Shown here: positions 1-64,000 of the stretch, in pieces
Layout of the letters: every line of letters starts with the position of its first letter
Position numbering within the stretch: position 1 is the stretch's first letter
Assembly (NCBI GenBank): GCA_009838075.1
Contig: VXSG01000004.1
Location: 1-64,000 of the forward strand
DNA: 64,000 bases
From: Boseongicola sp. SB0665_bin_10
GTDB lineage: Bacteria; Pseudomonadota; Alphaproteobacteria; Rhodobacterales; Rhodobacteraceae
Direction of reading: 5' to 3'
Notes under the pieces: model-generated
The model's input: the letters and a program-made list of their open reading frames with translations, nothing else
What the model was told of the DNA's origin: nothing
Databases searched by the model: none
Position numbers and translations under genes: made by a program

Positions 1-1
1 C

Positions 2-789
2 CGCAAGCCGTTGAAACAAAACAGGTTTGAAAATCAAACTGTCGAAGACGGGCTTACGTTCTTCGTGACTTCAGCGGGAAGCTGCACTGGATTGTCCAGA
101 ACGAAATAGGCCTTGACGAAGAGGTGTTTCCGCGCCGGAATCGATTGTCGGCGGTGCTTCGCAAACCACTGGAAGAGCACATTTTCGGCGAGTTCGAGTT
201 GCGTACGGACACGTCCACGCATCAGCGTCGGCTGGTCCTGCAGTCGAATGCCGGTCCGCCGCTTCCGTACCTTGTTTGGTCGGCGGGGCAGCGTGAGTTC
301 GTGCCCTTGCTGCTTGGACTCTACTGGTTGCTGCCACCGTCCAAGACACCACGGCGCTGGGATTTCGACTCAGTTGTGATCGAGGAACCGGAGGCCGGAC
401 TGCATCCGAATGGCATCGGAGCCGTGATCAACCTTGTCATGGAATTGCTGTTGCGTGGATACCGGGTCTGCGTTTCCACCCATTCGCCCCATGTGCTCGA
501 CATCTTTTGGGCGTTGCGCTTCTTTCAACAGAATAACGGACAGCCGAAAGACGTGCTGAGTCTCCTTGGGCTCGAAGCGACACACAAGACGAAGCAGCTT
601 GCCAAGGCTGCGCTCGCCGGCGATTTCAGGACGTACTATTTTGCCCGCAACGGAAAAGTGCGGGACATTTCCCGACTTGACCCTGGATCGGAAGACATCG
701 TGGAGGGCGGCTGGGGCGGCCTGACGGAATTCTCAGGCAGGGTTGGCGACATAGTCGCCGACGTTGCCAACCGCAATGAGAAGTCATGA
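2..789 (+). pseudogene. AAA family ATPase (RecF/OLD-like), C-terminal part, frameshifted and cut by the window edge
   Basis: The C-terminal part of a P-loop ATPase of the AAA_15/AAA_21 type. It shows an ABC-like signature (WSAGQREF), a Walker B motif (VVIEEPEAGLHP) and the following H-loop region (STHSPHVLD). The N-terminal Walker A lies outside the window. The tracked ORF starts at 124, but protein-like sequence runs upstream. Frame 1 reads RDFSGKLHWIVQNEIG back to about base 64, and before that frame 2 reads RKPLKQNRFENQTVEDGLTFF from base 2. The frame switch near bases 58-66 means a frameshift (or a sequencing error) inside one gene. The stop overlaps the next start (ATGA), so the two genes form one operon. 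ATPases of this kind often pair with a nuclease or toxin in defence modules; that role is only inferred here. Confidence 0.7.
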
Positions 790-1259
790 CATTCAGGGAA
801 GCCGTCGAGGCGACGCAACCGCCAGTGCGCGAATCATACTGTCAGGGCAAGCAGGCCATGGAGAACAGGCACCGGCAACTTGTATCCTGCCAAGATCCTG
901 CCCGCTTGACCGGCAGCATAGCTCTCGACGACGTGCTCAGACAGCAAAAGCCAAGCGACAGTCGCTGGGACTATGGTCTCGGCTACGAGTCAGCCAACGG
1001 GAACGAACAGGCGATCTGGGTTGAAGTCCATTCTGCGACGACGGGCGAAGTCTCGACAGTTCTCAAGAAACTGCAATGGCTGAAGGACTGGTTGAACGCA
1101 GAAGCGGACCAGCTCCGAAAGCTGACCGAACGCTCGAACAAAGAATTCCGCTATGTCTGGGTCGCCAGCTCGGGCGTGCACATCCCAGGGCACCATCGTC
1201 AGGCAAAAGAGCTCGCCCGGAGTGGCCTCAAGTTGAAGGGGCGCCTCCAGTTGCCTTAG
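786..1259 (+). CDS. Hypothetical protein translationally coupled to the AAA ATPase
   Basis: A 157-aa protein I do not recognise. Its start overlaps the ATPase stop by 4 bp (ATGA), so the two were probably expressed as one unit. It has no signal peptide or membrane segment. The middle has an acidic/strand pattern (RWDYGLGY, then WVEVHSA about 20 residues on, then VLKKLQWLKDWL). This loosely resembles a PD-(D/E)xK nuclease core with His in place of the usual Lys. That resemblance is weak and I do not assign a nuclease function. The C-terminal half ends with an amphipathic region (HRQAKELARSGLKLKGRLQL). If the upstream ATPase is really frameshifted, this gene may be an orphaned partner. Confidence 0.6.
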   Translation: MTFREAVEATQPPVRESYCQGKQAMENRHRQLVSCQDPARLTGSIALDDVLRQQKPSDSRWDYGLGYESANGNEQAIWVEVHSATTGEVSTVLKKLQWLKDWLNAEADQLRKLTERSNKEFRYVWVASSGVHIPGHHRQAKELARSGLKLKGRLQLP

Positions 1260-1816
1260 CCCACATGCAGCGGAAAGCCGGAATTCCAGCATTGACAGAA
1301 TGAACGGCCCGAAGTTCGAGTCAGTTGCGGCACGGACAGACTCGACTGCCCGTCGTGAATTGACCTTCCGCTTCACCCGAGTGGCAAGCCGGCTGACACG
1401 CAGGATGAGGGTGCCACGTTGGCGGGTTCGCCCGCAGGCACTGCTCTTCGCGAAATTCGCTGCGCGGTCGGCATCGCATGGCCAGTGAAGGCTCCCGGGC
1501 GCAGCTGCCGGCTCGGGAATCGAACCGCTTGGCATGGTATGGGTGACGGTTTCGCGGGAACCCGCATCGGGAAAGCGACGGTACGGTGGCATCAATGTGT
1601 GCCGCCGAACCCCGCAAGAAGATTGACGTCCGAGGACCGGTCGTACAGCAAGCCTGCCATCTCGTCGTGCGCGCGCCCGAAGAACCCTCCCCTCACGCGC
1701 TCCTGCGAATCCGAGAAGGAGTTGCCGATGACCCCAACGACGGGCGTTACTTACGCAAGCCGGCTGGTTCATGCAAGACTTGCTGTCCGCGATTCAGTGC
1801 ATTGCGGCTGTCAGGC
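1260..1816. other. Gene-free stretch between the AAA-associated gene and nhaA
   Basis: About 560 bp with only overlapping random-looking ORFs rich in Arg, Ser and Pro. A T-loop-like string around 1515 does not form a tRNA arm. I see no repeat, terminator with a T-run or plausible small gene. It lies between a plus-strand gene end and the 3' end of nhaA (convergent). Confidence 0.5.
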
Positions 1817-3115
1817 TCATCCGTGCTGTTTCTCGATCTTCGACAGCTTTCCGACAATCAGGGAAATCACCGCAGCGAAGAAACTGAGAAGAGCGCCCAT
1901 CTTCGCCGCATCTTGAACAGCGCCAGGATCGAAGGCGACGGTTGCGATGAACAGAGAGACCGTGAAGCCGATCGCGGCCACGCAACCGATCACGAAGAGA
2001 TCGACGACGCGCACGCCCGCCGGCAATCCAAGCTTCATTGGAGCGGCCGCGAACCAACCGAAGAGCAGGACACCGAAAGGCTTTCCGACGATCAGGCCCA
2101 AGAGAACAAGCCAGGTCGCCGAGCCTATGGCGGAGAACTCGACACCGGCATTCAGCAGGCCAAAGAAGAACAGAATGACCTCGACGGGATGCTTCAGCAA
2201 ATGCTCGGTATGGTTCAGCAGGTCCGTCAGGTACTGCTCCGCCTCGGCAAAAATGCCGAATGCGCGGTCTGCATGCGGAAGTGTCGGCACGATGGGAAGC
2301 AGACCCAGTGCGGGATGCAGACCACTCTCCTGGAACCCGTACCAGCTCATGGCCCCCGCCACGAGATAGGGCCAGAAGGACAGTTTCTTGCGCACCCATG
2401 TCGACTTGCGGCGCAACTGATCCTCCCGATCCAGCCAGCGAGGCAGCCAGTTGAAGAGCACGTAGACTGCAATTGCCGAGAAGACCGACAGCAGGAACCA
2501 CTCGGGCGCCAGTTCGCCGGACGGGTAGAAGACTGCCAGGATGATCAAGCCGCAGGCGTCGTCGGCGATCGCGAGGAGCAGCAGGAAACGAACCGCCGGA
2601 TGCCCGGCACCGAACACGAGCCGGCCCACGAGGTAGCTGAAGGCGATGTCCGTGGCAGTCGGTATCGCCCATCCATTCGCCACCGCGTCATAGGTATCCG
2701 AGCCAAGATATGCCGCGAGCCCGAGATACACGACGATCGGGCCGATCATCCCTCCCGCGGTCGCGACGAGCGGCGTTGCCGCCTTCCTGCCGCGGAGCGA
2801 GCCGTTTTCAAGTATGACCGCCTCCCAGACCTCCTTCGCCGCGATCGCGAAGAAGAAGGCCATCAGAACGTCGTTCACGAGGAAATGGAAACTCAGGACC
2901 CTCTCGACGTCGGGCAATTCACTGATGCCGTAGTACTTGCCATAGCCCTTCAGCCAGTAGCCTGCATCCACGCCCACCCAGTCGTTGAACCAGAGCGGAT
3001 ACTCGACCATCAGCTTGTAGGTTCCGGGATCGGCGTTGGCCCAGACAAGCGCGATCAACGCCCCGATGATCAACAGCAGCGAATAATTGGTGATGAAGTT
3101 CCAGACGCGATACAT
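1817..3115 (-). CDS. nhaA: Na+/H+ antiporter NhaA
   Basis: A 432-aa inner-membrane sodium/proton antiporter that uses the proton gradient to expel Na+. NhaA hallmarks are present: the TDIAFS unwound-helix region near residues 155-160 and the adjacent Asp pair (AIADDACG, residues 185-186) matching the ion-binding Asp163/Asp164 of the E. coli protein. About a dozen hydrophobic segments cover the length, which is slightly longer than E. coli NhaA (388 aa). A good ribosome site (AAGGAG, 7 nt spacing) supports the ATG at 3115. It lies 178 bp downstream of the permease gene on the same strand, so it could be the last gene of the arsR-permease unit or have its own promoter. Confidence 0.95.
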   Translation of the reverse strand: MYRVWNFITNYSLLLIIGALIALVWANADPGTYKLMVEYPLWFNDWVGVDAGYWLKGYGKYYGISELPDVERVLSFHFLVNDVLMAFFFAIAAKEVWEAVILENGSLRGRKAATPLVATAGGMIGPIVVYLGLAAYLGSDTYDAVANGWAIPTATDIAFSYLVGRLVFGAGHPAVRFLLLLAIADDACGLIILAVFYPSGELAPEWFLLSVFSAIAVYVLFNWLPRWLDREDQLRRKSTWVRKKLSFWPYLVAGAMSWYGFQESGLHPALGLLPIVPTLPHADRAFGIFAEAEQYLTDLLNHTEHLLKHPVEVILFFFGLLNAGVEFSAIGSATWLVLLGLIVGKPFGVLLFGWFAAAPMKLGLPAGVRVVDLFVIGCVAAIGFTVSLFIATVAFDPGAVQDAAKMGALLSFFAAVISLIVGKLSKIEKQHG

Positions 3116-3293
3116 CCCGAGGCTCCTTCAAGCATACAGGTCGAAATAGACCGCCAACCCGTGCTGGGCAAGCCGAGGACCCGCAATTCCAAGGCACCGC
3201 GCCGAGTTGGCTGCATTCAGGTCAGACTTTCCAGAAATTCCGGAAGGTTGGCATGCCGCCAGGCGGGGCAGACCAATCGGGCGTTTTCGAAGC

Positions 3294-4316
3294 TCAGGCG
3301 ATCGTGCCCCAGGCAAGGCCCGCGATCAACGCTCCCAGGAGTGCAATCCCGAGATAGCCGGCAAAGACCCGTGGCTTGACAAGCGCCCAGACCGCAATGG
3401 CGGCCGGAATGGAACTGACGCCTCCGGCCAGCACGAACGACATGGCCGCCCCGGGCGCCATGCCTTGGGCAAGAAGGGCATCCACCAGTGGCACGGCAGC
3501 ATAGCCGTTCAGGTAGGCAGGCGCGCCAACGACGGCTCCCAGAAGAACCGGAACGACGCCCTCGCCGCCCAGGATTCCCGCGATCATTTCCGCAGGCACG
3601 TAGGCGAGCATCAACGCCTCGACCATGTAGGCTAGCATCAGCCACTTGCCGAGAAAGAGCGCGTTCTCAATGACGGCATTGCGGAAGACCTCGCGACGCC
3701 GGCGTTCGCGCCAGAAGCGCCACTCCGGCGTCCCCTCGAAGGGCGAAGGGCCGCAACCGCACCCGTTTGCCTGGGGCTGCGGCCTCAAGGGGTCGGCAAA
3801 GACCGGAGACCGGAAGAAGAGGCGAACGATCATCCCGCCAAGAAGACCCATGCCCACTGCACTGACGGTCTTCGCGACAGCGAAAGGCACGCCGAGCGTG
3901 CCGGCCGTGATCAGGAACATCGCCGGGTCCATCAAGGGAGAGGAAAGCCAGAATGCCATCACCGCGGACAAAGGTGCGCCGATCGACAGAAGGGCGGCGA
4001 TGAAAGGGATCACCTCGCAGGAGCAGAATGGCGACAGGCCGCCAAGAAGCGCTGCCAGCACGATCATCCGCACCTCGCGCCCCTCGAAGGCCTTCACGAG
4101 CAAGGCTTCCGCCCCGGTCGCCTTGAGGAGTCCGACCGCCAGAACCGCGAAAAGGATGAACATGCCCGTCCGGGAAAACGCGCCGATCGCGAATCTCACG
4201 GTTTCCTTCGCCTGCAACGGGTCGATGAGCGCAACCAAGAGCGGCAACGCGAGAACCAGGAGCCAGACCCGATCAAGCCTCACTCGCCCTGCAAGCGATG
4301 CAGTCAAGTCAGCCAT
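3294..4316 (-). CDS. Permease of the DUF318 (SO_0444/ArsP-like) family
   Basis: A 340-aa polytopic membrane protein. The family motif SPFCSCEVIPF lies near residue 95, and a second block (GAPAYLNGYAAVPL) occurs in the C-terminal half; together these place it in the DUF318 permease family. Family members export metals or methylated arsenicals, so metal or metalloid efflux is a reasonable inference, but the substrate cannot be read from sequence. A cytoplasmic loop near residues 180-200 is rich in Gly, Pro and Cys (GCGCG) and could bind metal. The start overlaps the 3' end of the upstream ArsR gene by 8 bp, so regulator and permease are co-transcribed from the operator-containing promoter. Confidence 0.85.
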   Translation of the reverse strand: MADLTASLAGRVRLDRVWLLVLALPLLVALIDPLQAKETVRFAIGAFSRTGMFILFAVLAVGLLKATGAEALLVKAFEGREVRMIVLAALLGGLSPFCSCEVIPFIAALLSIGAPLSAVMAFWLSSPLMDPAMFLITAGTLGVPFAVAKTVSAVGMGLLGGMIVRLFFRSPVFADPLRPQPQANGCGCGPSPFEGTPEWRFWRERRRREVFRNAVIENALFLGKWLMLAYMVEALMLAYVPAEMIAGILGGEGVVPVLLGAVVGAPAYLNGYAAVPLVDALLAQGMAPGAAMSFVLAGGVSSIPAAIAVWALVKPRVFAGYLGIALLGALIAGLAWGTIA

Positions 4317-4653
4317 GATGTCCGGCCCCCCCTTCGGCCGCGTCAGCGCAACACTCGTTCAACAGGAACGTCGAGAGCTCCTGCATGCGCTCGTAGGCGG
4401 CGCCGACGCAGATAATCCTGCGCCCTTCCCGCATCTGCCGCACAAGGCCCGCCGCTGCGAGGAATTTCATGTGGTGGGTCAAGGTGGACCCGGTCACACC
4501 CGACCTCTCGCCCAGCTCTCCAATGGACAGCCCGTCAGGTCCTGCGCGCACGAGAATCCTGAGCACGGACAGGCGCTGCTCCGAGCCCAGCGCCGCGAAG
4601 CTTGCGGCGGCCTTGCTCAGGTCCAGCGTCGAATCGGATGCAGTTATTTTCAT
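4309..4653 (-). CDS. ArsR-family winged-helix transcriptional regulator
   Basis: A 114-aa (from ATG 4653) DNA-binding repressor with the ArsR winged helix (ALGSEQRLSVLRIL, then the recognition helix STLTHHMKFLAAAGLV). A vicinal Cys pair near the C terminus (LNECCADA) could sense thiophilic metals or metalloids. The tracked ORF begins at a GTG at 4701. I prefer the internal ATG at 4653, because a TTGACA -35 box (4683-4688, minus strand) and an inverted repeat place transcription start at about that ATG. The message would then be leaderless, and neither start has a convincing ribosome site. It probably represses itself and the overlapping permease gene, with derepression on metal binding. Promoter and sensing role are inference. 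Confidence 0.88.
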   Translation of the reverse strand: MKITASDSTLDLSKAAASFAALGSEQRLSVLRILVRAGPDGLSIGELGERSGVTGSTLTHHMKFLAAAGLVRQMREGRRIICVGAAYERMQELSTFLLNECCADAAEGGAGHHG

Positions 4654-4675
4654 ATTGCTAGAAATATGAAAATAA
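4644..4675. promoter_or_regulatory. Perfect 12-bp inverted repeat, likely ArsR operator
   Basis: TTATTTTCATAT and its exact reverse complement ATATGAAAATAA flank an 8-bp spacer (TGCTAGAA). The repeat covers the ArsR ATG and the region just upstream, directly after a TTGACA box on the minus strand. Position and symmetry fit the autoregulatory operator of an ArsR protein. Confidence 0.8.
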
Positions 4676-4682
4676 AACCGGT

Positions 4683-4688
4683 TGTCAA
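4683..4688 (-). promoter_or_regulatory. -35 box (TTGACA) of the arsR-permease promoter
   Basis: A consensus TTGACA on the minus strand. The -10 would fall 16-17 bp further on, within the inverted repeat (TATTTC/ATTTCT, a poor match to consensus). It lies about 30 nt before the ArsR ATG, which suggests a leaderless transcript. Confidence 0.45.
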
Positions 4689-4782
4689 TGAATTTGTGCA
4701 CGGAGACGCTGTCTGGAAGACAGGATGGGCGTCACCGGCCAAGCCTTTGGCCCGTTCGACGTGCACCAACTCGCGCTCCAAG

Positions 4783-5752
4783 TCACCTGTCAAGGGCCTC
4801 CGGGTTCGCCATGTGAACCGGGTCGCGCCAGCCAAACGCATTGACCTGTTCGAAAGTGCCCCTGAACTGCAATTCGAATTCGTCTTCCGTCACGTAGCCG
4901 ATGTGAGGCGTCGGCAAGACGTTGGGCTGGCTCAGCAGGGCATGCGTCGGGTCCGGGAGCGGTTCCTGCTCGAACACGTCGGTTGCGACGAGAACGCGGC
5001 CACGCCTGACCTCCGATTCCAGCGCCCCGGGTTCGATGAGACCCGCCCGGGACGTGTTGACCAGAAGCGCGCGATCAGCCATCGCGGCCAGATCGGCACC
5101 CGTGACAATGCCGCGTGTCGCGGGCGTAAGCCGAACATGCAGGCTGACGATGTCCGACGTCGCAAAGAACGCCTGCCCACTCTTGGCGACGCGCCGCCCG
5201 TCTGCCCGGGCTTGCGCACAACCCTCCTCAGGTCCCCACCACTGGACGTCCATGCCGATCGCGTTCGCGTAGCCCGCCACGACCCCGGCAATGCGTCCAT
5301 AGCCGTACCGTCCAAGCCGCCGGCCGCGTAGCGTCCGGCCGACACCTGCCTGCCAGTTCCCCGACCGAACCGAGTTGACCTGACCCGGAATCTGCCGCCA
5401 GCTCGCCAGGAGCAGCGCCAGCGTCAGTTCAGCGGCGGCATGAGACGGCGTTCCCGCGTGCATGTTCGAACACACCAACGCCGTGCTTCGTGCAGGCATC
5501 AACGTCCACGTGCGCATGCGCACCCAGCTGGGAAATCAGCCTGAGATTGGGCAAGCGGTCGAGAGGCTCCGCCGTGATCCGGGATCTCTCGCGAATGAGC
5601 ACCATCGCTTCGCCCGGGAACAGACGGGCGGCAAGTGCCGCAATATTCGTTTCGTGACCTGTCCAGACCGTGACGTCGTGACCGTCAAGCAGGTCGAAAC
5701 TCGGCAGGGTCCGGAGCGGGTCGGACCAGTCATCCAAGATGTGAACTTTCAT
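4783..5752 (-). pseudogene. D-isomer specific 2-hydroxyacid dehydrogenase, frameshifted
   Basis: Two overlapping minus-strand ORFs together make one NAD-dependent 2-hydroxyacid dehydrogenase. 5429-5752 gives the N-terminal part (MKVHILDDWSD through ACTKHGVGV). 4783-5523 continues it in another frame (VCSNMHAGTPSHAAAELTLALLL). The switch falls near 5455-5470, so a single indel separates them. Downstream the gene looks intact: nucleotide-binding GRYGYGRIAGVVAGY, catalytic Arg (LHVRLTPATRG), Glu (DVFEQEPLPDP) and His (TPHIGYVTEDEF). The absence of other damage suggests either a very recent mutation or a sequencing error. The substrate is unknown; family members act on phosphoglycerate, glyoxylate and related hydroxyacids. 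A second member is encoded at 6701-7648. Confidence 0.85.
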
Positions 5753-5979
5753 GCCGCCGCCCCGCTTGCACCGCCCTCGCCGCCATCACGGCCAATGCGT
5801 CGGCCATCCACCGAGACATGTGTGCAAGCCAACGGTCGACGCATTCGGTTGGCGACGGAAATCGGGGATGCCTGCCGCCGGCCTGCCGCTGATGACGAGC
5901 AGGCACCACGTGAGAACGTGGCCAACCGACCCGGAAGCCGGTAGGAGTTGCAAGATCCCGCAGCGGCACCAGACGACTC

Positions 5980-6582
5980 ATGGACAAGGGCCTTTCCGAT
6001 CTCAAGAAGCGTCTCGGCGCATGCAACCTCTGCACCGCGCGTTTCGCGGCAACGGCCACTGGGCATCGCCCGCGCCCGGTTGTCTGGTTCGAATCCACCG
6101 CTCGCCTTCTGGTCGCCGGACAAGCGCCCGGCCGGCAGGTGCATGAGATCGGCATTCCCTTCAAGGACAGGTCGGGCGATCGCCTCCGCGACTGGATGGG
6201 CATCGACGAGTCGACGTTCTACGACACCGCGCGTGTCGCCGTCGTTCCGATGGCCTTCTGCTTTCCAGGCTACAGCGCCAGCGGCAGCGACCTGCCACCG
6301 CCCGCCATCTGCGCGCAGACATGGAGGGCGCGCGTGCTCGACAGCCTTCCGGCCATCCGCCTGATGCTGCTCGTTGGCGCCCATGCACATGCCTGGCATC
6401 TCGAACTCCCACGGAACGCCCGGGTGACCGAGACCGTCCGCAACTGGAAATCCCGGCTTCCGGACGCGTTTCCCCTGCCCCACCCGTCCTGGCGGAACAC
6501 GGCCTGGCTCAACTCCAATCCGTGGTTTGAAACGGACTTGCTGCCCGAACTCAAGACCCGCGTGCAGGAAGCGCTCGCTTGA
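5980..6582 (+). CDS. Uracil-DNA glycosylase family protein (Fe-S type)
   Basis: A 200-aa member of the UDG superfamily, which removes uracil or other deaminated bases from DNA to start base-excision repair. Motif 1 is GQAPGRQVHEIGIPF, with GDRLRDWMG following, and the C-terminal motif is LPHPSWRN with NPWF. Four cysteines (C15, C18, C94, C111) are spaced almost as in family 4 UDGs, so a 4Fe-4S cluster is likely. It is encoded alone, divergent from the frameshifted dehydrogenase and 118 bp from the end of the next gene on the opposite strand. The exact subfamily and base preference are not certain. Confidence 0.88.
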   Translation: MDKGLSDLKKRLGACNLCTARFAATATGHRPRPVVWFESTARLLVAGQAPGRQVHEIGIPFKDRSGDRLRDWMGIDESTFYDTARVAVVPMAFCFPGYSASGSDLPPPAICAQTWRARVLDSLPAIRLMLLVGAHAHAWHLELPRNARVTETVRNWKSRLPDAFPLPHPSWRNTAWLNSNPWFETDLLPELKTRVQEALA

Positions 6583-6700
6583 CGGGCACTCGACGGGAAC
6601 GCGGGGCTCGACCTCGACGAGGAACAGCGCGTTTCCTCGAAGGACCTGTGGTCGCTCCCTTGCACCGTCACGCACGCACGAACCTTGCCGCCACGAGATG

Positions 6701-7648
6701 TCAGTATCCACGGAACCGGTCGACGAGATGCAGCAGCGGCTCGCCAGCCTCGCCACGGCGAATGTTCTCGACAAGGACTCCGACTGCCGTATCCGGCCGC
6801 GTGGCGGACGCGATGTGCGGCGTCACGGTGATGCCCGGGTGGGCCCAAAATGGGTGATCGCGCGGCAGGGGCTCTTCGCGAAAGACGTCAAGCGTCGCAT
6901 GCGCAATGTGGCCGCTGTCAAGCGCGGCGAGCAGCGCGTCGTCGTCGATCAGCGGACCGCGACCCGGATTGATCAAGATGGCCCCCTTCGGCAGGAAAGT
7001 CAGCCGTTCCGCGTTCATGAGTTCCTCCGTAGCGGGCGTGAGCGGCAGAAGGAGAATCAGCAACTCGGCCATTCGAAGCGCCTCGACGAGCCCGTCTTCT
7101 CCCGACAGGCACGTCATGCCCGACACGTCCTTCCCGCTTCTGCTCCAGCCGGTTACGGGAAATCCAAGGTCCGAAAGCGCACCGCCCACGGCGCAGCCAA
7201 GCACGCCGAGCCCCAGGATCGTCAACGGTCGCTCGCGCGCAATCGGCGGCACGCAAGGGTCCCAAGCGGCGTCGCGTCGGCAGACGTCCCTGTCGATGCC
7301 GAGATGATGCCGCAATGCGTGGGCAACGCACCATTCGACCATTCCGGCGGTCAGCCCCGGATCCACCATGCGTGCGAGCGGCGCCGTCAAGGTCTCGTTG
7401 GTGACCACGTCTTCCACGCCCGCCCAGAGATTCAGGACCGCCTTGGCGCCCGTGAACGGCGAGAAGTCTTTCATGTCGCTCCACGGTGCATAGACGATGT
7501 AATCAATGGTCTCGGGTGATCGAGGCGCTCTCTCGCGAATGACTTCTGCCTCGATTCCGGCATCGGTCAGCGCGGCCGGCAGGAGCTCGCCATATTCTTC
7601 CCAGTCCATGCGCTGTCCGGAAAGCAGGACCCTTATCAATTTCGCCAC
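6701..7648 (-). CDS. D-2-hydroxyacid dehydrogenase, glyoxylate/hydroxypyruvate reductase A-like
   Basis: A 315-aa NAD(P)-dependent dehydrogenase resembling GhrA, which reduces glyoxylate and hydroxypyruvate. Seen are the dinucleotide-binding GLGVLGCAVGGAL, catalytic Arg in INPGRGPLIDDDALL, the acidic DVFREEPLPRDHPFW block and the active-site His in TPHIASATRPDTA. The tracked ORF (to 8020) is too long and runs into rodA. The likely start is the GTG at 7648, giving AKLIRVLLSGQRMDW as N terminus and overlapping the rodA stop by 13 bp; a TTG at 7639 is an alternative. The overlap makes it the last gene of the mre-mrd operon by position, although it has no obvious role in cell-wall elongation. Confidence 0.88.
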   Translation of the reverse strand: MAKLIRVLLSGQRMDWEEYGELLPAALTDAGIEAEVIRERAPRSPETIDYIVYAPWSDMKDFSPFTGAKAVLNLWAGVEDVVTNETLTAPLARMVDPGLTAGMVEWCVAHALRHHLGIDRDVCRRDAAWDPCVPPIARERPLTILGLGVLGCAVGGALSDLGFPVTGWSRSGKDVSGMTCLSGEDGLVEALRMAELLILLLPLTPATEELMNAERLTFLPKGAILINPGRGPLIDDDALLAALDSGHIAHATLDVFREEPLPRDHPFWAHPGITVTPHIASATRPDTAVGVLVENIRRGEAGEPLLHLVDRFRGY

Positions 7649-8778
7649 CTGTAGACGTGCGCAGACTGCACCAGGCCGAAGGCCATCATCAGGACCAGCA
7701 GGGCCGATCCGCCATAGGAGACAAGCGGAAGGGGAACGCCCACCACCGGGGCAAGACCCACGACCATCGAGATGTTCACCAGGACATGAAGGAACAGTGC
7801 CGCCGACACGCCCAGAGTAAGAAGCGCGCCAAAGCGATTCTTGTTCCCGAGCGCCGACAGGACGCACACGAAAATGATCAGGCCGTAGAGCGAAAGCAGG
7901 GAGAACCCTCCGACGAACCCGAACTCTTCGGCAAGCGTCGTGAAGATGAAATCCGTATGTTTCTCCGGCAGGAAGTTCAGGCGCGACTGCGTGCCTTGCA
8001 TGAAGCCCTTTCCGGCCCACCCACCGGATCCCAGCGCAATCTTGGACTGCGTGATGTGATAGCCCGCGCCAAGGGGATCGATCGAAGGGTCAAGGAATAT
8101 GTTGATACGGCGATACTGGTAGTCTTGCAGGATCTGCCAATCCGTGCCGCGCGAAAGAAAGACCGTGAACACCATGCCCGCCATCGCGCCGACCACGCCC
8201 AGGAAGTACCACCAGCTCACGCCGGCACAGAACATCACGATGCCGCTGCCCACGACCAGGAGCACGGTCGTGCCCAGGTCAGGTTGCCTGAATATGATCG
8301 CTGCGGGGATGAGGATCAGGATCAGTGGCACGAGCACCCATTGCGGCCGCGACACGCTCGAAAGCGGCAACCAGTCGTAATAGGCCGCAAGACACATCAC
8401 GAGCGCGATCTTCATCATTTCCGACGGCTGAAACTGGATGAATCCGAGATCAATCCAGCGCTGCGCACCCATGCCAACGGTCCCGAAGAACTCCACCATG
8501 ACCAGGAGCACGAGAGCGAAAGCATATGCCAGGCCGGAAACCGAGCGCCAGAACCAGATCGGCACAAGACCGATCAACAGCATCAGGACAAGACCCGCCG
8601 CAAACCGCACCATGTGTGGTTCCGCCCAGCGGGACACGTCCCCGCCCGCTGCCGAAGTCAGCATCAGGAACCCCACGGAGGCGACTGTGGTCAGCAGGAC
8701 CACAAGCGCCCAGTTGACATGGAGAAGCTTGCGCGCGCCTCTCGGAATGAACCGTGCCCTGTACTCGAGAAAGCTCAT
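7636..8778 (-). CDS. mrdB: Rod shape-determining protein RodA (SEDS glycosyltransferase)
   Basis: A 380-aa SEDS-family membrane protein, the peptidoglycan glycosyltransferase of the elongation machinery. It has about ten membrane segments and conserved SEDS blocks: IQFQPSEMMKIALV, the FRQPDLGTTVLLV region holding the catalytic Asp, KHTDFIFTTLAEEFGFVG, and VSYGGSALL near the C terminus. Length is typical of RodA. Its start overlaps the mrdA stop by 4 bp (ATGA), so it is translationally coupled to PBP2, its transpeptidase partner. Confidence 0.97.
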   Translation of the reverse strand: MSFLEYRARFIPRGARKLLHVNWALVVLLTTVASVGFLMLTSAAGGDVSRWAEPHMVRFAAGLVLMLLIGLVPIWFWRSVSGLAYAFALVLLVMVEFFGTVGMGAQRWIDLGFIQFQPSEMMKIALVMCLAAYYDWLPLSSVSRPQWVLVPLILILIPAAIIFRQPDLGTTVLLVVGSGIVMFCAGVSWWYFLGVVGAMAGMVFTVFLSRGTDWQILQDYQYRRINIFLDPSIDPLGAGYHITQSKIALGSGGWAGKGFMQGTQSRLNFLPEKHTDFIFTTLAEEFGFVGGFSLLSLYGLIIFVCVLSALGNKNRFGALLTLGVSAALFLHVLVNISMVVGLAPVVGVPLPLVSYGGSALLVLMMAFGLVQSAHVYRWRN

Positions 8779-10715
8779 GCCCTGCTCGCCTCGCGGACCG
8801 GTTTCTGGCGCGGGCGCAGCACCATCTCCCGATGCTGCTGTCGAATCGCCTCCCGCTGGTCCGGCGGATAGGCCGCCAGTGGCGGAATGCCCCCGGACAG
8901 CGCGTAGAGAAGGATGTCTCGTGCCGGCAGTGCCACCAGCGCACCGCTGCTGCCGTGTTCTATGACGACGGCGATGGCGTATTTCGGCTTGTCATGGGGC
9001 GCAAATGCAACAAAGAGGCCGTGGTCCCGCAAGTGCCGGGGAAGCTCCTCGTTTTGCGTGACCCCTTGGTCCCGCTCCGATTCCGAAATGCTCCGCACCT
9101 GGCTGGTCCCTGTCTTGCCGGCCATGAGGAATTCCTCGGCAACGATTCGCGCCCTTCGTGCAGTTCCCCTTGGGCCATTGACCGCGTTGTACATGGCCCG
9201 TCGAACCAATTGCACCAGGCCTTCGGGCAGATCGAGCTCTGCGGCCGGCTCGACCGGTGTCTCGACGCCATCGATCGACTTGATCAAGCGTGCCTTGACT
9301 GCCCGCATGCTCGCAATGCGCGCGGTCATGACCGCGAGTTGCAGCGGCGAGGCCAGAACGTCGCCTTGCCCGATGCCCGCATTCAATGTCTCGCCCTGAA
9401 GCCAGCCTTCGCCACGAACACGTGCTTTCCACCTGATGGACGGCACGATGCCGGACCGTACGGCCGACAGGGGAATGTCAGGGCGCTGCCCCAGCCCGAA
9501 TTCCGCGCACAGTTCCGCGATACGATCGATTCCAACGCGGCGGGCAACCTCGTAGAAATAGACGTCACAGGACTGGGCAATTGCCATGTCCAGATCCATC
9601 CGGCCGTGGCCGCCGGACCTCCAGCAATGGAACTTGCGTCCCCCGAACTCCAGGTGTCCAGGGCAATGTATGATGTCGCGCGGTCCCAGCGCCCCAGCCC
9701 GCAAGGCAGCCAGCGCGGTCATCATCTTGAATGTTGATCCCGGCGGATACTGTCCTTGAACGGATCTGTTGAACAGGGGCACGTGGTCGTGATCCCGAAG
9801 CGCGCCATAGTCCTTCACCGAAATCCCGCGCACGAACAGGTTCGGATCATATGACGGCGACGACACCATGGCCCGAATGCCGCCGGTCTCAACGTCAATG
9901 ACGACCGCGCTGCCGCTTTCGCCCGCAAGCCGCGCCTGCGCATAGTTCTGGAGTGCATGATCAACGGTCAGTTGCAGGTCGCGTCCCGGAACCGATTCAT
10001 CGCGACCAAGCTCGCGCATGACACGGCCCGCTGCGCTGACCTCGATCCTGCGGAGGCCGGCACGCCCGCGGAGATCGGTCTCGCGCTTTGCCTCGATTCC
10101 GATCTTGCCGAACTGATACCCCGGAATCTGCAGGACAGGGTCCGACGGTTCCACGCGGGACAGGTCGCTTTCGCTGACCGGCCCGACATAACCGACCACA
10201 TGCGCAAAATCCGACCCCAATGGATACACGCGCGACAGGCCGACTTCCGGCGTGATGCCGGGCAGGGCTGGGGCGTTGACCGCGATTTCCGCAACATCTT
10301 CCCAGGTCAGTTGGTCCGCAAGCGTCACCGGCACGAACGGACTCCGGCGATACATCTCCTTCAATGCGCGCTCGAGCTTGCTTTCATCAAGCGCGACAAG
10401 ACGCCGGACCTTGGCAATTGTCTCCTCGACGTCACCGGCATCCTCTCGCACGATGACGATCCGGTAGTTCTGGCCGTTTTGCGCCACAGGGATCCCGTGA
10501 CGGTCGAAGATCTTGCCCCGGCGCGGTGAGATGAGGCGCACGTTGACGCGGTTGTCCTCGGCCAGGAGCTGGTAGTTTGCCGCCTCGTGCACCTGCAGCT
10601 GGCGCATCCTCAGCACCAGGGTTCCCAGGAGGGCAAGCTGGCCACCGCCCAGCAAGAGCGCGCGCCGCGAGATGATGCCGGCACTCTCGTCGGATTCTGC
10701 CCAGGAGCGATTCAT
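8775..10715 (-). CDS. mrdA: Penicillin-binding protein 2 (peptidoglycan D,D-transpeptidase)
   Basis: A 646-aa class B PBP that crosslinks lateral-wall peptidoglycan with RodA. One N-terminal membrane anchor (residues about 18-38, RRALLLGGGQLALLGTLVL) precedes the periplasmic dimerisation domain and the transpeptidase domain. Active-site motifs are SxxK (PPGSTFKMM), S-x-D (AQSCDVYFY, usual for PBP2) and KTG (MAGKTGTSQ). The ATG at 10715 has a GAGGG ribosome site. It follows mreD by 12 bp and overlaps mrdB by 4 bp. Confidence 0.97.
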   Translation of the reverse strand: MNRSWAESDESAGIISRRALLLGGGQLALLGTLVLRMRQLQVHEAANYQLLAEDNRVNVRLISPRRGKIFDRHGIPVAQNGQNYRIVIVREDAGDVEETIAKVRRLVALDESKLERALKEMYRRSPFVPVTLADQLTWEDVAEIAVNAPALPGITPEVGLSRVYPLGSDFAHVVGYVGPVSESDLSRVEPSDPVLQIPGYQFGKIGIEAKRETDLRGRAGLRRIEVSAAGRVMRELGRDESVPGRDLQLTVDHALQNYAQARLAGESGSAVVIDVETGGIRAMVSSPSYDPNLFVRGISVKDYGALRDHDHVPLFNRSVQGQYPPGSTFKMMTALAALRAGALGPRDIIHCPGHLEFGGRKFHCWRSGGHGRMDLDMAIAQSCDVYFYEVARRVGIDRIAELCAEFGLGQRPDIPLSAVRSGIVPSIRWKARVRGEGWLQGETLNAGIGQGDVLASPLQLAVMTARIASMRAVKARLIKSIDGVETPVEPAAELDLPEGLVQLVRRAMYNAVNGPRGTARRARIVAEEFLMAGKTGTSQVRSISESERDQGVTQNEELPRHLRDHGLFVAFAPHDKPKYAIAVVIEHGSSGALVALPARDILLYALSGGIPPLAAYPPDQREAIRQQHREMVLRPRQKPVREASRA

Positions 10716-10727
10716 ATTCGTTCCCTC

Positions 10728-11255
10728 TCAGGACCGGTCCCTGTCCCCGGGATGCAGCTTTCTGATGCCGAGAACCCGCTCGGACAGAAGAACGACAACC
10801 GGATAGAACAGGATGGCAAGCCCCAAGTGCATGATCGTCACGTCCATGCCGGCCTGACCGGCACCGGACAGCAACAGCACCACGGTCTCAACGACCTTCA
10901 TCACAAGGAGCACGATTGCAATCAGCAACCATTCCGTGAGCAACGTCGCCGCAAACGCGCGCGCGCGTCGCCCGCGCAGGAACTCGCCGGCAAGAACCAC
11001 CAGGGCCGCCCACAGCCCCGGAGGGCGCATGAACAGCATGTCGGCAATGAGGAAGACCGCTGCCAGAAGAAGCGCAGGCACGTATTCGGGGCGCCTGACG
11101 ACCCACGCAAAGGCCATGACAAGCACGAGTTCCTGGCCGGGCACCCAGTCGTCAGGGCCAATGTCCAAGGGCAGAAGCTGTACAAACCCCGCGGCGCCCG
11201 CCAGCAGGAAGAATCCCGCGCGAAACAGCCAGACGCGGCTCACGAGGTCAGCCAT
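10728..11255 (-). CDS. mreD: Rod shape-determining protein MreD
   Basis: A 175-aa hydrophobic inner-membrane protein of the Rod complex with five to six predicted membrane segments. Sequence identity within this family is low, so the call rests on hydropathy, size and position between mreC and mrdA. The tracked ORF (to 11393) is overlong. The ATG at 11255 follows a GGGGAG site at 7 nt spacing and overlaps the mreC stop by 8 bp. Confidence 0.9.
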   Translation of the reverse strand: MADLVSRVWLFRAGFFLLAGAAGFVQLLPLDIGPDDWVPGQELVLVMAFAWVVRRPEYVPALLLAAVFLIADMLFMRPPGLWAALVVLAGEFLRGRRARAFAATLLTEWLLIAIVLLVMKVVETVVLLLSGAGQAGMDVTIMHLGLAILFYPVVVLLSERVLGIRKLHPGDRDRS

Positions 11256-12159
11256 CGGCATTCTCCCCCCCCGCCCGCACCGCCTCGACCGGCGGCAGAA
11301 GCGGACCAACCAGGACCGCCGGAGCATCCAGTTTCTCAACCGGCGGGCTGCGAAGCACGCGAAGGAACTCCATGCGGTCGTAGTCGGCAGCAAGCCTCAG
11401 CCTCAGGCGACCGTTGCGGTCCAGCACGACATTTCCGACAAGCAGTCCCGCCGGCAGCACGCGACCGGCGCCGGACGAGACGACACGATCGCCCGGCCGC
11501 ACGTCATCCGGGGCGTCAATGAGCTCAAGGACCGGCAACCGGGAATTGTCGCCCGAAAGAAGCGCATTCTGTCCCGATGGCTGAATGGTGACGGGGACGC
11601 GACTTGTACTGTCCGTCAAGAGCAGCACCCGGCTTGAACGCTGCCCGACTCCGAGGATGCGGCCGACAAGTCCGAGCCCGTCCGTGACGGCCCATCCATC
11701 CGCTATTCCGTCGCGCACGCGCCCGACATTCAGCTGCACGGTATGGCGGTAGGGTGAGCCGCTGTCGGCAATGACCTTGCCCGTGACCACGGTCAGTGCC
11801 GGATCCAGCCGGGCCCTGTTCAAGTTCAGCAGCCTGGCGTTCTCCTGCTCCAGTTGCAGCGCCGTCTCTCTCCAGGCCCTTAGCCGGCGAAGCTCGTCGC
11901 GCAATTCGCGGTTCTGACGCTGAAGAACGGCATAGGACTGAATCTGCGTTGCCAGATTGACGGCCTCCGTGACTGGCACCAGGGCCCATTCCAGGTTCGT
12001 CACGACGAAATCGACGACAGCAATCCGCATGCGCTCGGCCCGTGACGTGTCGCTCCGCCAAAGAACGAAGGTGGCAAGCAGGACAAGCACCAGGCAGCCG
12101 ACGGCCATGTGCCTGATCGGACGAAAATAGTCGACTTTCTTGTCGTTTCGCCGTGCCAC
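11248..12159 (-). CDS. mreC: Rod shape-determining protein MreC
   Basis: A periplasmic scaffold protein that links MreB to PBP2. Residues about 18-36 form one membrane segment (AVGCLVLVLLATFVLW), followed by a coiled coil (LQRQNRELRDELRRLRAWRETALQLEQENARLL) and the paired beta domains (GKVIADSGSPYRHTVQLNVGR, DGLGLVGRILGVG, LLTDSTSRVPVTI). The tracked ORF extends to 12189. The GTG at 12159 gives the family-like N terminus ARRNDKKVDYFRPIRH and is preceded by GTAGGA, so I prefer it (303 aa). Confidence 0.95.
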   Translation of the reverse strand: MARRNDKKVDYFRPIRHMAVGCLVLVLLATFVLWRSDTSRAERMRIAVVDFVVTNLEWALVPVTEAVNLATQIQSYAVLQRQNRELRDELRRLRAWRETALQLEQENARLLNLNRARLDPALTVVTGKVIADSGSPYRHTVQLNVGRVRDGIADGWAVTDGLGLVGRILGVGQRSSRVLLLTDSTSRVPVTIQPSGQNALLSGDNSRLPVLELIDAPDDVRPGDRVVSSGAGRVLPAGLLVGNVVLDRNGRLRLRLAADYDRMEFLRVLRSPPVEKLDAPAVLVGPLLPPVEAVRAGGENADG

Positions 12160-12279
12160 GATCCTACTTTGGCAACATCCCTGTTCCACGCCTACGACAC
12201 TTGGTCATGCCATCCGATCCGGGAGGAATCGACACCGTCATGTCCACAATGCGGGAATACAGAAAGATGTGCCTCCCTT

Positions 12280-13645
<1,366 letters not shown>

Positions 13646-13981
13646 TCAAAACATGCGACCGCCAATCGGGACATCCTTGTCCGGCTTCAACAACACGACC
13701 TCCCCGTCCTCGTCGGGCACCCCCAGCACGAGTATCTCCGACATGACCGGGCCGATCTGACGCGGCGGGAAGTTCACGACCGCGAGCACCTTGCGCCCCC
13801 GCAGCGTCGCGACATCGTAGTGTCGCGTGATCTGCGCGGAACTCTTCCTGACACCGAGGTCCGGCCCGAAATCGACCCAAAGCTTGAACGCAGGCTTTCG
13901 CGCCTCCGGGAAAGGTTCCGCGCGCGTAATCTCGCCGACGCGAATGTCGACCTTCATGAACGCCTCGAAGCTGATGGTCAT
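13646..13981 (-). CDS. csaA: tRNA-binding protein CsaA
   Basis: A 111-aa protein consisting only of an EMAP/Trbp111-type OB fold that binds tRNA and has been described as an export-related chaperone. Family motifs are FMKVDIRVGEI, SSAQITRHY and VLAVVNFPPRQIGPVMSEILVLG. Its start overlaps the proC stop by 4 bp (ATGA), so the two are coupled. Confidence 0.95.
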   Translation of the reverse strand: MTISFEAFMKVDIRVGEITRAEPFPEARKPAFKLWVDFGPDLGVRKSSAQITRHYDVATLRGRKVLAVVNFPPRQIGPVMSEILVLGVPDEDGEVVLLKPDKDVPIGGRMF

Positions 13982-14796
13982 TTCCCAAGCTCCCGGCTTC
14001 TGCCGGCGGCAGCGCTGACGGCCCGCGAGACAAGTGCGGGGAATCCCGAGGCATCGTCCATCAAGACGTTCAACGCAGCCTCCGTCGTCCCGCCCGGCGA
14101 CGTGACGTTGACTCGAAGCTGCCCCGGATCCTCGGGCGAAGCCTCGGCCAGGGCGCCCGCACCTGCAACCGTCGAACGCGCGAGCATGAGCGCCAATTCC
14201 GGCGAAAGGCCCTCCGCCTGGCCGGCCGCCGCAAGCGCTTCGATGAGATGAAAGACATAGGCCGGACCAGACCCGGACACGGCCGTGACCGCGTCCATGT
14301 CCGCCTCCCGATCCAGGCGCACGGTCTGGCCAACGGCCGACAGGAGGTCCTCTCCCATGTCCATGCCGGCCTCGGAAACCCGACCATTGCGGACGAGTGC
14401 CGTGATTCCCCGTCCAATTGCGGCAGGCGTGTTCGGCATCGCGCGAATGACCGGAGTCAATGATCCAAGTGCCGCTTCGAACCGTTCAAGCGTCGTCCCC
14501 GCCGCAACCGACAGGAACAGGGTGTCCTTGCGTCCCCCGAACTGCCGCACCGGCTCCAATGCCGTGTCCATCATCTGGGGCTTGACCGCGACCACGACGA
14601 TCGCCGGCGAAGCAGGCAGGTGGGAATTCAGGTTCACGCCGGCAAGCGCACTCAGTTCGTCGGAAGGTGCCGGATCGACCACCCAGACGGCGCTCACGTC
14701 CATGCCTTGCCCGATCCACCCCTTGAGCAGTGCTCCTCCCATCTTGCCGCAGCCGAGGAGAACGAGGCCCCGATGCGCGATTTCACCCAATTCCAT
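13978..14796 (-). CDS. proC: Pyrroline-5-carboxylate reductase
   Basis: A 272-aa enzyme catalysing the last step of proline synthesis, NAD(P)H-dependent reduction of pyrroline-5-carboxylate. The Rossmann motif LLGCGKMGGALLKGW is at the N terminus, VVVAVKPQMM and IRAMPNTPAAIGRG follow, and the C-terminal signature is LRVNVTSPGGTTEAALNVL. The ATG at 14796 has a GGGAGG site. It is coupled to csaA downstream. Confidence 0.97.
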   Translation of the reverse strand: MELGEIAHRGLVLLGCGKMGGALLKGWIGQGMDVSAVWVVDPAPSDELSALAGVNLNSHLPASPAIVVVAVKPQMMDTALEPVRQFGGRKDTLFLSVAAGTTLERFEAALGSLTPVIRAMPNTPAAIGRGITALVRNGRVSEAGMDMGEDLLSAVGQTVRLDREADMDAVTAVSGSGPAYVFHLIEALAAAGQAEGLSPELALMLARSTVAGAGALAEASPEDPGQLRVNVTSPGGTTEAALNVLMDDASGFPALVSRAVSAAAGRSRELGK

Positions 14797-14862
14797 GGCA
14801 AGCCTCCCATCCCGTTTTCAGCACCATGCCGAAATCCGATTTCGCGGGGCCGAAATGGAAAA

Positions 14863-14887
14863 CCGGGTCGCCCGTTCGGCGACCCGG
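14863..14887 (-). terminator. Rho-independent terminator downstream of the YbjN-like gene
   Basis: A 10-bp perfect stem (CCGGGTCGCC / GGCGACCCGG) with a 5-nt loop. On the minus strand it is followed by TTTTCCATTT. It lies 61 bp past the stop of the YbjN-like gene. Confidence 0.7.
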
Positions 14888-14947
14888 CCTCCGCCGCGCC
14901 CGCGATCAGCAAAGGAGGAGACAACGTTGCGGACGCAGCAACCCCGT

Positions 14948-15448
14948 TCAGGCGCGGCCATAGGCCTCTGTCATGGCGACATCCATTGCGCGTTCCGGCG
15001 ACTCCTTGCCCCATGTGGCAAGCTGAAACGCCGGGTAGAACCGTTCGGCCGCCTGCACGGCGATCCGGATCATCGTGTCGACCTGCTCGGCGCTCGCGGA
15101 CTGGTCCCCAGCCAGCACGAGGCCATATCGCCATGCCATCAGCTTCTGGGACTGCCAGAACGCGAACGCTCCCGACCAGCATATGTCATTGGCCCGATTC
15201 AGCATCTCGTAGAGAGCGCCCATCCTGTCCCTTGGCGGATCGATTTCGAAGGTGCAGATCAATCGCAGGGTCTCGTCCTGCGGAGACCAGGCAAGGGTGA
15301 TCGAATACGTCCGCCATTGCCCCTCGATCGCCATTGCGATCTGGTCTTCCGCAAACCGGTCGAACTCCCATTCGTGACGCTCGGCCACGTGTTCGACAAT
15401 GTCGATCGGGTGGAGGTCTTCAGTGATGTACTGCTCTGTCAGTGACAT
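14948..15448 (-). CDS. YbjN domain-containing protein
   Basis: A 166-aa YbjN-family protein (type III secretion chaperone-like fold). The biochemical role is not established; in enteric bacteria YbjN affects stress tolerance and motility. Typical features are the acidic N terminus, MAIEGQWRTYSITLAW, TFEIDPPRDRMGALYEMLNRAND and the C-terminal AVQAAERFYPAFQL. The tracked ORF (to 15505) is trimmed to the ATG at 15448, which has a GGGGCGAGAG stretch upstream and gives the usual N terminus SLTEQYITEDLHPID. It stands alone between ubiK and proC and is followed by an intrinsic terminator. Confidence 0.88.
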   Translation of the reverse strand: MSLTEQYITEDLHPIDIVEHVAERHEWEFDRFAEDQIAMAIEGQWRTYSITLAWSPQDETLRLICTFEIDPPRDRMGALYEMLNRANDICWSGAFAFWQSQKLMAWRYGLVLAGDQSASAEQVDTMIRIAVQAAERFYPAFQLATWGKESPERAMDVAMTEAYGRA

Positions 15449-15813
15449 GCGCTCTCGCCCCATCTTGCGTGCCTGATGGTTGATCCCACCACGGCTTGCC
15501 GTCAATTCAAGATTCAGTGGATCCGGTCATCCGCTTTGCGAGATATGGTGTTCCGAAAGCGAAGACCTGTAAAGCGAAATCTTTTCCAGATCCAAAATTA
15601 AGGCGAGGGCGGCCGGCCGGCTTCGCCAACGCCGCCCGGTCCTCGCGCGTCATCCTGCACGGGCCAGAGCGAAAGCGGCATTGCGGCGGCGGCCCCGCAC
15701 CCGGCAAGGGCGCCAGGCGATGCGTTGTCTCCCGGGTCAGCCGAGCCGTGCGCGCGACGATCAGATTGTGCAAACACGGCACGGGCCAGGGAACCTGCCG
15801 CGGCAGTTCGGGG
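15449..15813. other. Intergenic region between ubiK and the YbjN-like gene
   Basis: 365 bp. An AT-richer patch near 15560-15600 may hold the promoter of the YbjN-like gene, and a GC-rich palindrome near 15602-15627 may terminate ubiK. No small ORF looks convincing. Confidence 0.4.
15594..15627 (-). terminator. Possible terminator of ubiK
   Basis: An imperfect palindrome (GGCGA ... CGGCCGGCCG ... TCGCC) followed on the minus strand by TTAATTTT. The stem is interrupted, so this is tentative. It lies about 190 bp past the ubiK stop. Confidence 0.4.
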
Positions 15814-16068
15814 TCAGGACTTCTTTCGCTTGCGGGTCTCCAGCGCTTCGACCCTTGTCCGGAGCGAATCGTTCTCCGCGCGCGCCTTCTCGGCCATTGC
15901 CCGCACGGCGTCGAACTCCTCGCGGGTCACGAGATCCCGACCCGCCAGCCACCGGTCGAGCATGCCCTTCATGACCGTTTCGAACTCGTTCCGGGCACCG
16001 CGGGCGACTCCCATCGAATTCATCATGAGCTGTGCAAGATCGTCCAATCTCGGGTTTCGGGTCTGCAT
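15814..16068 (-). CDS. ubiK: Accessory factor UbiK family protein (BMFP)
   Basis: An 84-aa membrane-fusogenic BMFP-type protein, equated with UbiK, which assists ubiquinone synthesis. The N-terminal amphipathic helix (LDDLAQLMMNSMGVARGARNEFETVMKGML) is followed by a C-terminal coiled coil (TREEFDAVRAMAEKARAENDSLRTRVEALE) and a basic tail. The ATG at 16068 has a GAGG site at 7 nt; the tracked start at 16104 is upstream of it. The gene is divergent from lgt. Confidence 0.88.
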   Translation of the reverse strand: MQTRNPRLDDLAQLMMNSMGVARGARNEFETVMKGMLDRWLAGRDLVTREEFDAVRAMAEKARAENDSLRTRVEALETRKRKKS

Positions 16069-16153
16069 GCCTGTACCTCGTCCTGCTTGAACACGTCCCG
16101 GCATCTATAGGTTGCGCGCGCGTGCTTCACAAGGTTGACGCAACCGCGCAGCA

Positions 16154-17059
16154 ATGCCACGAACGCGATTCATGCAGCACGGAATTCCGTTCCCCGACAT
16201 TTCACCAATCCTGGTCGAGATTTCCCTGGGCCCGGTCAATCTGCCGATTCGCTGGTACGCGCTCGCCTACATTGCGGGGATCCTGGCCGGCTACTGGATT
16301 CTCCGTCGAACCATCGCGCGTCCGCAGCTTTGGAAAGACGACACACCGGCCCTTGACCGCAAGCGGCTTGATGACCTGTTGGTCTGGCTGATTCTCGGGG
16401 TCGTCCTGGGAGGCCGCCTCGGATATGTCCTGTTCTATGGTCAGGGAAAGGCATTCGAAGATCCCCTGTCGATCCTGCGCGTCTGGGAAGGCGGCATGTC
16501 GTTCCATGGCGGCCTGGTGGGCGTTGCCGTCGCCGCAACAGTCTTTGCGCACAGGCACGGCCTGCCTCCGGCGGGACTCGCGGACGGACTGGCACTCGCG
16601 ACGCCGCCGGGGCTGTTCCTTGGCCGCATCGCGAACTTCATCAACGCCGAACTCTGGGGAAAGCCAACGGACCTGCCTTGGGGCGTGATCTTTCCGGGCG
16701 CCGCCGCACAGAACTGCCCGGATGTCGAAGGCGCCTGTGCCAGGCATCCGTCGCAAATCTACGAAGCGGGACTCGAGGGACTGATTCTCGGTGCTCTTCT
16801 TCTTTGGCTTGCCTATGGGCGAGGCTGGCTCAAGAAGCCCGGCGCAGTCGTCGGCATCTTCATCGCGGGCTACGGCGCGTCTCGCTTCGCGGTGGAGCTC
16901 TTCCGGCAAGCCGACTCCCAGTTCGTGACCGCAGGCAACCCCATGGGACATGTCGCCTCCGCCGGACCGGTCGGGGTTACCATGGGCCAGCTCCTGTCCC
17001 TGCCAATGATCGCCCTTGGGCTGCTCGCGCTGTTCCTTGCATTCAGATCCCGCCCGTGA
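16154..17059 (+). CDS. lgt: Prolipoprotein diacylglyceryl transferase
   Basis: A 301-aa inner-membrane enzyme that transfers diacylglycerol from phosphatidylglycerol to the lipobox cysteine, the first step of lipoprotein maturation (needed by Pal at 32.2 kb, for example). Signature [13 protein letters not shown], plus [11 protein letters not shown] and SFHGGLVGV, are typical. About seven membrane segments are visible. The start could be the ATG at 16154 or the in-frame ATG at 16172; neither has a strong ribosome site. Confidence 0.97.
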
Positions 17060-17207
17060 ACGCAGCCCCCGGTCTCTCCGGCCGTTCACGCCAAACGCGC
17101 CAGACGGCGCCGACCGCACCCGCGAGGATCGCCCGGCCCGGACTTGCCCGGGACGAGACTCGTCTTCCGCAACAGCGCCTGCCTGCCTGCAAGGAACGCG
17201 CTTCCGG

Positions 17208-18272
17208 ATGACCGAGCTCGGGAAGCGCCTCATCCAGAGAATCCGCAGCACCGGACCAATGACCGTGGCGGAGTACATGCGCGAATGCCTGCTGCATCCG
17301 GAATTCGGATACTATTCCAGGCACGACCCCCTCGGCGTGTCGGGCGATTTCACGACGGCACCGGAAATCAGCCAGATGTTCGGCGAACTCCTGGGGCTGG
17401 CGCTTGCGCAAGCCTGGCTCGATCGCGAGGCGCCACGACCGGTGTGCCTTGCGGAGCTTGGCCCTGGAAGGGGCACGCTCATGGCGGACATTCTGCGGGC
17501 CAGCCGGACGGTGCCCGAATTCCCCGAAGCCGTTTCCGTTCACCTCGTGGAAGCCTCACCGGTTCTGCGCGACGTGCAACGGAAGACGATTGACCGCCCG
17601 CTTCGCCATCACGACTCGATCGAGAGCCTTCCCCGCGGTCCCCTGTTTCTCGTCGCGAACGAGTTCTTCGACGCACTTCCCGTACGCCAGTTGCAGCGCG
17701 ACGGGGCCGCGTGGCGGGAACGCATGGTCGGCGTTGACAACGACGGCAACCTGACCCTGGGCCTCTCGGACCCGGTCAGTTCGGAACTGCTTGCCGACCG
17801 GCTGGGCGATACACGCGACGGCGACATCGTGGAGATCCGGCCGGCCGCGCGTGCCATTGCGGCCGATATCGGTGCGCGAATCGCCGAATCTGGCGGCCTT
17901 GCGCTGGTGGTGGACTACGGCGGCCAGCATTCGCTCGGCGACACGCTGCAGGCCGTCCATGCGCACGGGAGCGTGCCGCCCCTGACCGATCCCGGCATGG
18001 CTGACCTGACCGCCCATGTGGACTTCGGGGCAATTGCGCGTGCCGCCCGTCCCGCCGCTCACACGCGGGTGATTCCCCAGGGCGAGTTCCTCGAACGTCT
18101 CGGAATTGTCCAGCGCGCGGAGAGGCTGGCCGAAGGACTGACAGGATCCGCTCTTGAGAGCCATCGCGCCGCGCTTCGCCGCTTGACGCATGAAGACGAA
18201 ATGGGAACGCTCTTTCGGGCAATGGCCCTCTACGAGGACGGTACACCCTTGCCGCCCGGATTCACGGCATGA
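17208..18272 (+). CDS. SAM-dependent methyltransferase, MidA/NDUFAF7 family
   Basis: A 354-aa class I methyltransferase related to MidA/NDUFAF7, which in mitochondria methylates an arginine of a complex I subunit. Family blocks are GPMTVAEYMRECLLHPEFGYY, GDFTTAPEISQMFGELLG, SAM-binding LAELGPGRGTLMADILR and FLVANEFFDALPVRQL. The tracked ORF starts too early (17016, inside the lgt end). The ATG at 17208 follows AAGGAA and gives the usual N terminus. The stop overlaps the pgeF start by 4 bp (ATGA), so the pair is coupled downstream of lgt. Confidence 0.92.
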   Translation: MTELGKRLIQRIRSTGPMTVAEYMRECLLHPEFGYYSRHDPLGVSGDFTTAPEISQMFGELLGLALAQAWLDREAPRPVCLAELGPGRGTLMADILRASRTVPEFPEAVSVHLVEASPVLRDVQRKTIDRPLRHHDSIESLPRGPLFLVANEFFDALPVRQLQRDGAAWRERMVGVDNDGNLTLGLSDPVSSELLADRLGDTRDGDIVEIRPAARAIAADIGARIAESGGLALVVDYGGQHSLGDTLQAVHAHGSVPPLTDPGMADLTAHVDFGAIARAARPAAHTRVIPQGEFLERLGIVQRAERLAEGLTGSALESHRAALRRLTHEDEMGTLFRAMALYEDGTPLPPGFTA

Positions 18273-19024
18273 CGATCGAGTTCATCACGTCCGAGGCCCT
18301 GGCAAACTTGCGCCACGGCTTCTTCACGCGGAAAGGCGGTGCATCCACCGGCCTCTTCGCCAGCCTGAATTGCGGCCATGGCTCCACGGACCGGAAGGAT
18401 GCCGTGTCAATCAACCGGAAACGGGCGGCGGACGTTCTCGGCCTCTCGCCGAAACGCCTGGCGACGGTTCACCAGGTGCACTCGGCCACGGCGCTTGCAA
18501 CCGACGCCCCGTTCGATATGCGGCCGAGAGCGGACGCGATGGCAACGGCGGAACCAGGCCTTGGCCTCGCCATACTGACCGCCGATTGCCAGCCGGTGCT
18601 CCTTGCCGACAATGCCGCACGGGTGATCGGCGCCGCGCATGCCGGTTGGCGCGGTGCCTTGGACGGCATCATGGAAGCCACGGTCGATGCAATGGTAGGC
18701 CTTGGTGCACGTCCGGCTGAAATCACCGCCGTGATCGGCCCGTCAATCAGCCAGCGCGCGTATGAAGTGGGACCGGAATTCCTTGAACGCTTTGTCGACG
18801 ACGACTCCGGGAACGCGCGGTTCTTCGCAAACGGACGTGACGACCGCCTTCAGTTCGATCTTGTTGGCTACGGCCTTCAACGTCTGCGCAATGCAGGCAT
18901 CGGCAATGCGCAATGGACGGGGCATTGCACATATTCCGATTCGGAGCGCTTCTTTTCGTATCGGCGAAGCCGGCATCGCAAGGAGCGGGACTACGGCCGC
19001 CTGATATCTGTCATCTGCCTTTGA
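18269..19024 (+). CDS. pgeF: Peptidoglycan editing factor PgeF (multicopper-oxidase-like laccase domain)
   Basis: A 251-aa YfiH/PgeF-type amidase that removes wrongly incorporated residues from peptidoglycan precursors; older annotations call it polyphenol oxidase. Metal-site motifs are VHQVHSATAL, LTADCQPVLLAD and AAHAGWRGALDG, and the C-terminal block is CTYSDSERFFSYRR. Length is normal. It is coupled to the methyltransferase gene. Confidence 0.95.
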   Translation: MTIEFITSEALANLRHGFFTRKGGASTGLFASLNCGHGSTDRKDAVSINRKRAADVLGLSPKRLATVHQVHSATALATDAPFDMRPRADAMATAEPGLGLAILTADCQPVLLADNAARVIGAAHAGWRGALDGIMEATVDAMVGLGARPAEITAVIGPSISQRAYEVGPEFLERFVDDDSGNARFFANGRDDRLQFDLVGYGLQRLRNAGIGNAQWTGHCTYSDSERFFSYRRSRHRKERDYGRLISVICL

Positions 19025-19090
19025 GGGCGAAGGAGGCATCGCACCCCAAGGTCGCGGAAGGCACGGGTGCCACGATCCAGATGCCCGGCA

Positions 19091-19591
19091 TCACGCAAGT
19101 TCGCCTTGCCGCGCCTCGAGCACGTCGAAGGGCACTGCGGGTTCATCCTTTGCACACCGAATCACCAGTGAAGTCTTGACCGAGATCACGTTTGGCGCCG
19201 ACGTCAGTTCATCGGTCAGGAACCGCTGAAATGTCGAGAGATCGGGAGCCACGCATTTCAGGATGAAATCCACTTCGCCATTGAGCATGTTGCACTCTCG
19301 GACAAGGGGCCAGTTCCGGCAACGCGTCTCGAACGCGCTCAGGTCCGCTTCCGCCTGGCTTTGCAGGCCAACCATGACAAAGACCTGCACTTCGAAACCC
19401 AGTGCACGGGCATCAACCAGGGCGTGATAGCCCCGAATCAGCCCTTGGTCCTCAAGCGCCCGGACCCTGCGAAGACAAGGCGGCGCGGAGATTCCCACCC
19501 GCCGAGCCAACTCTACATTGGTCATGCGGCCATTGGCCTGCAATTCGGCAAGAATCTTTCGGTCGATTGCGTCGAGCCTTTCGCCAGGCAT
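19091..19591 (-). CDS. Lrp/AsnC family transcriptional regulator
   Basis: A 166-aa regulator with an N-terminal AsnC-type helix-turn-helix (LDAIDRKILAELQANGRMTNVELARRVGISAPPCLRRVRALE) and a C-terminal RAM ligand-binding domain (ECNMLNGEVDFILKCVAPDLSTFQRFL). Members sense amino acids. The ATG at 19591 has a GGGAG site; the tracked ORF extends to 19666. It is convergent with pgeF and divergent from trxB, an arrangement common near trxB in Rhodobacterales. Confidence 0.95.
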   Translation of the reverse strand: MPGERLDAIDRKILAELQANGRMTNVELARRVGISAPPCLRRVRALEDQGLIRGYHALVDARALGFEVQVFVMVGLQSQAEADLSAFETRCRNWPLVRECNMLNGEVDFILKCVAPDLSTFQRFLTDELTSAPNVISVKTSLVIRCAKDEPAVPFDVLEARQGELA

Positions 19592-19878
19592 GTTCGTCTG
19601 CTCCCCCGTCTGCAGAATCTTACCGGACTGGCCGGCTTCGCGCAACATTGTGTCGCAATTGCGCAATTTCGTTAGCCTTGCCCTTGCATTCCGTCATCCG
19701 GCGCCTTTCGGAACGCTCTCCGGTCCGCGCAAACCCGTCCGTCATGTCTGGTCGAAGCCATCGGAACGGCACGCGCGCGCAAGGAGGGATCCTGGCAATG
19801 CCCAGGTGCCAAAGGCACTTTCGATGCACGGGTTCCCGGACTATATCGGTCCGGCATTCTTCCTGGGAGGCACCTGCC

Positions 19879-20844
19879 TTGAGCAACACGCGACACACGA
19901 AAGTCCTGATCATCGGATCGGGTCCTGCGGGCTACACGGCCGCCGTTTATGCGAGCCGTGCGATGCTCGAACCCCTTCTTGTCCAAGGCGTCCAGCCAGG
20001 CGGTCAGCTCATGATCACGACCGATGTCGAGAATTGGCCCGGCGAAAGCAACATCCTGGGTCCCGGCCTGATGGCGAACATGGAGGAGCATGCGCGGGCC
20101 GTCGGCACCGAAGTCGTCTCCGATCACGTTCAATCGCTCGACCTCTCGTGCAGGCCCTTCCGTGCGAACGGCGATGCTGGCACCGTCTACACGGCCGACA
20201 CCGTCATTCTGGCAACGGGCGCACAGGCAAGATGGCTGGGCCTTGCATCCGAGGAGGCGTTCAAGGGCTTCGGCGTCTCGGCCTGCGCAACCTGCGACGG
20301 GTTCTTCTTTCGCGGCCAGGACGTCGTTGTTGTCGGCGGCGGCAACACGGCTGTCGAGGAAGCCCTCTTCCTGACCAACTTCGCAACCAGGGTCACCCTG
20401 GTCCATCGCCGTGACGCGTTGCGCGCCGACAAGATCCTTCAGCACCGGCTCTTCCGCCACGAGAAAATCGAGGTTCTCTGGGACCATACTCTGGATGAAG
20501 TCCTCGGAACGGAGGATCCGAAGGCCGTCGAGGGCGTGCGGGTGAAGCACGTCAGGACCGGACAGGTCTCGACGGTTCCCTGCAAGGGGGTTTTCATCGC
20601 CATCGGCCACACGCCTTCGAACGAACTGGTCAAGGACAGCCTTGAACTGCACAGCGGCGGCTACGCCGTCACCGCACCGGACTCGACGGCCACTTCGGTC
20701 CCCGGCGTATTTGCCGCAGGCGACATCACCGATCACGTGTATCGCCAGGCGGTCACGTCCGCCGGGATGGGCTGCATGGCCGCGCTTGAAGCCGAACGCT
20801 TCCTTGCCGAACAGGGGCGGGATGCGGAAATCGCCGCCGAATGA
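19879..20844 (+). CDS. trxB: Thioredoxin-disulfide reductase
   Basis: A 321-aa FAD/NADPH enzyme that keeps thioredoxin reduced. FAD-binding IIGSGPAGYTAAVYASRA is at the N terminus, the redox-active CATC is at residues 136-139 (SACATCDGFFF), NADPH-binding VVVVGGGNTAVEEA follows, and the C-terminal FAD block is GVFAAGDITDHVYRQAVTSAGMG. The tracked ORF (from 19402) is overlong. The start is probably the TTG at 19879, 8 nt after GGGAGG. It is divergent from the Lrp gene. Confidence 0.96.
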   Translation: MSNTRHTKVLIIGSGPAGYTAAVYASRAMLEPLLVQGVQPGGQLMITTDVENWPGESNILGPGLMANMEEHARAVGTEVVSDHVQSLDLSCRPFRANGDAGTVYTADTVILATGAQARWLGLASEEAFKGFGVSACATCDGFFFRGQDVVVVGGGNTAVEEALFLTNFATRVTLVHRRDALRADKILQHRLFRHEKIEVLWDHTLDEVLGTEDPKAVEGVRVKHVRTGQVSTVPCKGVFIAIGHTPSNELVKDSLELHSGGYAVTAPDSTATSVPGVFAAGDITDHVYRQAVTSAGMGCMAALEAERFLAEQGRDAEIAAE

Positions 20845-21010
20845 CCGCAGGCAGGGGCGGGGCGCTCAATGGAGCGGGCGGCCCGGCGAAAGCGGATGTC
20901 CGGGGCCGCAAGTCGCTCGTGGCACGGCTGGCCTGGAGACGCAGAACAACTTGCCTTCCCTGCATGCCACTGGATAGGGAGGGCATTCCAGAAAGCGCGC
21001 CGGATCGATC

Positions 21011-22717
21011 ATGATGCATTCGAATCACTCCCCCATTCCGGAACTGCTTGTTCCCCGGAACACGGCACAGGGACTCAAGGAAGAGGCGGCAAGGCTGCCG
21101 AGCTGGGATCTCACGCCGCGCCAGACCTGCGATCTCGAACTCCTGATGAACGGCGGATTCCATCCGTTGAACGGCTTCCTGGGCGAAGACGACTACGGCA
21201 CCGTCGTCGACAGGATGCGGCTTGCCGACGGAACGCTGTGGCCGATGCCGGTCACGCTTGACGTATCGGAGCGATTTGCCGAAGGCGTCACGCTCGGCAG
21301 CAACATTGCCCTTCGCGATCAGGAAGGCGTGATACTTGCAACCATGAACGTCACCGATCGGTGGCGCCCGGACAAGTCCAGGGAATCGAACAAGGTCCTT
21401 GGCACCGAAGACCTTGCGCATCCTGCGGTCAACTACCTGCATCACGCTGCCGGTCCGGTCTATCTCGGCGGGCCGGTGACTGGTCTCCAGCTTCCGGTGC
21501 ACTACGATTTCAGGGTCCGCAGGGACACGCCAAACGAGCTTCGCGCATATTTTCGAAAGCTTGGCTGGCACCGCATCGTGGCATTCCAGACCCGCAATCC
21601 GCTGCACCGCGCACACCAGGAACTGACGTTTCGGGCGGCGCGGGAAACGGCCGCGAATCTCCTGATACACCCGGTCGTGGGCCTGACGAAGCCCGGTGAC
21701 GTCGATCATTTCACGCGCGTGCGATGCTATGAAGCCGTGCTCGACAAGTACCCGTCTTCCACGGCCGCAATGAGCCTGCTGAACCTCGCCATGCGAATGG
21801 CCGGTCCGAGAGAGGCGGTCTGGCACGGACTCATCCGCAGGAATCATGGTTGCACCCACATGATCGTTGGCCGCGACCATGCGGGTCCGGGAAAGGACTC
21901 GAGGGGCGAGCCTTTCTACGGGCCCTATGATGCGCAGAAACTGTTTCGGGAGCATGAAGCCGAAATCGGAATCGAGATGGTGGACTTCAAGCACATGGTC
22001 TACGTGCAGGAACGCGCCCAGTACATGCAGGCCGACGAGATCGAGGAAGGGTTGACCGTGCTGGACATTAGCGGCTCGGAACTCCGCCGCCGGCTGCGCG
22101 AAGGCCTCGAATTGCCGGACTGGTTCACCTTTCCCGAAGTCGCGAGAGAACTCCGACGCCGCTACCCGCCCCGTTCCCAGCAAGGCTTCACGGTCTTCTT
22201 CACCGGATTTTCCGGATCGGGGAAGTCGACGATCGCGAACGCCCTCCTGGTCAAGCTCATGGAGATGGGCGGGCGTCCGGTCACGCTTCTCGACGGCGAC
22301 ATCGTCCGCAAGAACCTCTCCAGCGAACTGGGATTCTCCAAGGAGCACCGGGACCTGAACATTCGCCGCATCGGGTTCGTCGCTTCCGAAATCACGAAGA
22401 ACGGCGGGATCGCCATCTGCGCGCCGATCGCCCCCTATGCCGATGCGCGGCGGGTCGTGCGCGAGCAGATCGAGAATTTCGGCGCCTTCGTCGAGGTGCA
22501 CGTGGCCACGTCAATCGAGGAATGCGAGCGACGTGACCGGAAGGGGTTGTACAGGCTCGCAAGGGAAGGCACGATCAAGGAGTTCACCGGCATCTCGGAC
22601 CCCTATGACGTCCCGGAGAACCCGGAATTGAAGCTCGAAACCGAAAACGTCGAAGTCGATCTCTGCGCGCAGCAGGTGCTCTTGAAGCTGGAACAGATGG
22701 GCCTGGTCGCTGCATGA
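21011..22717 (+). CDS. Bifunctional sulfate adenylyltransferase / adenylylsulfate kinase
   Basis: A 568-aa fusion that activates sulfate to APS and then phosphorylates it to PAPS. The N-terminal part (about 1-380) is an ATP sulfurylase with QTRNPLHRAHQEL and GRDHAGPGKDSRGEPFYGPYDAQ. The C-terminal part (about 395-568) is APS kinase with Walker A GFSGSGKST and LDGDIVRKNLSSELGFSKEHR. Neither the cysDN heterodimer nor other sulfate-assimilation genes are adjacent. No clear ribosome site precedes the ATG at 21011; a second ATG follows immediately. Confidence 0.96.
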   Translation: MMHSNHSPIPELLVPRNTAQGLKEEAARLPSWDLTPRQTCDLELLMNGGFHPLNGFLGEDDYGTVVDRMRLADGTLWPMPVTLDVSERFAEGVTLGSNIALRDQEGVILATMNVTDRWRPDKSRESNKVLGTEDLAHPAVNYLHHAAGPVYLGGPVTGLQLPVHYDFRVRRDTPNELRAYFRKLGWHRIVAFQTRNPLHRAHQELTFRAARETAANLLIHPVVGLTKPGDVDHFTRVRCYEAVLDKYPSSTAAMSLLNLAMRMAGPREAVWHGLIRRNHGCTHMIVGRDHAGPGKDSRGEPFYGPYDAQKLFREHEAEIGIEMVDFKHMVYVQERAQYMQADEIEEGLTVLDISGSELRRRLREGLELPDWFTFPEVARELRRRYPPRSQQGFTVFFTGFSGSGKSTIANALLVKLMEMGGRPVTLLDGDIVRKNLSSELGFSKEHRDLNIRRIGFVASEITKNGGIAICAPIAPYADARRVVREQIENFGAFVEVHVATSIEECERRDRKGLYRLAREGTIKEFTGISDPYDVPENPELKLETENVEVDLCAQQVLLKLEQMGLVAA

Positions 22718-22798
22718 CATTCTGTTGCCGCGTTCCGGCGGGTGTCGAAGCCAGCGCCTGGTGAGAGGGGCCTGCCGCCCGATCCCTGCGAAACGGGC

Positions 22799-24154
22799 CT
22801 ACCCTGATTGAACGGGTTCAAGCGCGGCGCCCAGTCCCGTCATGAGTGCCGCGAATGTCGGAAACGAAGTGGCGATCGGCGCGGCGTCGTCCACGGTCAC
22901 GGCTTCCTTCGCGCCGAGGCCAAGGGAGAGAAACGCCATGGCAATGCGGTGATCAAGACGCGCCTCGACACGAGCACCGCCCGGCACGCCCGCAGGGCCC
23001 ATGCCCTCGATCTCCCACCAGTCCTCGCCTTCCCTGACGGTCCCGCCTGCAGCACGCAGACCGGTTGCCATCGCATCGATCCGGTCACATTCCTTTACCC
23101 GGAGTTCCCCCACGCCCCGCATGATGGTGCGCCCCTCGGCGAACGCGCTGACAATCGCGAGAATGGGGTATTCGTCGATCATGGAAGCCGCGCGTTCAGG
23201 TGGCACCTCGATGCCCTTGAGTTCGGGGGAGAAGCGCGCACGGATGTCCGCGACCGGCTCGCCCCCTTCCTCGCGCTCGTTTTCAAGGGCCAGGTCGGCT
23301 CCCATCTCGCGAAGCGTGGCAAAAAAGCCGGTACGGGTCGGGTTCATCCCGACATTGGGAACCAGGACGTCCGATCCCTCGACGATCAGTGCGGCCGCCA
23401 CCGGGAAGGCCGCGGAAGACGGATCGCATGGCACGGAAATGTCTTGCGGCAGAAGCTCGGCATGTCCCTCGAGCGTGATGACGCGTCCGCCAGCCCTGGC
23501 ATCGACGTCGATGACGGCACCGAATCCCCTGAGCATTCTCTCCGTGTGGTCACGCGTGGCCTCCCGCTCGACCACGACCGATTCGCCGGGCGCGTTGAGC
23601 CCGGCGAGGAGGATGGCGGACTTCACCTGCGCGGACGCAACCGGCATGGTGTAGTTGACGGGCACCGGATCCGTCGCGCCCGTGATTGTCATCGGCAGCC
23701 GTCCGCCCGAGTGACCAACCGCCCGCGCTCCAAACTCGGCAAGCGGCTCGGTGACCCGACTCATCGGACGCGACCGCAGGGATGCGTCGCCCGTAAGGGT
23801 CGCCGTGATCGGCGTGGTTGCCATCGCGCCCATGACGAGGCGCGCACCGGTCCCTGAATTCCCGCAGTCGATCACGTCCGCGGGCTCACCGAATCCACCA
23901 ACGCCCACACCATGAACGGACCAGTTGCCCTCGCCCAAATCAGTCACTTCGGCACCGAAAGCGCGCATCGCGTCGGCGGTGGCCAGCACGTCCGCGCCTT
24001 CGAGAAGCCCTGCGATTCGCGTTTCGCCAACGCACATCGCGCCGAGAATCAGCGATCGATGCGAAATCGACTTGTCGCCCGGCACATGCGATTCTCCCGA
24101 TAGCGCACCGGATCGACGCGCAATCATCGGTTCAGGTGCACCACGTCCCGCCAT
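22799..24154 (-). CDS. aroA: 3-phosphoshikimate 1-carboxyvinyltransferase (EPSP synthase)
   Basis: A 451-aa shikimate-pathway enzyme joining PEP to shikimate-3-phosphate. Conserved blocks are [46 protein letters not shown] and the C-terminal [19 protein letters not shown]. The segment around residue 95-100 (GNSGTGARL) has Ala where class I enzymes usually have Gly or Ala at the glyphosate-contact position. The tracked start is a GTG at 24175. I choose the ATG at 24154, which has GAAGGA at 6 nt and gives the usual [11 protein letters not shown] terminus. Convergent with sat/cysC. Confidence 0.96.
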
Positions 24155-24211
24155 CGGCATTCCTTCATCGCTCACGGCTCTTTAGACCAGATGCATTGCA
24201 AGGGTCCACCT

Positions 24212-24925
24212 TCAGGCACCGGGCTTCCGGAACGAGAGATAGGTGGGCGTACGACCCTCCCGCAACGCCTTCCGCTCGTAGCGCGTCGGCAGCCAGTCCT
24301 CCCATGGCTTTCGCCAGTCGTCGGGGTGAACCGCCTGCCAGACAAATCCAGCCCTCGGCACTTCCTCCATGGTTTGGCGCACGTAGTCCGGAATGTCTGT
24401 CGAGATCCTGAGCTGGGCACCCGGTGCCATTATCGAAAAGAGTGGATCCAGGTGTTCCGATGTCACGAAGCGTCGTCTGTGGTGCCTCTTCTTCGGCCAG
24501 GGATCCGGGTAGAGAAGAAACGCCCTGGCCACGGACTGGTCGGGCAGCACGTCCATCAGGTCGCGTGCATCTCCCGGATGTATCCGGATGTTCCCCGCTC
24601 CGGTCGACCTGATCCTGCCAAGCAGCTTTGCCACGCCGCTGATGTAGGGCTCCGCGGCAACAAAGCCGACACCCGGGTTCCGTACCGCCTGATGCAACAA
24701 GTGCTCACCACCACCGAATCCCACTTCCAGCCAGACTGGGCGGTCGCCAAACATCGCCTTGAGATCCAGTTTGGTGCGCCCGGGATTCTCGTCCCGCCTG
24801 ACGCCTGCCAGCCCAACCCGCCCGAGATCGTCCAGATGGCGCTTCTGGCTTGCGCGCAGGCCCCGGCCGCGAGCACGCCCGTACAGGTTGCGCCGGGGCG
24901 CGTCGGAGGAAGGTTTGCGGGCCAT
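24212..24925 (-). CDS. trmB: tRNA (guanine-N7-)-methyltransferase TrmB
   Basis: A 237-aa SAM-dependent enzyme that methylates G46 of tRNA. Motif I is VWLEVGFGGGEHLLHQA, the catalytic region is LLYPDPWPKKRHHRRRFV, and the C-terminal block is DWLPTRYERKALREGR. The N-terminal basic RRNLYGRARGRGLRASQKR is typical of the alphaproteobacterial protein. I use the ATG at 24925; the tracked GTG at 24952 adds nine residues. Same strand as aroA, 57 bp upstream of it. Confidence 0.95.
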   Translation of the reverse strand: MARKPSSDAPRRNLYGRARGRGLRASQKRHLDDLGRVGLAGVRRDENPGRTKLDLKAMFGDRPVWLEVGFGGGEHLLHQAVRNPGVGFVAAEPYISGVAKLLGRIRSTGAGNIRIHPGDARDLMDVLPDQSVARAFLLYPDPWPKKRHHRRRFVTSEHLDPLFSIMAPGAQLRISTDIPDYVRQTMEEVPRAGFVWQAVHPDDWRKPWEDWLPTRYERKALREGRTPTYLSFRKPGA

Positions 24926-24997
24926 GGGCGCGTTTCGCAAGCCGGCACGCACCCGTCAAGTCTTGCCACTCCTGGAAGCCAGCGATAAGAACGGATC

Positions 24998-25657
24998 ATG
25001 AACGCTCGCGACATCCGATTCTGCGGGGAAACCCTCACGCTGCTCCCGTCAGGCGCTTTGCATTGGGCTTCAAGAAAGCTTCTGGCGTTCGCGGACCTGC
25101 ACTTGGGAAAGTCCGAGCGAATCGCGCGAAGGAGCGGCACGCTTCTGCCGCCCTATGACGCCGACGAGACGCTCGCGCGACTTGCCTTGGACGTGGACGC
25201 GTTGCGGCCGGAAGTCGTGCTGTGCCTGGGCGACAGTTTCGACGACCTCGCTGCCGCCGACGCGATTTCCGAGACGATTCGAGCGAAGGTCTCCCGGCTG
25301 CAGGACGGCAGGCGGTGGATTTGGCTCGAAGGCAACCACGATCCCGGCCCTGCCAACATGGGCGGTGCATGCCTGAACGAGTTTCGGCTCGGCCCCTTCG
25401 CCTTCCGCCACATTGCCGAGAGCGACGCCGACCCGGGAGAAATCTCCGGCCACTTCCATCCCAAGGCACGCATCCGCGGCACCTCCCGGCCCTGCTTCAT
25501 GTTTGACGAGGCGCGGCTGATTCTGCCCGCCTATGGATGCTATACGGGAGGGCTCGACTGGACGGCATCCGCGCTGCGCGACCTCCTTTCCGAACGCGCA
25601 GTGGCGTATCTCACCGGGGCGCAAGTCTTGCCCGCGCCGGTCCCGAGTGCGGTGTGA
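24998..25657 (+). CDS. Calcineurin-like phosphoesterase, PdeM (ligase-associated endonuclease) family
   Basis: A 219-aa metallophosphoesterase. Metal ligands are visible in order: AFADLHLG, CLGDSFDD, WLEGNHD, ISGHFHPK. It matches the PdeM family, usually encoded beside a DNA ligase and Lhr-like helicase in damage-response cassettes. Here those partners are absent and it stands alone, divergent from trmB. Rhodobacterales often keep it solitary, so absence of the cassette is not by itself surprising. No membrane segment. Confidence 0.88.
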   Translation: MNARDIRFCGETLTLLPSGALHWASRKLLAFADLHLGKSERIARRSGTLLPPYDADETLARLALDVDALRPEVVLCLGDSFDDLAAADAISETIRAKVSRLQDGRRWIWLEGNHDPGPANMGGACLNEFRLGPFAFRHIAESDADPGEISGHFHPKARIRGTSRPCFMFDEARLILPAYGCYTGGLDWTASALRDLLSERAVAYLTGAQVLPAPVPSAV

Positions 25658-25807
25658 GCAATCCTCCAACCGTCAACGAACCCGACGGCACTTCCTGCCG
25701 ATGCCATTTGCGCAAGGACGCGTCGTCATCTCCAAACGAAGAAGGACGGTTCCCGCGGTACGCCAAGTCTCCAGGGTACGTCGGTCGCCCCAGTTCGAAT
25801 GCAAGCG

Positions 25808-26257
25808 TCAACGCGGTCCAACCATCCAAGGATCGACCGTCTCCACACCGGTATTTCGGAACCCGCCGGTGTTCCTCGTCACCACGGCAAGGCCGCGGGT
25901 GAATGCCGATGCAGCCAAGAAAGCATCCATAATATGGTCGTCGAGTGACTCGCCGCGAAGGCGCTTGTCTTCCAGGATCTTCGCGCATGCCTGCGCGTCG
26001 GCGAGGGTCCAATCCACGATCCGGTCTTCGAACAGCTCGTCAACGAGATCGTGAAACCGCCCGGCAAGATTGCGTCGGCGCTTTCCTTGCGCCAGACGTC
26101 CGATGCCATTGAGCACTTCCCAGACAGAAACTGACGAAAGGCCCAAGCCTTCGTCTGCGATTGAATCGAGGAAACTGGCGACCCGCGGTTCAGGCAGCGG
26201 CCGCATCATCTCGGAAACCACGTTCGTGTCCAAGAGCCACGCGAGCGGAGCAGTCAT
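25808..26257 (-). CDS. PIN-domain toxin of a FitAB/VapBC-type toxin-antitoxin pair
   Basis: A 149-aa PIN-fold ribonuclease. Acidic active-site residues are visible in WLLDTNVVSEMMRP, the Glu of SVSVWEVLNGIGRL and the C-terminal DDHIMDAFLAASA with VVTRNTGGF. It resembles FitB more than classic VapC. Its start overlaps the antitoxin stop by 4 bp, the usual antitoxin-first order. It would cleave RNA when freed from its antitoxin. Confidence 0.92.
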   Translation of the reverse strand: MTAPLAWLLDTNVVSEMMRPLPEPRVASFLDSIADEGLGLSSVSVWEVLNGIGRLAQGKRRRNLAGRFHDLVDELFEDRIVDWTLADAQACAKILEDKRLRGESLDDHIMDAFLAASAFTRGLAVVTRNTGGFRNTGVETVDPWMVGPR

Positions 26258-26511
26258 TCCTCTCCCTCATCGGAAAACGAAATAGGTCGATACCCACCAC
26301 GTACCGGTGGCGGAAGGTCGACACCGTGGTCCGCTCCGAAATGTCGGGCGAATGCCTCGGACGGCTTCGGGCGGAGCTCGGTCTTCGTGCGCTGCTCGTG
26401 GATCAGGCGGCGGACCAACTCTTCCATCGATACGCCTATCTGACGGGCTTCCCGTCGAAGCCAGGACTTGTCCCCCGGATCAATGTCGCGGACGATGATG
26501 CTTGTGCTCAT
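26254..26511 (-). CDS. FitA-like ribbon-helix-helix antitoxin
   Basis: An 85-aa antitoxin with an N-terminal DNA-binding region (STSIIVRDIDPGDKSWLRREARQIGVSMEELVRRLI) and a C-terminal toxin-binding tail. The tracked ORF (to 26562) is trimmed to the ATG at 26511, which has a strong GAGGGGGG site. It precedes and overlaps the PIN toxin and probably represses the pair by binding near the promoter upstream. Confidence 0.9.
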   Translation of the reverse strand: MSTSIIVRDIDPGDKSWLRREARQIGVSMEELVRRLIHEQRTKTELRPKPSEAFARHFGADHGVDLPPPVRGGYRPISFSDEGEE

Positions 26512-26566
26512 GCCAGCACCCCCCTCTTCCATAAGGCGCCCATCCTGCCGGACAGTCAGCAATCAA

Positions 26567-26593
26567 ATTATGCTATCAGGCACCGAGGATCAA
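26567..26593 (-). promoter_or_regulatory. Candidate promoter of the FitAB pair
   Basis: Minus-strand TTGATC (26588-26593) and CATAAT (26567-26572) separated by 15 bp, about 55 nt before the antitoxin ATG. The -10 overlaps an imperfect palindrome (GCAATCAAATTATGC) that could be the antitoxin operator. The spacing is short, so this is tentative. Confidence 0.35.
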
Positions 26594-26627
26594 GGCAGGA
26601 TCCAGACCGGAAGAGCCCGCGGGCCAT

Positions 26628-27530
26628 TCAGGCCGTCAAGCCCTCCGGTTCCGGAACGCCGTTCGAGCGGCAACATGCCGTCAACGTGTTTGCAAGCAGG
26701 CAGGCGATGGTCATCGGCCCGACGCCGCCCGGCACGGGCGTGATTGCGCCAGCCACCTGTGCAGCGCGTTCGAAGTCGACGTCTCCCACAAGCCGGGTCT
26801 TGCCGTCGCCCCTTTCCGGCGCCTCGACCCTGTTGATCCCCACGTCGATCACGGTGGCCCCGGGCTTGATCCAGTCGCCTTGAACCATTGCAGGTCGCCC
26901 GACGGCAGCCACGACCACGTCCGCTCTCCGCACGACCTCCGCCAGATCCCTGGTTCGCGAATGTGCGACTGTCACGGTACAGCTGTCGCCGATCAGCAGC
27001 TGGGCCATCGGCCTGCCCACGATGTTGGACCGGCCGATTATCACCGCATCCAGACCTGAGAGGCTTTCGTGGTGATCCCTGAGCATCATGAGGCAACCAA
27101 GGGGCGTGCAGGGCACCATCGATTTCCGGCCGGTGCCGAGAAGCCCCACATTGGAGATGTGGAAACCATCCACATCCTTTGCCGGGTCAATGGCATTGAC
27201 GACGAGGTCCTCATGCAGATGTTCCGGAAGCGGCAACTGCACCAAGATGCCATGGATGGATGAGTCATCGTTCAATTGATCAATCAGTGCGAGCAGTTCG
27301 CGTTCCGGCGTGTCTGCAGCAAGCTTGTGTTCGACGCTCTTCATTCCGGCCTCGACCGTCGCCTTGCCCTTTGAACGCACGTAGACCTGGCTTGCCGGAT
27401 CCTCGCCCACCAGAACCACTGCAAGACCGGGCACAATGCCGTGCTCGCCTGCCAGCCGTGTCACGTGGTCCTTCACCTTGCCGCGCACTGCGGCCGCGAA
27501 TTCCCTGCCATCAATCTTCTTTGCACCCAT
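26628..27530 (-). CDS. folD: Bifunctional methylenetetrahydrofolate dehydrogenase / methenyltetrahydrofolate cyclohydrolase
   Basis: A 300-aa one-carbon enzyme interconverting methylene-, methenyl- and formyl-tetrahydrofolate. Signatures are [11 protein letters not shown] (YxxxK-like region VYVRSKGKA), [31 protein letters not shown] and [16 protein letters not shown]. The C-terminal [15 protein letters not shown] is typical. The ATG at 27530 has GGGAGG at 5 nt. Stand-alone, 470 bp downstream of ftsH on the same strand. Confidence 0.97.
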
Positions 27531-28000
27531 GAATACCTCCCGACCGAGTCAAGCAGTGGAATATCCATGTATCCATTTGCCAGATGCCGGGAAACCGGCA
27601 ATTCGGGCAACGCGAGCGCCCTCTTCCCGGTTCCCGGGCGCGTTGCCTGGACACAGCGGCACCATTCCGGCCAAACTCAGGCATCCGTCACGCCCAACCC
27701 ATGCGGTCACGCCCCGAAATCCTGTGGCCGCCGCCCAGGAAGCACGGCCTCGGTCGTCGTCGCCGGGGACTGGCAAGACCGGTCCTCCCCCCTGTGCGAC
27801 ATCTCGACATTTTGGAGTCCGCAACGTCAGTCATGCGCCACCGGCAGCACGGACGCTTGAAGGGTCCAGACGCCCGATTCCGACGGAAAATGCGGGTGTC
27901 AGGAGGACAAGGTGGATGGCAGCGGCGCCCGGGGCGACAACGGCTTCCGGCAGCCGTGCCCGGCCGTCCTGCTGCAGCCGCCAGGCGCCTCGCTTACGGA
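27531..28000. other. Intergenic region between ftsH and folD
   Basis: 470 bp with only shadow ORFs. No clean hairpin with a T-run was found after ftsH, and no small gene is supported. Confidence 0.4.
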
Positions 28001-29932
28001 CTAGGCCGTCGGTTCCGGCTCGAATTCGGGTTCCTTGCCGTCCCCGGACCTCTTGCGCGGACGTGTCTTGGGAATGGCCGTGACGCTCGCCGTGCCGCTC
28101 GCGTCAGTCGAATCGTCTTCATCGTCGTCGGCACGCTTCAACGGCTTGCCCTCGATCACGTTCGTGATTTCGCTGCCCGTGAGCGTTTCATATTCCAGCA
28201 GCCCTTCGGCGAGGCGCTCCAGCTCGCCCATTTTCCTGTTGAGAATTTTCCTGGCCGTTTCGTACCCCTCGTCGACGAGTTCCTTCACCTTCTCGTCGAT
28301 GCGTTTCTGCATTTCCTCGGAATGGGCCTGGCCGGATTGGAAAGTGCCCAGATAGCCTTGCTGCTCGTAGGAATAGTCGACCATGCCGAGTTCGTCCGCG
28401 AAGCCGAACTGGGTCACCATGGCACGCGCGATCTTGCTTGCCTGCTGGATGTCAGATGCAGCGCCGCTGGTGATGTCGTCCTTTCCGAAAATCAGTTCCT
28501 CTGCAGCCCGGCCTCCCATTGCCATGGCGATCTTCGACTTGTACTTCCGGAACGTGACCGAGAGCTGGTCCCGTTCCGGCAAGCTCAGCACCAGGCCGAG
28601 CGCCCTGCCTCGTGGTATGATGGTGGCCTTGTGTATCGGATCGTGCTGCGGAACGTTGAGACCCACGATGGCGTGTCCGGCCTCGTGATAGGCAGTCAGC
28701 TTCTTTTCTTCCTCCGTCATGACCATCGAGCGCCGTTCGGCGCCCATCATGACCTTGTCCTTGGCATTCTCGAAGTCATCCATCGTGACGAATCGCCGAC
28801 CGACGCGGGCCGCCATCAACGCCGCCTCGTTCACGAGATTTGCGAGATCCGCCCCGGAAAAGCCGGGCGTGCCGCGCGCGATGATGCGAAGGTCGACGTC
28901 CGGACCAAGGGGAATCTTGCGTACATGCACGCCAAGAATCTTCTCGCGGCCCTTGATGTCGGGGTTGGGCACCTGCACCTGCCGGTCAAAGCGACCCGGG
29001 CGCAGGAGCGCCGGATCAAGCACGTCGGGACGGTTCGTCGCTGCAACGATGATGATTCCCTCGTTCGCCTCGAAGCCGTCCATTTCGACCAGAAGCTGGT
29101 TCAGCGTCTGCTCCCGTTCGTCATTGCCACCGCCGTAGCCTATGCCACGGCTACGGCCCACGGCGTCGATTTCGTCAATGAAGACAATGCACGGCGCATT
29201 CTTCTTCGCCTGCTCGAACATGTCACGGACACGACTGGCGCCAACGCCAACGAACATCTCGACAAAATCTGACCCGGAGATCGTGAAAAACGGCACCCCG
29301 GCCTCGCCCGCAATGGCACGCGCCAACAGAGTCTTGCCCGTGCCCGGCGGACCCACCAGGAGCGCGCCCTTGGGAATCTTTCCTCCGAGCCGCGAGAACT
29401 TCTGCGGATTGCGGAGGAATTCCACGATTTCCTCGAGTTCCTCCTTGGCTTCGTCAATCCCGGCCACGTCATCGAACGTGACGCGCCCGTGCTTCTCGGT
29501 CAGCAGCTTTGCACGCGACTTCCCGAACCCCATGGCGCCGCCGCGTCCGCCGCCCTGCATCCGGTTCATGAAATAGATCCAGACGCCGATCAGCAGGAGG
29601 AATGGCAGGAACGACCAGAAGATCGCCATGAAACTCGACTGCTTCTGCGGCTTGGCGTCGAAGGACACGTTGTTGCTGACCAGGAGTTCCGTGGTTTCCG
29701 CGCCTTCAGGCTGGATCGTCACGTATTCGCGGCCGTCGCCGCCGCGGAAGGTGATCCTTTCGCCGTCAATCGTCGCAGCCGTTACGCTGCCATCCGAAAC
29801 CCGGTCAACGAAATCGGAATAGCTGACGGTCGTGTTGCTCAGGCCGGGCTGGCCTCCCGAAACAAGATTGAACAGCGCCAGCACAAGCAGGAACAGGACA
29901 ATCCAGAAGGCGATGTTGCGCATGTTGGTCAA
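28001..29932 (-). CDS. ftsH: ATP-dependent zinc metalloprotease FtsH
   Basis: A 643-aa membrane-anchored AAA+ protease that degrades misfolded and regulatory membrane proteins. Two membrane segments ([17 protein letters not shown] and [22 protein letters not shown]) flank a periplasmic domain. Then come Walker A GPPGTGKT, Walker [11 protein letters not shown], second-region-of-homology RPGRFDRQV and the zinc site HEAGH. The C terminus is acidic then basic. The tracked ORF runs to 29992; the TTG at 29932, 6 nt after GGGAG, gives the family-like [10 protein letters not shown]. An ATG at 29923 is the alternative. It follows tilS at the end of the Tol-Pal cluster. Confidence 0.97.
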
Positions 29933-30013
29933 CGGAAGCTCCCTCGGGCAAGTCGTGACGGACCATTCAGATCCGTCCGGTTCCCAAGTCAAATAGCAAT
30001 CGGGGCGGATTCT

Positions 30014-31300
30014 TCAACGGGATTGCAGAAATTCGTCGAATCTGCCGCGACCCGTTGCCTTCGCGGTCCACGGGCCGGCGAGCCCCGCCACTGGTGCAGC
30101 CACAAGGGTTGCGCCCCGCCAGATCGCGGGTGACGCGAGAAGGCTCCGGCGTGGCATCCCCGTCTCGCGCCACGGCGTGTCCCTGACGGCCTCGCCTAGC
30201 GCGCGCACCTCGAGCGCGTCCGCGTGCGGACCTTCCAGGACCCAGCGGCCGTCCCATTGCCGATCGGTTCGTCCGAACACATCCTTCACCGCGTTGAATT
30301 CCCGCGCGATGCGCCACGGGCCCGGACCGTCCCGGCCGTCGGGCTCACGCGTAATGATGCAGCCCGCAAGCGTGTGCCTTCCCTCGTTCCGCAGGGCATG
30401 ATCCAATTCCAGCATCGCGTCAGAACGTGGCGGATACGCGCCCCCGCCCACCCATGCCAGCGCATGGCGGCGCAGGCGGAACAGGATCTCTCGCGGAACG
30501 CGACGCCCCTGGCTGGACGCGTCCGCCGCAAGGATCACGTCGCCATTCTCCTCCGAAGCAATCCGGGCGGCCTCACGGCGGACGTAGTGCTCCAGCGCTT
30601 CGCGCGCCGCACTCATGTTCCTGGCGACTTCGGACAATGCGCCCGCATCGATGCCCAACTTCGAAAGGGCCTTCAACCTGTCCCGGGCGCGCACGCGTTC
30701 GAATTTCGGGTCGTCGTTGGAAGGATCCTCAATCCACGAAATGTCCCTGCGCAAGAGGTACTCACGCCATTCCTCACGCCCGTGGTCGAGCATCGGACGG
30801 ATCCAGGTCGTGCCATGCCGTGTGAATCGGTGGTCCATCTCGGAGAGCCCGTCGACACCGGACCTTCTCGCAAGCCGCATGATGAAAGTCTCCGCGACAT
30901 CGTCACGGGTATGGCCGAGGGCAACCTGGTCGATGCCCGAATTGCGCGCCCAGTCGCCGATGAGACGATAGCGAGCCCTGCGCGCCTCCGCCTGAAGGTT
31001 GCCGGCCCCGCTCCATTTCCATGTCAGCACGGTGTGGGGAATGCCCTTCTCGGCGCAATGGTCGGCAACGGTCCCGATCTCGCCGGACGCCTCCGGACGA
31101 AGCCCATGATCGACGGTCACGGCTTCAACCGGGAATCCCAGATCGCAACCGTGCCAAAGCATCACCTCGAGACAGGCCATCGAGTCACTGCCTCCGGACA
31201 CGGCAACGGCCAGTCGCCGCGGCCGGCCCCACGCGAAGGGCCGACCCGCCAAGTTCCTGATCAATTCGTCGAACGAGGTGGCTTCGCGAATCACGGACAC
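30014..31300 (-). CDS. tilS: tRNA(Ile)-lysidine synthase
   Basis: A 428-aa ATP-dependent enzyme that converts C34 of the AUA-reading tRNA-Ile to lysidine. The PP-loop SGGSDSM is near residue 36, followed by VDHGLRPEA, LGHTRDDVAET and PMLDHGREEWREYLL. Its start overlaps the cpoB stop by 10 bp. Position between cpoB and ftsH is conserved in alphaproteobacteria. Confidence 0.95.
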   Translation of the reverse strand: MSVIREATSFDELIRNLAGRPFAWGRPRRLAVAVSGGSDSMACLEVMLWHGCDLGFPVEAVTVDHGLRPEASGEIGTVADHCAEKGIPHTVLTWKWSGAGNLQAEARRARYRLIGDWARNSGIDQVALGHTRDDVAETFIMRLARRSGVDGLSEMDHRFTRHGTTWIRPMLDHGREEWREYLLRRDISWIEDPSNDDPKFERVRARDRLKALSKLGIDAGALSEVARNMSAAREALEHYVRREAARIASEENGDVILAADASSQGRRVPREILFRLRRHALAWVGGGAYPPRSDAMLELDHALRNEGRHTLAGCIITREPDGRDGPGPWRIAREFNAVKDVFGRTDRQWDGRWVLEGPHADALEVRALGEAVRDTPWRETGMPRRSLLASPAIWRGATLVAAPVAGLAGPWTAKATGRGRFDEFLQSR

Positions 31301-32142
31301 GTCAAGCCGGTCCGAGCCTCCTGCGCCTCAACCGAAGCGTCCGATTCAGGAAACCGGAGCGTGACTTCCGAGAGCGTGATGCAGGCCTCCTGCACCTGAC
31401 CCAGCCCGTCGAGCGAGAGGCCGAGCTTCAGCAAGGCAACCGGCGCCGTCGGGCCGTCCGGCGTGCCCGAATAGCTTTCGAGGTATGCGCGCGCGGCACC
31501 GGAGGTCATGCCAAGCCCCGACAAGGATTCGCCGCGCAGCAAATGCGCGACCCCCGTAAAGGGTCCGCCTTGGTATTTCTCGGTGAAGGCCTGAAAGAGC
31601 TCAACCGCGGTCTCGAATTCCCCCTGATCGAAACTGGCCTTGGCGCGATCGAAGTCCGCCCTTTCCGCAAGCGCCAGTTCGACGCCGCCGGTGTCGATCA
31701 GGTCGATCGCGAATCCGCTGTCGGCCTGCGTGACGGTCGCGACCTCCGCCGGTTCGGATTCTTCGGAGAGGGCTCCGCCCAGCGTCGTGGTCTCGCCCAG
31801 GCTTGCGATGTCGCAATCCGCCTCCAGTTCGCACAGGCGGAATTCGAGGTCGCCGATCCTGTTCGTGCCGTCGGCAACGATTGACTGGACGCGGTTTGCC
31901 AGTTGCTCGGACGCCGCCGTCAGACGCCGAACCTCCGCTTCCAGATCGTCGAGGCGCTCGAGAACGTTGGTGCTCTGGAGTCGCCCTTCTGGTGCGGCGG
32001 TGGTCGAAAGTTCGCGCTTCAGCCGGCGCATCTCGACAAAGAGCACGGTCAGTTCCTGCCGAATGTCGGCAAGTGTCTGTTCCCGGTCCTGCGCGACGGC
32101 TGGCGCAGAAAGAAGCAGGGCGGCGGCAATCAAGGCCCGCAT
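31291..32142 (-). CDS. cpoB: Tol-Pal system protein CpoB (YbgF)
   Basis: A 283-aa periplasmic protein that links Tol-Pal constriction to peptidoglycan synthesis. A signal peptide (MRALIAAALLLSAPAVAQ) precedes a coiled coil (MRRLKRELSTTAA, VLERLDDLEAEVRRLTAASEQLANRVQSI) and a C-terminal TPR domain (DFDRAKASFDQGEFETAVELFQAF). GAAGGAG at 7 nt supports the start. It lies 13 bp after pal. Confidence 0.93.
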   Translation of the reverse strand: MRALIAAALLLSAPAVAQDREQTLADIRQELTVLFVEMRRLKRELSTTAAPEGRLQSTNVLERLDDLEAEVRRLTAASEQLANRVQSIVADGTNRIGDLEFRLCELEADCDIASLGETTTLGGALSEESEPAEVATVTQADSGFAIDLIDTGGVELALAERADFDRAKASFDQGEFETAVELFQAFTEKYQGGPFTGVAHLLRGESLSGLGMTSGAARAYLESYSGTPDGPTAPVALLKLGLSLDGLGQVQEACITLSEVTLRFPESDASVEAQEARTGLTCP

Positions 32143-32155
32143 CGGGCGATCTCCT

Positions 32156-32659
32156 TCAGAGGCCGACTCCTGTGCTCAGCACGGTCACGGCACGGCGGTT
32201 CTGCATGTAGCAGGATTCCTCCGAGCAGATCTCGATCGGGCGCTCCTTGCCGTAGCTTATGGTCCTCAATCGCGACGGGTCGATGCCTTGCGAGATCAGG
32301 TAGTTCTGCACCGTTGATGCCCGGCGGGCGCCGAGGGCCAGGTTGTAGGCCTGGGTGCCCTGCTCGTCCGCGTGGCCTTCGATGAGGGCCGTGTATTCGG
32401 CGTTGCCCGTGAGCCATTCGGCCTGGCCGTCAAGCGTGGCACGCGCCGTCGGCGTGAGCGTGGACTGATCCACGGCAAAGAGCACGCGATCACCGATGGT
32501 CGAACTGAAATAGGCGGCTGACTGCGGGTCGTCGACCGAGCCGAGCGCCCCGGTTGCACCGGTTGCGCCCGTATCCGTGGTGCCTTGGCCGAAACGATCG
32601 GCCTGGCTGCAGGCACCGAGGGCCATGAAGACGACAAGTAACGATCTGAAGAGCGGCAT
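32156..32659 (-). CDS. pal: Peptidoglycan-associated lipoprotein Pal
   Basis: A 167-aa outer-membrane lipoprotein binding peptidoglycan. The signal peptide ends in a lipobox LGAC, acylated at Cys17 after Lgt action. The C-terminal OmpA domain has LIEGHADEQGTQAYNLALGARRA and ISYGKERPI. It interacts with TolB and TolA. Confidence 0.97.
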   Translation of the reverse strand: MPLFRSLLVVFMALGACSQADRFGQGTTDTGATGATGALGSVDDPQSAAYFSSTIGDRVLFAVDQSTLTPTARATLDGQAEWLTGNAEYTALIEGHADEQGTQAYNLALGARRASTVQNYLISQGIDPSRLRTISYGKERPIEICSEESCYMQNRRAVTVLSTGVGL

Positions 32660-32796
32660 TGGTTCACCTGCGACTGCTTTCTGTTCCCTGCCTCATACAT
32701 GACCCATCGGCAAAGGCAACGGAAACAGGACGAATTTCGACGTCGGCAGGGCTGTTCGGCCCGGCGCAATCCGTCCGTGCGAAAGTCGCGGCCCCC

Positions 32797-34122
32797 TCAG
32801 GGAAGCAGTGGCGACCACGCCGGGTCGGATGCTGCCGTCTCCGTGGGGACTCGCCTGAGATTGCGTCCGGAAATGTCCACCGAAAAGAGTGCCGGCCTGC
32901 CTTCGGCCCCGGCGCTCTCGCGCGTGAACATCAGTACCCGGCCGTTCGGCGACCATGTCGGACCCTCGTCAAGGAAGGATGCCGTGAGGAGTCTCTCGGC
33001 CGAGCCGTCCGCGCGCATCACGCCGATATGGAAGCGACCTGCATTCTGCTTCGTGAACGCGATGAAGTCGCCTTTCGGCGACCAGACCGGCGTGCCGTAG
33101 CGCCCCGGCCCGAAGCTGATCCTTCGGGGCTGGCCACCAGCGGCCCGCATCACGTAGAGTTGCTGGTTGCCGGACCTGTCGCTTTCGAAGACGATCTGGC
33201 GTCCGTCCGGAGAGAACGACGGGGCGGTCTCGATCGACGGGGCCGAAGTGAGCCGGGTGCGTCGCAGCGTCGCGACGTCAAGCGTGTAGATGTCGGTGTT
33301 TCCGCGGCGCGCCTCGGAATAGACCACGGTTCGACCGTCCGGCGCATAGCGGGGTGCAAAAGTCATGGATTCGGCATCTATGGCCAACGCCGTCTTGCCG
33401 ACGCCACCGACGGTGAGTTCGTATATCTGCGGAAAGCCGGTCTCGTAGCTCGTGAACAGTATCCTGTCGCCCGTCGGCGAAAACCTGGGCGCAAGGACGA
33501 TTGACGATGCATCCGTCAGGTAGCGCACGTTCTCGCCGTCAAAGTCCATGATCGCGAGTCGTTTCCGGCGGTCGTCCTTGGGACCCGTTGCTTCCACGTA
33601 GACAACGCGGCTGTCAAAATACCCGCCTTCGCCCGTGATCCGGGAGTAGACCTGGTCCGCGATCTTGTGCGCCACGCGCCGCCAGCTTCCCGCGACCCCG
33701 GCGAACTGCAGCCCGTCGCCGAGCGGCGCGTCGGCAAAGACATCGAAGAGGCGGAACTTGGCGAGAAGGCGCCCGTCGGAGGTGAGCGCAACGGAGCCAA
33801 CGACCAGTGCTTCCACGTTGATCGCCTTCCAGTCCGGATACGCCACCGGAGCGTCGAAGTCCGCCACCTGGCTGACATAGGCCTGATGCGGGACGTCGCG
33901 AAACAGGCCGGTTCCAACGAGATCGCGCGCCACCACTTCCGTGATTCTCGCCGCGTACTCCTCGGCAGCGGAGTTCTCGGCAAGGAACGGCGCCACCGCG
34001 ATCACCACCGGCTCGATCACGCCCTTGGTGATTTCGATCCGCAAGGGTCCGGTGCGATCCTGCGCCAGCGCCTGTGTCCCGAGCGCGAATGCAAGGGCGA
34101 GTGCAAGGAGAATCTGCGTCAT
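32797..34122 (-). CDS. tolB: Tol-Pal system beta-propeller protein TolB
   Basis: A 441-aa periplasmic protein. A signal peptide (to about residue 21, ALAQD) is followed by the N-terminal domain (VAVAPFL) and a six-bladed WD40-like propeller with repeats of the type [22 protein letters not shown] and [12 protein letters not shown]. The ATG overlaps the tolA stop by 4 bp. A gap of 137 bp separates it from pal. Confidence 0.97.
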
Positions 34123-35237
34123 CGGAACTCCATCCCTTCTTCACTAAAGGTTGCTTCCACTTCGCGCCATCGGTCAAATTTTTCGGCCGGAAGCTGGAAT
34201 CCCTTTGTGCCACAGCGAATGATGGCGCGTCGAGCGGCCCCGAACGCCCTGTCCGCATCCGCCTCGCTGCCGCCACGGAATTCGACCATTCTGATCGAGC
34301 CCGTGACGGGCACGCCGGTGCGTTGCATGTCGAAGGCCACGACAACCGACGTCGCGCGTGCACTGGCCGACAGGCTTCCGACATTCCAGCACTGCCCGAC
34401 CGCGAGGCCGAACGCCTCCTTTTCGCCACCGGTCAGGTCACCGGTCAAGGGCGAGCCGCGCGACGCCACCTGCTGGGAATCCGCGTCCGCGTCGGCCAAT
34501 GCGGCCACTTGCTCGGGTTCGTGCGTGGAGTCGTCCGGCACGTCCGGCACGGGGCTTGGAGGGCGCGATGGCCGTGGTCGGGGCCGCATGGAACTGACGA
34601 CCGCATTGGTCTCCTCCTCTTCGGCCTCGGTGACGATGCGGTCGCTGGCCTCCTGCGGCGCCTGCGGAGCGTCTTTCTCCTCGACCAGCTCCGGCGGCGC
34701 CTCGGGGTCGGGAACGGTTGCCTCGATCAGGTCATCCCCGGTTTCCGCCTCGGGCGGCGGCGCCAATTGCGGCACCGGCGCGACGCGGGGCGCCGGCGCT
34801 GCGACCTGGTCAGGCTGGGCGGTCGTGCCGTCGAAGTCCGATGGCGCCAGGAGCGCCGTCGGCGCGCTGTCTTCGATCTCCAGCCCCAAGGCGGGCTGAT
34901 CGAATTCAAACTCCGGCACGTCGGGGCTCTCCGGAGGTGCCACCGGGCTGGGCGTGGCCAGATCCGTGGCCGCAACCGCCACCGGGGACCGTGGTGCCTC
35001 GTCGTCCTCCGGCGCATCCACGTCGGGCGCGTCGGTCTGCGTTTGCGGCGCGGCCCCGGGTGGCACCAGCGCCGAGAATTCCTGTTCGGAAAGGATCGCC
35101 ACTTCAGACAAGATCACGACCTCGGATTGCCGGTCGCTGGCCAGGGGTCCGGCGAGGAACACCGCCAGGAGGAATGCGATGTGACCCGCGCCCGAAATGT
35201 ACCAGCTCCAGCGCAATCCTTCCTCACCCGCCTCCAA
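34119..35237 (-). CDS. tolA: TolA, energy-transducing protein of the Tol-Pal system
   Basis: A 372-aa protein with one N-terminal membrane segment ([16 protein letters not shown]), a long Pro/Ala/acid-rich periplasmic region and a C-terminal TolA domain III ([15 protein letters not shown] ... [11 protein letters not shown]). The middle is Pro-rich rather than the long helix of the E. coli protein, which is common in this class. It couples TolQR proton flow to Pal. The start is not certain: the tracked TTG at 35237 overlaps tolR by 14 bp, and another TTG seven codons on follows AGGAAGGA directly. Confidence 0.9.
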
Positions 35238-35685
35238 GCCTCGGACCGCCCATGTCGGTCACGAGACCGATATCCGTGATGCCTGCCGCATTGAGGGCTC
35301 CCATGACCCGCACGACGCGCGCGTACGGGATCGCGCCGTCTGCCCGGATGAAGACTCGCCTCGAGGCCCGTTCGCTCAGGACGGCGCGGAGACGTGGCAC
35401 GATCTCCTCGTCCGCCACCTCCGTCGTCTGGATCATCGTGATCCCGTCCGCTGTCAGCGTGACGGTCAGCGGCTCCTCCTGCCCGCTTGCAAGCGCCTGC
35501 GCCGCGGTCCTGGGAAGCTCGACGGGAACGCCAACCGTCTGCAGCGGGGCCGCGACCATGAAGATGATCAGCAGCACGAGCATCACGTCCACGAAGGGCG
35601 TGACGTTGATTTCGGACATTGGCCTTGCGCGCCGCCGCCGGCGCCGTTTGCCGGTCCGTTCGTTCTGAACCACTTCGGCACCCAT
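35224..35685 (-). CDS. tolR: TolR, biopolymer transport protein of the Tol-Pal system
   Basis: A 153-aa ExbD/TolR protein. After a very basic N terminus (RTGKRRRRRRARP) comes the family block MSEINVTPFVDVMLVLLIIFMVAAP, which carries the proton-relay Asp. A C-terminal domain ends in RVVRVMGALNAAGITDIGLVTD. The tracked ORF (to 35922) is too long; the ATG at 35685 shares one base with the tolQ stop (TGATG). Confidence 0.96.
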   Translation of the reverse strand: MGAEVVQNERTGKRRRRRRARPMSEINVTPFVDVMLVLLIIFMVAAPLQTVGVPVELPRTAAQALASGQEEPLTVTLTADGITMIQTTEVADEEIVPRLRAVLSERASRRVFIRADGAIPYARVVRVMGALNAAGITDIGLVTDMGGPRLGGG

Positions 35686-36383
35686 CAGCTCTGATCCAGC
35701 TGGCGTGACAGTATGGTGGCAAATTCGTCGGCAAAGCTCTCGTAGCCCGCAATGATGCGCCCGCTGTCCGCGGAGAGCTTGTTGTAGAAGATCACCGCCG
35801 GAATTGCCGCAAGAAGACCCAGGCCGGTGGCAAGAAGCGCCTCGGCAATTCCGGGCGCGACCACTGCAAGGTTCGTGCTCTGTTGCTGCCCGATCTCGAT
35901 GAAGGCCGACATGATGCCCCATACCGTGCCGAACAGTCCGACGAACGGTGCGGTCGAGCCGATTGTTGCCAGCAGCGGCAGGCCCTTCTGCAGCTCCTCA
36001 GCCTCCTTCTGGATCGCCACGTCCATTGAACGGTCGATCCGCGCATGCGCCCCGCCGATGGCCATCCCGTCCGCCTTGTGTGAACGCCGCCACTCGGTCA
36101 TTCCGGCGACGAAGACACGTTCGGTTCGTCCCGACGGAATCGGCCCCAGCGCGTCATAGAGGGTGTCCAGCGGCTCACCCGACCAGAAGGACGCCTCGAA
36201 CCTTTGCGTCTCGCGTCGTGCGCGCCAATACTGGCCGTGCTTGTTGATGATGACGGCCCAGCACCAGAACGAGGCGAAAACAAGCAGTACCATCACCACC
36301 TTGACGACGATCGTGGCACGCGCGAACAGCGCCCACATGGAGAATTCCATCTCCTGCACCAACGCAAGGGTTTCCGCTTCCAT
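35685..36383 (-). CDS. tolQ: TolQ, proton channel of the Tol-Pal system
   Basis: A 232-aa MotA/ExbB/TolQ channel with three membrane segments: VVKVVMVLLVFASFWCWAVI, then STAPFVGLFGTVWGIM, then ALLATGLGLLAAIPAVIFY. It forms the pore with TolR. The AAGAGAG site supports the ATG at 36383. It lies 114 bp after ybgC. Confidence 0.97.
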   Translation of the reverse strand: MEAETLALVQEMEFSMWALFARATIVVKVVMVLLVFASFWCWAVIINKHGQYWRARRETQRFEASFWSGEPLDTLYDALGPIPSGRTERVFVAGMTEWRRSHKADGMAIGGAHARIDRSMDVAIQKEAEELQKGLPLLATIGSTAPFVGLFGTVWGIMSAFIEIGQQQSTNLAVVAPGIAEALLATGLGLLAAIPAVIFYNKLSADSGRIIAGYESFADEFATILSRQLDQS

Positions 36384-36497
36384 TGCTCGACTCTCTTGCT
36401 GCCCTGCCCCGACATTTCGGGTTCCTCATGCGGCTGGACAATAGCTCAAGGTCGGGACAAATGGAATAAGCCGAGGCAGAAGCCGGATTCGGCCGCA

Positions 36498-36890
36498 TCA
36501 CGATTCAAGGCGTTGGCGAACTCCCTCCGGAAACCGGATCGCTCTTCCGCCTTCGGCAAGGGCGACGAGCGTGACCTTGGCGACAAACAGCGTTTCTCCG
36601 TCCCGCAACACGGTTTGGACCAACGCAATCCGCGCACCCGAATGCGACGACAGGCGAGTTTCGACAACGAGGTCATCGTCGAAACGCGCCGGCGCCAGGT
36701 AGTCGGCCTCGATACGGCGCACCGCGAACACGATGCCGAACCTGTCCTTCAACCCCGACTGGTCGACGCCCTTCTCGCGCACCCACTCGGTCCGGGCCCG
36801 CTCGATGAACTTCAGGTAGTTGGCATAATAGACGATGCCCGCGAGATCGGTGTCCTCGTAGTAGACGCGGATCTCGAAACTATGGGGCAT
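36498..36890 (-). CDS. ybgC: Acyl-CoA thioesterase YbgC (hot-dog fold)
   Basis: A 130-aa 4-hydroxybenzoyl-CoA thioesterase-like protein, the usual first gene of tol-pal clusters. The active-site motif YYEDTDLAGIVYYANYLKF is at the N terminus, with FAVRRIEADYLAPARFDDDLVV after it. It hydrolyses short acyl-CoA or acyl-ACP. GAAGG precedes the ATG. Confidence 0.95.
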   Translation of the reverse strand: MPHSFEIRVYYEDTDLAGIVYYANYLKFIERARTEWVREKGVDQSGLKDRFGIVFAVRRIEADYLAPARFDDDLVVETRLSSHSGARIALVQTVLRDGETLFVAKVTLVALAEGGRAIRFPEGVRQRLES

Positions 36891-37630
36891 GCAGCGCCTT
36901 CACTTCGTATGGCTCCTGTTGGGCCTCGTCCAGATTCCTCGCAATCCAACCTCCAAGACCGGGGCTTGTCCGCGCTGCCGCTGCCGGGAGTTGACGCCTG
37001 GCGACGACGGTTCCGGCCCAAGAATGGACCGGTGCGGCAACGGGAGGCAAGCGCCGTTCTTCCCACGGGAATCCGCGCCCGACTTATCCACTGCCACCTC
37101 CTGGCCCTTACATTTCATTTGCCGCTCAGAGCGCGTGAGCGTGACTGCAAGGCATTGAATCGTTGACGTTTTCTACGGCGCCAGGCACCTTCGCTTCCGA
37201 CAGCCGCCGTTCCGTAATCAAATAGTCACCGAATCGTTTCGATCTCCGGTCCCTGGGGTTCCCCAAGTGTCCTGCCGCGAACGCCCGCCCTGCGCAAGCG
37301 TCGGCAATCGTTCCGTCGAGCCGGGGAAGCGCATTGGCCACCGCCGCAGTCGACGCGCGAAAGGTGGATTGTTCGGGCGATTGGGCCATGTCCCGCTTCC
37401 GGCCGTCGGAAGCAACCCGGCCCGACGAAGCGACTCCACATGCGCTGCCGGTCTCAATCGGTGCGCGACACGAACAGGAGCCTGTCCAAGGGATGGCGGC
37501 CGCCTCCATGCAAGCCGAGGACGGGATTCCGGAGGGCGGTGCCTGACACTGATGCGAATTGGCATTTACGTTACTTGTTGCACTTGCGGCGTTCAGGGTC
37601 CATGTCCCTCCGCACGAAGGAGACGCCACC
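36891..37630. other. Gene-free stretch upstream of ybgC and the HTH/PIN pair
   Basis: 740 bp between divergent genes, with shadow ORFs only. It must hold the promoter for ybgC-tol (minus) and for the HTH/PIN pair (plus). Near 37564-37590 the direct repeat ACTTGTTGCACTTG lies about 45 bp before the antitoxin start and could be an operator, but support is weak. No tRNA or att-like duplication was recognised. Confidence 0.4.
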
Positions 37631-38080
37631 ATGGCAACGAGAATTACGGCAGGGATGCCGCTCGGCATTCCGAGCGAACGCGATGCGACCCTCGCGGATC
37701 GGGCGGGCCGGGCGCTGGAGCCTCTGGTTGAAGGGACCAGGCCGGTATCGGCACGGTTCGGAAGCGAAACCGTGGATATCCCGGCGTCGGCGCTGCGACT
37801 GCTCCGGGAGATCCTTGATCGCATGGCGCACGGCAAGGGCGTCGCCCTCACGCCACTTCACGCCGAGCTCACGACGCGGCAGGCGGCCGAGCTTCTGCAA
37901 GTGTCACGCACGCATTTGGTCCAACTCCTCGACGCGGGCCGGATCCCCTGTCGCAAGGTCGGCTCGCACCGCCGAGTCCGTGCCGAGGACATTCTCGCCT
38001 GGCGCCGAGAGACCGAGCTGCGCCGCCGCGAGGCGCTCGACGAACTGACCGCACGCGACCAGAAGCTCGGCCTGCAATAG
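37631..38080 (+). CDS. Helix-turn-helix (excisionase-type) antitoxin-like protein
   Basis: A 149-aa protein with an MerR/excisionase-type helix-turn-helix (LTTRQAAELLQVSRTHLVQLLDAGRIPCRKVGSHRRVRAEDILAW, residues about 77-122). The N-terminal domain has the pattern seen in antitoxins paired with PIN toxins (VSARFGSETVDIPASALRLLREILDRMA). The ATG at 37631 has GAAGGAG at 7 nt; the tracked ORF begins earlier. The PIN gene follows after 3 bp. It probably neutralises that toxin and represses the operon. Confidence 0.88.
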   Translation: MATRITAGMPLGIPSERDATLADRAGRALEPLVEGTRPVSARFGSETVDIPASALRLLREILDRMAHGKGVALTPLHAELTTRQAAELLQVSRTHLVQLLDAGRIPCRKVGSHRRVRAEDILAWRRETELRRREALDELTARDQKLGLQ

Positions 38081-38083
38081 GAG

Positions 38084-38653
38084 ATGGCCGGCCCGACGGC
38101 GTTGCTGGATACCAACGTGCTCTATCCGGCCGGTCTTCGCGACCTGCTGCTGCGCCTCGCCGACCGCCATCTCCTTGCCCCGCTCCGGAGCGCCGACATC
38201 CATGCCGAGTGGATGCGCAACCTCCTGGCCGACCGTCCAGATATCGACGCCGCCGTGCTGGACAGGACCCGCGCGGTCATGGACGAACACTTCCCCGATG
38301 CCGTCGTGACGGGCTACGAGGCCATCGCCGCCGGGCTCGACCTGCCGGACCCCGACGACCGCCATGTTCTGGCGGCGGCCATCCGCGGCGGCGCAGACGT
38401 GATCGTGACCCGCAATCTGCGAGATTTTCCGGTCGACCGGCTGGCGCCCCATGCGCTGGCGGCGCAGCACCCCGAAGCCTTCATCGCCGGCCTGTTCGAA
38501 TCCGACCCCGGTGCCGTCCTCGACGCAGTTCGCGGCCACCGGGCAGCGCTGCGCCATCTGCCACGGTCGGCGCGCGATCATCTGGCGGCCCTCGAACGCC
38601 AGGGGTTAAGTGGCACGGTCTCCCTGTTGCGGCGGCACGAGACGGCGATCTGA
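38084..38653 (+). CDS. PIN-domain protein, probable toxin
   Basis: A 189-aa PIN-fold ribonuclease-like protein. Active-site acids lie in ALLDTNVLYPAGLRD, DIHAEWMRN and the pair DPDDRHVLAAAIRGGADVIVTRNLRDFP. Longer than VapC (about 130 aa), with a C-terminal extension from about residue 135, as in PIN_3-type toxins. It directly follows the HTH gene. Confidence 0.88.
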   Translation: MAGPTALLDTNVLYPAGLRDLLLRLADRHLLAPLRSADIHAEWMRNLLADRPDIDAAVLDRTRAVMDEHFPDAVVTGYEAIAAGLDLPDPDDRHVLAAAIRGGADVIVTRNLRDFPVDRLAPHALAAQHPEAFIAGLFESDPGAVLDAVRGHRAALRHLPRSARDHLAALERQGLSGTVSLLRRHETAI

Positions 38654-39103
38654 CCGGCCCCGCTATCCGTATCGCCGTCGCCGCTTTGAGCGCTGCCCTG
38701 CGGCGCTGCCGGCCCGCCGCCCGGATTCTCACGGCCCCTAGCCCGACACCCGCCGGACTGGCCGTTCGCCGGTAGCCCGGCCGCCACAGGCGGCGGCAGC
38801 CAGAGCAGCGCCAACAGCCAGAACCCACGGCGTACGATCCGGGACCGCTCTTCCATGCTGTAGCGACGCACCCGCGCTGGCGGCAATTCAACCGTTCCCG
38901 GAGGAAGTCTACACTGACTTCCTGGCCCGTTTCTGGTCCTTGACGCACGCGAAGGGTGACCCGTCCGGCTCAGCTTCGGCATTCAGGTGAAACGCGGGCC
39001 CGGCCAAACCGCTCGAGGCCTCCCGTTCAAGAGCCGGGATCGTGTGGACAGGCACGTCGGCTCGTCCCGCCTGCGTGGGGAATGGTCGACAAGGGCGACG
39101 GCA
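38654..39103. other. Gene-free stretch after the PIN gene
   Basis: 450 bp with Arg- and Pro-rich shadow ORFs only. No hairpin with a T-run, IS end or small gene was recognised between the convergent PIN and DUF3500 genes. Confidence 0.4.
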
Positions 39104-40210
39104 TCATTCCGCCCCGATCCATGCCATGCCGTAGTCATTCTTCAGGTCGCGATAGATACTGTGGGCGTGGCCTTGCTCCCGCGCTTCGGCCAGCGTGTCC
39201 TGGGGTGCGTATTCGATGACCGTAGAAGGCGCGGAAATCCGGAAGTAGGCGAAGCCAGGCGCGTCCTGCGGCCCCCACCAGCCGAAATATGTGTCGTCGA
39301 GCTCGGCCCTGACGGTTTCCATCCTTGCCGCCCGGTCGTCGTCGTTGATGAAGCCGAGGCGTGTCCGGATCAGCGCGACCAGCAGTTCCCTCTGCGCCTC
39401 GGACAGGTCGCTGCCCTTGACGCCTTCGTGAGCGACCGCGGTGCCGAATTCGCCGGGGCCCAGCAGAAGGTCGATGGCCGTGTCGCTTCGGACGGCCCGT
39501 GCCCTTTGGTCCTCACCCAGGCTCCCGAGCAAGGCCTGCGCGGCGTCGACTTCGTCCGCCACGATGAATGCCCGCCCGCCGTCGTGGTCGACGTGGAGCG
39601 GCTGCCCACCGGTCAGCATGGGCGAGAAGGTCACATCGGCCCCGTAGACCGTCACGTTGATGCCAAGGTGGTGACCGCCGAACTGGAACATCCAGGGCCG
39701 GGTCGGGGAAGGCTCTCCCAGGATGGCGACGTAATAATGATCAACGCCGTACTTGTTGAACCAGTGGTCCGTCGGAAAGGTCCGCTCCGCGGCCAGCTGC
39801 CATTCGAGGTTCCGGATGCCGGACGGGCTCATGATCTCGGCCAGCAGCGCGTCCAGCAAGGCGCGTTGCCCTTCGCCGAGTTCCCCCAGCTTCAGCCCGC
39901 CGCGCGGGATCATGCCTTCGGGGAAGTTGGACCAGTTGGAGCGCTGCGCGTTGTCGGTGAACGCGTAGGTCGCCTTGCCGCGCTGCCCCGCATCCAGCGC
40001 CTCGATGAAAGCCCTGGCCGCCGCGGTGATCGCTTCCGTCCTGACGTCGGTCGTTCGGGGCGGGAAATCGTCGCGAAGCCGCGCCTCGATCGGCGCGGTG
40101 TTCACGCCGAAGGCAATGCCCGTCACCAGCCGGGGCTGCCCGAACACCAACGCCATGAATGCGGCCAGGACGACCGCCGACGAGCCCAGAGCCCACAAGG
40201 CAATTCTCAT
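39104..40210 (-). CDS. DUF3500 domain-containing protein
   Basis: A 368-aa protein of the DUF3500 family, whose function is unknown. An N-terminal hydrophobic segment (ALWALGSSAVVLAAFMALVFG) looks like a signal peptide or anchor. Family-like blocks are RSNWSNFPEGMIPRGGLKLGEL, YYVAILGEPSPTRPWMFQFGGHHLGINVT and the C-terminal TYFGWWGP. The His-rich GGHHLG and VDHDGG suggest metal binding, but this is only inference. AGGA at 7 nt supports the ATG at 40210. It stands alone in a gene-poor stretch. Confidence 0.85.
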   Translation of the reverse strand: MRIALWALGSSAVVLAAFMALVFGQPRLVTGIAFGVNTAPIEARLRDDFPPRTTDVRTEAITAAARAFIEALDAGQRGKATYAFTDNAQRSNWSNFPEGMIPRGGLKLGELGEGQRALLDALLAEIMSPSGIRNLEWQLAAERTFPTDHWFNKYGVDHYYVAILGEPSPTRPWMFQFGGHHLGINVTVYGADVTFSPMLTGGQPLHVDHDGGRAFIVADEVDAAQALLGSLGEDQRARAVRSDTAIDLLLGPGEFGTAVAHEGVKGSDLSEAQRELLVALIRTRLGFINDDDRAARMETVRAELDDTYFGWWGPQDAPGFAYFRISAPSTVIEYAPQDTLAEAREQGHAHSIYRDLKNDYGMAWIGAE

Positions 40211-41101
40211 GTGCGCTTCCTGAAAGGAGGGAATCGTGCGTGACACCTCCGCAGCCGAAGAAAGCCGCCTTGCACTTCACGGCATTGTCATCTGCCGTGT
40301 CGAACAGGTCAACCCGAAGTCTCCCTTGCGCACGGCGGAGTTTTTCTCCACGGGCCTTGACGAGGTCGTTTGCCGGGTCGGCAATTCATCCTGCACCGGA
40401 TTCGGCTGTTTCGGCCGCAGATCCGTGACCTGGCCCCGTTCTCCCGCCATGCGCGTGATTGGCGGCACATTGCTTGAGCGGGATCAATCCGGACACCCCC
40501 CGCGCGACACGAGCCCGGTGCGCAACGCCGGACCGTAGGGTCACCATTGCACCATGCGGGCGCGAACGTCCTCCTTGCCGGCGCGCCAGGCCGTCGCGAA
40601 ACCGCCGCATCCCCTGCCAACCGAAAACTGCACGGCCTGGCGCTGATAGATGACCGCAAGTACCTCCGGATGCGATGTCGCCTACGAATTCTCAACACTT
40701 GAATGACGCGCACTACCGCTCTCCGCCGGTCCTGGAGCGAGTACTTGGGTCCGACGGCGGGATCCGTGATCATGCAACGCCAGGGACCTAAGTTCAAACT
40801 GGCCTGAACAAGAACCTCGCCCTGCAATTCGCCGTTCGCGAGGTGCCTCCGGACGCTCGTGGATCTACCTTGCATTGCTGCAACGCCTGGGAAGGACGGA
40901 CGGAGAAGTGCCATGAAATCGACGCAAACGGCAAAGTCGACAAGGTGATGTCCAGCTACGCCGCGTGACCTTTCCCAGCGTAGAGGATGCAAGGACGGGA
41001 CTCCCGGCATGACTGTGCAAAACCGTTGCGATCTCGGGTCGCGCACCGGAAACCAAGGCCCGATCTTCGCTTCCGGGACCGCCACGCAAGACTTTCGCGC
41101 C
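40211..41101. other. Gene-free stretch upstream of the DUF3500 gene
   Basis: About 890 bp without a convincing gene. A 268-aa ORF (40309-41115, minus) is Arg/Cys-rich and not protein-like. A short plus-strand open frame (about 40788-40970, reading QFAVREVPPDARG ... HEIDANGKVDKVMSSYAA) has a coding-like composition but no good start. It may be a decayed gene fragment. Confidence 0.4.
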
Positions 41102-42124
41102 CTATAGCAGCACACCCTGCCCGGTCGAATCGGGAGGAGAGAGACCCAGGTGCTTCCAGGCGTTGGCGGTCAGCATCCGTCCCCGCGGCGTCCTCTGGAT
41201 CAGGCCCTGTTGAAGCAGGTACGGCTCGATGACCTCATCGATCGCATCCCTGCTTTCCGACATCGCCGCCGAGATCGTGTCCGCTCCGACGGGTCCGCCC
41301 TGGTAGTTTTCCGCGATCAAGGAGAGATATTTCCTGTCCGCACCGTCAAGTCCTCGGCCATCAACGCCAAGCCTGGTCAATGCCCCGTCAGCCAGTTCGC
41401 GCGTCAGGCGACCGTCCGATTCGACGACGGCGAAATCCACGACCCGCCGCAGCAGCCGGCCTGCAATTCTCGGCGTGCCACGGGCGCGGCGCGCGATCTC
41501 GTGGGCGCCGCCTTCACCGGTCTCGACCCCCATGAGACGGGCGCCGCGCGAAACAATCTCGTGGAGCTCGTCGTCTGTATAGAACTGCAGCCTGATCGGA
41601 ATCCCGAACCGGTCGCGAAGGGGCGTCGTCAGAAGTCCCAGGCGGGTTGTGGCGCCCACGAGCGTGAAAGGCTGCAACTCGATTCGAACCGTTCGCGCGG
41701 CCGGCCCCTCGCCGATCACGAGGTCAAGCTCGAAATCCTCCATCGCCGGGTAGAGCACCTCTTCCACCGCCGGGTGCAATCGGTGAATCTCGTCGATGAA
41801 AAGGACATCGCGGGCATCGAGATTCGTCAGGATCGCCGCAAGATCTCCCGCCTTTGCCAGTACGGGCCCGGAAGTCATGCGGAAATTGACCCCCAGCTCG
41901 CGCGCCATGATCCGGGCAAGAGTCGTCTTCCCCAGCCCCGGCGGTCCGTGGAACAGTGCGTGGTCCATCGCCTCGCCGCGCTGCTTCGCGCTCTCGATGA
42001 ACACGCGCAGGTTGGCTCTCGCCTCGGCTTGCCCGATGAAGTCGTCAAGCATTCTGGGCCGAAGGGCGCGATCCGCGTCCTCGGGCCTTGCTTCCGGACG
42101 AAGGGTCGGATCCGGCCCGCTCAC
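41102..42124 (-). CDS. ruvB: Holliday junction branch migration ATPase RuvB
   Basis: A 340-aa AAA+ motor that drives branch migration with RuvA. Walker A GPPGLGKT, Walker [11 protein letters not shown], sensor 1 [20 protein letters not shown] and the C-terminal winged helix ([17 protein letters not shown]). The GTG at 42124 has GGAG at 8 nt and gives the usual [11 protein letters not shown]; the tracked ORF extends to 42163. It follows ruvA by 64 bp. Confidence 0.97.
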
Positions 42125-42188
42125 CTCCAGCACTCCTGCCGGACGCCACGAAGGCGCTGGCACTGGAACGTGCTATCCGTGAAGGGGG

Positions 42189-42830
42189 TCATGCGTTCGG
42201 GGCCAATCTCTTCAATGCCTCGCGGATCAGCGTTGCGGTATCGGCATTCTCGGTCATTCCGGCCGCCGCGGCCACTGCCGTTGACGCCTCTCCCGGCGCG
42301 TAGCCGAGATTCCGAAGTGCGGAAAGCGCTTCTGCCTGCCAAGCCGTTCCGGGCACCGGTTCCGTGACAGGCCCGGCTTCCGAACTGACGTCAAGTTCGG
42401 GGCGCGCGCCTCCCTGCATCACCATCATGTCGGGCACCTTGCCCTTGAGCTCGTTCACGACCCGCTGCGCGATCTTGGGACCCACGCCCGGTGCCGCCCT
42501 TATCGACGCCCAGTCGCCGAGGGCGATCGCACGTGCCACGGCGTCAGGCCCCAATGTCCCGAGAATCGCCATGGAGGCCCTTGCGCCAATTCCCTGAACA
42601 CCCATCAGGAGCCTGTGCCACTCACGCTCCACTGGCGTCATGAACCCGAAGAGTTGCAAGAGATCCTCGCGCACGACGAGATCCGTGTAGAGTGACGCCG
42701 CCTCGCCGGTCCCGGGCAACGCCGCCAGTGTCCGGCCGCTGACGAACACGACGTATCCCACGCCACCAACGTCCAGAAGCACGTGATCGCTTGCGCGATG
42801 GTCAATCCTGCCGGACAGGCGCCCGATCAT
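42189..42830 (-). CDS. ruvA: Holliday junction DNA-binding protein RuvA
   Basis: A 213-aa junction-recognition protein. The N-terminal OB fold starts [12 protein letters not shown]; helix-hairpin-helix motifs are [16 protein letters not shown] and [21 protein letters not shown]; domain III is at the C terminus ([17 protein letters not shown]). The ATG at 42830 overlaps the ruvC stop by 4 bp. Confidence 0.97.
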
Positions 42831-43312
42831 GCCATCACCAATGCACGGCTTTGGGACATGTGCGCATGGCAAATCGCGACGGCGAGCGCATCAGCCGCGT
42901 CCTGCCCGGAAATTTGCGCTCCGGGGAGCTGCAGCCGCACCATGTGCTCGATCTGTCGCTTGTCGGCGTGCCCGACACCGACGACCGCCTTCTTCACCGC
43001 GTTAGGGGCATACTCGCCAACCTCGACGCCCGCTCGTGCCGGCACCAGCATCGCGATGCCCCTCGCCTGTCCCAGCTTGAGGGTGGACGCACCATCCTTG
43101 CTGACAAAAGTGTGCTCCACTGCCGCCGCGTCCGGCGCGTGTCTCTCCCAGACCTCGGTAAGCTGGTCGAACAATGAGGCAAGCCGAGATCCGAGCGGCC
43201 CCGTGCCGGTCCGGCAGATGCCGTTCGCCACGTGAGAGAGCCGCGACCCGGAGGTCTCGATGACTCCCCAGCCAAGGGCGCGAAGCCCCGGATCCAGTCC
43301 CATTACGCGCAT
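42827..43312 (-). CDS. ruvC: Holliday junction resolvase RuvC
   Basis: A 161-aa endonuclease that cleaves junctions. The catalytic acids are in [23 protein letters not shown] and the C-terminal [12 protein letters not shown]. The tracked ORF (to 43702) is overlong; the ATG at 43312 gives the family N terminus MRVMGLDPG. First gene of ruvC-ruvA-ruvB, no yebC adjacent. Confidence 0.97.
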
Positions 43313-43619
43313 TTTCCTGACCTGCTCTGCTGACCTCGCCCGGAAATTAGCACAAAACGTGAATATCTGCCAAGAAATTTGGCGGGAGCGCTTGGGCGCG
43401 GCAGTTCTCCAGCGCCCGCGTCCTGCCTGCGGGACGCGTTCGTCCGGTTTCGGAAGCGACATCTGGCATGTCGCTTTTTCCCAATTATATTGACGGGTTA
43501 CGGCAGTTCCGGAGATATGCAGTTCCTGCATACGGGACATGCGAATTTGAGCCTTGTCCAGGCATTTCCTCGCCTCTAGCTGCGACTCGAAACGCAACGC
43601 CAGCAAGAGGAGAACGGCC
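43313..43619. other. Divergent intergenic region between ruvC and the DUF1127 gene
   Basis: 307 bp holding promoters for both strands. A small palindrome (GCCAA gaaat TTGGC, 43369-43383) lies about 57 bp before ruvC. A candidate promoter for the plus strand is listed separately. Confidence 0.4.
43463..43491 (+). promoter_or_regulatory. Candidate promoter of the DUF1127 gene
   Basis: CTGGCA and TATATT with 17-bp spacing in an AT-rich patch, about 130 bp before the DUF1127 ATG. A TTGACG box just after it could be a second -35. Confidence 0.35.
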
Positions 43620-43820
43620 ATGGCCATCACCATGAATCGCGGCACCGCCGCCAACGTCAGAGGGACGCCAATGACCCTGTCCGGGATTGTCTCGGGCGTC
43701 ATTCACTGGAACAAGGCACGCCGCACCCGCGCCGTCCTGTCCAGGCTGAGCACCCACGAACTGGATGACATCGGCATTTCCCGTGGAGACATCGACTCGA
43801 TCTGCCTGGGCCGCAGATAG
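43620..43820 (+). CDS. DUF1127 domain-containing small basic protein
   Basis: A 66-aa protein ending in a DUF1127 (YjiS-like) domain: [27 protein letters not shown]. Small Arg-rich DUF1127 proteins in alphaproteobacteria affect phosphate and carbon metabolism and RNA turnover. AGAGGAGA at 6 nt supports the ATG at 43620. It has its own intrinsic terminator, so it forms a single-gene unit. Confidence 0.88.
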
Positions 43821-43870
43821 GCCGATTCCAACCTCTGGCGCATGCCAGGCCGGGAACGCGCGGAATTCCG

Positions 43871-43901
43871 AAGGGACCGATTCCTGATCGGTCCCTTTTT
43901 T
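43871..43901 (+). terminator. Rho-independent terminator of the DUF1127 gene
   Basis: An 8-bp GGGACCGA/TCGGTCCC stem (10 bp with the A/T pairs) with a 7-nt loop, followed by six T. It lies about 50 bp past the stop. Confidence 0.92.
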
Positions 43902-44107
43902 GTCGGTGCCTGTCGGACTCCATCCTTGCAAAGGACCGCAAGCCGGGCCATGAGATTGTGCGGCATTTCTTCTGCAAGTCTCGCTGCGGTGGCACAGATG
44001 ACCGACATGGCCAAGCCCGGTGCATTTTCGATTCTTGAAGGCACGGACGTCGGGGGTCCGGCAGCAGCTGCCTGTCACTTGACGGATTCCGCGAGGGCGA
44101 TGACGCG

Positions 44108-45772
44108 ATGGCTATCGAAGCTGACCACGTAATTGTCGGCGCGGGCAGCGCCGGCTGTGCAATGGCGTACCGACTCGCCGAAGCCGGTCGCAAGGTCATC
44201 GTCGTGGAGTACGGCGGCAGCGACCTCGGACCGCTCATCAACATGCCGGGTGCACTCAGCTACCCGATGAGAATGCGCCGATACGACTGGGGACTTGTGA
44301 GCGACCCCGAACCGCACCTTGGCGACCGGCGAATTGCGACTCCTCGCGGCAAGGTGATTGGCGGGTCGAGTTCCATCAACGGAATGGTCTACGTGCGTGG
44401 CCATGCACGGGACTTCGACCATTGGCGTGACCTGGGAGCGGACGCCTGGAGCTACGCCGATGTCCTGCCCTACTTCCAGCGAATGGAGGACTGGCACGAT
44501 GGCAGCCGTGGCGGTTCGGCCTCATGGCGCGGTCGGGGAGGACCGCTGCACGTCACGCGCGGACAACGGCGCAATCCGCTGACACGTGCCTTCGTCGAGG
44601 CCGGGCGGCAGGCGGGCTATCCCGTGACCCTGGACTTCAATGGCTACCAGCAGGAAGGTTTCGGCGCCTTCGAGATGACCATCTGGAACGGTGCGCGATG
44701 GTCGGCGGCCAAGGCCTATCTGAGACCTGCGCTGCGGACCGGGAATTGCAGGCTGGTCCGTGCCCACGCGAACCGAGTCACCTTTGATGGAACACGGGCG
44801 ACCGGAGTCGAGATCGAGCGCGCCGGACGCACCGAGGTGATTCACGTTGGTTCCGAAGTCATTCTGTCGGCCTCATCCCTGAATTCACCGAAGCTGCTCA
44901 TGCTCTCGGGCATTGGCCCTGCAGCGCATCTGGCCGAACACGGGATCGAGGTCCTCGCGGATCGGCGAGGTGTCGGCCAGAACCTTCAGGATCACCTCGA
45001 ACTCTATGTCCAAGTGGCCACATCGCAGCCGGTGAGCCTGTACAGGTACTGGAATCTCCCGGGCAAGGCCTATGTGGCCTTGCGCTGGCTTCTCGCCCGC
45101 GACGGCCCCGGCGCCTCGAACCAGTTCGAGAGCACGGGTTTCATCCGTTCTGCGGCCGGAGTCGAGTATCCCGACATCCAGTTCCATTTCCTGCCGATCG
45201 CAATCGGGTATGACGGGCGGATGGCGGCGAAGATGCACGGCTTTCAGGCCCATGTCGGCCCGATGCGGAGCCCTTCCCGTGGCGAGGTGCTGTTGCGGTC
45301 GGCCGACCCTAGGGATCCGCCGCGAATCAGGTTCAACTACATGAGCCACGAGAGTGACTGGCGGGACTTCCGAACCGGCATCCGGCTGACACGCGAAATC
45401 TTCGCCCAGCCGGCATTTGCACCATATTACGGTCGGGAGCTGCTGCCCGGACCCGAAGCCCAGACCGACGACGAGCTCGATGCCGTGGTCCGGGATCATG
45501 TCGAAAGCGCCTACCATCCCTGCGGCACAGCGCGCATGGGACGACGAGACGACCCGATGGCGGTCGTGGACGCGGAAGCGCGCGTGATCGGGGTCGAAGG
45601 GCTCCGGCTCGCGGACAGTTCCGTCTTTCCAAGGATCACCAACGGCAACTTGAACGCGCCGTCAATCATGGTTGGCGAAAAGGTCTCCGACGCAATTCTC
45701 GGCCGGCCGCCACTGGCACCCAGCAATCTGGAGCCCTGGATTCATCCCGACTGGGAAAGTCGACAACGATAG
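44108..45772 (+). CDS. GMC-family FAD oxidoreductase, choline dehydrogenase-like
   Basis: A 554-aa flavoprotein very like BetA, which oxidises choline to betaine aldehyde. The FAD-binding [18 protein letters not shown] is at residues 10-27, GMC signature [21 protein letters not shown] follows, and the catalytic His lies in [11 protein letters not shown] with [16 protein letters not shown]. Several stretches ([43 protein letters not shown]) match BetA closely. betB and betI are missing nearby, so choline as substrate is not certain; a related primary alcohol is possible. Convergent with the first SDR gene and near the sulfatase gene. Confidence 0.88.
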
Positions 45773-45788
45773 TCCTTCCGGACCTCGC

Positions 45789-46550
45789 TCAAGGCGCGAG
45801 AGTCTCGGTATTCCCATCCACGGCGAGAACCTGGCCGGAAATCTTCGACGCCGCACCCGAAGCCAGGAAATGGACCGTGCCTGCCACGTCTGCAGCCGTG
45901 ACCCAGGTCTTCATCGACACGCCGGCCGCATGACTTCGCCGCACTTCGGCTTCGTCAACGCCCTGCGCAGCGGCTTCCATCGCGACCACCCTGTCCATGC
46001 GCGGCCCCTCGACCGCACCGGGGCAAACGGCATTGACGCGAACGCCCGCCGGCCCAAGTTCCATCGCCAGGGTCTTCGTCAGGCCCACAAGCGCCCATTT
46101 GGCGGCGGCGTAGGGACTCCTGAGCGGATAGCCCGCAATTCCGGCCGTCGAGGAGGTCAGGACGATCAAGCCAGCCCTTTCGGCACGCATCACGCGCGCA
46201 GCCCAGCGGCATGTCAGGAACGTCCCATGCAAGTTCGTTGCCACGCAGCGCTGCCATTCACCGTAATCCAGATCCTCTATCCGGCCAGCCGGCCCGCCCG
46301 TGCCGGCATTCGCGCAGACCACGTCGGCACCGCCCCAACTTGCCTCGACGATCCCCAGGAAGGCTGCCATTTCGGTCTCCGACGTGACGTCCGCCACTGC
46401 GGTCGTTGCCTCCGGCCATGCCGACGCGAACGCGGCGACCGCGTTCGCGTCGACGTCGCAGACGGCGACCTGATCGCCGTCGGCAAGGAACCGTTCCGCG
46501 ATAGCCTTGCCGATTCCGGAAGCGCCCGCGGTTACGACAATCCGGCGCAA
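45789..46550 (-). CDS. Short-chain dehydrogenase/reductase (SDR)
   Basis: A 253-aa classical SDR oxidising or reducing an alcohol/ketone with NAD(P). The cofactor motif is TAGASGIGKAIAERF, the NAG motif VCANAGTGG, catalytic Ser in LTSSTAGIAG and YAAAK, and the C-terminal GQVLAVDGN is typical. The start is a TTG at 46550 with AGGAG. It lies tail to tail with the GMC gene (16 bp apart) and head to head with the sulfatase gene. Its substrate is unknown. Confidence 0.9.
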   Translation of the reverse strand: MRRIVVTAGASGIGKAIAERFLADGDQVAVCDVDANAVAAFASAWPEATTAVADVTSETEMAAFLGIVEASWGGADVVCANAGTGGPAGRIEDLDYGEWQRCVATNLHGTFLTCRWAARVMRAERAGLIVLTSSTAGIAGYPLRSPYAAAKWALVGLTKTLAMELGPAGVRVNAVCPGAVEGPRMDRVVAMEAAAQGVDEAEVRRSHAAGVSMKTWVTAADVAGTVHFLASGAASKISGQVLAVDGNTETLAP

Positions 46551-46764
46551 TTGCGTTCTCCTGCTCGATCTTGACGGAATCGGATGGCAGTCACCGATTC
46601 GCTGGCATTACGGACTTCCCGGGCCGCAACATGGCCTGCAAGAGCATAGCAGTCCACCGCAGAAACGTCATGAGCAATGCTGGAATTCGTCCGGCCAATC
46701 CCGGCTTGCGAAGCAACGGGGCGCATGCGACCAACGGTGCCGAAAAAGAGGAAATCGAGCGAGA

Positions 46765-48429
46765 ATGAGCGAGACCGGAAAGACCGCAAGAAACATACTC
46801 TTCGTCATGCATGATCAGCTCCGCTTCGACTACCTGAGCTGCGCCGGGCACCCGCACTTGCACACGCCGAACTTTGATCGAGTCGCGTCGATGGGAGTGC
46901 GGTTCACCAACGCATATGCCCAGTCGCCTGTCTGCGGCGCGTCCCGGATGAGCTTCTATACCGGCCGTTACGTCTCGTCTCATGGCGCCCAGTGGAACGG
47001 GTTTCCCATCAGGGTCGGCGAACAGACGCTTGGGGACCACCTGCGACGCCTTGGCATGAGCTGCTGGTTGATCGGCAAGACGCACATGAAGGCGGACGCC
47101 GAGGGAATGGCTCGCCTCGGGCTTGCACCCGACAGCGTCATTGGCGCGCGACAGGCCGAGTGCGGCTTTGACGCCTGGATCAGGGACGACGGGCTCTGGG
47201 GCGAAGGGCCGGACGGGTACTATGACGAAAGGCCCTCTCCCTACAACGAATACCTCAGGTCGAAAGGCTATCCCGGCACAAATCCCTGGGCTGACTTTGC
47301 CAACGCCGGGAGCGACGACGACAAAATCGCCAGCGGATGGATGCTCGTCAATTCGGACAAACCCGCCAACATCCGCGAGCAAGACAGTGAAACGCCCTGG
47401 CTTACGCGCGAGGCCATCCGGTTCATCGACCAGGCGACTGATCCCTGGTGTGCGCATCTAAGCTACATCAAGCCGCATTGGCCCTACATCGTGCCGTCCC
47501 CCTACCACGCCATGTACGGCCCGAACCATGTTCCGGCTCCACGACGCCACGAGATCGAGCGAGACGACCCGCACCCTGTCTACGGAGCCTACATGGACAA
47601 TCGCGCCGCCGCCGCGTTTCAAAATGACGAGGCGCGGCAAAAGGCGGTTCGCGCCTACATGGGCCTGATCAAGCAATGCGACGACCAGCTGGGCAAGCTG
47701 CTTGATCACCTGGAAGCAACGGATCGGATGGACAGCACGATGATCGTCCTGACCTCCGATCACGGCGACTACCTGGGAGATCACTGGCTGGGCGAAAAGG
47801 ACCTCTTCCACGAGCCGAGCGTCAAGATCCCGCTCATCGTCTACGACCCGCGCCCTGACGCGGACGGCACCCGCGGCCAGACCTGCGACGCTCTTGTCGA
47901 GTCCATTGATGTCGCCGCCACGTTCGTGGAGTTTGCGGGTGGCAAGGTGCCCGATCACGTCATCGAGGGACGGTCGCTCCTGCCGCTGATTCGCGGCGAG
48001 TCCCCTGCGTGGCGCGAATTCGTCATCAGCGAATACGACTATTCCGTGACGCCGCAATGCGCAAAGCTCGGACTCGAGCCGCGCGATGCACGACTCTTCA
48101 TGGTCTTCGATGGCCGGTTCAAGATGATGCATGCCGAAGGAGGCTTTCGGCCAATGCTCTTCGATCTGGAGACCGATCCAGACGAGTTTCACGACCTCGC
48201 CAAGGGAGACGCGCATCAAGGCGAGATCGACAGGCTCTACGGATGCCTTGCCAAGTGGGGCAGGCGACTGGCGCAGCGTGTGACCAAGTCCGACGACGAC
48301 ATCAAGGCCATGCGCGGGCGATCACAACGCAAGGGCATCCTGCCCTTCCTCGTTGACGGCTCCGAGGTCGAAGACGAATTCACGGCACGGTATCGCGGCC
48401 GGACGCCGGCCAGGTTTGCGGAGGAATAG
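46765..48429 (+). CDS. Sulfatase / phosphonate monoester hydrolase family enzyme
   Basis: A 554-aa alkaline-phosphatase-superfamily hydrolase that cleaves sulfate esters or phosphonate monoesters. Metal ligands begin in FVMHDQLRFD. The modified-Cys signature is SPVCGASRMSFYTGRY (C-x-A-x-R), so it needs formylglycine maturation. IVLTSDHGDYLGDHWLGEKD supplies further ligands. The stretch PHWPYIVPSPYHAMY recalls phosphonate monoester hydrolases rather than choline-sulfatase. No signal peptide, so it should be cytoplasmic. The ATG at 46765 is used; the tracked ORF begins earlier. The next SDR follows after 3 bp. Confidence 0.88.
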   Translation: MSETGKTARNILFVMHDQLRFDYLSCAGHPHLHTPNFDRVASMGVRFTNAYAQSPVCGASRMSFYTGRYVSSHGAQWNGFPIRVGEQTLGDHLRRLGMSCWLIGKTHMKADAEGMARLGLAPDSVIGARQAECGFDAWIRDDGLWGEGPDGYYDERPSPYNEYLRSKGYPGTNPWADFANAGSDDDKIASGWMLVNSDKPANIREQDSETPWLTREAIRFIDQATDPWCAHLSYIKPHWPYIVPSPYHAMYGPNHVPAPRRHEIERDDPHPVYGAYMDNRAAAAFQNDEARQKAVRAYMGLIKQCDDQLGKLLDHLEATDRMDSTMIVLTSDHGDYLGDHWLGEKDLFHEPSVKIPLIVYDPRPDADGTRGQTCDALVESIDVAATFVEFAGGKVPDHVIEGRSLLPLIRGESPAWREFVISEYDYSVTPQCAKLGLEPRDARLFMVFDGRFKMMHAEGGFRPMLFDLETDPDEFHDLAKGDAHQGEIDRLYGCLAKWGRRLAQRVTKSDDDIKAMRGRSQRKGILPFLVDGSEVEDEFTARYRGRTPARFAEE

Positions 48430-48432
48430 CTT

Positions 48433-49197
48433 GTGCGGGTCGCCATCACGGGTGCAGCGTCAGGAATTGGAGCGGCCACCGCGAAAAGGCTGTTGGCGGC
48501 AGGGCACGAGGTCATCGCCTTCGACATCGCCGAGCCTGCCTCGGCCAGTGCCTGGTACAACTGCGACATGGCGGATCCGACCTCGATCGATGCCGCCGTC
48601 GCCAGGGCGCATGGGCGTTTTGACGCGCTTGTCACCTGTGCGGGCATCCCGCCCCGGCCCGGCAATGCGCAAGCCGTCCTCGCAGTGAATGCACTGGGCC
48701 TGGTTCATCTGACCGAAGCATTCCTGCCGCTGCTCCAGAAGGGCGCCAGCATCGTCAACGTCGCATCTCGCGCGGGCGGGCACTGGCGCGACAACATCGC
48801 CGAGGTGAAGGCATTGTTGGCTCTGCGGGACCCGTCGAGTCTCGATTCGTTCATCACGCGCCACGACATCGACCACGTCCGCGCCTACAATCTCTCGAAG
48901 GAGGCCGTGATCGTCTGGACCATGGCCAGCACGGAACGGCTGACCGGGATGGACATCCGCATGAATTCCGTGAGTCCTGGCGCCGTCAGCACTGGCATTC
49001 TCGAAGACTTCGCCAACGCCTTCGGTGAAGTTGTGGCCAGAAACGTCGCGCGTGCCGGACGACCGGCATTGCCGGAAGAAGTTGCCGACCTGATCATCTT
49101 CCTGGCCAGCCCTGAGAGCAACTGGATCAAGGGGATCGATCTCTGCATTGACGGCGGGATGTCAGCCATGGCGTTGTCCGACACGCTTGGGCTCTGA
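48433..49197 (+). CDS. Short-chain dehydrogenase/reductase (SDR)
   Basis: A 254-aa SDR with TGAASGIGAATAKRLLAAG, VTCAGIPP, INVASRAGGHW-like Ser region (VNVASRAGG) and catalytic YNLSK. It resembles the coniferyl-alcohol/3-alpha-hydroxysteroid dehydrogenase-type subgroup, with a longer insert before the YxxxK. The start is GTG with GGAGG at 8 nt. It is 3 bp from the sulfatase gene, so the two are probably one operon acting on the same substrate. Confidence 0.9.
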   Translation: MRVAITGAASGIGAATAKRLLAAGHEVIAFDIAEPASASAWYNCDMADPTSIDAAVARAHGRFDALVTCAGIPPRPGNAQAVLAVNALGLVHLTEAFLPLLQKGASIVNVASRAGGHWRDNIAEVKALLALRDPSSLDSFITRHDIDHVRAYNLSKEAVIVWTMASTERLTGMDIRMNSVSPGAVSTGILEDFANAFGEVVARNVARAGRPALPEEVADLIIFLASPESNWIKGIDLCIDGGMSAMALSDTLGL

Positions 49198-49411
49198 AGT
49201 CCACCTGACTTCGCCTGCGCCCCTCCACGCGGCAGCGGCGGTTGGTTCTGCCTTCGTCGCGTTCCCCGGCCCGGCGAGGAGGGCATCCCGAACCGGGCGA
49301 CGGCACGGGCCATCGGGACTTCGCCGCCATGCTTGCCGCTCATGCCGCGGCCGGGAATGCGCGATTGCCACGGCGAAAGCGCCGACACGGAAAATTCGGG
49401 CGGCGCTTGAG

Positions 49412-50533
49412 CTACGTTGCGCTGAGCGCGTCCGACAGGACCGCTTCCAGGACGTCAAGTGGCACGTCCTCGGCCACAAACGCTCTGCCAATGCCGCGCA
49501 CAAGCACCATCCTGAGCCGGGCATCGACGACTTTCTTGTCCTGTCTCATGAGGCCGATCAACGTTCCGGCATCCGGCAGATCCCCGGGAATGTCGGCAAG
49601 ATCGAATTTCATTCCCATGGATTCCAGATGCGCGCGGACGCGGACCGGCGCTTCCTGGGAACACAGGCCCATGCGCGCGGACATCTCGAATGCCAGGGCA
49701 CACCCAAGCGCCACGCCTTCGCCGTGCAAAAGGCGGTCTCCGTAGTTCGTGGCCGCTTCAAGCGCGTGACAGAACGTGTGCCCCAGATTGAGCAATGCGC
49801 GGTCCCCCTCCTCGGTCTCGTCTTGCGCAACGATTTCGGCTTTCATTTCCACCGAGCGGCGCACTGCCTGAGCCCTGAGATCCCGGTCACCTTCAACCAG
49901 CGTCCTGCCGTTTCCTTCCAGCCATTCGAAGAAGGCGGCGTCTCCAATCAGGCCGTATTTGACCACCTCCCCGTAGCCGGCCAGGAAATCGCGTCGTGGC
50001 AGCGTCGCGAGGGTGCCGGTATCTGCAAGGACCAGGGACGGCTGGTGGAACGATCCGACCAGGTTCTTGCCATGCGGCGAATTGATGCCCGTCTTGCCGC
50101 CGACGGAACTGTCTACCTGCGCCAGAAGCGTCGTCGGCATCTGGACAAACCTGATCCCACGTCGCAGGATCGCCGCGGCGAACCCTCCCAGATCGCCAAT
50201 GACGCCGCCGCCGAGCGCAATCATCACGTCGCGGCGTTCGACCCGCTCCTCCAGCATCCATTCGACAGTTCGTTCCAGAATGGCCCAGCTCTTCGTGGCC
50301 TCGCCGACAGGCAACGTCTGGACCACACTGCCGATTCCCTCTGCGGCAAGCCCGGCCTGCAATGTCCCGAGATGCATTTCCGCCACGGTCTCATCGGTCA
50401 GCACGGCCACGCGGGGACGCTTCAGAAACGGCCGAATCTCGACACCCGCGCGCGCTACCAGGCCTTCGCCAACGCGGACATCGTAGCTCCTGTCACCGAG
50501 CGCGACCTGAACGACCTCGTCTCTCACCGACAT
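49412..50533 (-). CDS. aroB: 3-dehydroquinate synthase
   Basis: A 373-aa NAD- and Zn-dependent enzyme of the shikimate pathway converting DAHP to 3-dehydroquinate. Motifs include ALGGGVIGDLGGFAAAI, VQMPTTLLAQVDSSVGGKTGIN, GYGEVVKYGLI and the metal ligands NLGHTFCHALE and LLHGEGVALG. It overlaps the aroK stop by 10 bp. Confidence 0.97.
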   Translation of the reverse strand: MSVRDEVVQVALGDRSYDVRVGEGLVARAGVEIRPFLKRPRVAVLTDETVAEMHLGTLQAGLAAEGIGSVVQTLPVGEATKSWAILERTVEWMLEERVERRDVMIALGGGVIGDLGGFAAAILRRGIRFVQMPTTLLAQVDSSVGGKTGINSPHGKNLVGSFHQPSLVLADTGTLATLPRRDFLAGYGEVVKYGLIGDAAFFEWLEGNGRTLVEGDRDLRAQAVRRSVEMKAEIVAQDETEEGDRALLNLGHTFCHALEAATNYGDRLLHGEGVALGCALAFEMSARMGLCSQEAPVRVRAHLESMGMKFDLADIPGDLPDAGTLIGLMRQDKKVVDARLRMVLVRGIGRAFVAEDVPLDVLEAVLSDALSAT

Positions 50534-51090
50534 TCCGCCAACACGTCATCTCGGACGCGAAGCGCCTTCAGCACGCGATCCGTCATTTCGTCAATGGTGC
50601 AGGGGGGCTCTGCATCCACCGTCACGTCTGCAAGGGCGTAGACCGGTGTGCGCACCTCATATAGTGACGCAAGCGTTTGCTTCGGACGCTTCGTGCGCAG
50701 CAGCGGTCGCGTCGACTTGTGCCGCACACGCTGCCAAAGCAGGTCAAGGTCGGCACGCAGCCAGACCGAGAGCCCCTGCTCACCAATCAACGTCCGGTTG
50801 TTCTCGCGGAGAAACGCCCCGCCCCCGGTCGCCAGAACCATGGGCTCGCCCCCCAGGAGTCGCGCAATCACCTGCGTCTCCCGGGCGCGAAAGAACTCCT
50901 CGCCATCGCGTTCGAAGATCTCCGCGATGGTCCGGCTCGCCGCCCGTTCGATCTCCGCATCACTGTCAAGAAACGGGACATCCAGACGCTTTGCCAAAGC
51001 GGTTCCAATGGCGCTCTTGCCGGCTCCCATCATCCCCACCATCACGACGGTTTTCCTTAGCTTGAATGGCAAAGCAGACGCTTCCCGCAT
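50524..51090 (-). CDS. aroK: Shikimate kinase
   Basis: A 188-aa kinase producing shikimate-3-phosphate. Walker A VGMMGAGKSAIG, DSDAEIE, shikimate-binding FFRARETQVI and VLATGGGAFLRENNR, and lid region RPLLRT. The tracked ORF (to 51786) is overlong; the ATG at 51090 is preferred, with a weak ribosome site. aroK-aroB is the usual pair; aroA is 26 kb away in this window. Confidence 0.96.
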   Translation of the reverse strand: MREASALPFKLRKTVVMVGMMGAGKSAIGTALAKRLDVPFLDSDAEIERAASRTIAEIFERDGEEFFRARETQVIARLLGGEPMVLATGGGAFLRENNRTLIGEQGLSVWLRADLDLLWQRVRHKSTRPLLRTKRPKQTLASLYEVRTPVYALADVTVDAEPPCTIDEMTDRVLKALRVRDDVLAECR

Positions 51091-51136
51091 CACTTTTCGC
51101 GTTGCTGACCTGAATGGCGTGATCTTCTTGCAAATA

Positions 51137-51151
51137 CCAGATATAATCTGG
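51137..51151. promoter_or_regulatory. Palindrome with embedded TATAAT between aroK and the xerD operon
   Basis: CCAGATATAATCTGG: perfect 6-bp arms around ATA, containing TATAAT on the plus strand (51142-51147). It sits between divergent aroK and the 44-aa ORF. It could be a -10 box for the plus-strand operon and an operator. No good -35 was found. Confidence 0.45.
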
Positions 51152-51207
51152 CAGACGCGGCCGGATTCGGCATGATCCTGCAATGCTGGTACAAGAGGCG
51201 CATCAAG

Positions 51208-51342
51208 ATGCTTCGTCTTCTGAAACTCGTGTTCGTTGTGTTGATCCTTCTCGGTGGAGCGGTGATCGTCTACGCATATGTGGGCGACCTGAGCCCGAAA
51301 CAGGTCACCGTTAGCGCCCCGGTGGAACTGGATGGCGGCTAG
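51208..51342 (+). CDS. Small single-pass membrane protein (44 aa)
   Basis: Absent from the ORF track because of its length. It reads MLRLLKLVFVVLILLGGAVIVYAYVGDLSP and ends VTVSAPVELDGG: one membrane segment followed by a short polar tail. AAGAGG lies 9 nt before the ATG; an in-frame ATG at 51172 would add 12 residues. It overlaps the next gene by 11 bp, which supports it as a real, coupled gene. Function unknown. Confidence 0.75.
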   Translation: MLRLLKLVFVVLILLGGAVIVYAYVGDLSPKQVTVSAPVELDGG

Positions 51343-52882
51343 TTCAGCTTTCGTGCGGCTGGCATGCGGCATTCTCGTCGCGCGATTCCTGCTGGCTGCC
51401 GCGTGGGCAGGCGACCATCCGCTCTCCGCAATTGACTGGCTTTCGAATTCCGTGGCACCTCCACAGGCCGAATCGGCCCCCCCGAACGACGTGACTCCGC
51501 TTGCCGCGCTGCCGTCGGAAATCGCGGTACTGCCTCTCGACGGGAACACGCCGGACGGCGTGGGCCTGCAACCTGCGGAGCAGCTCGGACTGGCGCCCGG
51601 CCTCTGGGGTCGCAGTTCAGCCGCCGATCTTGCCCGCGCCGTTTCAACCCTTCCGGACGGCAGCAATGCGCCACCTGTACTCAATCGCTTTCTGCGCGAC
51701 GTGCTGACGGGCCAGTTTGACCCGCCGATAGACGCGGCCATCGACGACAGGTTCTTTCTTGCGCGGATCGACCGACTCCTGTCCATGGGTCACTTGCAGG
51801 AAGCGGACGAGATCATTCGCCGGGCCGGGCCGGAGGAATCTCGGCGGTTTCGCCGCGCCTTCGACATCGCATTGCTGACGGGCAACGAGACCGAGGCCTG
51901 CCGCATCATCGAGAACGCGCCGGACATTTCGCCAACCTATCCGGCACGCATCTTTTGCCTCGCCCGGCTCGGAAACTGGGATGTTGCAGCGCTCACGCTT
52001 GGAAACGCGGAAGCGCTTGGAATCCTGGCTCCGGAGGAAGAAGAGCTTCTGCTGCACTTTCTTGATCCCGAACTCTTCGAAGGCGACCCGCTTCCAGCAC
52101 CGCCACGGCTCCCCTCGCCCCTGCAATTCCGGCTGTTCGAGGCCGTCGGCGAACGCATCCCGACCGAGCAATTGCCGGTCGCCTTTGCTGTGGCGGACCT
52201 CTCAAGCACAACCGGATGGAAGGCTCGACTTCGAGCTGCCGAGCGCCTTACGGCGGCAGGCGCGCTGCCGGTCAGCCGCCTGCTCGAAGTCTATGCGGAA
52301 GGAAAGCCGGCTGCGTCCGGCGGCATTTGGGAGCGCGTCAGCGCAGTCGGGTCCCTGATGACCGCCCTGAAGTCCGAAGACGGCGGTCTCGTGAGTCCGG
52401 CCCTGGCGCCCGCATGGAAGGCGGCCAATGCCGGGGGCTACGAAAAGGCCCTTGCGAAATGGCTTGCGGCACGCCTTGAAGGCCGGGATCTTTCGGATCC
52501 GGCCATGCGCATTGCCTTCGAGATCGCGTTGCTTGCGGAAGATCCGGTGCTCGCCGAGCATTTTGCGGGCGACCGCAGAGAAAGCCAGTTCCTGCTCGCG
52601 ATTGCAAAGGGGCTTCGCGGCGCATTGCCCGGCCCGAACATGCTTGCGCAAGCCGTCGTTCGCGGTCTCGCGGCACATGGCCCGAGCCCCGCCTACCGTG
52701 TCTTGATCGAGGGAGATCGCGAAGGAGAAGCCCTCTTTCGCGCGCTTCTGCAGCTCATGGACGGGGCGGCGGGCAACCCGTATGCCACGCAGCAATCCCT
52801 CATGCTGCTGCGAACTCTTGGCCTTGAACCCCTGGCCCGGCAGGTTGCAATCGAACTGGTGCTGGAACACGGCAGGGCATGA
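51332..52882 (+). CDS. Exported protein of unknown function upstream of xerD
   Basis: A 516-aa protein I cannot assign to a characterised family. The N terminus looks like a signal peptide (SAFVRLACGILVARFLLAAAWAG). The rest is Ala/Leu-rich and helical with TPR/HEAT-like pairs of helices (LLSMGHLQEADEIIRRAGPEESRRFRRAFDIALLTG, ARIFCLARLGNWDVAALTLGNAEALG). It starts inside the end of the 44-aa ORF and its stop overlaps the xerD start by 4 bp, so all three are coupled. A periplasmic helical-repeat protein is the best structural guess. Confidence 0.82.
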   Translation: MAASSAFVRLACGILVARFLLAAAWAGDHPLSAIDWLSNSVAPPQAESAPPNDVTPLAALPSEIAVLPLDGNTPDGVGLQPAEQLGLAPGLWGRSSAADLARAVSTLPDGSNAPPVLNRFLRDVLTGQFDPPIDAAIDDRFFLARIDRLLSMGHLQEADEIIRRAGPEESRRFRRAFDIALLTGNETEACRIIENAPDISPTYPARIFCLARLGNWDVAALTLGNAEALGILAPEEEELLLHFLDPELFEGDPLPAPPRLPSPLQFRLFEAVGERIPTEQLPVAFAVADLSSTTGWKARLRAAERLTAAGALPVSRLLEVYAEGKPAASGGIWERVSAVGSLMTALKSEDGGLVSPALAPAWKAANAGGYEKALAKWLAARLEGRDLSDPAMRIAFEIALLAEDPVLAEHFAGDRRESQFLLAIAKGLRGALPGPNMLAQAVVRGLAAHGPSPAYRVLIEGDREGEALFRALLQLMDGAAGNPYATQQSLMLLRTLGLEPLARQVAIELVLEHGRA

Positions 52883-53805
52883 ACGAGTCGGAGCGCATCA
52901 CGACCTTTCTCGACGCCCAGGTCGCCGAACTCAATGCTTCCCGGAATACGCAAGTGGCCTATGCACGGGATCTGAAGGATTTTCTGGGATGGCTGAAGAC
53001 AAGGAAGTTGGCGCTGCTGACCGTCAACCAGACGGGGATCGAAGATTACCTCATTGACCTTGACGCATTGGGTCTGGCACGCTCAACCCGCGTCCGTCGC
53101 CTCTCCGCCGTCCGGCAATTCTATCGCTTTGCATTTGAATCGGGCTGGCGTCGCGACAACCCCGCGATCCGCGTAAAGGGTCCCGCCCCTGAAAGGCGCC
53201 TGCCAGGAACCTTGTCCGAAGACGAGGTTGAGCGCCTTCTCGAAGCGGCGCGCGAAACAGGCCGCCTGAATGACCGGCTTCGGAATGCCTGCCTGATGGA
53301 GATTCTCTATGCGACAGGCTCAAGGGTCAGCGAATTGGTTTCGTTGCCCGTCACGGCCGCACGGGGAAATCCGAAATTGCTTCTCATGCGTGGCAAGGGG
53401 GGCAAGGAACGAATCTTGCCGCTCTCCGAACCAGCCCGTCTCGCACTGTCCGCCTGGCTGGAAAGACGGGACGCATTGGAGGAAGTTGCCCGCAAGAACA
53501 GAGGCGTTCCGCCATCGCGATATCTCTTTCCGTCGCGCGGCAGGTCCGGACACCTTACGCGGCACAGATTCTATCAGTTGGTCAAGGAGCTTGCCGTCGC
53601 GGCAGGCATTTCGCCAGGCAGGGTCACTCCACACACCCTGCGACACGCCTTTGCCACGCACCTGCTCGCCAGGGGCGCCGACCTTCGTGCCATCCAGACC
53701 CTTCTGGGCCATTCAGACATCGCCACAACCGAGATATACACCCATGTGCTCGAGGACCGCGTCAAGGAACTCGTTCTGGAACATCACCCGCTTGCGAAAG
53801 AATGA
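52879..53805 (+). CDS. xerD: Site-specific tyrosine recombinase XerD
   Basis: A 308-aa recombinase that with XerC resolves chromosome dimers at dif. An N-terminal SAM-like domain (ITTFLDAQVAELNASRNTQVAYARDLKDFLGWL) precedes the catalytic domain. All active-site residues are visible: R149 (TGSRVSEL), K173 (RGKGGKER), H252/R255 (PHTLRHAFATHLL), H278 (LLGHSDI) and Y287 (TTEIYTHV). No dif-like site was recognised in the window. It is coupled to the exported protein upstream. Confidence 0.94.
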   Translation: MNESERITTFLDAQVAELNASRNTQVAYARDLKDFLGWLKTRKLALLTVNQTGIEDYLIDLDALGLARSTRVRRLSAVRQFYRFAFESGWRRDNPAIRVKGPAPERRLPGTLSEDEVERLLEAARETGRLNDRLRNACLMEILYATGSRVSELVSLPVTAARGNPKLLLMRGKGGKERILPLSEPARLALSAWLERRDALEEVARKNRGVPPSRYLFPSRGRSGHLTRHRFYQLVKELAVAAGISPGRVTPHTLRHAFATHLLARGADLRAIQTLLGHSDIATTEIYTHVLEDRVKELVLEHHPLAKE

Positions 53806-53990
53806 AGCCGCCAGAACCGTTCCGCCGGTTCACGGTCGGATTCGAACACGAAGCATCAGGATCCCTGCCACGCGGAGCGGGACCTCCACGTCCGTGCAGC
53901 CATGCCCCGTCGGCGAATCCTGGTCCGCACCCGAACATCTCTTCCTTGAATGACTCCCGCCGGCACTTCATATTGCGAGAATGGCCTTGA

Positions 53991-55310
53991 TTGGCGAATA
54001 GGATGGACGGCGCACTTTCACTGATCGACGCCGGTTTCTGGGTGACGTGCGGCGCCATCCTGCTGCTGCTGATCCTGTCCGCCTTCTTTTCCGGCAGCGA
54101 GACCGCGTTGACTGCCGCTTCTCGCGGCAAGCTCAAGGCACGTGCCGAGAAGGGCGAGCGCGGCGCCGCGCGTGCTCTCGAGGTGACCGAAGACAGCGAG
54201 CGTCTTATCGGATCGGTGCTTCTCGGCAACAACCTCGTCAATATCCTGGCCACTTCCCTCGCAACGGCGATGTTCACGCGCGCCTTTGGCGAAAGCGGCG
54301 TTGCCCTGGCCACGCTGCTCATGACGCTCCTGGTGCTGATATTCGCGGAGGTCCTGCCGAAGACCTACGCGATCTCGAATGCCGAGCCAGCTGCCAGCCG
54401 GGTCGCCCGACCCATCGGATGGCTTGTCCTTGTCCTGAACCCGGTCGTGCATGCCGTGCGATCCGTCGTGCGCGGCGTGCTGTTCTTGTTCGGTGTCCGG
54501 ATTGACCCGGACAGCCGCATCCTCTCCGTGCGCGAGGAAATCGCCGGCGCCCTTCGGCTCGGCCATTCGGAAGGTGTTCTCGAAAAGGAACATCGCGACC
54601 GAATGCTGGCGGCACTTGATCTCGGCGAGCGAACCGTCGAGGAGATAATGCTCCACCGCAGCCAGATCGAAATGATCGATGCCGACCTGCCGCCACAGCA
54701 GATCATCGAACTCTGCCTAAACTCGGCACATACACGCCTGCCGATCTTTCGTGGCGAGCAGGAGAACATCATCGGAGTCTTGCACGCGAAGGAACTGCTT
54801 CGCGCAATTCATCCTCGCCTCTCAGACCTCGAGACGAATTCCGATCCGTTTGAGGGGTTCGACCCGATGGACGTGGCCAAGAAGCCCTATTTCGTCCCGG
54901 AGACCACGACGCTCGATGACCAGATGCGTCAATTCCTTCACCGGTCAACCCATTTTGCCCTGGTCGTCGACGAATACGGCGCGCTGGAAGGCCTGATCAC
55001 GCTCGAGGACATCCTTGAGGAGATCGTCGGCGAAATCACTGACGAACTGGATCCTGACGAGGTGCATCCGCTGCAGCGAACCGAAGGTGGAGATTGCGTG
55101 GTCGATGGAGCCATGACGATCCGGGATTTGAACCGTGCGACGGACTGGTCCCTGCCGGACAACGAAGCCGTGACGGTCGCGGGCCTCGTGATCCATGAAG
55201 CCCAGACAATTCCCACGGTTGGCCAGGTCTTTTCGTTCCACGGATTCCGATTCGAGATCCTGGAACGCCACAACAACCGGATCACGCGCCTCAAGATCGC
55301 GGCGCTCTGA
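53991..55310 (+). CDS. CNNM/CorC-HlyC family protein with CBS domains
   Basis: A 439-aa membrane protein: a DUF21 transmembrane domain (about 15-150, with LSAFFSGSETALTAASRGKL), two CBS domains (residues about 200-330, EIMLHRSQIEMIDAD, HFALVVDEYGALEGLITLEDILEEIVGEI) and a C-terminal CorC/HlyC domain (VDGAMTIRDLNRATDW). Members act in Mg/Co export. The start is uncertain: TTG at 53991 or ATG at 54003. Transcribed in the same direction as xerD, 185 bp further on. Confidence 0.92.
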   Translation: MANRMDGALSLIDAGFWVTCGAILLLLILSAFFSGSETALTAASRGKLKARAEKGERGAARALEVTEDSERLIGSVLLGNNLVNILATSLATAMFTRAFGESGVALATLLMTLLVLIFAEVLPKTYAISNAEPAASRVARPIGWLVLVLNPVVHAVRSVVRGVLFLFGVRIDPDSRILSVREEIAGALRLGHSEGVLEKEHRDRMLAALDLGERTVEEIMLHRSQIEMIDADLPPQQIIELCLNSAHTRLPIFRGEQENIIGVLHAKELLRAIHPRLSDLETNSDPFEGFDPMDVAKKPYFVPETTTLDDQMRQFLHRSTHFALVVDEYGALEGLITLEDILEEIVGEITDELDPDEVHPLQRTEGGDCVVDGAMTIRDLNRATDWSLPDNEAVTVAGLVIHEAQTIPTVGQVFSFHGFRFEILERHNNRITRLKIAAL

Positions 55311-55447
55311 CACCATCCAGCCTGATGCGGATTGCCAAGGCTTCGACGCGCCCCGGCGGCAGACGGACGGCTGCCTGGGCCCGTCTTCAAACGGCGACGC
55401 GCTGCACTGCCAGCCGGCACTTCCAGGTCGTTCCGGCATGGCTGCGC

Positions 55448-58183
55448 TCATCGTTCGGTGAGCTTCAGCTCGATCCGCCGGTTCTGCGCCCGGGCTGCGT
55501 CGGTGTCCTCCGGGTTGACCGGCCGGTATTCGCCGAATCCCGCGGCGGCCAGCCGTTCCGGCGGGAAGCCCAGCGTCCCGGTCATGTATTTCACCACCGA
55601 CAGCGCGCGGCCCGCGCTGAGCTCCCAGTTGTCCGCGAACGCGCCCGCCACCACCACCGGCGCGTTGTCGGTGTGCCCGTCGACCCGCAGCACCCAGTCG
55701 AGGTTCGGCGGGATCTCGTCGGCCACCTCCTCGAGGATCCCCGCGACCTCCTCGATCGACGCCTGCCCCTCCGGCAGCAGCGTCGCCGAGCCGCTCTCGA
55801 ACAGCACCTCCGACGGGAACAGGAACCGGTCGCCGACGACCCGCACACCCTCCCGGTCGCCCAGGACCCGCCGCAGCGTGCCGAAGAACTCCGACCGGTA
55901 GGCGGCGAGGTCGACCACCTCCTCGTCCAGCGCCGCCTTCTCGCGCCGCAGCCGCTCCGCCTCCGCCGCCTCCAGCGCCGCGCGCCGCCGCTGCTCCGCC
56001 GCCACGCGGGCCAGCGCCCGGTTCAGCCGGCTCCCCAGCGCGTCGATCCGCACCCGGGACTCCCTGTCCCGCTCCTCGGCGCTGTCCAGGAGCCTCGAGA
56101 GCTCCGCCAGCTGGCCCCGGAGCGCGGCCACCTGCGCGTTCAGCAGCGCCACCTCGCGCTGCGCCCGCGAGGAGATCTCCCGCTCCTCCGCCAGCTGCCG
56201 GCCGGCCGTGTCGAGGAGGGCCTGCCTCCGGTCCCGCTCGTCGATCGCGCCCGCGCGCGCGTCCTCCGCCGCCAGCCGCGCCGCAAGCGCGGCGGCCAGC
56301 TCCTCGCGCAGCCGCGCAGCGTCCGCCTCCGCGTCCGCCTCCGCGTCCCGCAGCGCCGACACCTCCTCCCGGAGCCTGTCGCGGGCCGCCGCCAGCAGCG
56401 CCAGCTCGGCCAACGCGCCGTCCCGGCCGGACTCCGCCTCCTCAAGCAGGCCTTCCGCGCGGCCGAGCCGCGCGAGGGCCTCGTCAAGCCGCGCGTTCAG
56501 CTCCTCCCCGGCCGCGCCGGCCGCCGCCAGCTCGGCCAGCGCGCCGTCCCGGCCGGACTCCGCCTCCTCAAGCAGGCCCTCCGCGAGGACGAGCTTCGCG
56601 ACCACCTCGGCAAGCCGCGCGTTCAGCTCCTCCTCGGCCGCGTTGGCCGCCGCGAGCAGGGCAAGCGTCTCCTCGGCGTCCTTCCGCGCCTCCTCGAGCT
56701 GGAGCGACAGCGCGGTCAGCTCGGCGTTCGAGTTGCGCAGCCTCTCGCGCAGCGCCTCCGCGATCGCCGCCTCCGCGAGCCGCGCCGCCTCCTTCGCGTC
56801 AAGCTCCGCCTGCGCGCTGTCGGCCTGCGCCAGCAGCTCCCTGATGACCGCCGCGTCGGCCTCGGCGCCGCTGCGGGCACTGCCAAGCTCGGCCCGGGCC
56901 TCGGCCAGCGACGCCGCGGCCTCGGCCCCGGCGGCCTCCGAGCGCTCCAGCGCCGCCAGCGCGTCCGCCAGGGACGCGTCGCGCGCCGCAATGTCGGCCA
57001 GGGCACGGGCCAGCAGCGCGGCGGTCTCGGTCTCGGTCACTTCCGACCGCTCAAGCGCCGCGTAGGCTTCCGCCAGGGACACGTCGCGCGCCTCGATGTC
57101 GGCAAGGGCACGGGCCAGCAACGCCGCGGTCTCCGCCTCGGTGGATTCAGACCGCTCGAGGGCGGCGCGGGCTTCCGCAAGGGACGCGTTGCGCGCCTCG
57201 ACGTCAGCCAGGGCGCGGACCAGCAGCGCCGCGGTCTCCGCCTCGGTCATTTCGGACTGCTCAAGCGCCGCCAGGGCTTGCGCAAGGGACACGTCCCGCG
57301 CCTCGATGTCGGCAAGGGCACGAACCAGCAACGCCGCGGTCTCCGCCTCGGTGATTTCCGACTGCTCGAGTGCGGCGCGAGCTTCCGCAAGGGACGCGTC
57401 GCGCTCCTCGAGGTCGGCCAGGGCGCGGGCCAGCAACGCAGCGGTCTCCGCCTCGGAGATTTCCGATCGCCTGAGCGCCGCGAGGGCTTGCGCAAGGGAC
57501 ACGTCGCGCTCCTCGACATCGGCCAGGGCACGGACAAGCAATGCGGCAGTCTCCGCCTCGGAGATTTCAGACTGCTCAAGCGCCGCGAGAGCTTGCGTCA
57601 GGGACGCCTCGCGCGCCGCTACGTCAACCCGTAGCCGAGCCGCAACCGCCTCAAGAGTCCGGCTTTCCTCCAATGCACTGTCACGCTCGATCAGCAATGC
57701 GGCTATCTGCTCCTCAAAACTGGCGATCGTCGCATCCCGATCGCGAAGCGTGCGCGCCTGCACATCGATCTGACCCGTGAGACTCGCGATGAGCGCAGCC
57801 TGCCGGTCGGTCTCGCCCTGCAATCTTGCAATCGCTTCATCCCGCACGAGAAGCGTGTGCGCCTGCGCGTCGATCTGGCCGGTGAGATCGGCGATGAGCG
57901 CGGCCTGCCGCTCGGTCTCGCCTTGCAGCGTGGCAACGCCTTGCCGAAGTTGCGTGGCTTCCTGCTTCGACAGTCCGAGCGCCTCGCTGAGTGCCAGCAC
58001 TTCTGCCGACAGGTCGCCGAGCGCCGACTCCTGTCCCGTAATGGTCTCTCGCAGGACTGCCTGCACGAACATGAAAATCGTGAGCAGGAAAATCAGCACC
58101 AGAAGCAGGGCTGCCATGGCATCCACGAAGCCCGGCCAGATCGAACCGGACACGCGCTGCATCGACCTATGTGTCAGGGCCAT
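55448..58183 (-). CDS. Very long coiled-coil protein with MotB-like anchor and C-terminal OmpA domain
   Basis: A 911-aa protein. Residues about 22-44 form one membrane segment preceded by WPGFVDAM, whose Asp21 is placed like the proton-carrying Asp of MotB/ExbD-type stators. Residues about 45-780 are an almost unbroken Ala/Glu/Leu/Arg coiled coil, with a 35-residue period starting near residue 86 and six clear copies at 194-403. The end (about 780-911) is an OmpA/MotB peptidoglycan-binding domain (VDGHTDNAPVV, WELSAGRALSV, FGEYRPVNPED, RRIELKL). It lies 3 bp after the ExbB-like channel gene, so the two are partners. Such pairs are annotated as biopolymer transporter plus peptidoglycan-binding protein; the output is not known. 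Confidence 0.92.
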   Translation of the reverse strand: MALTHRSMQRVSGSIWPGFVDAMAALLLVLIFLLTIFMFVQAVLRETITGQESALGDLSAEVLALSEALGLSKQEATQLRQGVATLQGETERQAALIADLTGQIDAQAHTLLVRDEAIARLQGETDRQAALIASLTGQIDVQARTLRDRDATIASFEEQIAALLIERDSALEESRTLEAVAARLRVDVAAREASLTQALAALEQSEISEAETAALLVRALADVEERDVSLAQALAALRRSEISEAETAALLARALADLEERDASLAEARAALEQSEITEAETAALLVRALADIEARDVSLAQALAALEQSEMTEAETAALLVRALADVEARNASLAEARAALERSESTEAETAALLARALADIEARDVSLAEAYAALERSEVTETETAALLARALADIAARDASLADALAALERSEAAGAEAAASLAEARAELGSARSGAEADAAVIRELLAQADSAQAELDAKEAARLAEAAIAEALRERLRNSNAELTALSLQLEEARKDAEETLALLAAANAAEEELNARLAEVVAKLVLAEGLLEEAESGRDGALAELAAAGAAGEELNARLDEALARLGRAEGLLEEAESGRDGALAELALLAAARDRLREEVSALRDAEADAEADAARLREELAAALAARLAAEDARAGAIDERDRRQALLDTAGRQLAEEREISSRAQREVALLNAQVAALRGQLAELSRLLDSAEERDRESRVRIDALGSRLNRALARVAAEQRRRAALEAAEAERLRREKAALDEEVVDLAAYRSEFFGTLRRVLGDREGVRVVGDRFLFPSEVLFESGSATLLPEGQASIEEVAGILEEVADEIPPNLDWVLRVDGHTDNAPVVVAGAFADNWELSAGRALSVVKYMTGTLGFPPERLAAAGFGEYRPVNPEDTDAARAQNRRIELKLTER
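56405..56590 (-). repeat. Duplicated segment in the coiled-coil gene
   Basis: A second, separate duplication: AEGLLEEAESGRDGALAEL occurs twice about 40 residues apart, with nearly identical DNA (gcgccgtcccggccggactc in both). It points to recent internal duplication in the distal coil. Confidence 0.75.
56975..57604 (-). repeat. Six tandem 105-bp (35-aa) units in the coiled-coil gene
   Basis: Six head-to-tail copies of a 35-residue unit of the type SLAxALAALEQSEISEAETAALLxRALADxEARDx, residues 194-403, clear at both protein and DNA level. A decayed seventh follows. Units at residues 86-120 and 121-155 (LQGETxRQAALIAxLTGQIDxQA) keep the same 35-residue spacing with different sequence. Confidence 0.92.
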
Positions 58184-58186
58184 GGT

Positions 58187-59350
58187 TCAAGGTCCATCCT
58201 GACCGTGCTGCCCAAGCGCCCGTATCTCCTTCGTCAATTCTGCAAGATCGGCCCTCAGCGCACCCATGCTTTCCTGCCGGCCAGCCGAGACTTCTTCCAG
58301 AATGCGAAGCACCTGAATGTCCATTGACCTCAAGCGCCGGCGGCTTTCCGCGTCAAAGCCACTGGCCCCTTCCCGCACCAGCCCTTCCAGGGCGGCCACA
58401 AGACGGTCCTGAGCCTCGGAATTCCATTCAAGGTCGCGTTCGCCAAGGTTTTCGTTGAGCGCACCTATGGCATCGACGACCCTTTCCAATTGCTTGCTGT
58501 CGGCAACGCGTTGCTCTGTTGTTTCGGCATAGGCCGTCTGCAGCTGATTCATCTGCTCGGCAAGGTGTTCAACCAGTTGCGAAAGCGAGCCCTCTTCGCC
58601 GCCCGCCCCCTCTTCGCCAGCGAATCCGACCCGGGTCATGCTAGAGAGCCACTCCTCAAGTTCTCGAAAGAAGCGGTTCTGGCCGTGACTGGCAAAAAGT
58701 TCCAGGATCCCGACAACGAGCGACCCGGCCAATCCCAAAAGCGAGGACGCAAAGGCGATGCCCATTCCTTCAAGCTGGTCCTCAAGACCGGATATCAGGC
58801 GCTCGAACACCGTGACGCCGCTTTCGCCTTCCGCTGGGGCCAATGCCCGAATCGTGTCCACCACGGCGGGCACAGTGGTGGCGAGACCATAGAATGTGCC
58901 CAGAAGACCCAGAAAAATAAGGAGATTTATGATGTATCGCGTGATGTCGCGAGCTTCGTCAATGCGCGTTGCGACGGAATCCAGGATCGAGCGGGAGGAC
59001 GACGCGCCGATCTGGCTTCCTGCGCTCTTCTTGCGCAGGAGAGCAGCCAACGGAGCCAGCAGCCTCGGTGCCTTGACCAGCTCGTGGCCTGGGCGACCCT
59101 GGGCAAACCCCTCGATCCAGCTGACCGACGACACCAACTGAAAGATCTGCCAGAAGCAGGCCACGACCCCTATGACAAAGACAAGAGCTATGAACGCGTT
59201 GAACCATGGGTTCGCAAGGAAGACGGGAGCGACCCGCGGGAAGGCCAGCACGGCCCCGACGCCGACCAGCGTCAACACCAGGATCATCGTCATGAACTGA
59301 CGATAAGGTTGCGTGAAATCCCACTCAGCCTCGGTGTCCGGCCGGCTCAT
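58187..59350 (-). CDS. MotA/TolQ/ExbB proton channel family protein
   Basis: A 387-aa channel subunit with four hydrophobic segments: MTMILVLTLVGVGAVLAF, FNAFIALVFVIGVVACFW, TRYIINLLIFLGLLGTFYGLA and GIAFASSLLGLAGSLVVGIL. The last two carry the ExbB-type pore features. From about residue 240 it has a long cytoplasmic helical tail (LVEHLAEQMNQLQTAYAETTEQRVADSKQLERVVDAIGAL), longer than TolQ or ExbB and recalling ZorA. The ATG at 59350 gives the expected N terminus; the tracked ORF adds 23 residues. It should form a proton channel with the downstream OmpA-like protein. Confidence 0.92.
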   Translation of the reverse strand: MSRPDTEAEWDFTQPYRQFMTMILVLTLVGVGAVLAFPRVAPVFLANPWFNAFIALVFVIGVVACFWQIFQLVSSVSWIEGFAQGRPGHELVKAPRLLAPLAALLRKKSAGSQIGASSSRSILDSVATRIDEARDITRYIINLLIFLGLLGTFYGLATTVPAVVDTIRALAPAEGESGVTVFERLISGLEDQLEGMGIAFASSLLGLAGSLVVGILELFASHGQNRFFRELEEWLSSMTRVGFAGEEGAGGEEGSLSQLVEHLAEQMNQLQTAYAETTEQRVADSKQLERVVDAIGALNENLGERDLEWNSEAQDRLVAALEGLVREGASGFDAESRRRLRSMDIQVLRILEEVSAGRQESMGALRADLAELTKEIRALGQHGQDGP

Positions 59351-60050
59351 CTGCCCAACCCGCCGGAAACCCCGCCCACCACGACGGCGCGCACCATCCC
59401 CACCCGCGCCGGGCGGCACGGCATTTGCGGGGCGCCCCGCCGGTCGAGGACGAGGACGCGGCTTGCGCCGGGCGCCCCTCGCACGGCCTGAACGCCCGCG
59501 TTACGGTTCGCCCCGTTTCGTCGCCGGCCCGGCGCGTCTGCAGGCGAACCTTCGAGAGCCCGGCGACGGGAAGGCATTCCGGGGTCGGTCTTCAACCTAT
59601 GGTGCAGGGCAGACTGGATGACGGTCCCCTTTCTCGTGCTGGTCAGCATGTGCTCTCCCGGGGTTCCGCCCCTCAAGCCCCTCCCGTCAGGGAGGTGTTG
59701 CCGACTGGCCTTCGGCCCCATGCTGCCTCTTGCCAAGAATAGTTAATGCGCGACGGCGTGCCAACCGGAATGCGAAGCAGTGTCGGCGGTTGCATCATGC
59801 GACCGGGAGGACTCGCCATTGCCTGATCCCGTTGACTGCCGTGACATCCGGTGGAACGGCATTTCACTGGCAACTCATCGGCACCGAAAGTGGCTGCCGG
59901 CACCACCTGTCCCGCTGGGTTTCGGCGCGAGAAACTGGTCTCCATTGGATCCCTGGCCGGGACGAAGGGGCTTGTCCGGCCTTCCGAGGATTCGAGTTCG
60001 GGAACCCTTCCCCCGGGCCAGACGCGGACACGGCGTCCACGGCAGGCACG
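59351..60050. other. Gene-free stretch upstream of the ExbB-like gene
   Basis: 700 bp with shadow ORFs only. A short hairpin (CCTCCC gtca GGGAGG, near 59683-59698) lacks a T-run. The promoter of the ExbB/OmpA pair is expected here, but I found no convincing boxes. Confidence 0.4.
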
Positions 60051-60617
60051 CTACCGGCCACCCACTGCCAGGACGTGCACGCGTGCCGACAGCCAGTCCA
60101 GATCCTCGTCCTCGATGCCCAGTTCCCGAAGGTGATCCGCCGTGTTCCAGAGGTACTCCGAATTCGGGCCGCGTCCGCCTGCAGCACGCGCGATGATCCG
60201 GGCCTGCTGTTCAAGTGCCAGTCCTGAGACGTACTGCACATGGGTTCGGTCAATCACGTATGCCAGCGCCGTCACCGCAGGACCGTCCGCGACATCCAGT
60301 TCAACGAGGCGCTCCTGGTACGCAGAAGATATCAATTCGCGTTCGCGCAGGCATTCGATCGCCTCGATGCTTGCGTGGTCAGGCACGCGCATCACCTGCC
60401 CGTGGCACGACGCCCCGGACACTTCGTCGAGTGCGAGCACCAGCCCCGGATCCCCGGCGGTTCCACGGTGGTGGATTGAACGCATGCAAAACGACCTGTG
60501 ATAGCCGCGCAGCGTCGCGAGCTTCCGCTCGACCACCGGAAATCCCGGGTTCCAGAGAAGCGATGCGTACCCGAAGACCCAAAGCGGGTGCAGATCCAGG
60601 ACTTTCTCTTCCGTCAT
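60051..60617 (-). CDS. Gamma-glutamylcyclotransferase, ChaC-like
   Basis: A 188-aa enzyme of the ChaC family, which cleaves glutathione to 5-oxoproline and Cys-Gly. The N-terminal motif is VFGYASLLWNPGFP, followed by GYHRSFCMRSIHHRGTAGDPGLVLALD and a C-terminal GGRGPNSEYLWNTADHLRELGIED. The ATG at 60617 has AAGGTGG; the tracked ORF to 61001 is overlong. Divergent from the DUF2125 gene, 42 bp apart. Confidence 0.92.
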   Translation of the reverse strand: MTEEKVLDLHPLWVFGYASLLWNPGFPVVERKLATLRGYHRSFCMRSIHHRGTAGDPGLVLALDEVSGASCHGQVMRVPDHASIEAIECLRERELISSAYQERLVELDVADGPAVTALAYVIDRTHVQYVSGLALEQQARIIARAAGGRGPNSEYLWNTADHLRELGIEDEDLDWLSARVHVLAVGGR

Positions 60618-60659
60618 GGCCACCTTAAAACAGCGGACAACAGTCAAGGGAAGGGGCGG

Positions 60660-61652
60660 ATGCTGCGTCTTGTTGCGGTGCTCGTGGTTGCCGCGCTTTT
60701 GTGGATGTGCTGGTGGGTCATCGGGCATTCTGCATATCAGAGAACCCTTGCGTCCTGGATGGAACAGAGGCGCAACGATGGCTGGGTGGCGGATTTCTCG
60801 GACATCGCGACACGCGGCTTTCCCAACCGCTTCGACACCACCATGTCCGATCTCACGCTGGCGGATCCTGGCTCGGGCATCGCCTGGTCGGCGCCTTTCG
60901 TGCAGTTCCTTTCGCTTGCCTACAGACCGCATGAGGTCATCGCGGTTCTGCCGGACAAGCACGTGATCTCGACGCCGAGGGAGGCGCTTCAGGTCAACCA
61001 TGGCAGTGCTCGCGCATCAATCCACTTCAAGCCCTCAACCGACCTTGCCCTGGAAAGGGCGCGGCTTGTCCTGAAAGACCCCCGAATCCACTCCTCGCTG
61101 GGTTGGACCGTTTCGTCGACGGAGTTGCGCTTCGCCATCGAGACGATTCCCGTGCGCGAAAGCGCGTATCGAGTGGGAATGGAATTGCTGGAGCTTTCGC
61201 TCCCGGACATGCTGCGACGCGCCCTGAGTTCGTCCCGGACATTGCCTGACAAGATAGGCGTGGTTCGCGCCGACGCGGAGTTAGGGCTTGATGCGCAAAT
61301 TGACCGGCGTTTCCTTGAAGGGGCGCATCTCGGGATCAACCGGTTGGACCTGGCCGACCTGTCGGTTCGCTGGGGCGAATTCTCCTTCAGTGCAAAGGGC
61401 AACCTGACCGTCTCGGAGGATGGCGTGCCAGACGGCGAGATCATGCTTCGCGCGGCTGGATGGAAAGCCCCCCTGGACCTGGCGGAAACGATGGGACTGA
61501 TCGAGCCGGCATTTCTCGAGGCGCTGGAGACTGCGCTCGATCTGATGAGCGGGCACGGAGATGTGGTTGAACTCCCGCTCGTGTTCTCGCGCGGCCAGGT
61601 CAGCTTGGGCCTGTTTCCGTTGGGAAGGGCTCCAAGACTCCAGGCTTGGTGA
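60660..61652 (+). CDS. DUF2125 domain-containing protein
   Basis: A 330-aa protein with an N-terminal membrane segment or signal anchor (MLRLVAVLVVAALLWMCWWVIG), then the DUF2125 region including DFSDIATRGFPNRFDTTMSDLTLADP. The family is alphaproteobacterial and uncharacterised, probably periplasmic. AAGGGG precedes the ATG. Neighbourhood with tyrC-hisC is common in Rhodobacterales. Confidence 0.9.
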   Translation: MLRLVAVLVVAALLWMCWWVIGHSAYQRTLASWMEQRRNDGWVADFSDIATRGFPNRFDTTMSDLTLADPGSGIAWSAPFVQFLSLAYRPHEVIAVLPDKHVISTPREALQVNHGSARASIHFKPSTDLALERARLVLKDPRIHSSLGWTVSSTELRFAIETIPVRESAYRVGMELLELSLPDMLRRALSSSRTLPDKIGVVRADAELGLDAQIDRRFLEGAHLGINRLDLADLSVRWGEFSFSAKGNLTVSEDGVPDGEIMLRAAGWKAPLDLAETMGLIEPAFLEALETALDLMSGHGDVVELPLVFSRGQVSLGLFPLGRAPRLQAW

Positions 61653-61701
61653 AGTCCGCACCTTCAGAATGAGTTTCCGAATTGCACCGGCTTGGCGCGC
61701 G

Positions 61702-62619
61702 TCATCTGGCCCCGCCTCGGCCGAAGTCCGGCGCAGCCGTGTCCTGGCCCGCCTCGATGATGCCGCGGCGAATCGTGCGCGTGCGAGTGAAGTAGTCGAA
61801 GAGCAGTTCCGCATCCTCGGTTCTGATCGCGCGTTGCAGAGCGAACAGCTCCTCCGTGAAGCGGCCAAGGATCTCGAGCGTCGCCTGCTTGTTGTTCAGG
61901 AACACGTCCCGCCACATGGTCGGATCGGACGCCGCTATGCGCGTGAAGTCCCGGAAGCCCGCAGCCGAGTATTTCACGACTTCGCTGTCCGTCACTCTTC
62001 GAATGTCATCGGCCACTCCGACCATCGTGTAGGCGATGAGATGCGGGCAGTGGCTCGTGACCGCCAGCACGAGGTCGTGATGGTCGACGTCCATCTCCTC
62101 GACATCTGCGCCCATGCCGCGCCAAAGTTCCTTCAATCGACCGAGCGCAGCCGGCTCAGTGCGCGAGTCGGGCAAAAGGATGCACCAGCGATTGTCGAAG
62201 AGTTCCGCGAAGCCCGAGCGTGGCCCCGAATGTTCGGTTCCGGCCAAGGGATGGCCGGGAATGAAGTGAACCCCCTCGGGCACATGGGGCGCGACGGCTT
62301 CGACCACGGCCCGCTTGACGGAACCGACATCCGTGAGGGTGGCACCAGGCTTCAGATGAGGTCCGATCTCGAACGCAACGCTCCCCATCACGCCAACAGG
62401 CACGGCAAGGACGACGAGGTCGGCGCCATCCACCGCGTCTGCGAGCGTGTCGGTCACGATGTCACAGAATCCGAGTTCGCGTGCAATCTCGCGGCTGTCC
62501 TCAGACTTGGCCGTGCCGGCAATTTCGCCTGCAAGCCCGGCGCGCCGGATAGCGTGAGCCATGGACGACGCAATGAGTCCGAGTCCGATCAATGCAACGC
62601 GGCCATAGATCTCCTTCAT
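61702..62619 (-). CDS. tyrC: Prephenate/arogenate dehydrogenase
   Basis: A 305-aa NAD(P)-dependent enzyme of tyrosine synthesis. Cofactor motif [21 protein letters not shown], then [37 protein letters not shown] and [11 protein letters not shown]. The ATG at 62619 has GGGAGG and overlaps the hisC stop by 4 bp (ATGA). Confidence 0.95.
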
Positions 62620-63704
62620 TTCTGAGCCTCCCTGAACCGTCGTGCGCTCTCGACGACGCGTCGGCAATCGCTCTCGCTGCCTACCGTGATCCGGAGGCAG
62701 TCTGGCAGCTTGTAACCTCGGACCTTGCGGACAAGAATGCCCGCTTCGCGGAATACCGCATCGCAGGCATTCGCCTCCTCCTCGTCCCGGAAACGCGCCA
62801 GGATGAAATTGGCGCTTGACGGATCCGAGAGAACACCCAGTTCAGCCAGGGAGCGGGACAGCCATTCTCGGCAGGCAGCGTTCTCCTTGAAGCAACGCCG
62901 TACCCAATTGCGGTCGCGCACGGCGGCCTCGGCGACCGAGAGCTGCACCGTCGAGAGATTGAAGGGCCCTCGCACTCGGTTGAGATTGCTGATCACGTGC
63001 GCCGGGCCGTAGCCCCAGCCGACCCGGAGACCGCCCAGCCCGTAGATCTTGGAGAACGTTCTGGTCATCACGACATTTTCCCGCGCCTCGACCAGCGCGC
63101 GCCCCCCGTCGAAGCCCTCCACATATTCGGCGTAAGCCCCATCCAGAACCAGGAGGACATGACTCGGCAAGGCCTCGGCAAGCCGGCTGACTTCGCTTGC
63201 ATCAATCATGGTGCCCGTGGGATTGGCCGGGTTGGCCACGAAGACAAGCCGCGTGCGATCGGTGACTCCATCCAATATGCAGTCGACGGCCACCTGACGT
63301 TCCACCTCGGGCACTTCGACCGGCGCAGCGCCGGACGCCATGGCCGAGATCCGATACATCGAGAACCCGTGCTCCGTGTGAATCACCTCCGTGCCTTCGC
63401 CGCCGTAGGCCTGGCATAGAAAGGAAATCACCTCGTCAGACCCGGCGCCGCAGATGACCAGATCCGGGTTCAGGCCATGAACCTCCGCAATCGCGTGGCG
63501 CAGGCCAGCGTGGTCGTCGGACGGATACCGATGCAGTTCGCCGGCCACCTCGAGCCATGCGGCCTTGGCCGCCTCCGGGGTCCCAAGCGGGTTTTCGTTC
63601 GAGGACAGCTTCAAGGCGTCGCTGCGACCTTCAAGTCGGCTTTCGCCACCCCGATAGGGCGCAATCCGGTCAATGCCGGACCTTGGAACTGGCGTTCTGG
63701 TCAT
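62616..63704 (-). CDS. hisC: Histidinol-phosphate aminotransferase
   Basis: A 362-aa class I/II PLP aminotransferase. [36 protein letters not shown] and the PLP Lys in [18 protein letters not shown] are present. It makes histidinol phosphate; coupled with tyrC, it may also transaminate prephenate or aromatic keto acids, as known for some HisC proteins. Confidence 0.95.
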
Positions 63705-63714
63705 GGAAAGGTCT

Positions 63715-64000
63715 TTAGCTGCCCCTAGCAGTGCGTGCCACTTGATTTATTCCGCAACGAGCGCAACATCGTCGCCCGCCGTCCGAAACCGTCCTCGCGC
63801 CGCCAAGGCGCTCGTTCACGACGCCGTCCCATGAGCGTGTCCTGCTCGTGCATGCCTCGTTCGCGACGATCAGCCGCTTGCCGTGTCTGCGACACATCCA
63901 CTCCAGTTTTCGCCTGAACCGGTAACGGGCCAGGCCCAGCATCGAGCGCACGGTCCTCGTCCTTCCGTAGTGAGGCCCCGGACGTCTATGGTGAGCTCAC
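63715..64000 (-). pseudogene. TnpB (IS200/IS605 or IS607 family) C-terminal remnant
   Basis: The minus strand encodes the C-terminal part of a TnpB/OrfB protein: RSMLGLARYRFRRKLEWM, then GKRLIVANEACTSRTRSWDG and VVNERLGGARTVSDG, ending [17 protein letters not shown]. Intact proteins have TSKTCxxCG zinc-ribbon cysteines; here that first pair is replaced (TSRTRSWDG) although a later CxxC is kept, and the RuvC-like terminal block is disrupted. So it is decayed. The tracked start (63951) is not the true one; reading continues to the window edge. Confidence 0.75.

Follow-up and report, generated by a model that had tools for sequence, protein, structure and literature searches.

The window, the whole 64,000-nucleotide stretch of DNA analysed here, encodes a pair of membrane proteins: a channel subunit and, 3 bp downstream on the same strand, a single-pass partner (Table 1). 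This channel-then-partner order, with both genes co-directional, holds in every locus read except one (L098, where the partner lies upstream of the channel), the intergenic gap in Rhodobacteraceae is typically also 3 bp, and the conserved pairing exceeds chance. The preliminary description of this DNA reported an ExbB/MotA-type channel with four segments and a cytoplasmic helical tail, and 3 bp further on a partner with an Asp, a coil and a C-terminal OmpA domain. The open reading frame, hydropathy and AlphaFold2 agree on the channel, and the partner is as described. At 911 aa it is not extreme for its family, being the eighth longest of 69 Rhodobacteraceae partners (range 472-1157).

Table 1. 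Coordinates of the gene pair and of the features in the partner subunit
Feature	Position	Strand	Description	Basis
Channel (A) subunit	58187..59350	-	387 aa, ATG at 59350	ORF, fold, alignment
Partner (B) subunit	55448..58183	-	911 aa, single-pass	ORF, NF006542, Pfam OmpA
Partner transmembrane helix	58037..58147	-	aa 13-49, WPGFVDA motif	hydropathy
Asp21 of partner	58121-58123	-	start of transmembrane helix	invariant 30/30
Coiled coil	55862..58036	-	about aa 50-774, ~725 residues	AF2, proline scan, homologue lengths
Tandem repeat in coil	56384..56657	-	126 bp (42 aa = 6 heptads), 2.2 copies	
Tandem repeat in coil	56889..57617	-	105 bp (35 aa = 5 heptads), 6.9 copies	
OmpA-like peptidoglycan-binding domain	55478..55804	-	aa 794-902	GHTD, NWELSxxRA, NRRIE signatures

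Hydropathy places the transmembrane (TM) segments of the channel at residues 17-46, 40-77, 139-164 and 195-222, the first two being overlapping windows over two helices. AlphaFold2 predicts helices at 16-46, 48-83, 116-169 and 178-238, with helical tail segments across 254-384; TM3 carries LIFLGLLGTFYGL, TM4 carries GMGIAFASSLLGLAGS, and in the alignment the cytoplasmic tail terminates in a conserved DAESRxRLRSxDxQxLRILEExSAGRQE. The tail is missing in some members, among them a channel of 243 aa (L093), and tail-mediated cytoplasmic output is therefore not general. The predicted fold is that of the MotA/TolQ/ExbB superfamily: the top PDB matches of the model are ExbB, TolQ, ZorA and MotA (Foldseek probability up to 1.00, with modest E-values, the best 0.008), and VIA Z is about 10-11.4 over about 190 residues against the superfamily folds in the PDB. 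In the sequence searches the window channel stays below every Pfam and NCBIfam cut-off (Pfam PF01618 MotA_ExbB gives 12.9 bits, below the gathering cut-off of 22.9), has no NCBIfam family at E<=0.01 and finds nothing among solved structures. MotA_ExbB is matched at E<=0.01 by 26 of 36 channel relatives, at best 1e-5. Residues T152 and S203 are invariant in all 36 of these diverse relatives, and in the profile alignment T152 faces the Thr of ZorA (ITGTFLG), of TolQ (LFGTVWG) and of related beta and gamma families.

The partner supplies the other half of the superfamily's characteristic site, which pairs a TM Asp with a polar Thr/Ser ring in the channel: W16, P17, V20 and D21 are invariant in 30 of 30 diverse partners, and WPG[FYW]VD occurs in the partners of all 66 named loci. 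Its C-terminal domain matches Pfam OmpA (6e-15, 55.8 bits against a cut-off of 27.2), with the signature residues H837, D839, N852, W853, L855, R859, N901-R903 and E905 invariant in the same 30 partners. The protein belongs to NCBIfam NF006542 (PRK09039.1-1, 'peptidoglycan -binding protein'), scoring 603.6 bits against a cut-off of 388, and all 30 diverse partners above match it too; this family is named but has no assigned function, and it is silent on a channel or motor. The earlier view of the pair as uncharacterised thus survives the profile search, which places the partner in no characterised subfamily. A literature search on PRK09039 and on alphaproteobacterial channel/OmpA pairs found no functional study or experiment, and the pair is not recognisable in the CenKR regulon table of Rhodobacter sphaeroides.

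Between membrane helix and OmpA domain lies the coil. A helix, briefly interrupted at four points, is predicted for residues 20 to 774 of the partner (AF2 helices 20-204, 209-309, 314-379, 384-585 and 591-774), no proline occurs in the window coil, and if fully helical this coil would measure roughly 108 nm; the long helical coil of the preliminary description stands, with its size corrected from ~730 residues and ~110 nm. Across 105 homologues the coil spans 163 to 1014 residues. The 80 distinct lengths fall into the modulo-7 classes 0-6 as 1, 13, 17, 1, 5, 37 and 6 (p 2.8e-16, with relatedness between sequences not wholly removed), and looser end motifs, which miss some homologues, gave the same picture. 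Among moduli 2 to 15 the lengths deviate only at 7 and its multiple 14, and they show no 14-residue preference. Taken alone, the window coil gives a moderate Fourier signal at period 3.5 (1.44, where shuffled sequences average 0.25 and reach 2.03 at most), and the phase argument therefore rests on the homologue lengths. Together, the modulo-7 lock, the lengths' lack of a 14-residue bias and the absence of proline favour one continuous coiled coil, a better fit than the fold-back that had been thought necessary. A two-arm hairpin as the default shape is unsupported. That coil length changes almost only in whole turns suggests a rigid shaft.

Among relatives with the same channel fold and ring Thr, TolQR and ExbBD have a short partner with a small periplasmic domain, whereas here the partner carries Pfam OmpA. 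The window encodes tolQ separately, at about 35.7-36.1 kb, and the pair is thus distinct from tolQR, as had been proposed. It had also been counted as a third proton-motive pair; it is the second in the genome, whose sole MotA_ExbB Pfam match is TolQ, and each of seven genus relatives likewise has a single such match, TolQ. TPH-vWA motor pairs combine a TolQ-like channel with a paired Asp-bearing partner and have no TolR/ExbD (PMC12204202). Five loci that resemble them (L189-L193) align to the channel at an hhalign value of 1.2e-12, but the C-terminal domain of the TPH-vWA partner seems to be of vWA type rather than OmpA.

The pair is single-copy, is found strongly in 148 of 149 genomes of the host's order and in 189 of 289 of its class, and is kept in genomes of 0.7-0.9 Mb. 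It is absent from the phage collection searched, and in the plasmid collection it occurs only in three rhizobial replicons, each over 3.5 Mb. About a third of the sampled alphaproteobacterial genomes are without it, so some lineages can dispense with the system. Envelope maintenance and defence had both been put forward as its output; single copy, distribution across the order and class, and retention in genomes under 1 Mb make housekeeping likelier than defence.

Its neighbours are housekeeping genes, which differ between lineages. In Rhodobacteraceae the pair lies beside hisC-tyrA-chaC, and in most other orders beside efp and suhB, the usual order elsewhere in the class being efp-suhB-(secreted OmpA-like protein)-channel-partner. 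The efp and suhB neighbours say nothing specific to an envelope role. The secreted protein, with its signal-peptide-like N-terminus (judged by eye), long Pro-rich linker and Pfam OmpA domain, is encoded directly upstream of 113 of the 149 class channels listed, at a median of 68 bp. This arrangement speaks for an energised system that acts on the outer membrane, like Tol-Pal or Ton, with the secreted protein as its periplasmic client. Yet the domain of the secreted protein is without the conserved GHTD Asp, and its gene is absent from the sampled Rhodobacteraceae, host genome included (best match 1.5e-8), and from the Sinorhizobium locus. Moreover, in ten loci that have the secreted gene and no listed channel, eight of which retain efp and suhB, channel and partner are found in none, which shows that the link is not obligate. 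An outer-membrane system of this kind is unlikely. The neighbourhood survey thus yields a candidate third partner in most other alphaproteobacteria, one that is absent here; as an obligate component it is rejected, since each of the two, secreted protein and motor, is found where the other is missing.

Zorya ZorAB (types I-III) shares the four-TM channel, the cytoplasmic extension and the single-pass Asp partner with OmpA, and of the named families it comes closest in profile searches. PADLOC ZorA1/ZorA3 models are hit by every one of the 36 diverse channels (best 5e-16), and these hits are stronger than those to Pfam MotA_ExbB. In profile comparison the closest family was that of betaproteobacterial DUF802 channel and OmpA pairs (hhalign 1.5e-13 over 138 columns). 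These nearest outside relatives (L186-L188), in which a DUF802-type channel precedes a ZorB-like OmpA gene, are consistent with Zorya type III (PMC8565338), but they combine a long channel tail with a short partner of 213-225 aa, whereas in the pair here the tail is short and the partner very long. A Zorya-like motor might sense phage perturbation of the envelope and signal through the channel tail to an effector elsewhere. Against the ZorA1 model, however, genuine ZorA scores 294-472 bits and this family at most about 55; the window channel has 33 bits against the ZorA model and no NCBIfam ZorA match at E<=0.01. A PADLOC scan of nine flanking genes gave no credible ZorC/D, ZorE or ZorF/G, in keeping with the earlier remark that no ZorC, ZorD or ZorE is adjacent. 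The low ZorA1 score and the lack of an adjacent accessory gene rule out the pair as Zorya itself. Relative to Zorya, the tail is shorter or absent and the periplasmic coil is very long. A Zorya-like defence role is also improbable, given that some members lack the tail, that genuine ZorA is rare (2 of 249 genomes) and Zorya patchy, against a core distribution for this pair, near-universal in the order, and that the pair is single-copy and present in genomes under 1 Mb.

A gated ion channel or envelope sensor that does not rotate productively could have this anatomy too; stretching of the coil, anchored in peptidoglycan, would then open the channel, and the large tolerance in coil length would suit a tether better than a defined stroke. 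The modulo-7 phase, on the other hand, hints at a role for rotational register or for continuity of the coil, and the superfamily precedent is rotary (PMC9389320); a purely gated device is accordingly quite doubtful. A flagellar stator paralogue is hardly credible: flagellar MotAB/PomAB share the OmpA-type peptidoglycan anchor and TM Asp, and the partner's C-terminal domain matches MotB structures at 5.6e-17, but those stators have a plug and short linker where this pair has a long coil and no flagellar association, no flagellar MotA model passes its cut-off for the window channel, host and seven genus relatives have no flagellar MotA match, and TIGR03818 is touched by just one of 36 channel relatives, at 0.0098.

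The reading we prefer, at a probability of about 0.6, is that the pair forms a non-flagellar, ion-driven rotary motor of the vertically inherited alphaproteobacterial core, with an envelope role rather than one in phage defence. Five channel copies would ring the TM helices of two partner copies, a pentamer:dimer assembly proposed by analogy. Ion flow through the site formed by Asp21 and Thr152-Ser203 would make the ring of channel subunits rotate against the partner, and the OmpA domain, at the far end of a long parallel coiled coil, would fix the partner to peptidoglycan. The coil may act as a continuous shaft or tether, its length changing almost only by whole heptads or standard coiled-coil stutters, and the motor would provide energised coupling from inner membrane to cell wall during growth or stress. 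As a tentative and more specific version, the phase-locked coil could be a shaft of ~25 to 150 nm that lies laterally in the periplasm and carries torque or tension to distant cell-wall sites in a core alphaproteobacterial rotary motor.

Most sampled Alphaproteobacteria, small genomes included, thus hold a motor-like pair that appears to be without known function. According to a 2025 superfamily phylogeny, which sets ZorAB aside as a remote homologue, an OmpA-type anchor is missing from non-flagellar B subunits (PMC12505986); against that statement, this pair is a widespread non-flagellar example that has one. The coil-phase rule, in turn, bears on the transmission of rotational register from membrane to cell wall.

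Both open reading frames were found as the preliminary description gave them, an ExbB/MotA-like channel with a 911-residue OmpA partner 3 bp later. The channel has four transmembrane helices and a cytoplasmic helical tail, on which hydropathy and an AlphaFold2 model (mean pLDDT 81.6) agree, and it is predicted to adopt the fold of ExbB, TolQ, ZorA and MotA, which top both PDB comparisons. For the partner the two methods likewise agree, giving a single transmembrane helix followed by a very long helical stretch, with an OmpA domain at the C-terminus; its overall modelled shape is unreliable because the mean pLDDT is only 71.1. Residues G148, G151, T152, F153, G155, F200 and S203 are invariant in 36/36 channels from many alphaproteobacterial families (profile alignment pairs T152 with the equivalent Thr in ZorA and in TolQ), as are W16, P17, V20, D21, the Asp of the GHTD motif (D839), R859, N901-R903 and E905 in 30/30 partners. 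Judged by sequence, these residues are the expected equipment for ion coupling and peptidoglycan binding, and we infer that the pair rotates.

Coordinates of the genes discussed
Feature	Sequence	Position	Strand	Description
Channel	window	58187-59350	minus	ORF, 387 aa
Partner	window	55448-58183	minus	ORF, 911 aa, 3 bp downstream of channel
TolQ	window	35739-36083		part of separate tol cluster
Third gene	locus L062	8102-9508		
Third gene	locus L063	10557-11687		

The channel falls below every curated cut-off in Pfam and NCBIfam. The partner belongs to NCBIfam NF006542 (PRK09039.1-1; 603.6 bits against a cut-off of 388), titled ‘peptidoglycan -binding protein’ and nothing more, and the PRK09039.1-1 model set is matched by 30/30 diverse partners. 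In a Sinorhizobium meliloti record the channel is annotated ‘MotA/TolQ/ExbB proton channel family protein’ and its neighbouring partner ‘peptidoglycan -binding protein’. No functional study was found in the literature searched, and the family is therefore named only: ‘uncharacterised’ holds for function, although the partner has its place in NF006542.

Between the transmembrane motif (WPGFVD) and the GDRF motif preceding the OmpA domain, the coil segment ranges from 163 to 1014 residues in 105 homologues. Its 80 distinct lengths are strongly biased modulo 7 (class 5, 37; class 2, 17; class 1, 13; the other four, 13; p 2.8e-16), classes 2 and 1 corresponding to +4 (a stutter) and +3 relative to class 5. 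The bias holds in Rhodobacteraceae alone (p 7e-8) and in other families alone (p 3e-10), and among moduli 2 to 15 none besides 7 and its multiple 14 shows any. This segment in the window (768 residues) and that of a close relative whose channel is 91% identical (852) are both 5 modulo 7. DNA repeats of 105 bp (five heptads) and 126 bp (six heptads) show one way of lengthening the coil, but tandem copying alone explains the modulo-7 lock poorly, because strong internal repeats occur in only three homologues. The simplest reading is one continuous coiled coil whose register is kept from end to end. The preliminary description had the coil folding back, and at ~110 nm it is indeed too long to stand straight across the periplasm; paired hairpin arms, however, would favour 14-residue steps, which are not seen (both possible classes modulo 14 are occupied, 16 and 21). 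The continuous coil would have to lie along the periplasm, bend, or fold in a way that tolerates single-heptad steps.

The preliminary description also noted a layout shared with Zorya. The pair resembles ZorAB/MotAB-type motors in anatomy, and 36/36 channels match ZorA models, all weakly, the best reaching ~55 bits at most against 294-472 for genuine ZorA. The nearest relatives by profile comparison are betaproteobacterial-type DUF802 channels (hhalign 1.5e-13) and channels whose partner is vWA-like (1.2e-12), such as PMC12204202 describes; ZorA type I (3e-5) and TolQ (2e-5) are more distant, with short or shallow alignments. The beta- and gammaproteobacterial origin of these loci was read from gene content. 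At three loci (L186-L188), a DUF802-type channel of 675-789 aa precedes a short OmpA partner and one small gene; going by channel and partner, these are consistent with Zorya type III, whose accessories are DUF3348 and DUF2894 (PMC8565338). At L189-L193, from 1.6-2.0 Mb genomes of the phylum, a ~340-aa channel directly precedes a 260-aa partner with an N-terminal transmembrane Asp and a possible vWA-like domain. As first described, no ZorC, ZorD or ZorE candidate adjoins the pair: the flanking genes (aroB, aroK, xerD, a CNNM-type transporter, chaC, DUF2125, tyrA, hisC) include no Zorya accessory. With weak ZorA scores and no accessory, the motor is ZorAB/MotAB-like in anatomy, yet is not filed as Zorya.

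The channel tail is required for defence in Zorya (PMC11890865). At L093, from a genus outside the class, a 243-aa channel without the tail has a normal partner, and two sister genomes hold similar tail-less frames (about 243-268 aa across the three). At L098, a 563-aa channel relative has its WPGFVDAL partner upstream, not downstream. Because some members lack the tail, a cytoplasmic output mediated by it, as in Zorya, is unlikely to be general.

Defence systems are typically patchy in distribution. Genuine ZorA is present in 2/249 genomes of a phylum survey. The channel is matched in 149/149 Rhodobacterales genomes, 148 strongly, with one main copy each; the exception (E 1.8e-4 only) has 100% estimated completeness, a possible natural loss. 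With a diverse profile at E<=1e-6, 189/289 alphaproteobacterial genomes are positive, including genomes of 0.7-0.9 Mb mostly 97-100% complete by estimate; beyond the class, five sampled genomes match strongly, three from one genus. A phage collection gave zero matches to the channel and a plasmid collection three, all on replicons >3.5 Mb. A 3.7-Mb record labelled S. meliloti plasmid pSymB (CP090106.1), possibly the wrong replicon name, holds purE, rpmE and the channel/partner locus.

Beyond Rhodobacteraceae the genes usually run efp, suhB, one for a secreted OmpA-like protein, then channel and partner. A profile of this third protein, which is Pro-rich and has at its C-terminus an OmpA-like domain without the GHTD Asp (L061-L086), places its gene directly upstream of 113/149 listed alphaproteobacterial channels (median 68 bp). 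The survey for a conserved third partner thus yielded an upstream neighbour, but one not found in the Boseongicola sp. SB0665_bin_10 genome and also present without the motor: ten loci with the gene but no listed channel have neither channel nor partner, and eight of them keep efp and suhB beside it. Since each occurs apart from the other, the third gene is a conserved neighbour rather than an obligate component, its product possibly a partner of the motor in some lineages.

TolQ, encoded separately as first noted, is the sole MotA_ExbB Pfam match in the genome, which suggests a non-flagellated organism. Between envelope maintenance and defence, the two outputs originally proposed, the tail-less members speak against a general Zorya-like one, and the best-supported reading of the pair is an ion-driven, peptidoglycan-anchored motor with a housekeeping role in the envelope.

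Follow-up and report, generated by a model that had tools for sequence, protein, structure and literature searches.

Introduction

In the 5:2 ion-driven motors (MotAB, ExbBD, TolQR, GldLM and ZorAB), the A and B subunits are encoded by adjacent genes. MotB combines a single N-terminal transmembrane (TM) helix, which bears an invariant Asp, with an OmpA anchor, and its plug and linker are short. In Zorya, ZorAB also has an OmpA-type wall anchor; the elongated part is ZorA's cytoplasmic tail, and within a given type the components vary little in size (PMC11890865).

The window analysed here is a 64,000-nucleotide stretch of contig VXSG01000004.1 (Boseongicola sp. SB0665_bin_10, assembly GCA_009838075.1). 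It contains a gene pair that is likewise adjacent, and its B protein resembles MotB in its single N-terminal TM helix with an invariant Asp and its OmpA anchor. Unlike MotB, B proteins of this kind have a coil of 250 to about 2200 residues. The pair shares with ZorAB the OmpA-type wall anchor and gives weak matches to the PADLOC ZorA and ZorB profiles, but here the long part lies on B; unlike in Zorya, B length is labile and the gene is core. From sequence, the pair is best read as a conserved, uncharacterised alphaproteobacterial motor-like membrane complex, a 5:2-type motor or channel. We found no experimental work on the A-B complex in the literature and no assigned function for the NF006542/PRK09039 family to which B belongs, and a literature search with PRK09039 gave nothing on the family.

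Results

A motor-like gene pair whose B subunit carries a long coiled coil

The gene pair and the parts of the B protein are as follows.

58190..59350, minus strand: putative A subunit, a MotA/TolQ/ExbB/ZorA-like membrane protein directly upstream of B, 387 aa from the Met chosen here
55448..58183, minus strand: B subunit, a 911-aa MotB/OmpA-type "peptidoglycan -binding protein" with a TM helix, a ~700-residue coil and an OmpA domain (ORF; NF006542; Pfam OmpA, 6e-15)
58049..58135, minus strand: N-terminal TM helix, residues ~17-45, with invariant Asp21 (WPGFVDA)
57656..57739, minus strand: coil island I1 (SFEEQ...), residues ~149-176, present in 121/128 orthologues
56609..56764, minus strand: coil island I2, residues ~474-525, HMM match in 128/128 orthologues
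55994..56167, minus strand: coil island I3, residues ~673-730, present in 128/128 orthologues
55478..55804, minus strand: OmpA-type peptidoglycan-binding domain, residues 794-902 (Pfam PF00691)

The window protein is a member of NCBIfam NF006542 (603.6 bits; cut-off, 388). The NF006542/PRK09039 model (Rhodobacteraceae form) has 627 positions, whereas the window member has 911 residues and a genus-specific 35-residue array. W16-A22 was invariant in 16 aligned orthologues, and the OmpA domain was closest to MotB and PomB structures (phmmer; best 6ysf, 2e-18). Along coil residues 46-755 the hydrophobic period was 3.50, against 3.49-3.51 across the family, and there was no power at the hendecad period of 3.67. 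A low-confidence AF2 monomer model has an unbroken helix from residue 19 to 204, running from the TM segment into the coil. MotB-type topology and charge suggest that the coil is periplasmic and begins as a continuation of the axle helix.

The A gene adjoined the B gene in 128/128 orthologues, and A-subunit length was nearly constant (5-95%: 385-425 aa), with no A-B length co-variation (rho 0.09). The A sequence scored 13.5 bits against Pfam MotA_ExbB, under the 22.9 cut-off. All 50 listed Foldseek matches of its AF2 model (pLDDT 66) were TolQ, ExbB or ZorA chains, with E from 2.3e-3 and worse and TM-scores to target of about 0.5, while a profile search of the PDB with the A alignment returned designed or kinesin coils only and no motor chain. 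The model matches are suggestive only of a MotA/TolQ/ExbB-type fold. Zorya membership was rejected: A gave at best 33.8 bits over part of the PADLOC ZorA profile and 11.5 against NCBIfam ZorA (cut-off 500), B matches to the ZorB profile were essentially confined to the OmpA end, and the four nearest other genes (XerC-type recombinase, CNNM/CorC, ChaC and DUF2125) included no PADLOC defence match and no effector gene (ZorC/D/E).

An NF006542-type match was found in 150/150 sampled genomes of the family, each of a different genus, and 140/150 were over the cut-off. Named relatives are Rhodobacteraceae, the nearest being metagenome bins filed as Silicimonas and Boseongicola. The TM segment and the OmpA domain lay in one frame at 127/131 loci, the other four being cut by contig or stretch ends.

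Coil register is fixed relative to both ends of the protein

We compared 128 orthologues from 126 genera of one family (125 other genera and three species of the window's genus), placing five anchors in each: the TM Asp (D), coil islands I1-I3 and the SEFFG motif (S). The results showed that all 121 D-to-I1 distances fell in one mod-7 class, with 9 different lengths. The D-to-I2 distance ranged from 111 to 2039 residues, yet 117/128 genes fell in one mod-7 class. It took 42 distinct lengths, 32 of them in the main class, and all 11 exceptional genes were displaced by 3, 4 or 1 and none by 2, 5 or 6. Among phylogenetically independent pairs (n=55), 45 D-to-I2 changes were multiples of 7 (p=6e-29), 9 were ±3/4 and 1 was other. 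At the opposite end, I3 to SEFFG fell in one class in 124/128 genes. The I2-to-I3 segment had two main mod-7 classes, three apart, and its changes (n=54) comprised 14 multiples of 7, 23 of ±3/4 and 17 others.

The island HMMs are themselves heptad-patterned and could mis-match in register. This was guarded against by the I2 score gap (best score at least 29.2 bits in each of the 128; best second match 10.8), by a specific text motif occurring once per protein (69/75 in one mod-7 class) and by non-coil anchors, for which the distance from the Asp to GDRF was significant modulo 7 (p=1e-13) and not modulo 5, 6, 9, 10 or 11. From the TM segment to I2, the median gene had 100% of its 42-residue windows in phase, compared to 55% in shuffles. 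In other alphaproteobacterial families, 27/30 genes fell in two classes 3-4 apart with coils of 161-249 residues, these 30 being the best matches to a short model and uninformative on length range outside the family. Among the family's 23 strongest arrays, 20 had periods that were multiples of 21 bp, and array units across the family included 14, 28, 35, 42, 70, 84, 105 and 112 residues. These results show that the coil lengthens and shortens in-frame by whole heptads, with rare half-heptad (stutter, ±3/4) steps, and that its register is fixed to both the N-terminal TM Asp and the C-terminal OmpA domain.

The longest gene, a 2364-aa orthologue (L226 in G014), has a 113-residue unit in 5.9 copies with 96% matches. 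This unit is not a heptad multiple (113 = 4 × 28 + 1) and the heptad phase drifts steadily along it, reminiscent of the skip residues in myosin rods.

Coil length is almost unconstrained

The distance from the TM Asp to SEFFG was 746 residues in the window, about 107 nm for a straight coil, and 270-2198 residues among the 128 orthologues, about 36-323 nm or about eight-fold (a coiled coil rises about 1 nm per heptad; PMC5082667). Length differed in 61/62 independent pairs. For comparison, SMC barely varied in the same family: across 36 genera its full-length match spanned 1139-1151 aa, a spread of 12 residues in about 1140. These results show that coil length is almost unconstrained. Even the shortest family member's rod is longer than the expected depth of the periplasm. 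Since the rods are far longer than this depth and would have to lie along the periplasm or bend, the distance spanned is probably unimportant.

The coil expands by tandem duplication, and register filters which changes survive. Two B chains, assumed to form a parallel dimer, would make one continuous helical rod from the membrane axle to the wall anchor; indels breaking the knobs-into-holes register would be removed and register-keeping insertions tolerated. The most likely reason would be that the rod must remain torsionally and mechanically continuous, so that torque, tension or an activating signal can travel between motor and wall. This continuity may not be absolute, because I2-I3 tolerates several registers, and the 113-residue non-heptad unit of G014 counts against the explanation.

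As a counterpoint, register conservation could reflect folding stability alone: an out-of-register coil would misfold or be degraded, and the rod would be a passive tether of neutral length, passing neither torque nor signal. The sequence data, on both length freedom and register, are all explained just as well in this way, and loose spacer rods have precedents. A passive tether could, however, tolerate breaks, hinges and unstructured inserts, and almost none occur between the TM segment and I2; moreover, leaving G014 aside, the phase holds to the TM Asp for up to 741 residues, and it is locked to the OmpA end as well. We regard this main rival to the mechanically continuous rod as a serious possibility, if not the one we would expect to hold.

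An old 35-residue tandem array lies within the coil

The initial annotation described a 105-bp tandem array at 56975-57604, which corresponds to residues 194-403 of the 911-aa minus-strand frame, exactly 6 × 35. The array detected by TRF at 56889-57617 had 6.9 copies, 81% matches and 0% indels. Three duplications were located in the coil.

56889..57617, minus strand: tandem array of 105 bp (35 residues), residues 189-431, six exact units and a decayed seventh (TRF, unit alignment)
57733..57927, minus strand: second, separate 105-bp duplication, residues 86-150, 1.9 copies (TRF)
56384..56657, minus strand: 126-bp (42-residue) duplication, residues 510-600, 2.2 copies (TRF)

The six full units (residues 191-400) had 77-91% nucleotide identity to each other, and the decayed seventh had 67-72%. 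Identical codons at lag 35 made up 24.1%, compared to a mean of 9.8% and a maximum of 13.2% in 1000 shuffles preserving heptad composition. The 35-residue repeat signal is therefore not chance and lies far beyond heptad-composition shuffles. Between the six units, dS was 0.43 (about a third of synonymous sites differ) and dN/dS was 0.30, which shows that the units are under purifying selection and indicates that the array is old and constrained as protein. The units upstream, at residues 86-190, had been described as keeping the same 35-residue phase. Of these, only residues 86-150 are repeated: residues ~149-176 are a stretch that nearly all genera conserve and do not form a repeat unit, and where the heptad register is common, a 35-residue phase would be shared by chance in 1 case out of 5. 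The TM-to-I1 distance was 136 residues in the window's genus versus 101 in the nearest other genus. On the plus strand, 55325-57634 holds a 769-codon open frame antisense to the coil with no sign of being a gene; such a frame is expected from the GC-rich heptad codons (GC 0.74 in 56001-58000).

The initial annotation had also raised assembly collapse or expansion. Named relatives of the genus are metagenome bins, and several congener contigs break inside the gene. Against an artefact of draft genomes, in the array or in its copy number, the longest exact repeat within the array is 29 bp and the units differ at 9-23% of sites, so that short reads can resolve them; congener arrays are built of the same 35-residue unit, and single-contig genomes follow the same lengths-by-heptads rule. 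With this divergence the array is not an obvious artefact, and we consider such an origin extremely improbable.

In 24/25 pooled 35-residue units, Glu sat at an a and the following d core position (15 and 18 of the unit), which leaves the hydrophobic core of the array with an acidic gap at regular intervals. If the 35-residue unit itself is kept for any functional reason, this repeated acidic weak point may be it. In the low-confidence AF2 monomer, the array helix is interrupted at 35-residue spacing (205-208, 239-243, 275-278, 310-313 and 380-383), and the breaks fall at most S-E-x-S/T array sites, where both core positions are Glu. Given the Glu pairs in the core and the predicted breaks at them, the array may be a chain of weak points, which counts against a mechanically continuous rod.

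The predicted breaks, and a rod contour of tens to hundreds of nanometres that cannot stand upright in the periplasm, would suit a second rival, in which the coil folds back into an antiparallel bundle or hairpin stack, its reach staying short whatever the contour and each duplication adding a layer. The same model nevertheless keeps helices of 185-202 residues outside the array, the units contain no Pro/Gly turns, and monomer models of coils are unreliable. A bundle would favour one fixed helix length, but units of 28, 35, 42, 84 and 112 residues all occur. We think a folded-back coil unlikely, and prefer the continuous rod.

The coil, from the 35-residue units onward, was also found in four congeners as part of a fusion, preceded by an unrelated domain of ~170 aa that is predicted to be secreted.

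Coil-fusion loci: L258/L081 (G152:C75), L259/L082 (G153:C68), L260 (G156:C33) and L261 (G155:C72)

The L258 and L259 fusions extend through later parts of the coil. The secreted domain had no Pfam match, and the fusion was not found in the window's genome. Its occurrence behind an unrelated domain in four congeners indicates that the coil is a module that moves from one protein to another. The OmpA end also has a second, partial copy elsewhere in the window's genome (L080, G000:C52:40553-40894), with 72% aa identity and an internal deletion. Partial copies of this kind may account for the paired contigs with identical starts at the B gene 3' end in G154, G155 and G156.

Thirty-five residues is a duplication unit and not a ruler

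The array had been judged prone to copy-number change, and this was borne out: congeners carry 6 (window), 8 (G152), at least 9 (G156, contig ending inside) and 11 (G154) units, counts being minima where contigs end inside the gene and the arrays of the genus not being independent of one another. It had further been proposed that the 35-residue period is itself selected, as a ruler set by a fixed superhelical repeat. Six exact units, the second 35-residue duplication upstream and a third in G154 favour this proposal. Lengths are nevertheless not quantised by 35. Within the genus, the I1-to-I2 distance was 325 (window), 360 and 479 residues, I2 to I3 was 199 (window), 241 and 195, and I3 to SEFFG was 86 (window), 93 and 93. 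Segment lengths thus differed by 154, 119, 42, 46, 7 and 4 residues, and coil lengths differing by non-multiples of 35 had been named beforehand as evidence against a ruler.

Across the family, total lengths were quantised modulo 7 (p about 1e-12 to 1e-13), with no significant signal modulo 5. Only 2 of the 45 heptad-multiple changes in tree-independent pairs were multiples of 35, compared to 9 expected, which is below chance. The commonest coil self-lag in the family was 28 residues (37 genes), 35 being best in 9. The 35-residue period is not a superhelical repeat either, since a coiled coil needs 80-120 residues to complete a turn (PMC9389320). Modulo 5 and 35 were tried on total length, segments and independent pairs, and 35 was ruled out as a quantum. 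Myosin-like charge zones of 28/3 residues, prompted by the 28-residue family lag, gave no peak at 9.33. These results show that 35 residues is only the duplication unit caught in the window's genus; a ruler of this length is very improbable.

Discussion

We conclude that the array is probably a lineage-specific tandem expansion in the B coil of a motor-like complex, in which register is kept, length is nearly free and the rod is mechanically continuous. More tentatively, the pair could be a membrane motor present throughout the family, in which the wall-anchored axle extends into a rod that transmits rotation or tension. Such a rod would measure about 320 nm at most and run through the periplasm along the cell surface; phase continuity with the axle would be its only strict rule, and its length would evolve almost freely by heptad-multiple duplication. 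We think this wider proposal rather unlikely as a whole.

The B gene is present in every sampled genus of the family. With more than 120 orthologues and 100 different lengths, it amounts to a replicated natural experiment on the features that a motor-to-wall connector has to keep. It shows how register filters tandem duplication, and it draws attention to a conserved but unstudied complex of motor-like type.

Coils mostly keep their length, which varies 3.6 times less than that of non-coil regions (reviewed in PMC5082667), and synaptonemal coils are depleted of indels (PMC8598163). As in coiled-coil spacers in general (PMC5082667), the coil described here is a rod between two functional ends; unlike in them, it is the labile part. 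The linkers of PadC phytochrome-diguanylate cyclases have natural lengths differing by multiples of seven (54%) or by -4 (38%) (PMC9587094). They obey the same 0 or 4 rule but are short, with few length classes, whereas the coils here reach about 2200 residues. The heptad rule is thus known in kind; we found no description of it extending over hundreds of residues in a B subunit of motor type whose length is nearly free. SMC arms show a periodic length constraint and need continuous heptads, for which force transmission has been proposed, but they have few allowed lengths, about 100 residues apart (PMC5344682); here, any heptad multiple seems to be allowed. Coiled coils are thought of as length-conserved spacers, and this coil presents the opposite case, its length labile and its seven-residue phase locked from the membrane aspartate outward.
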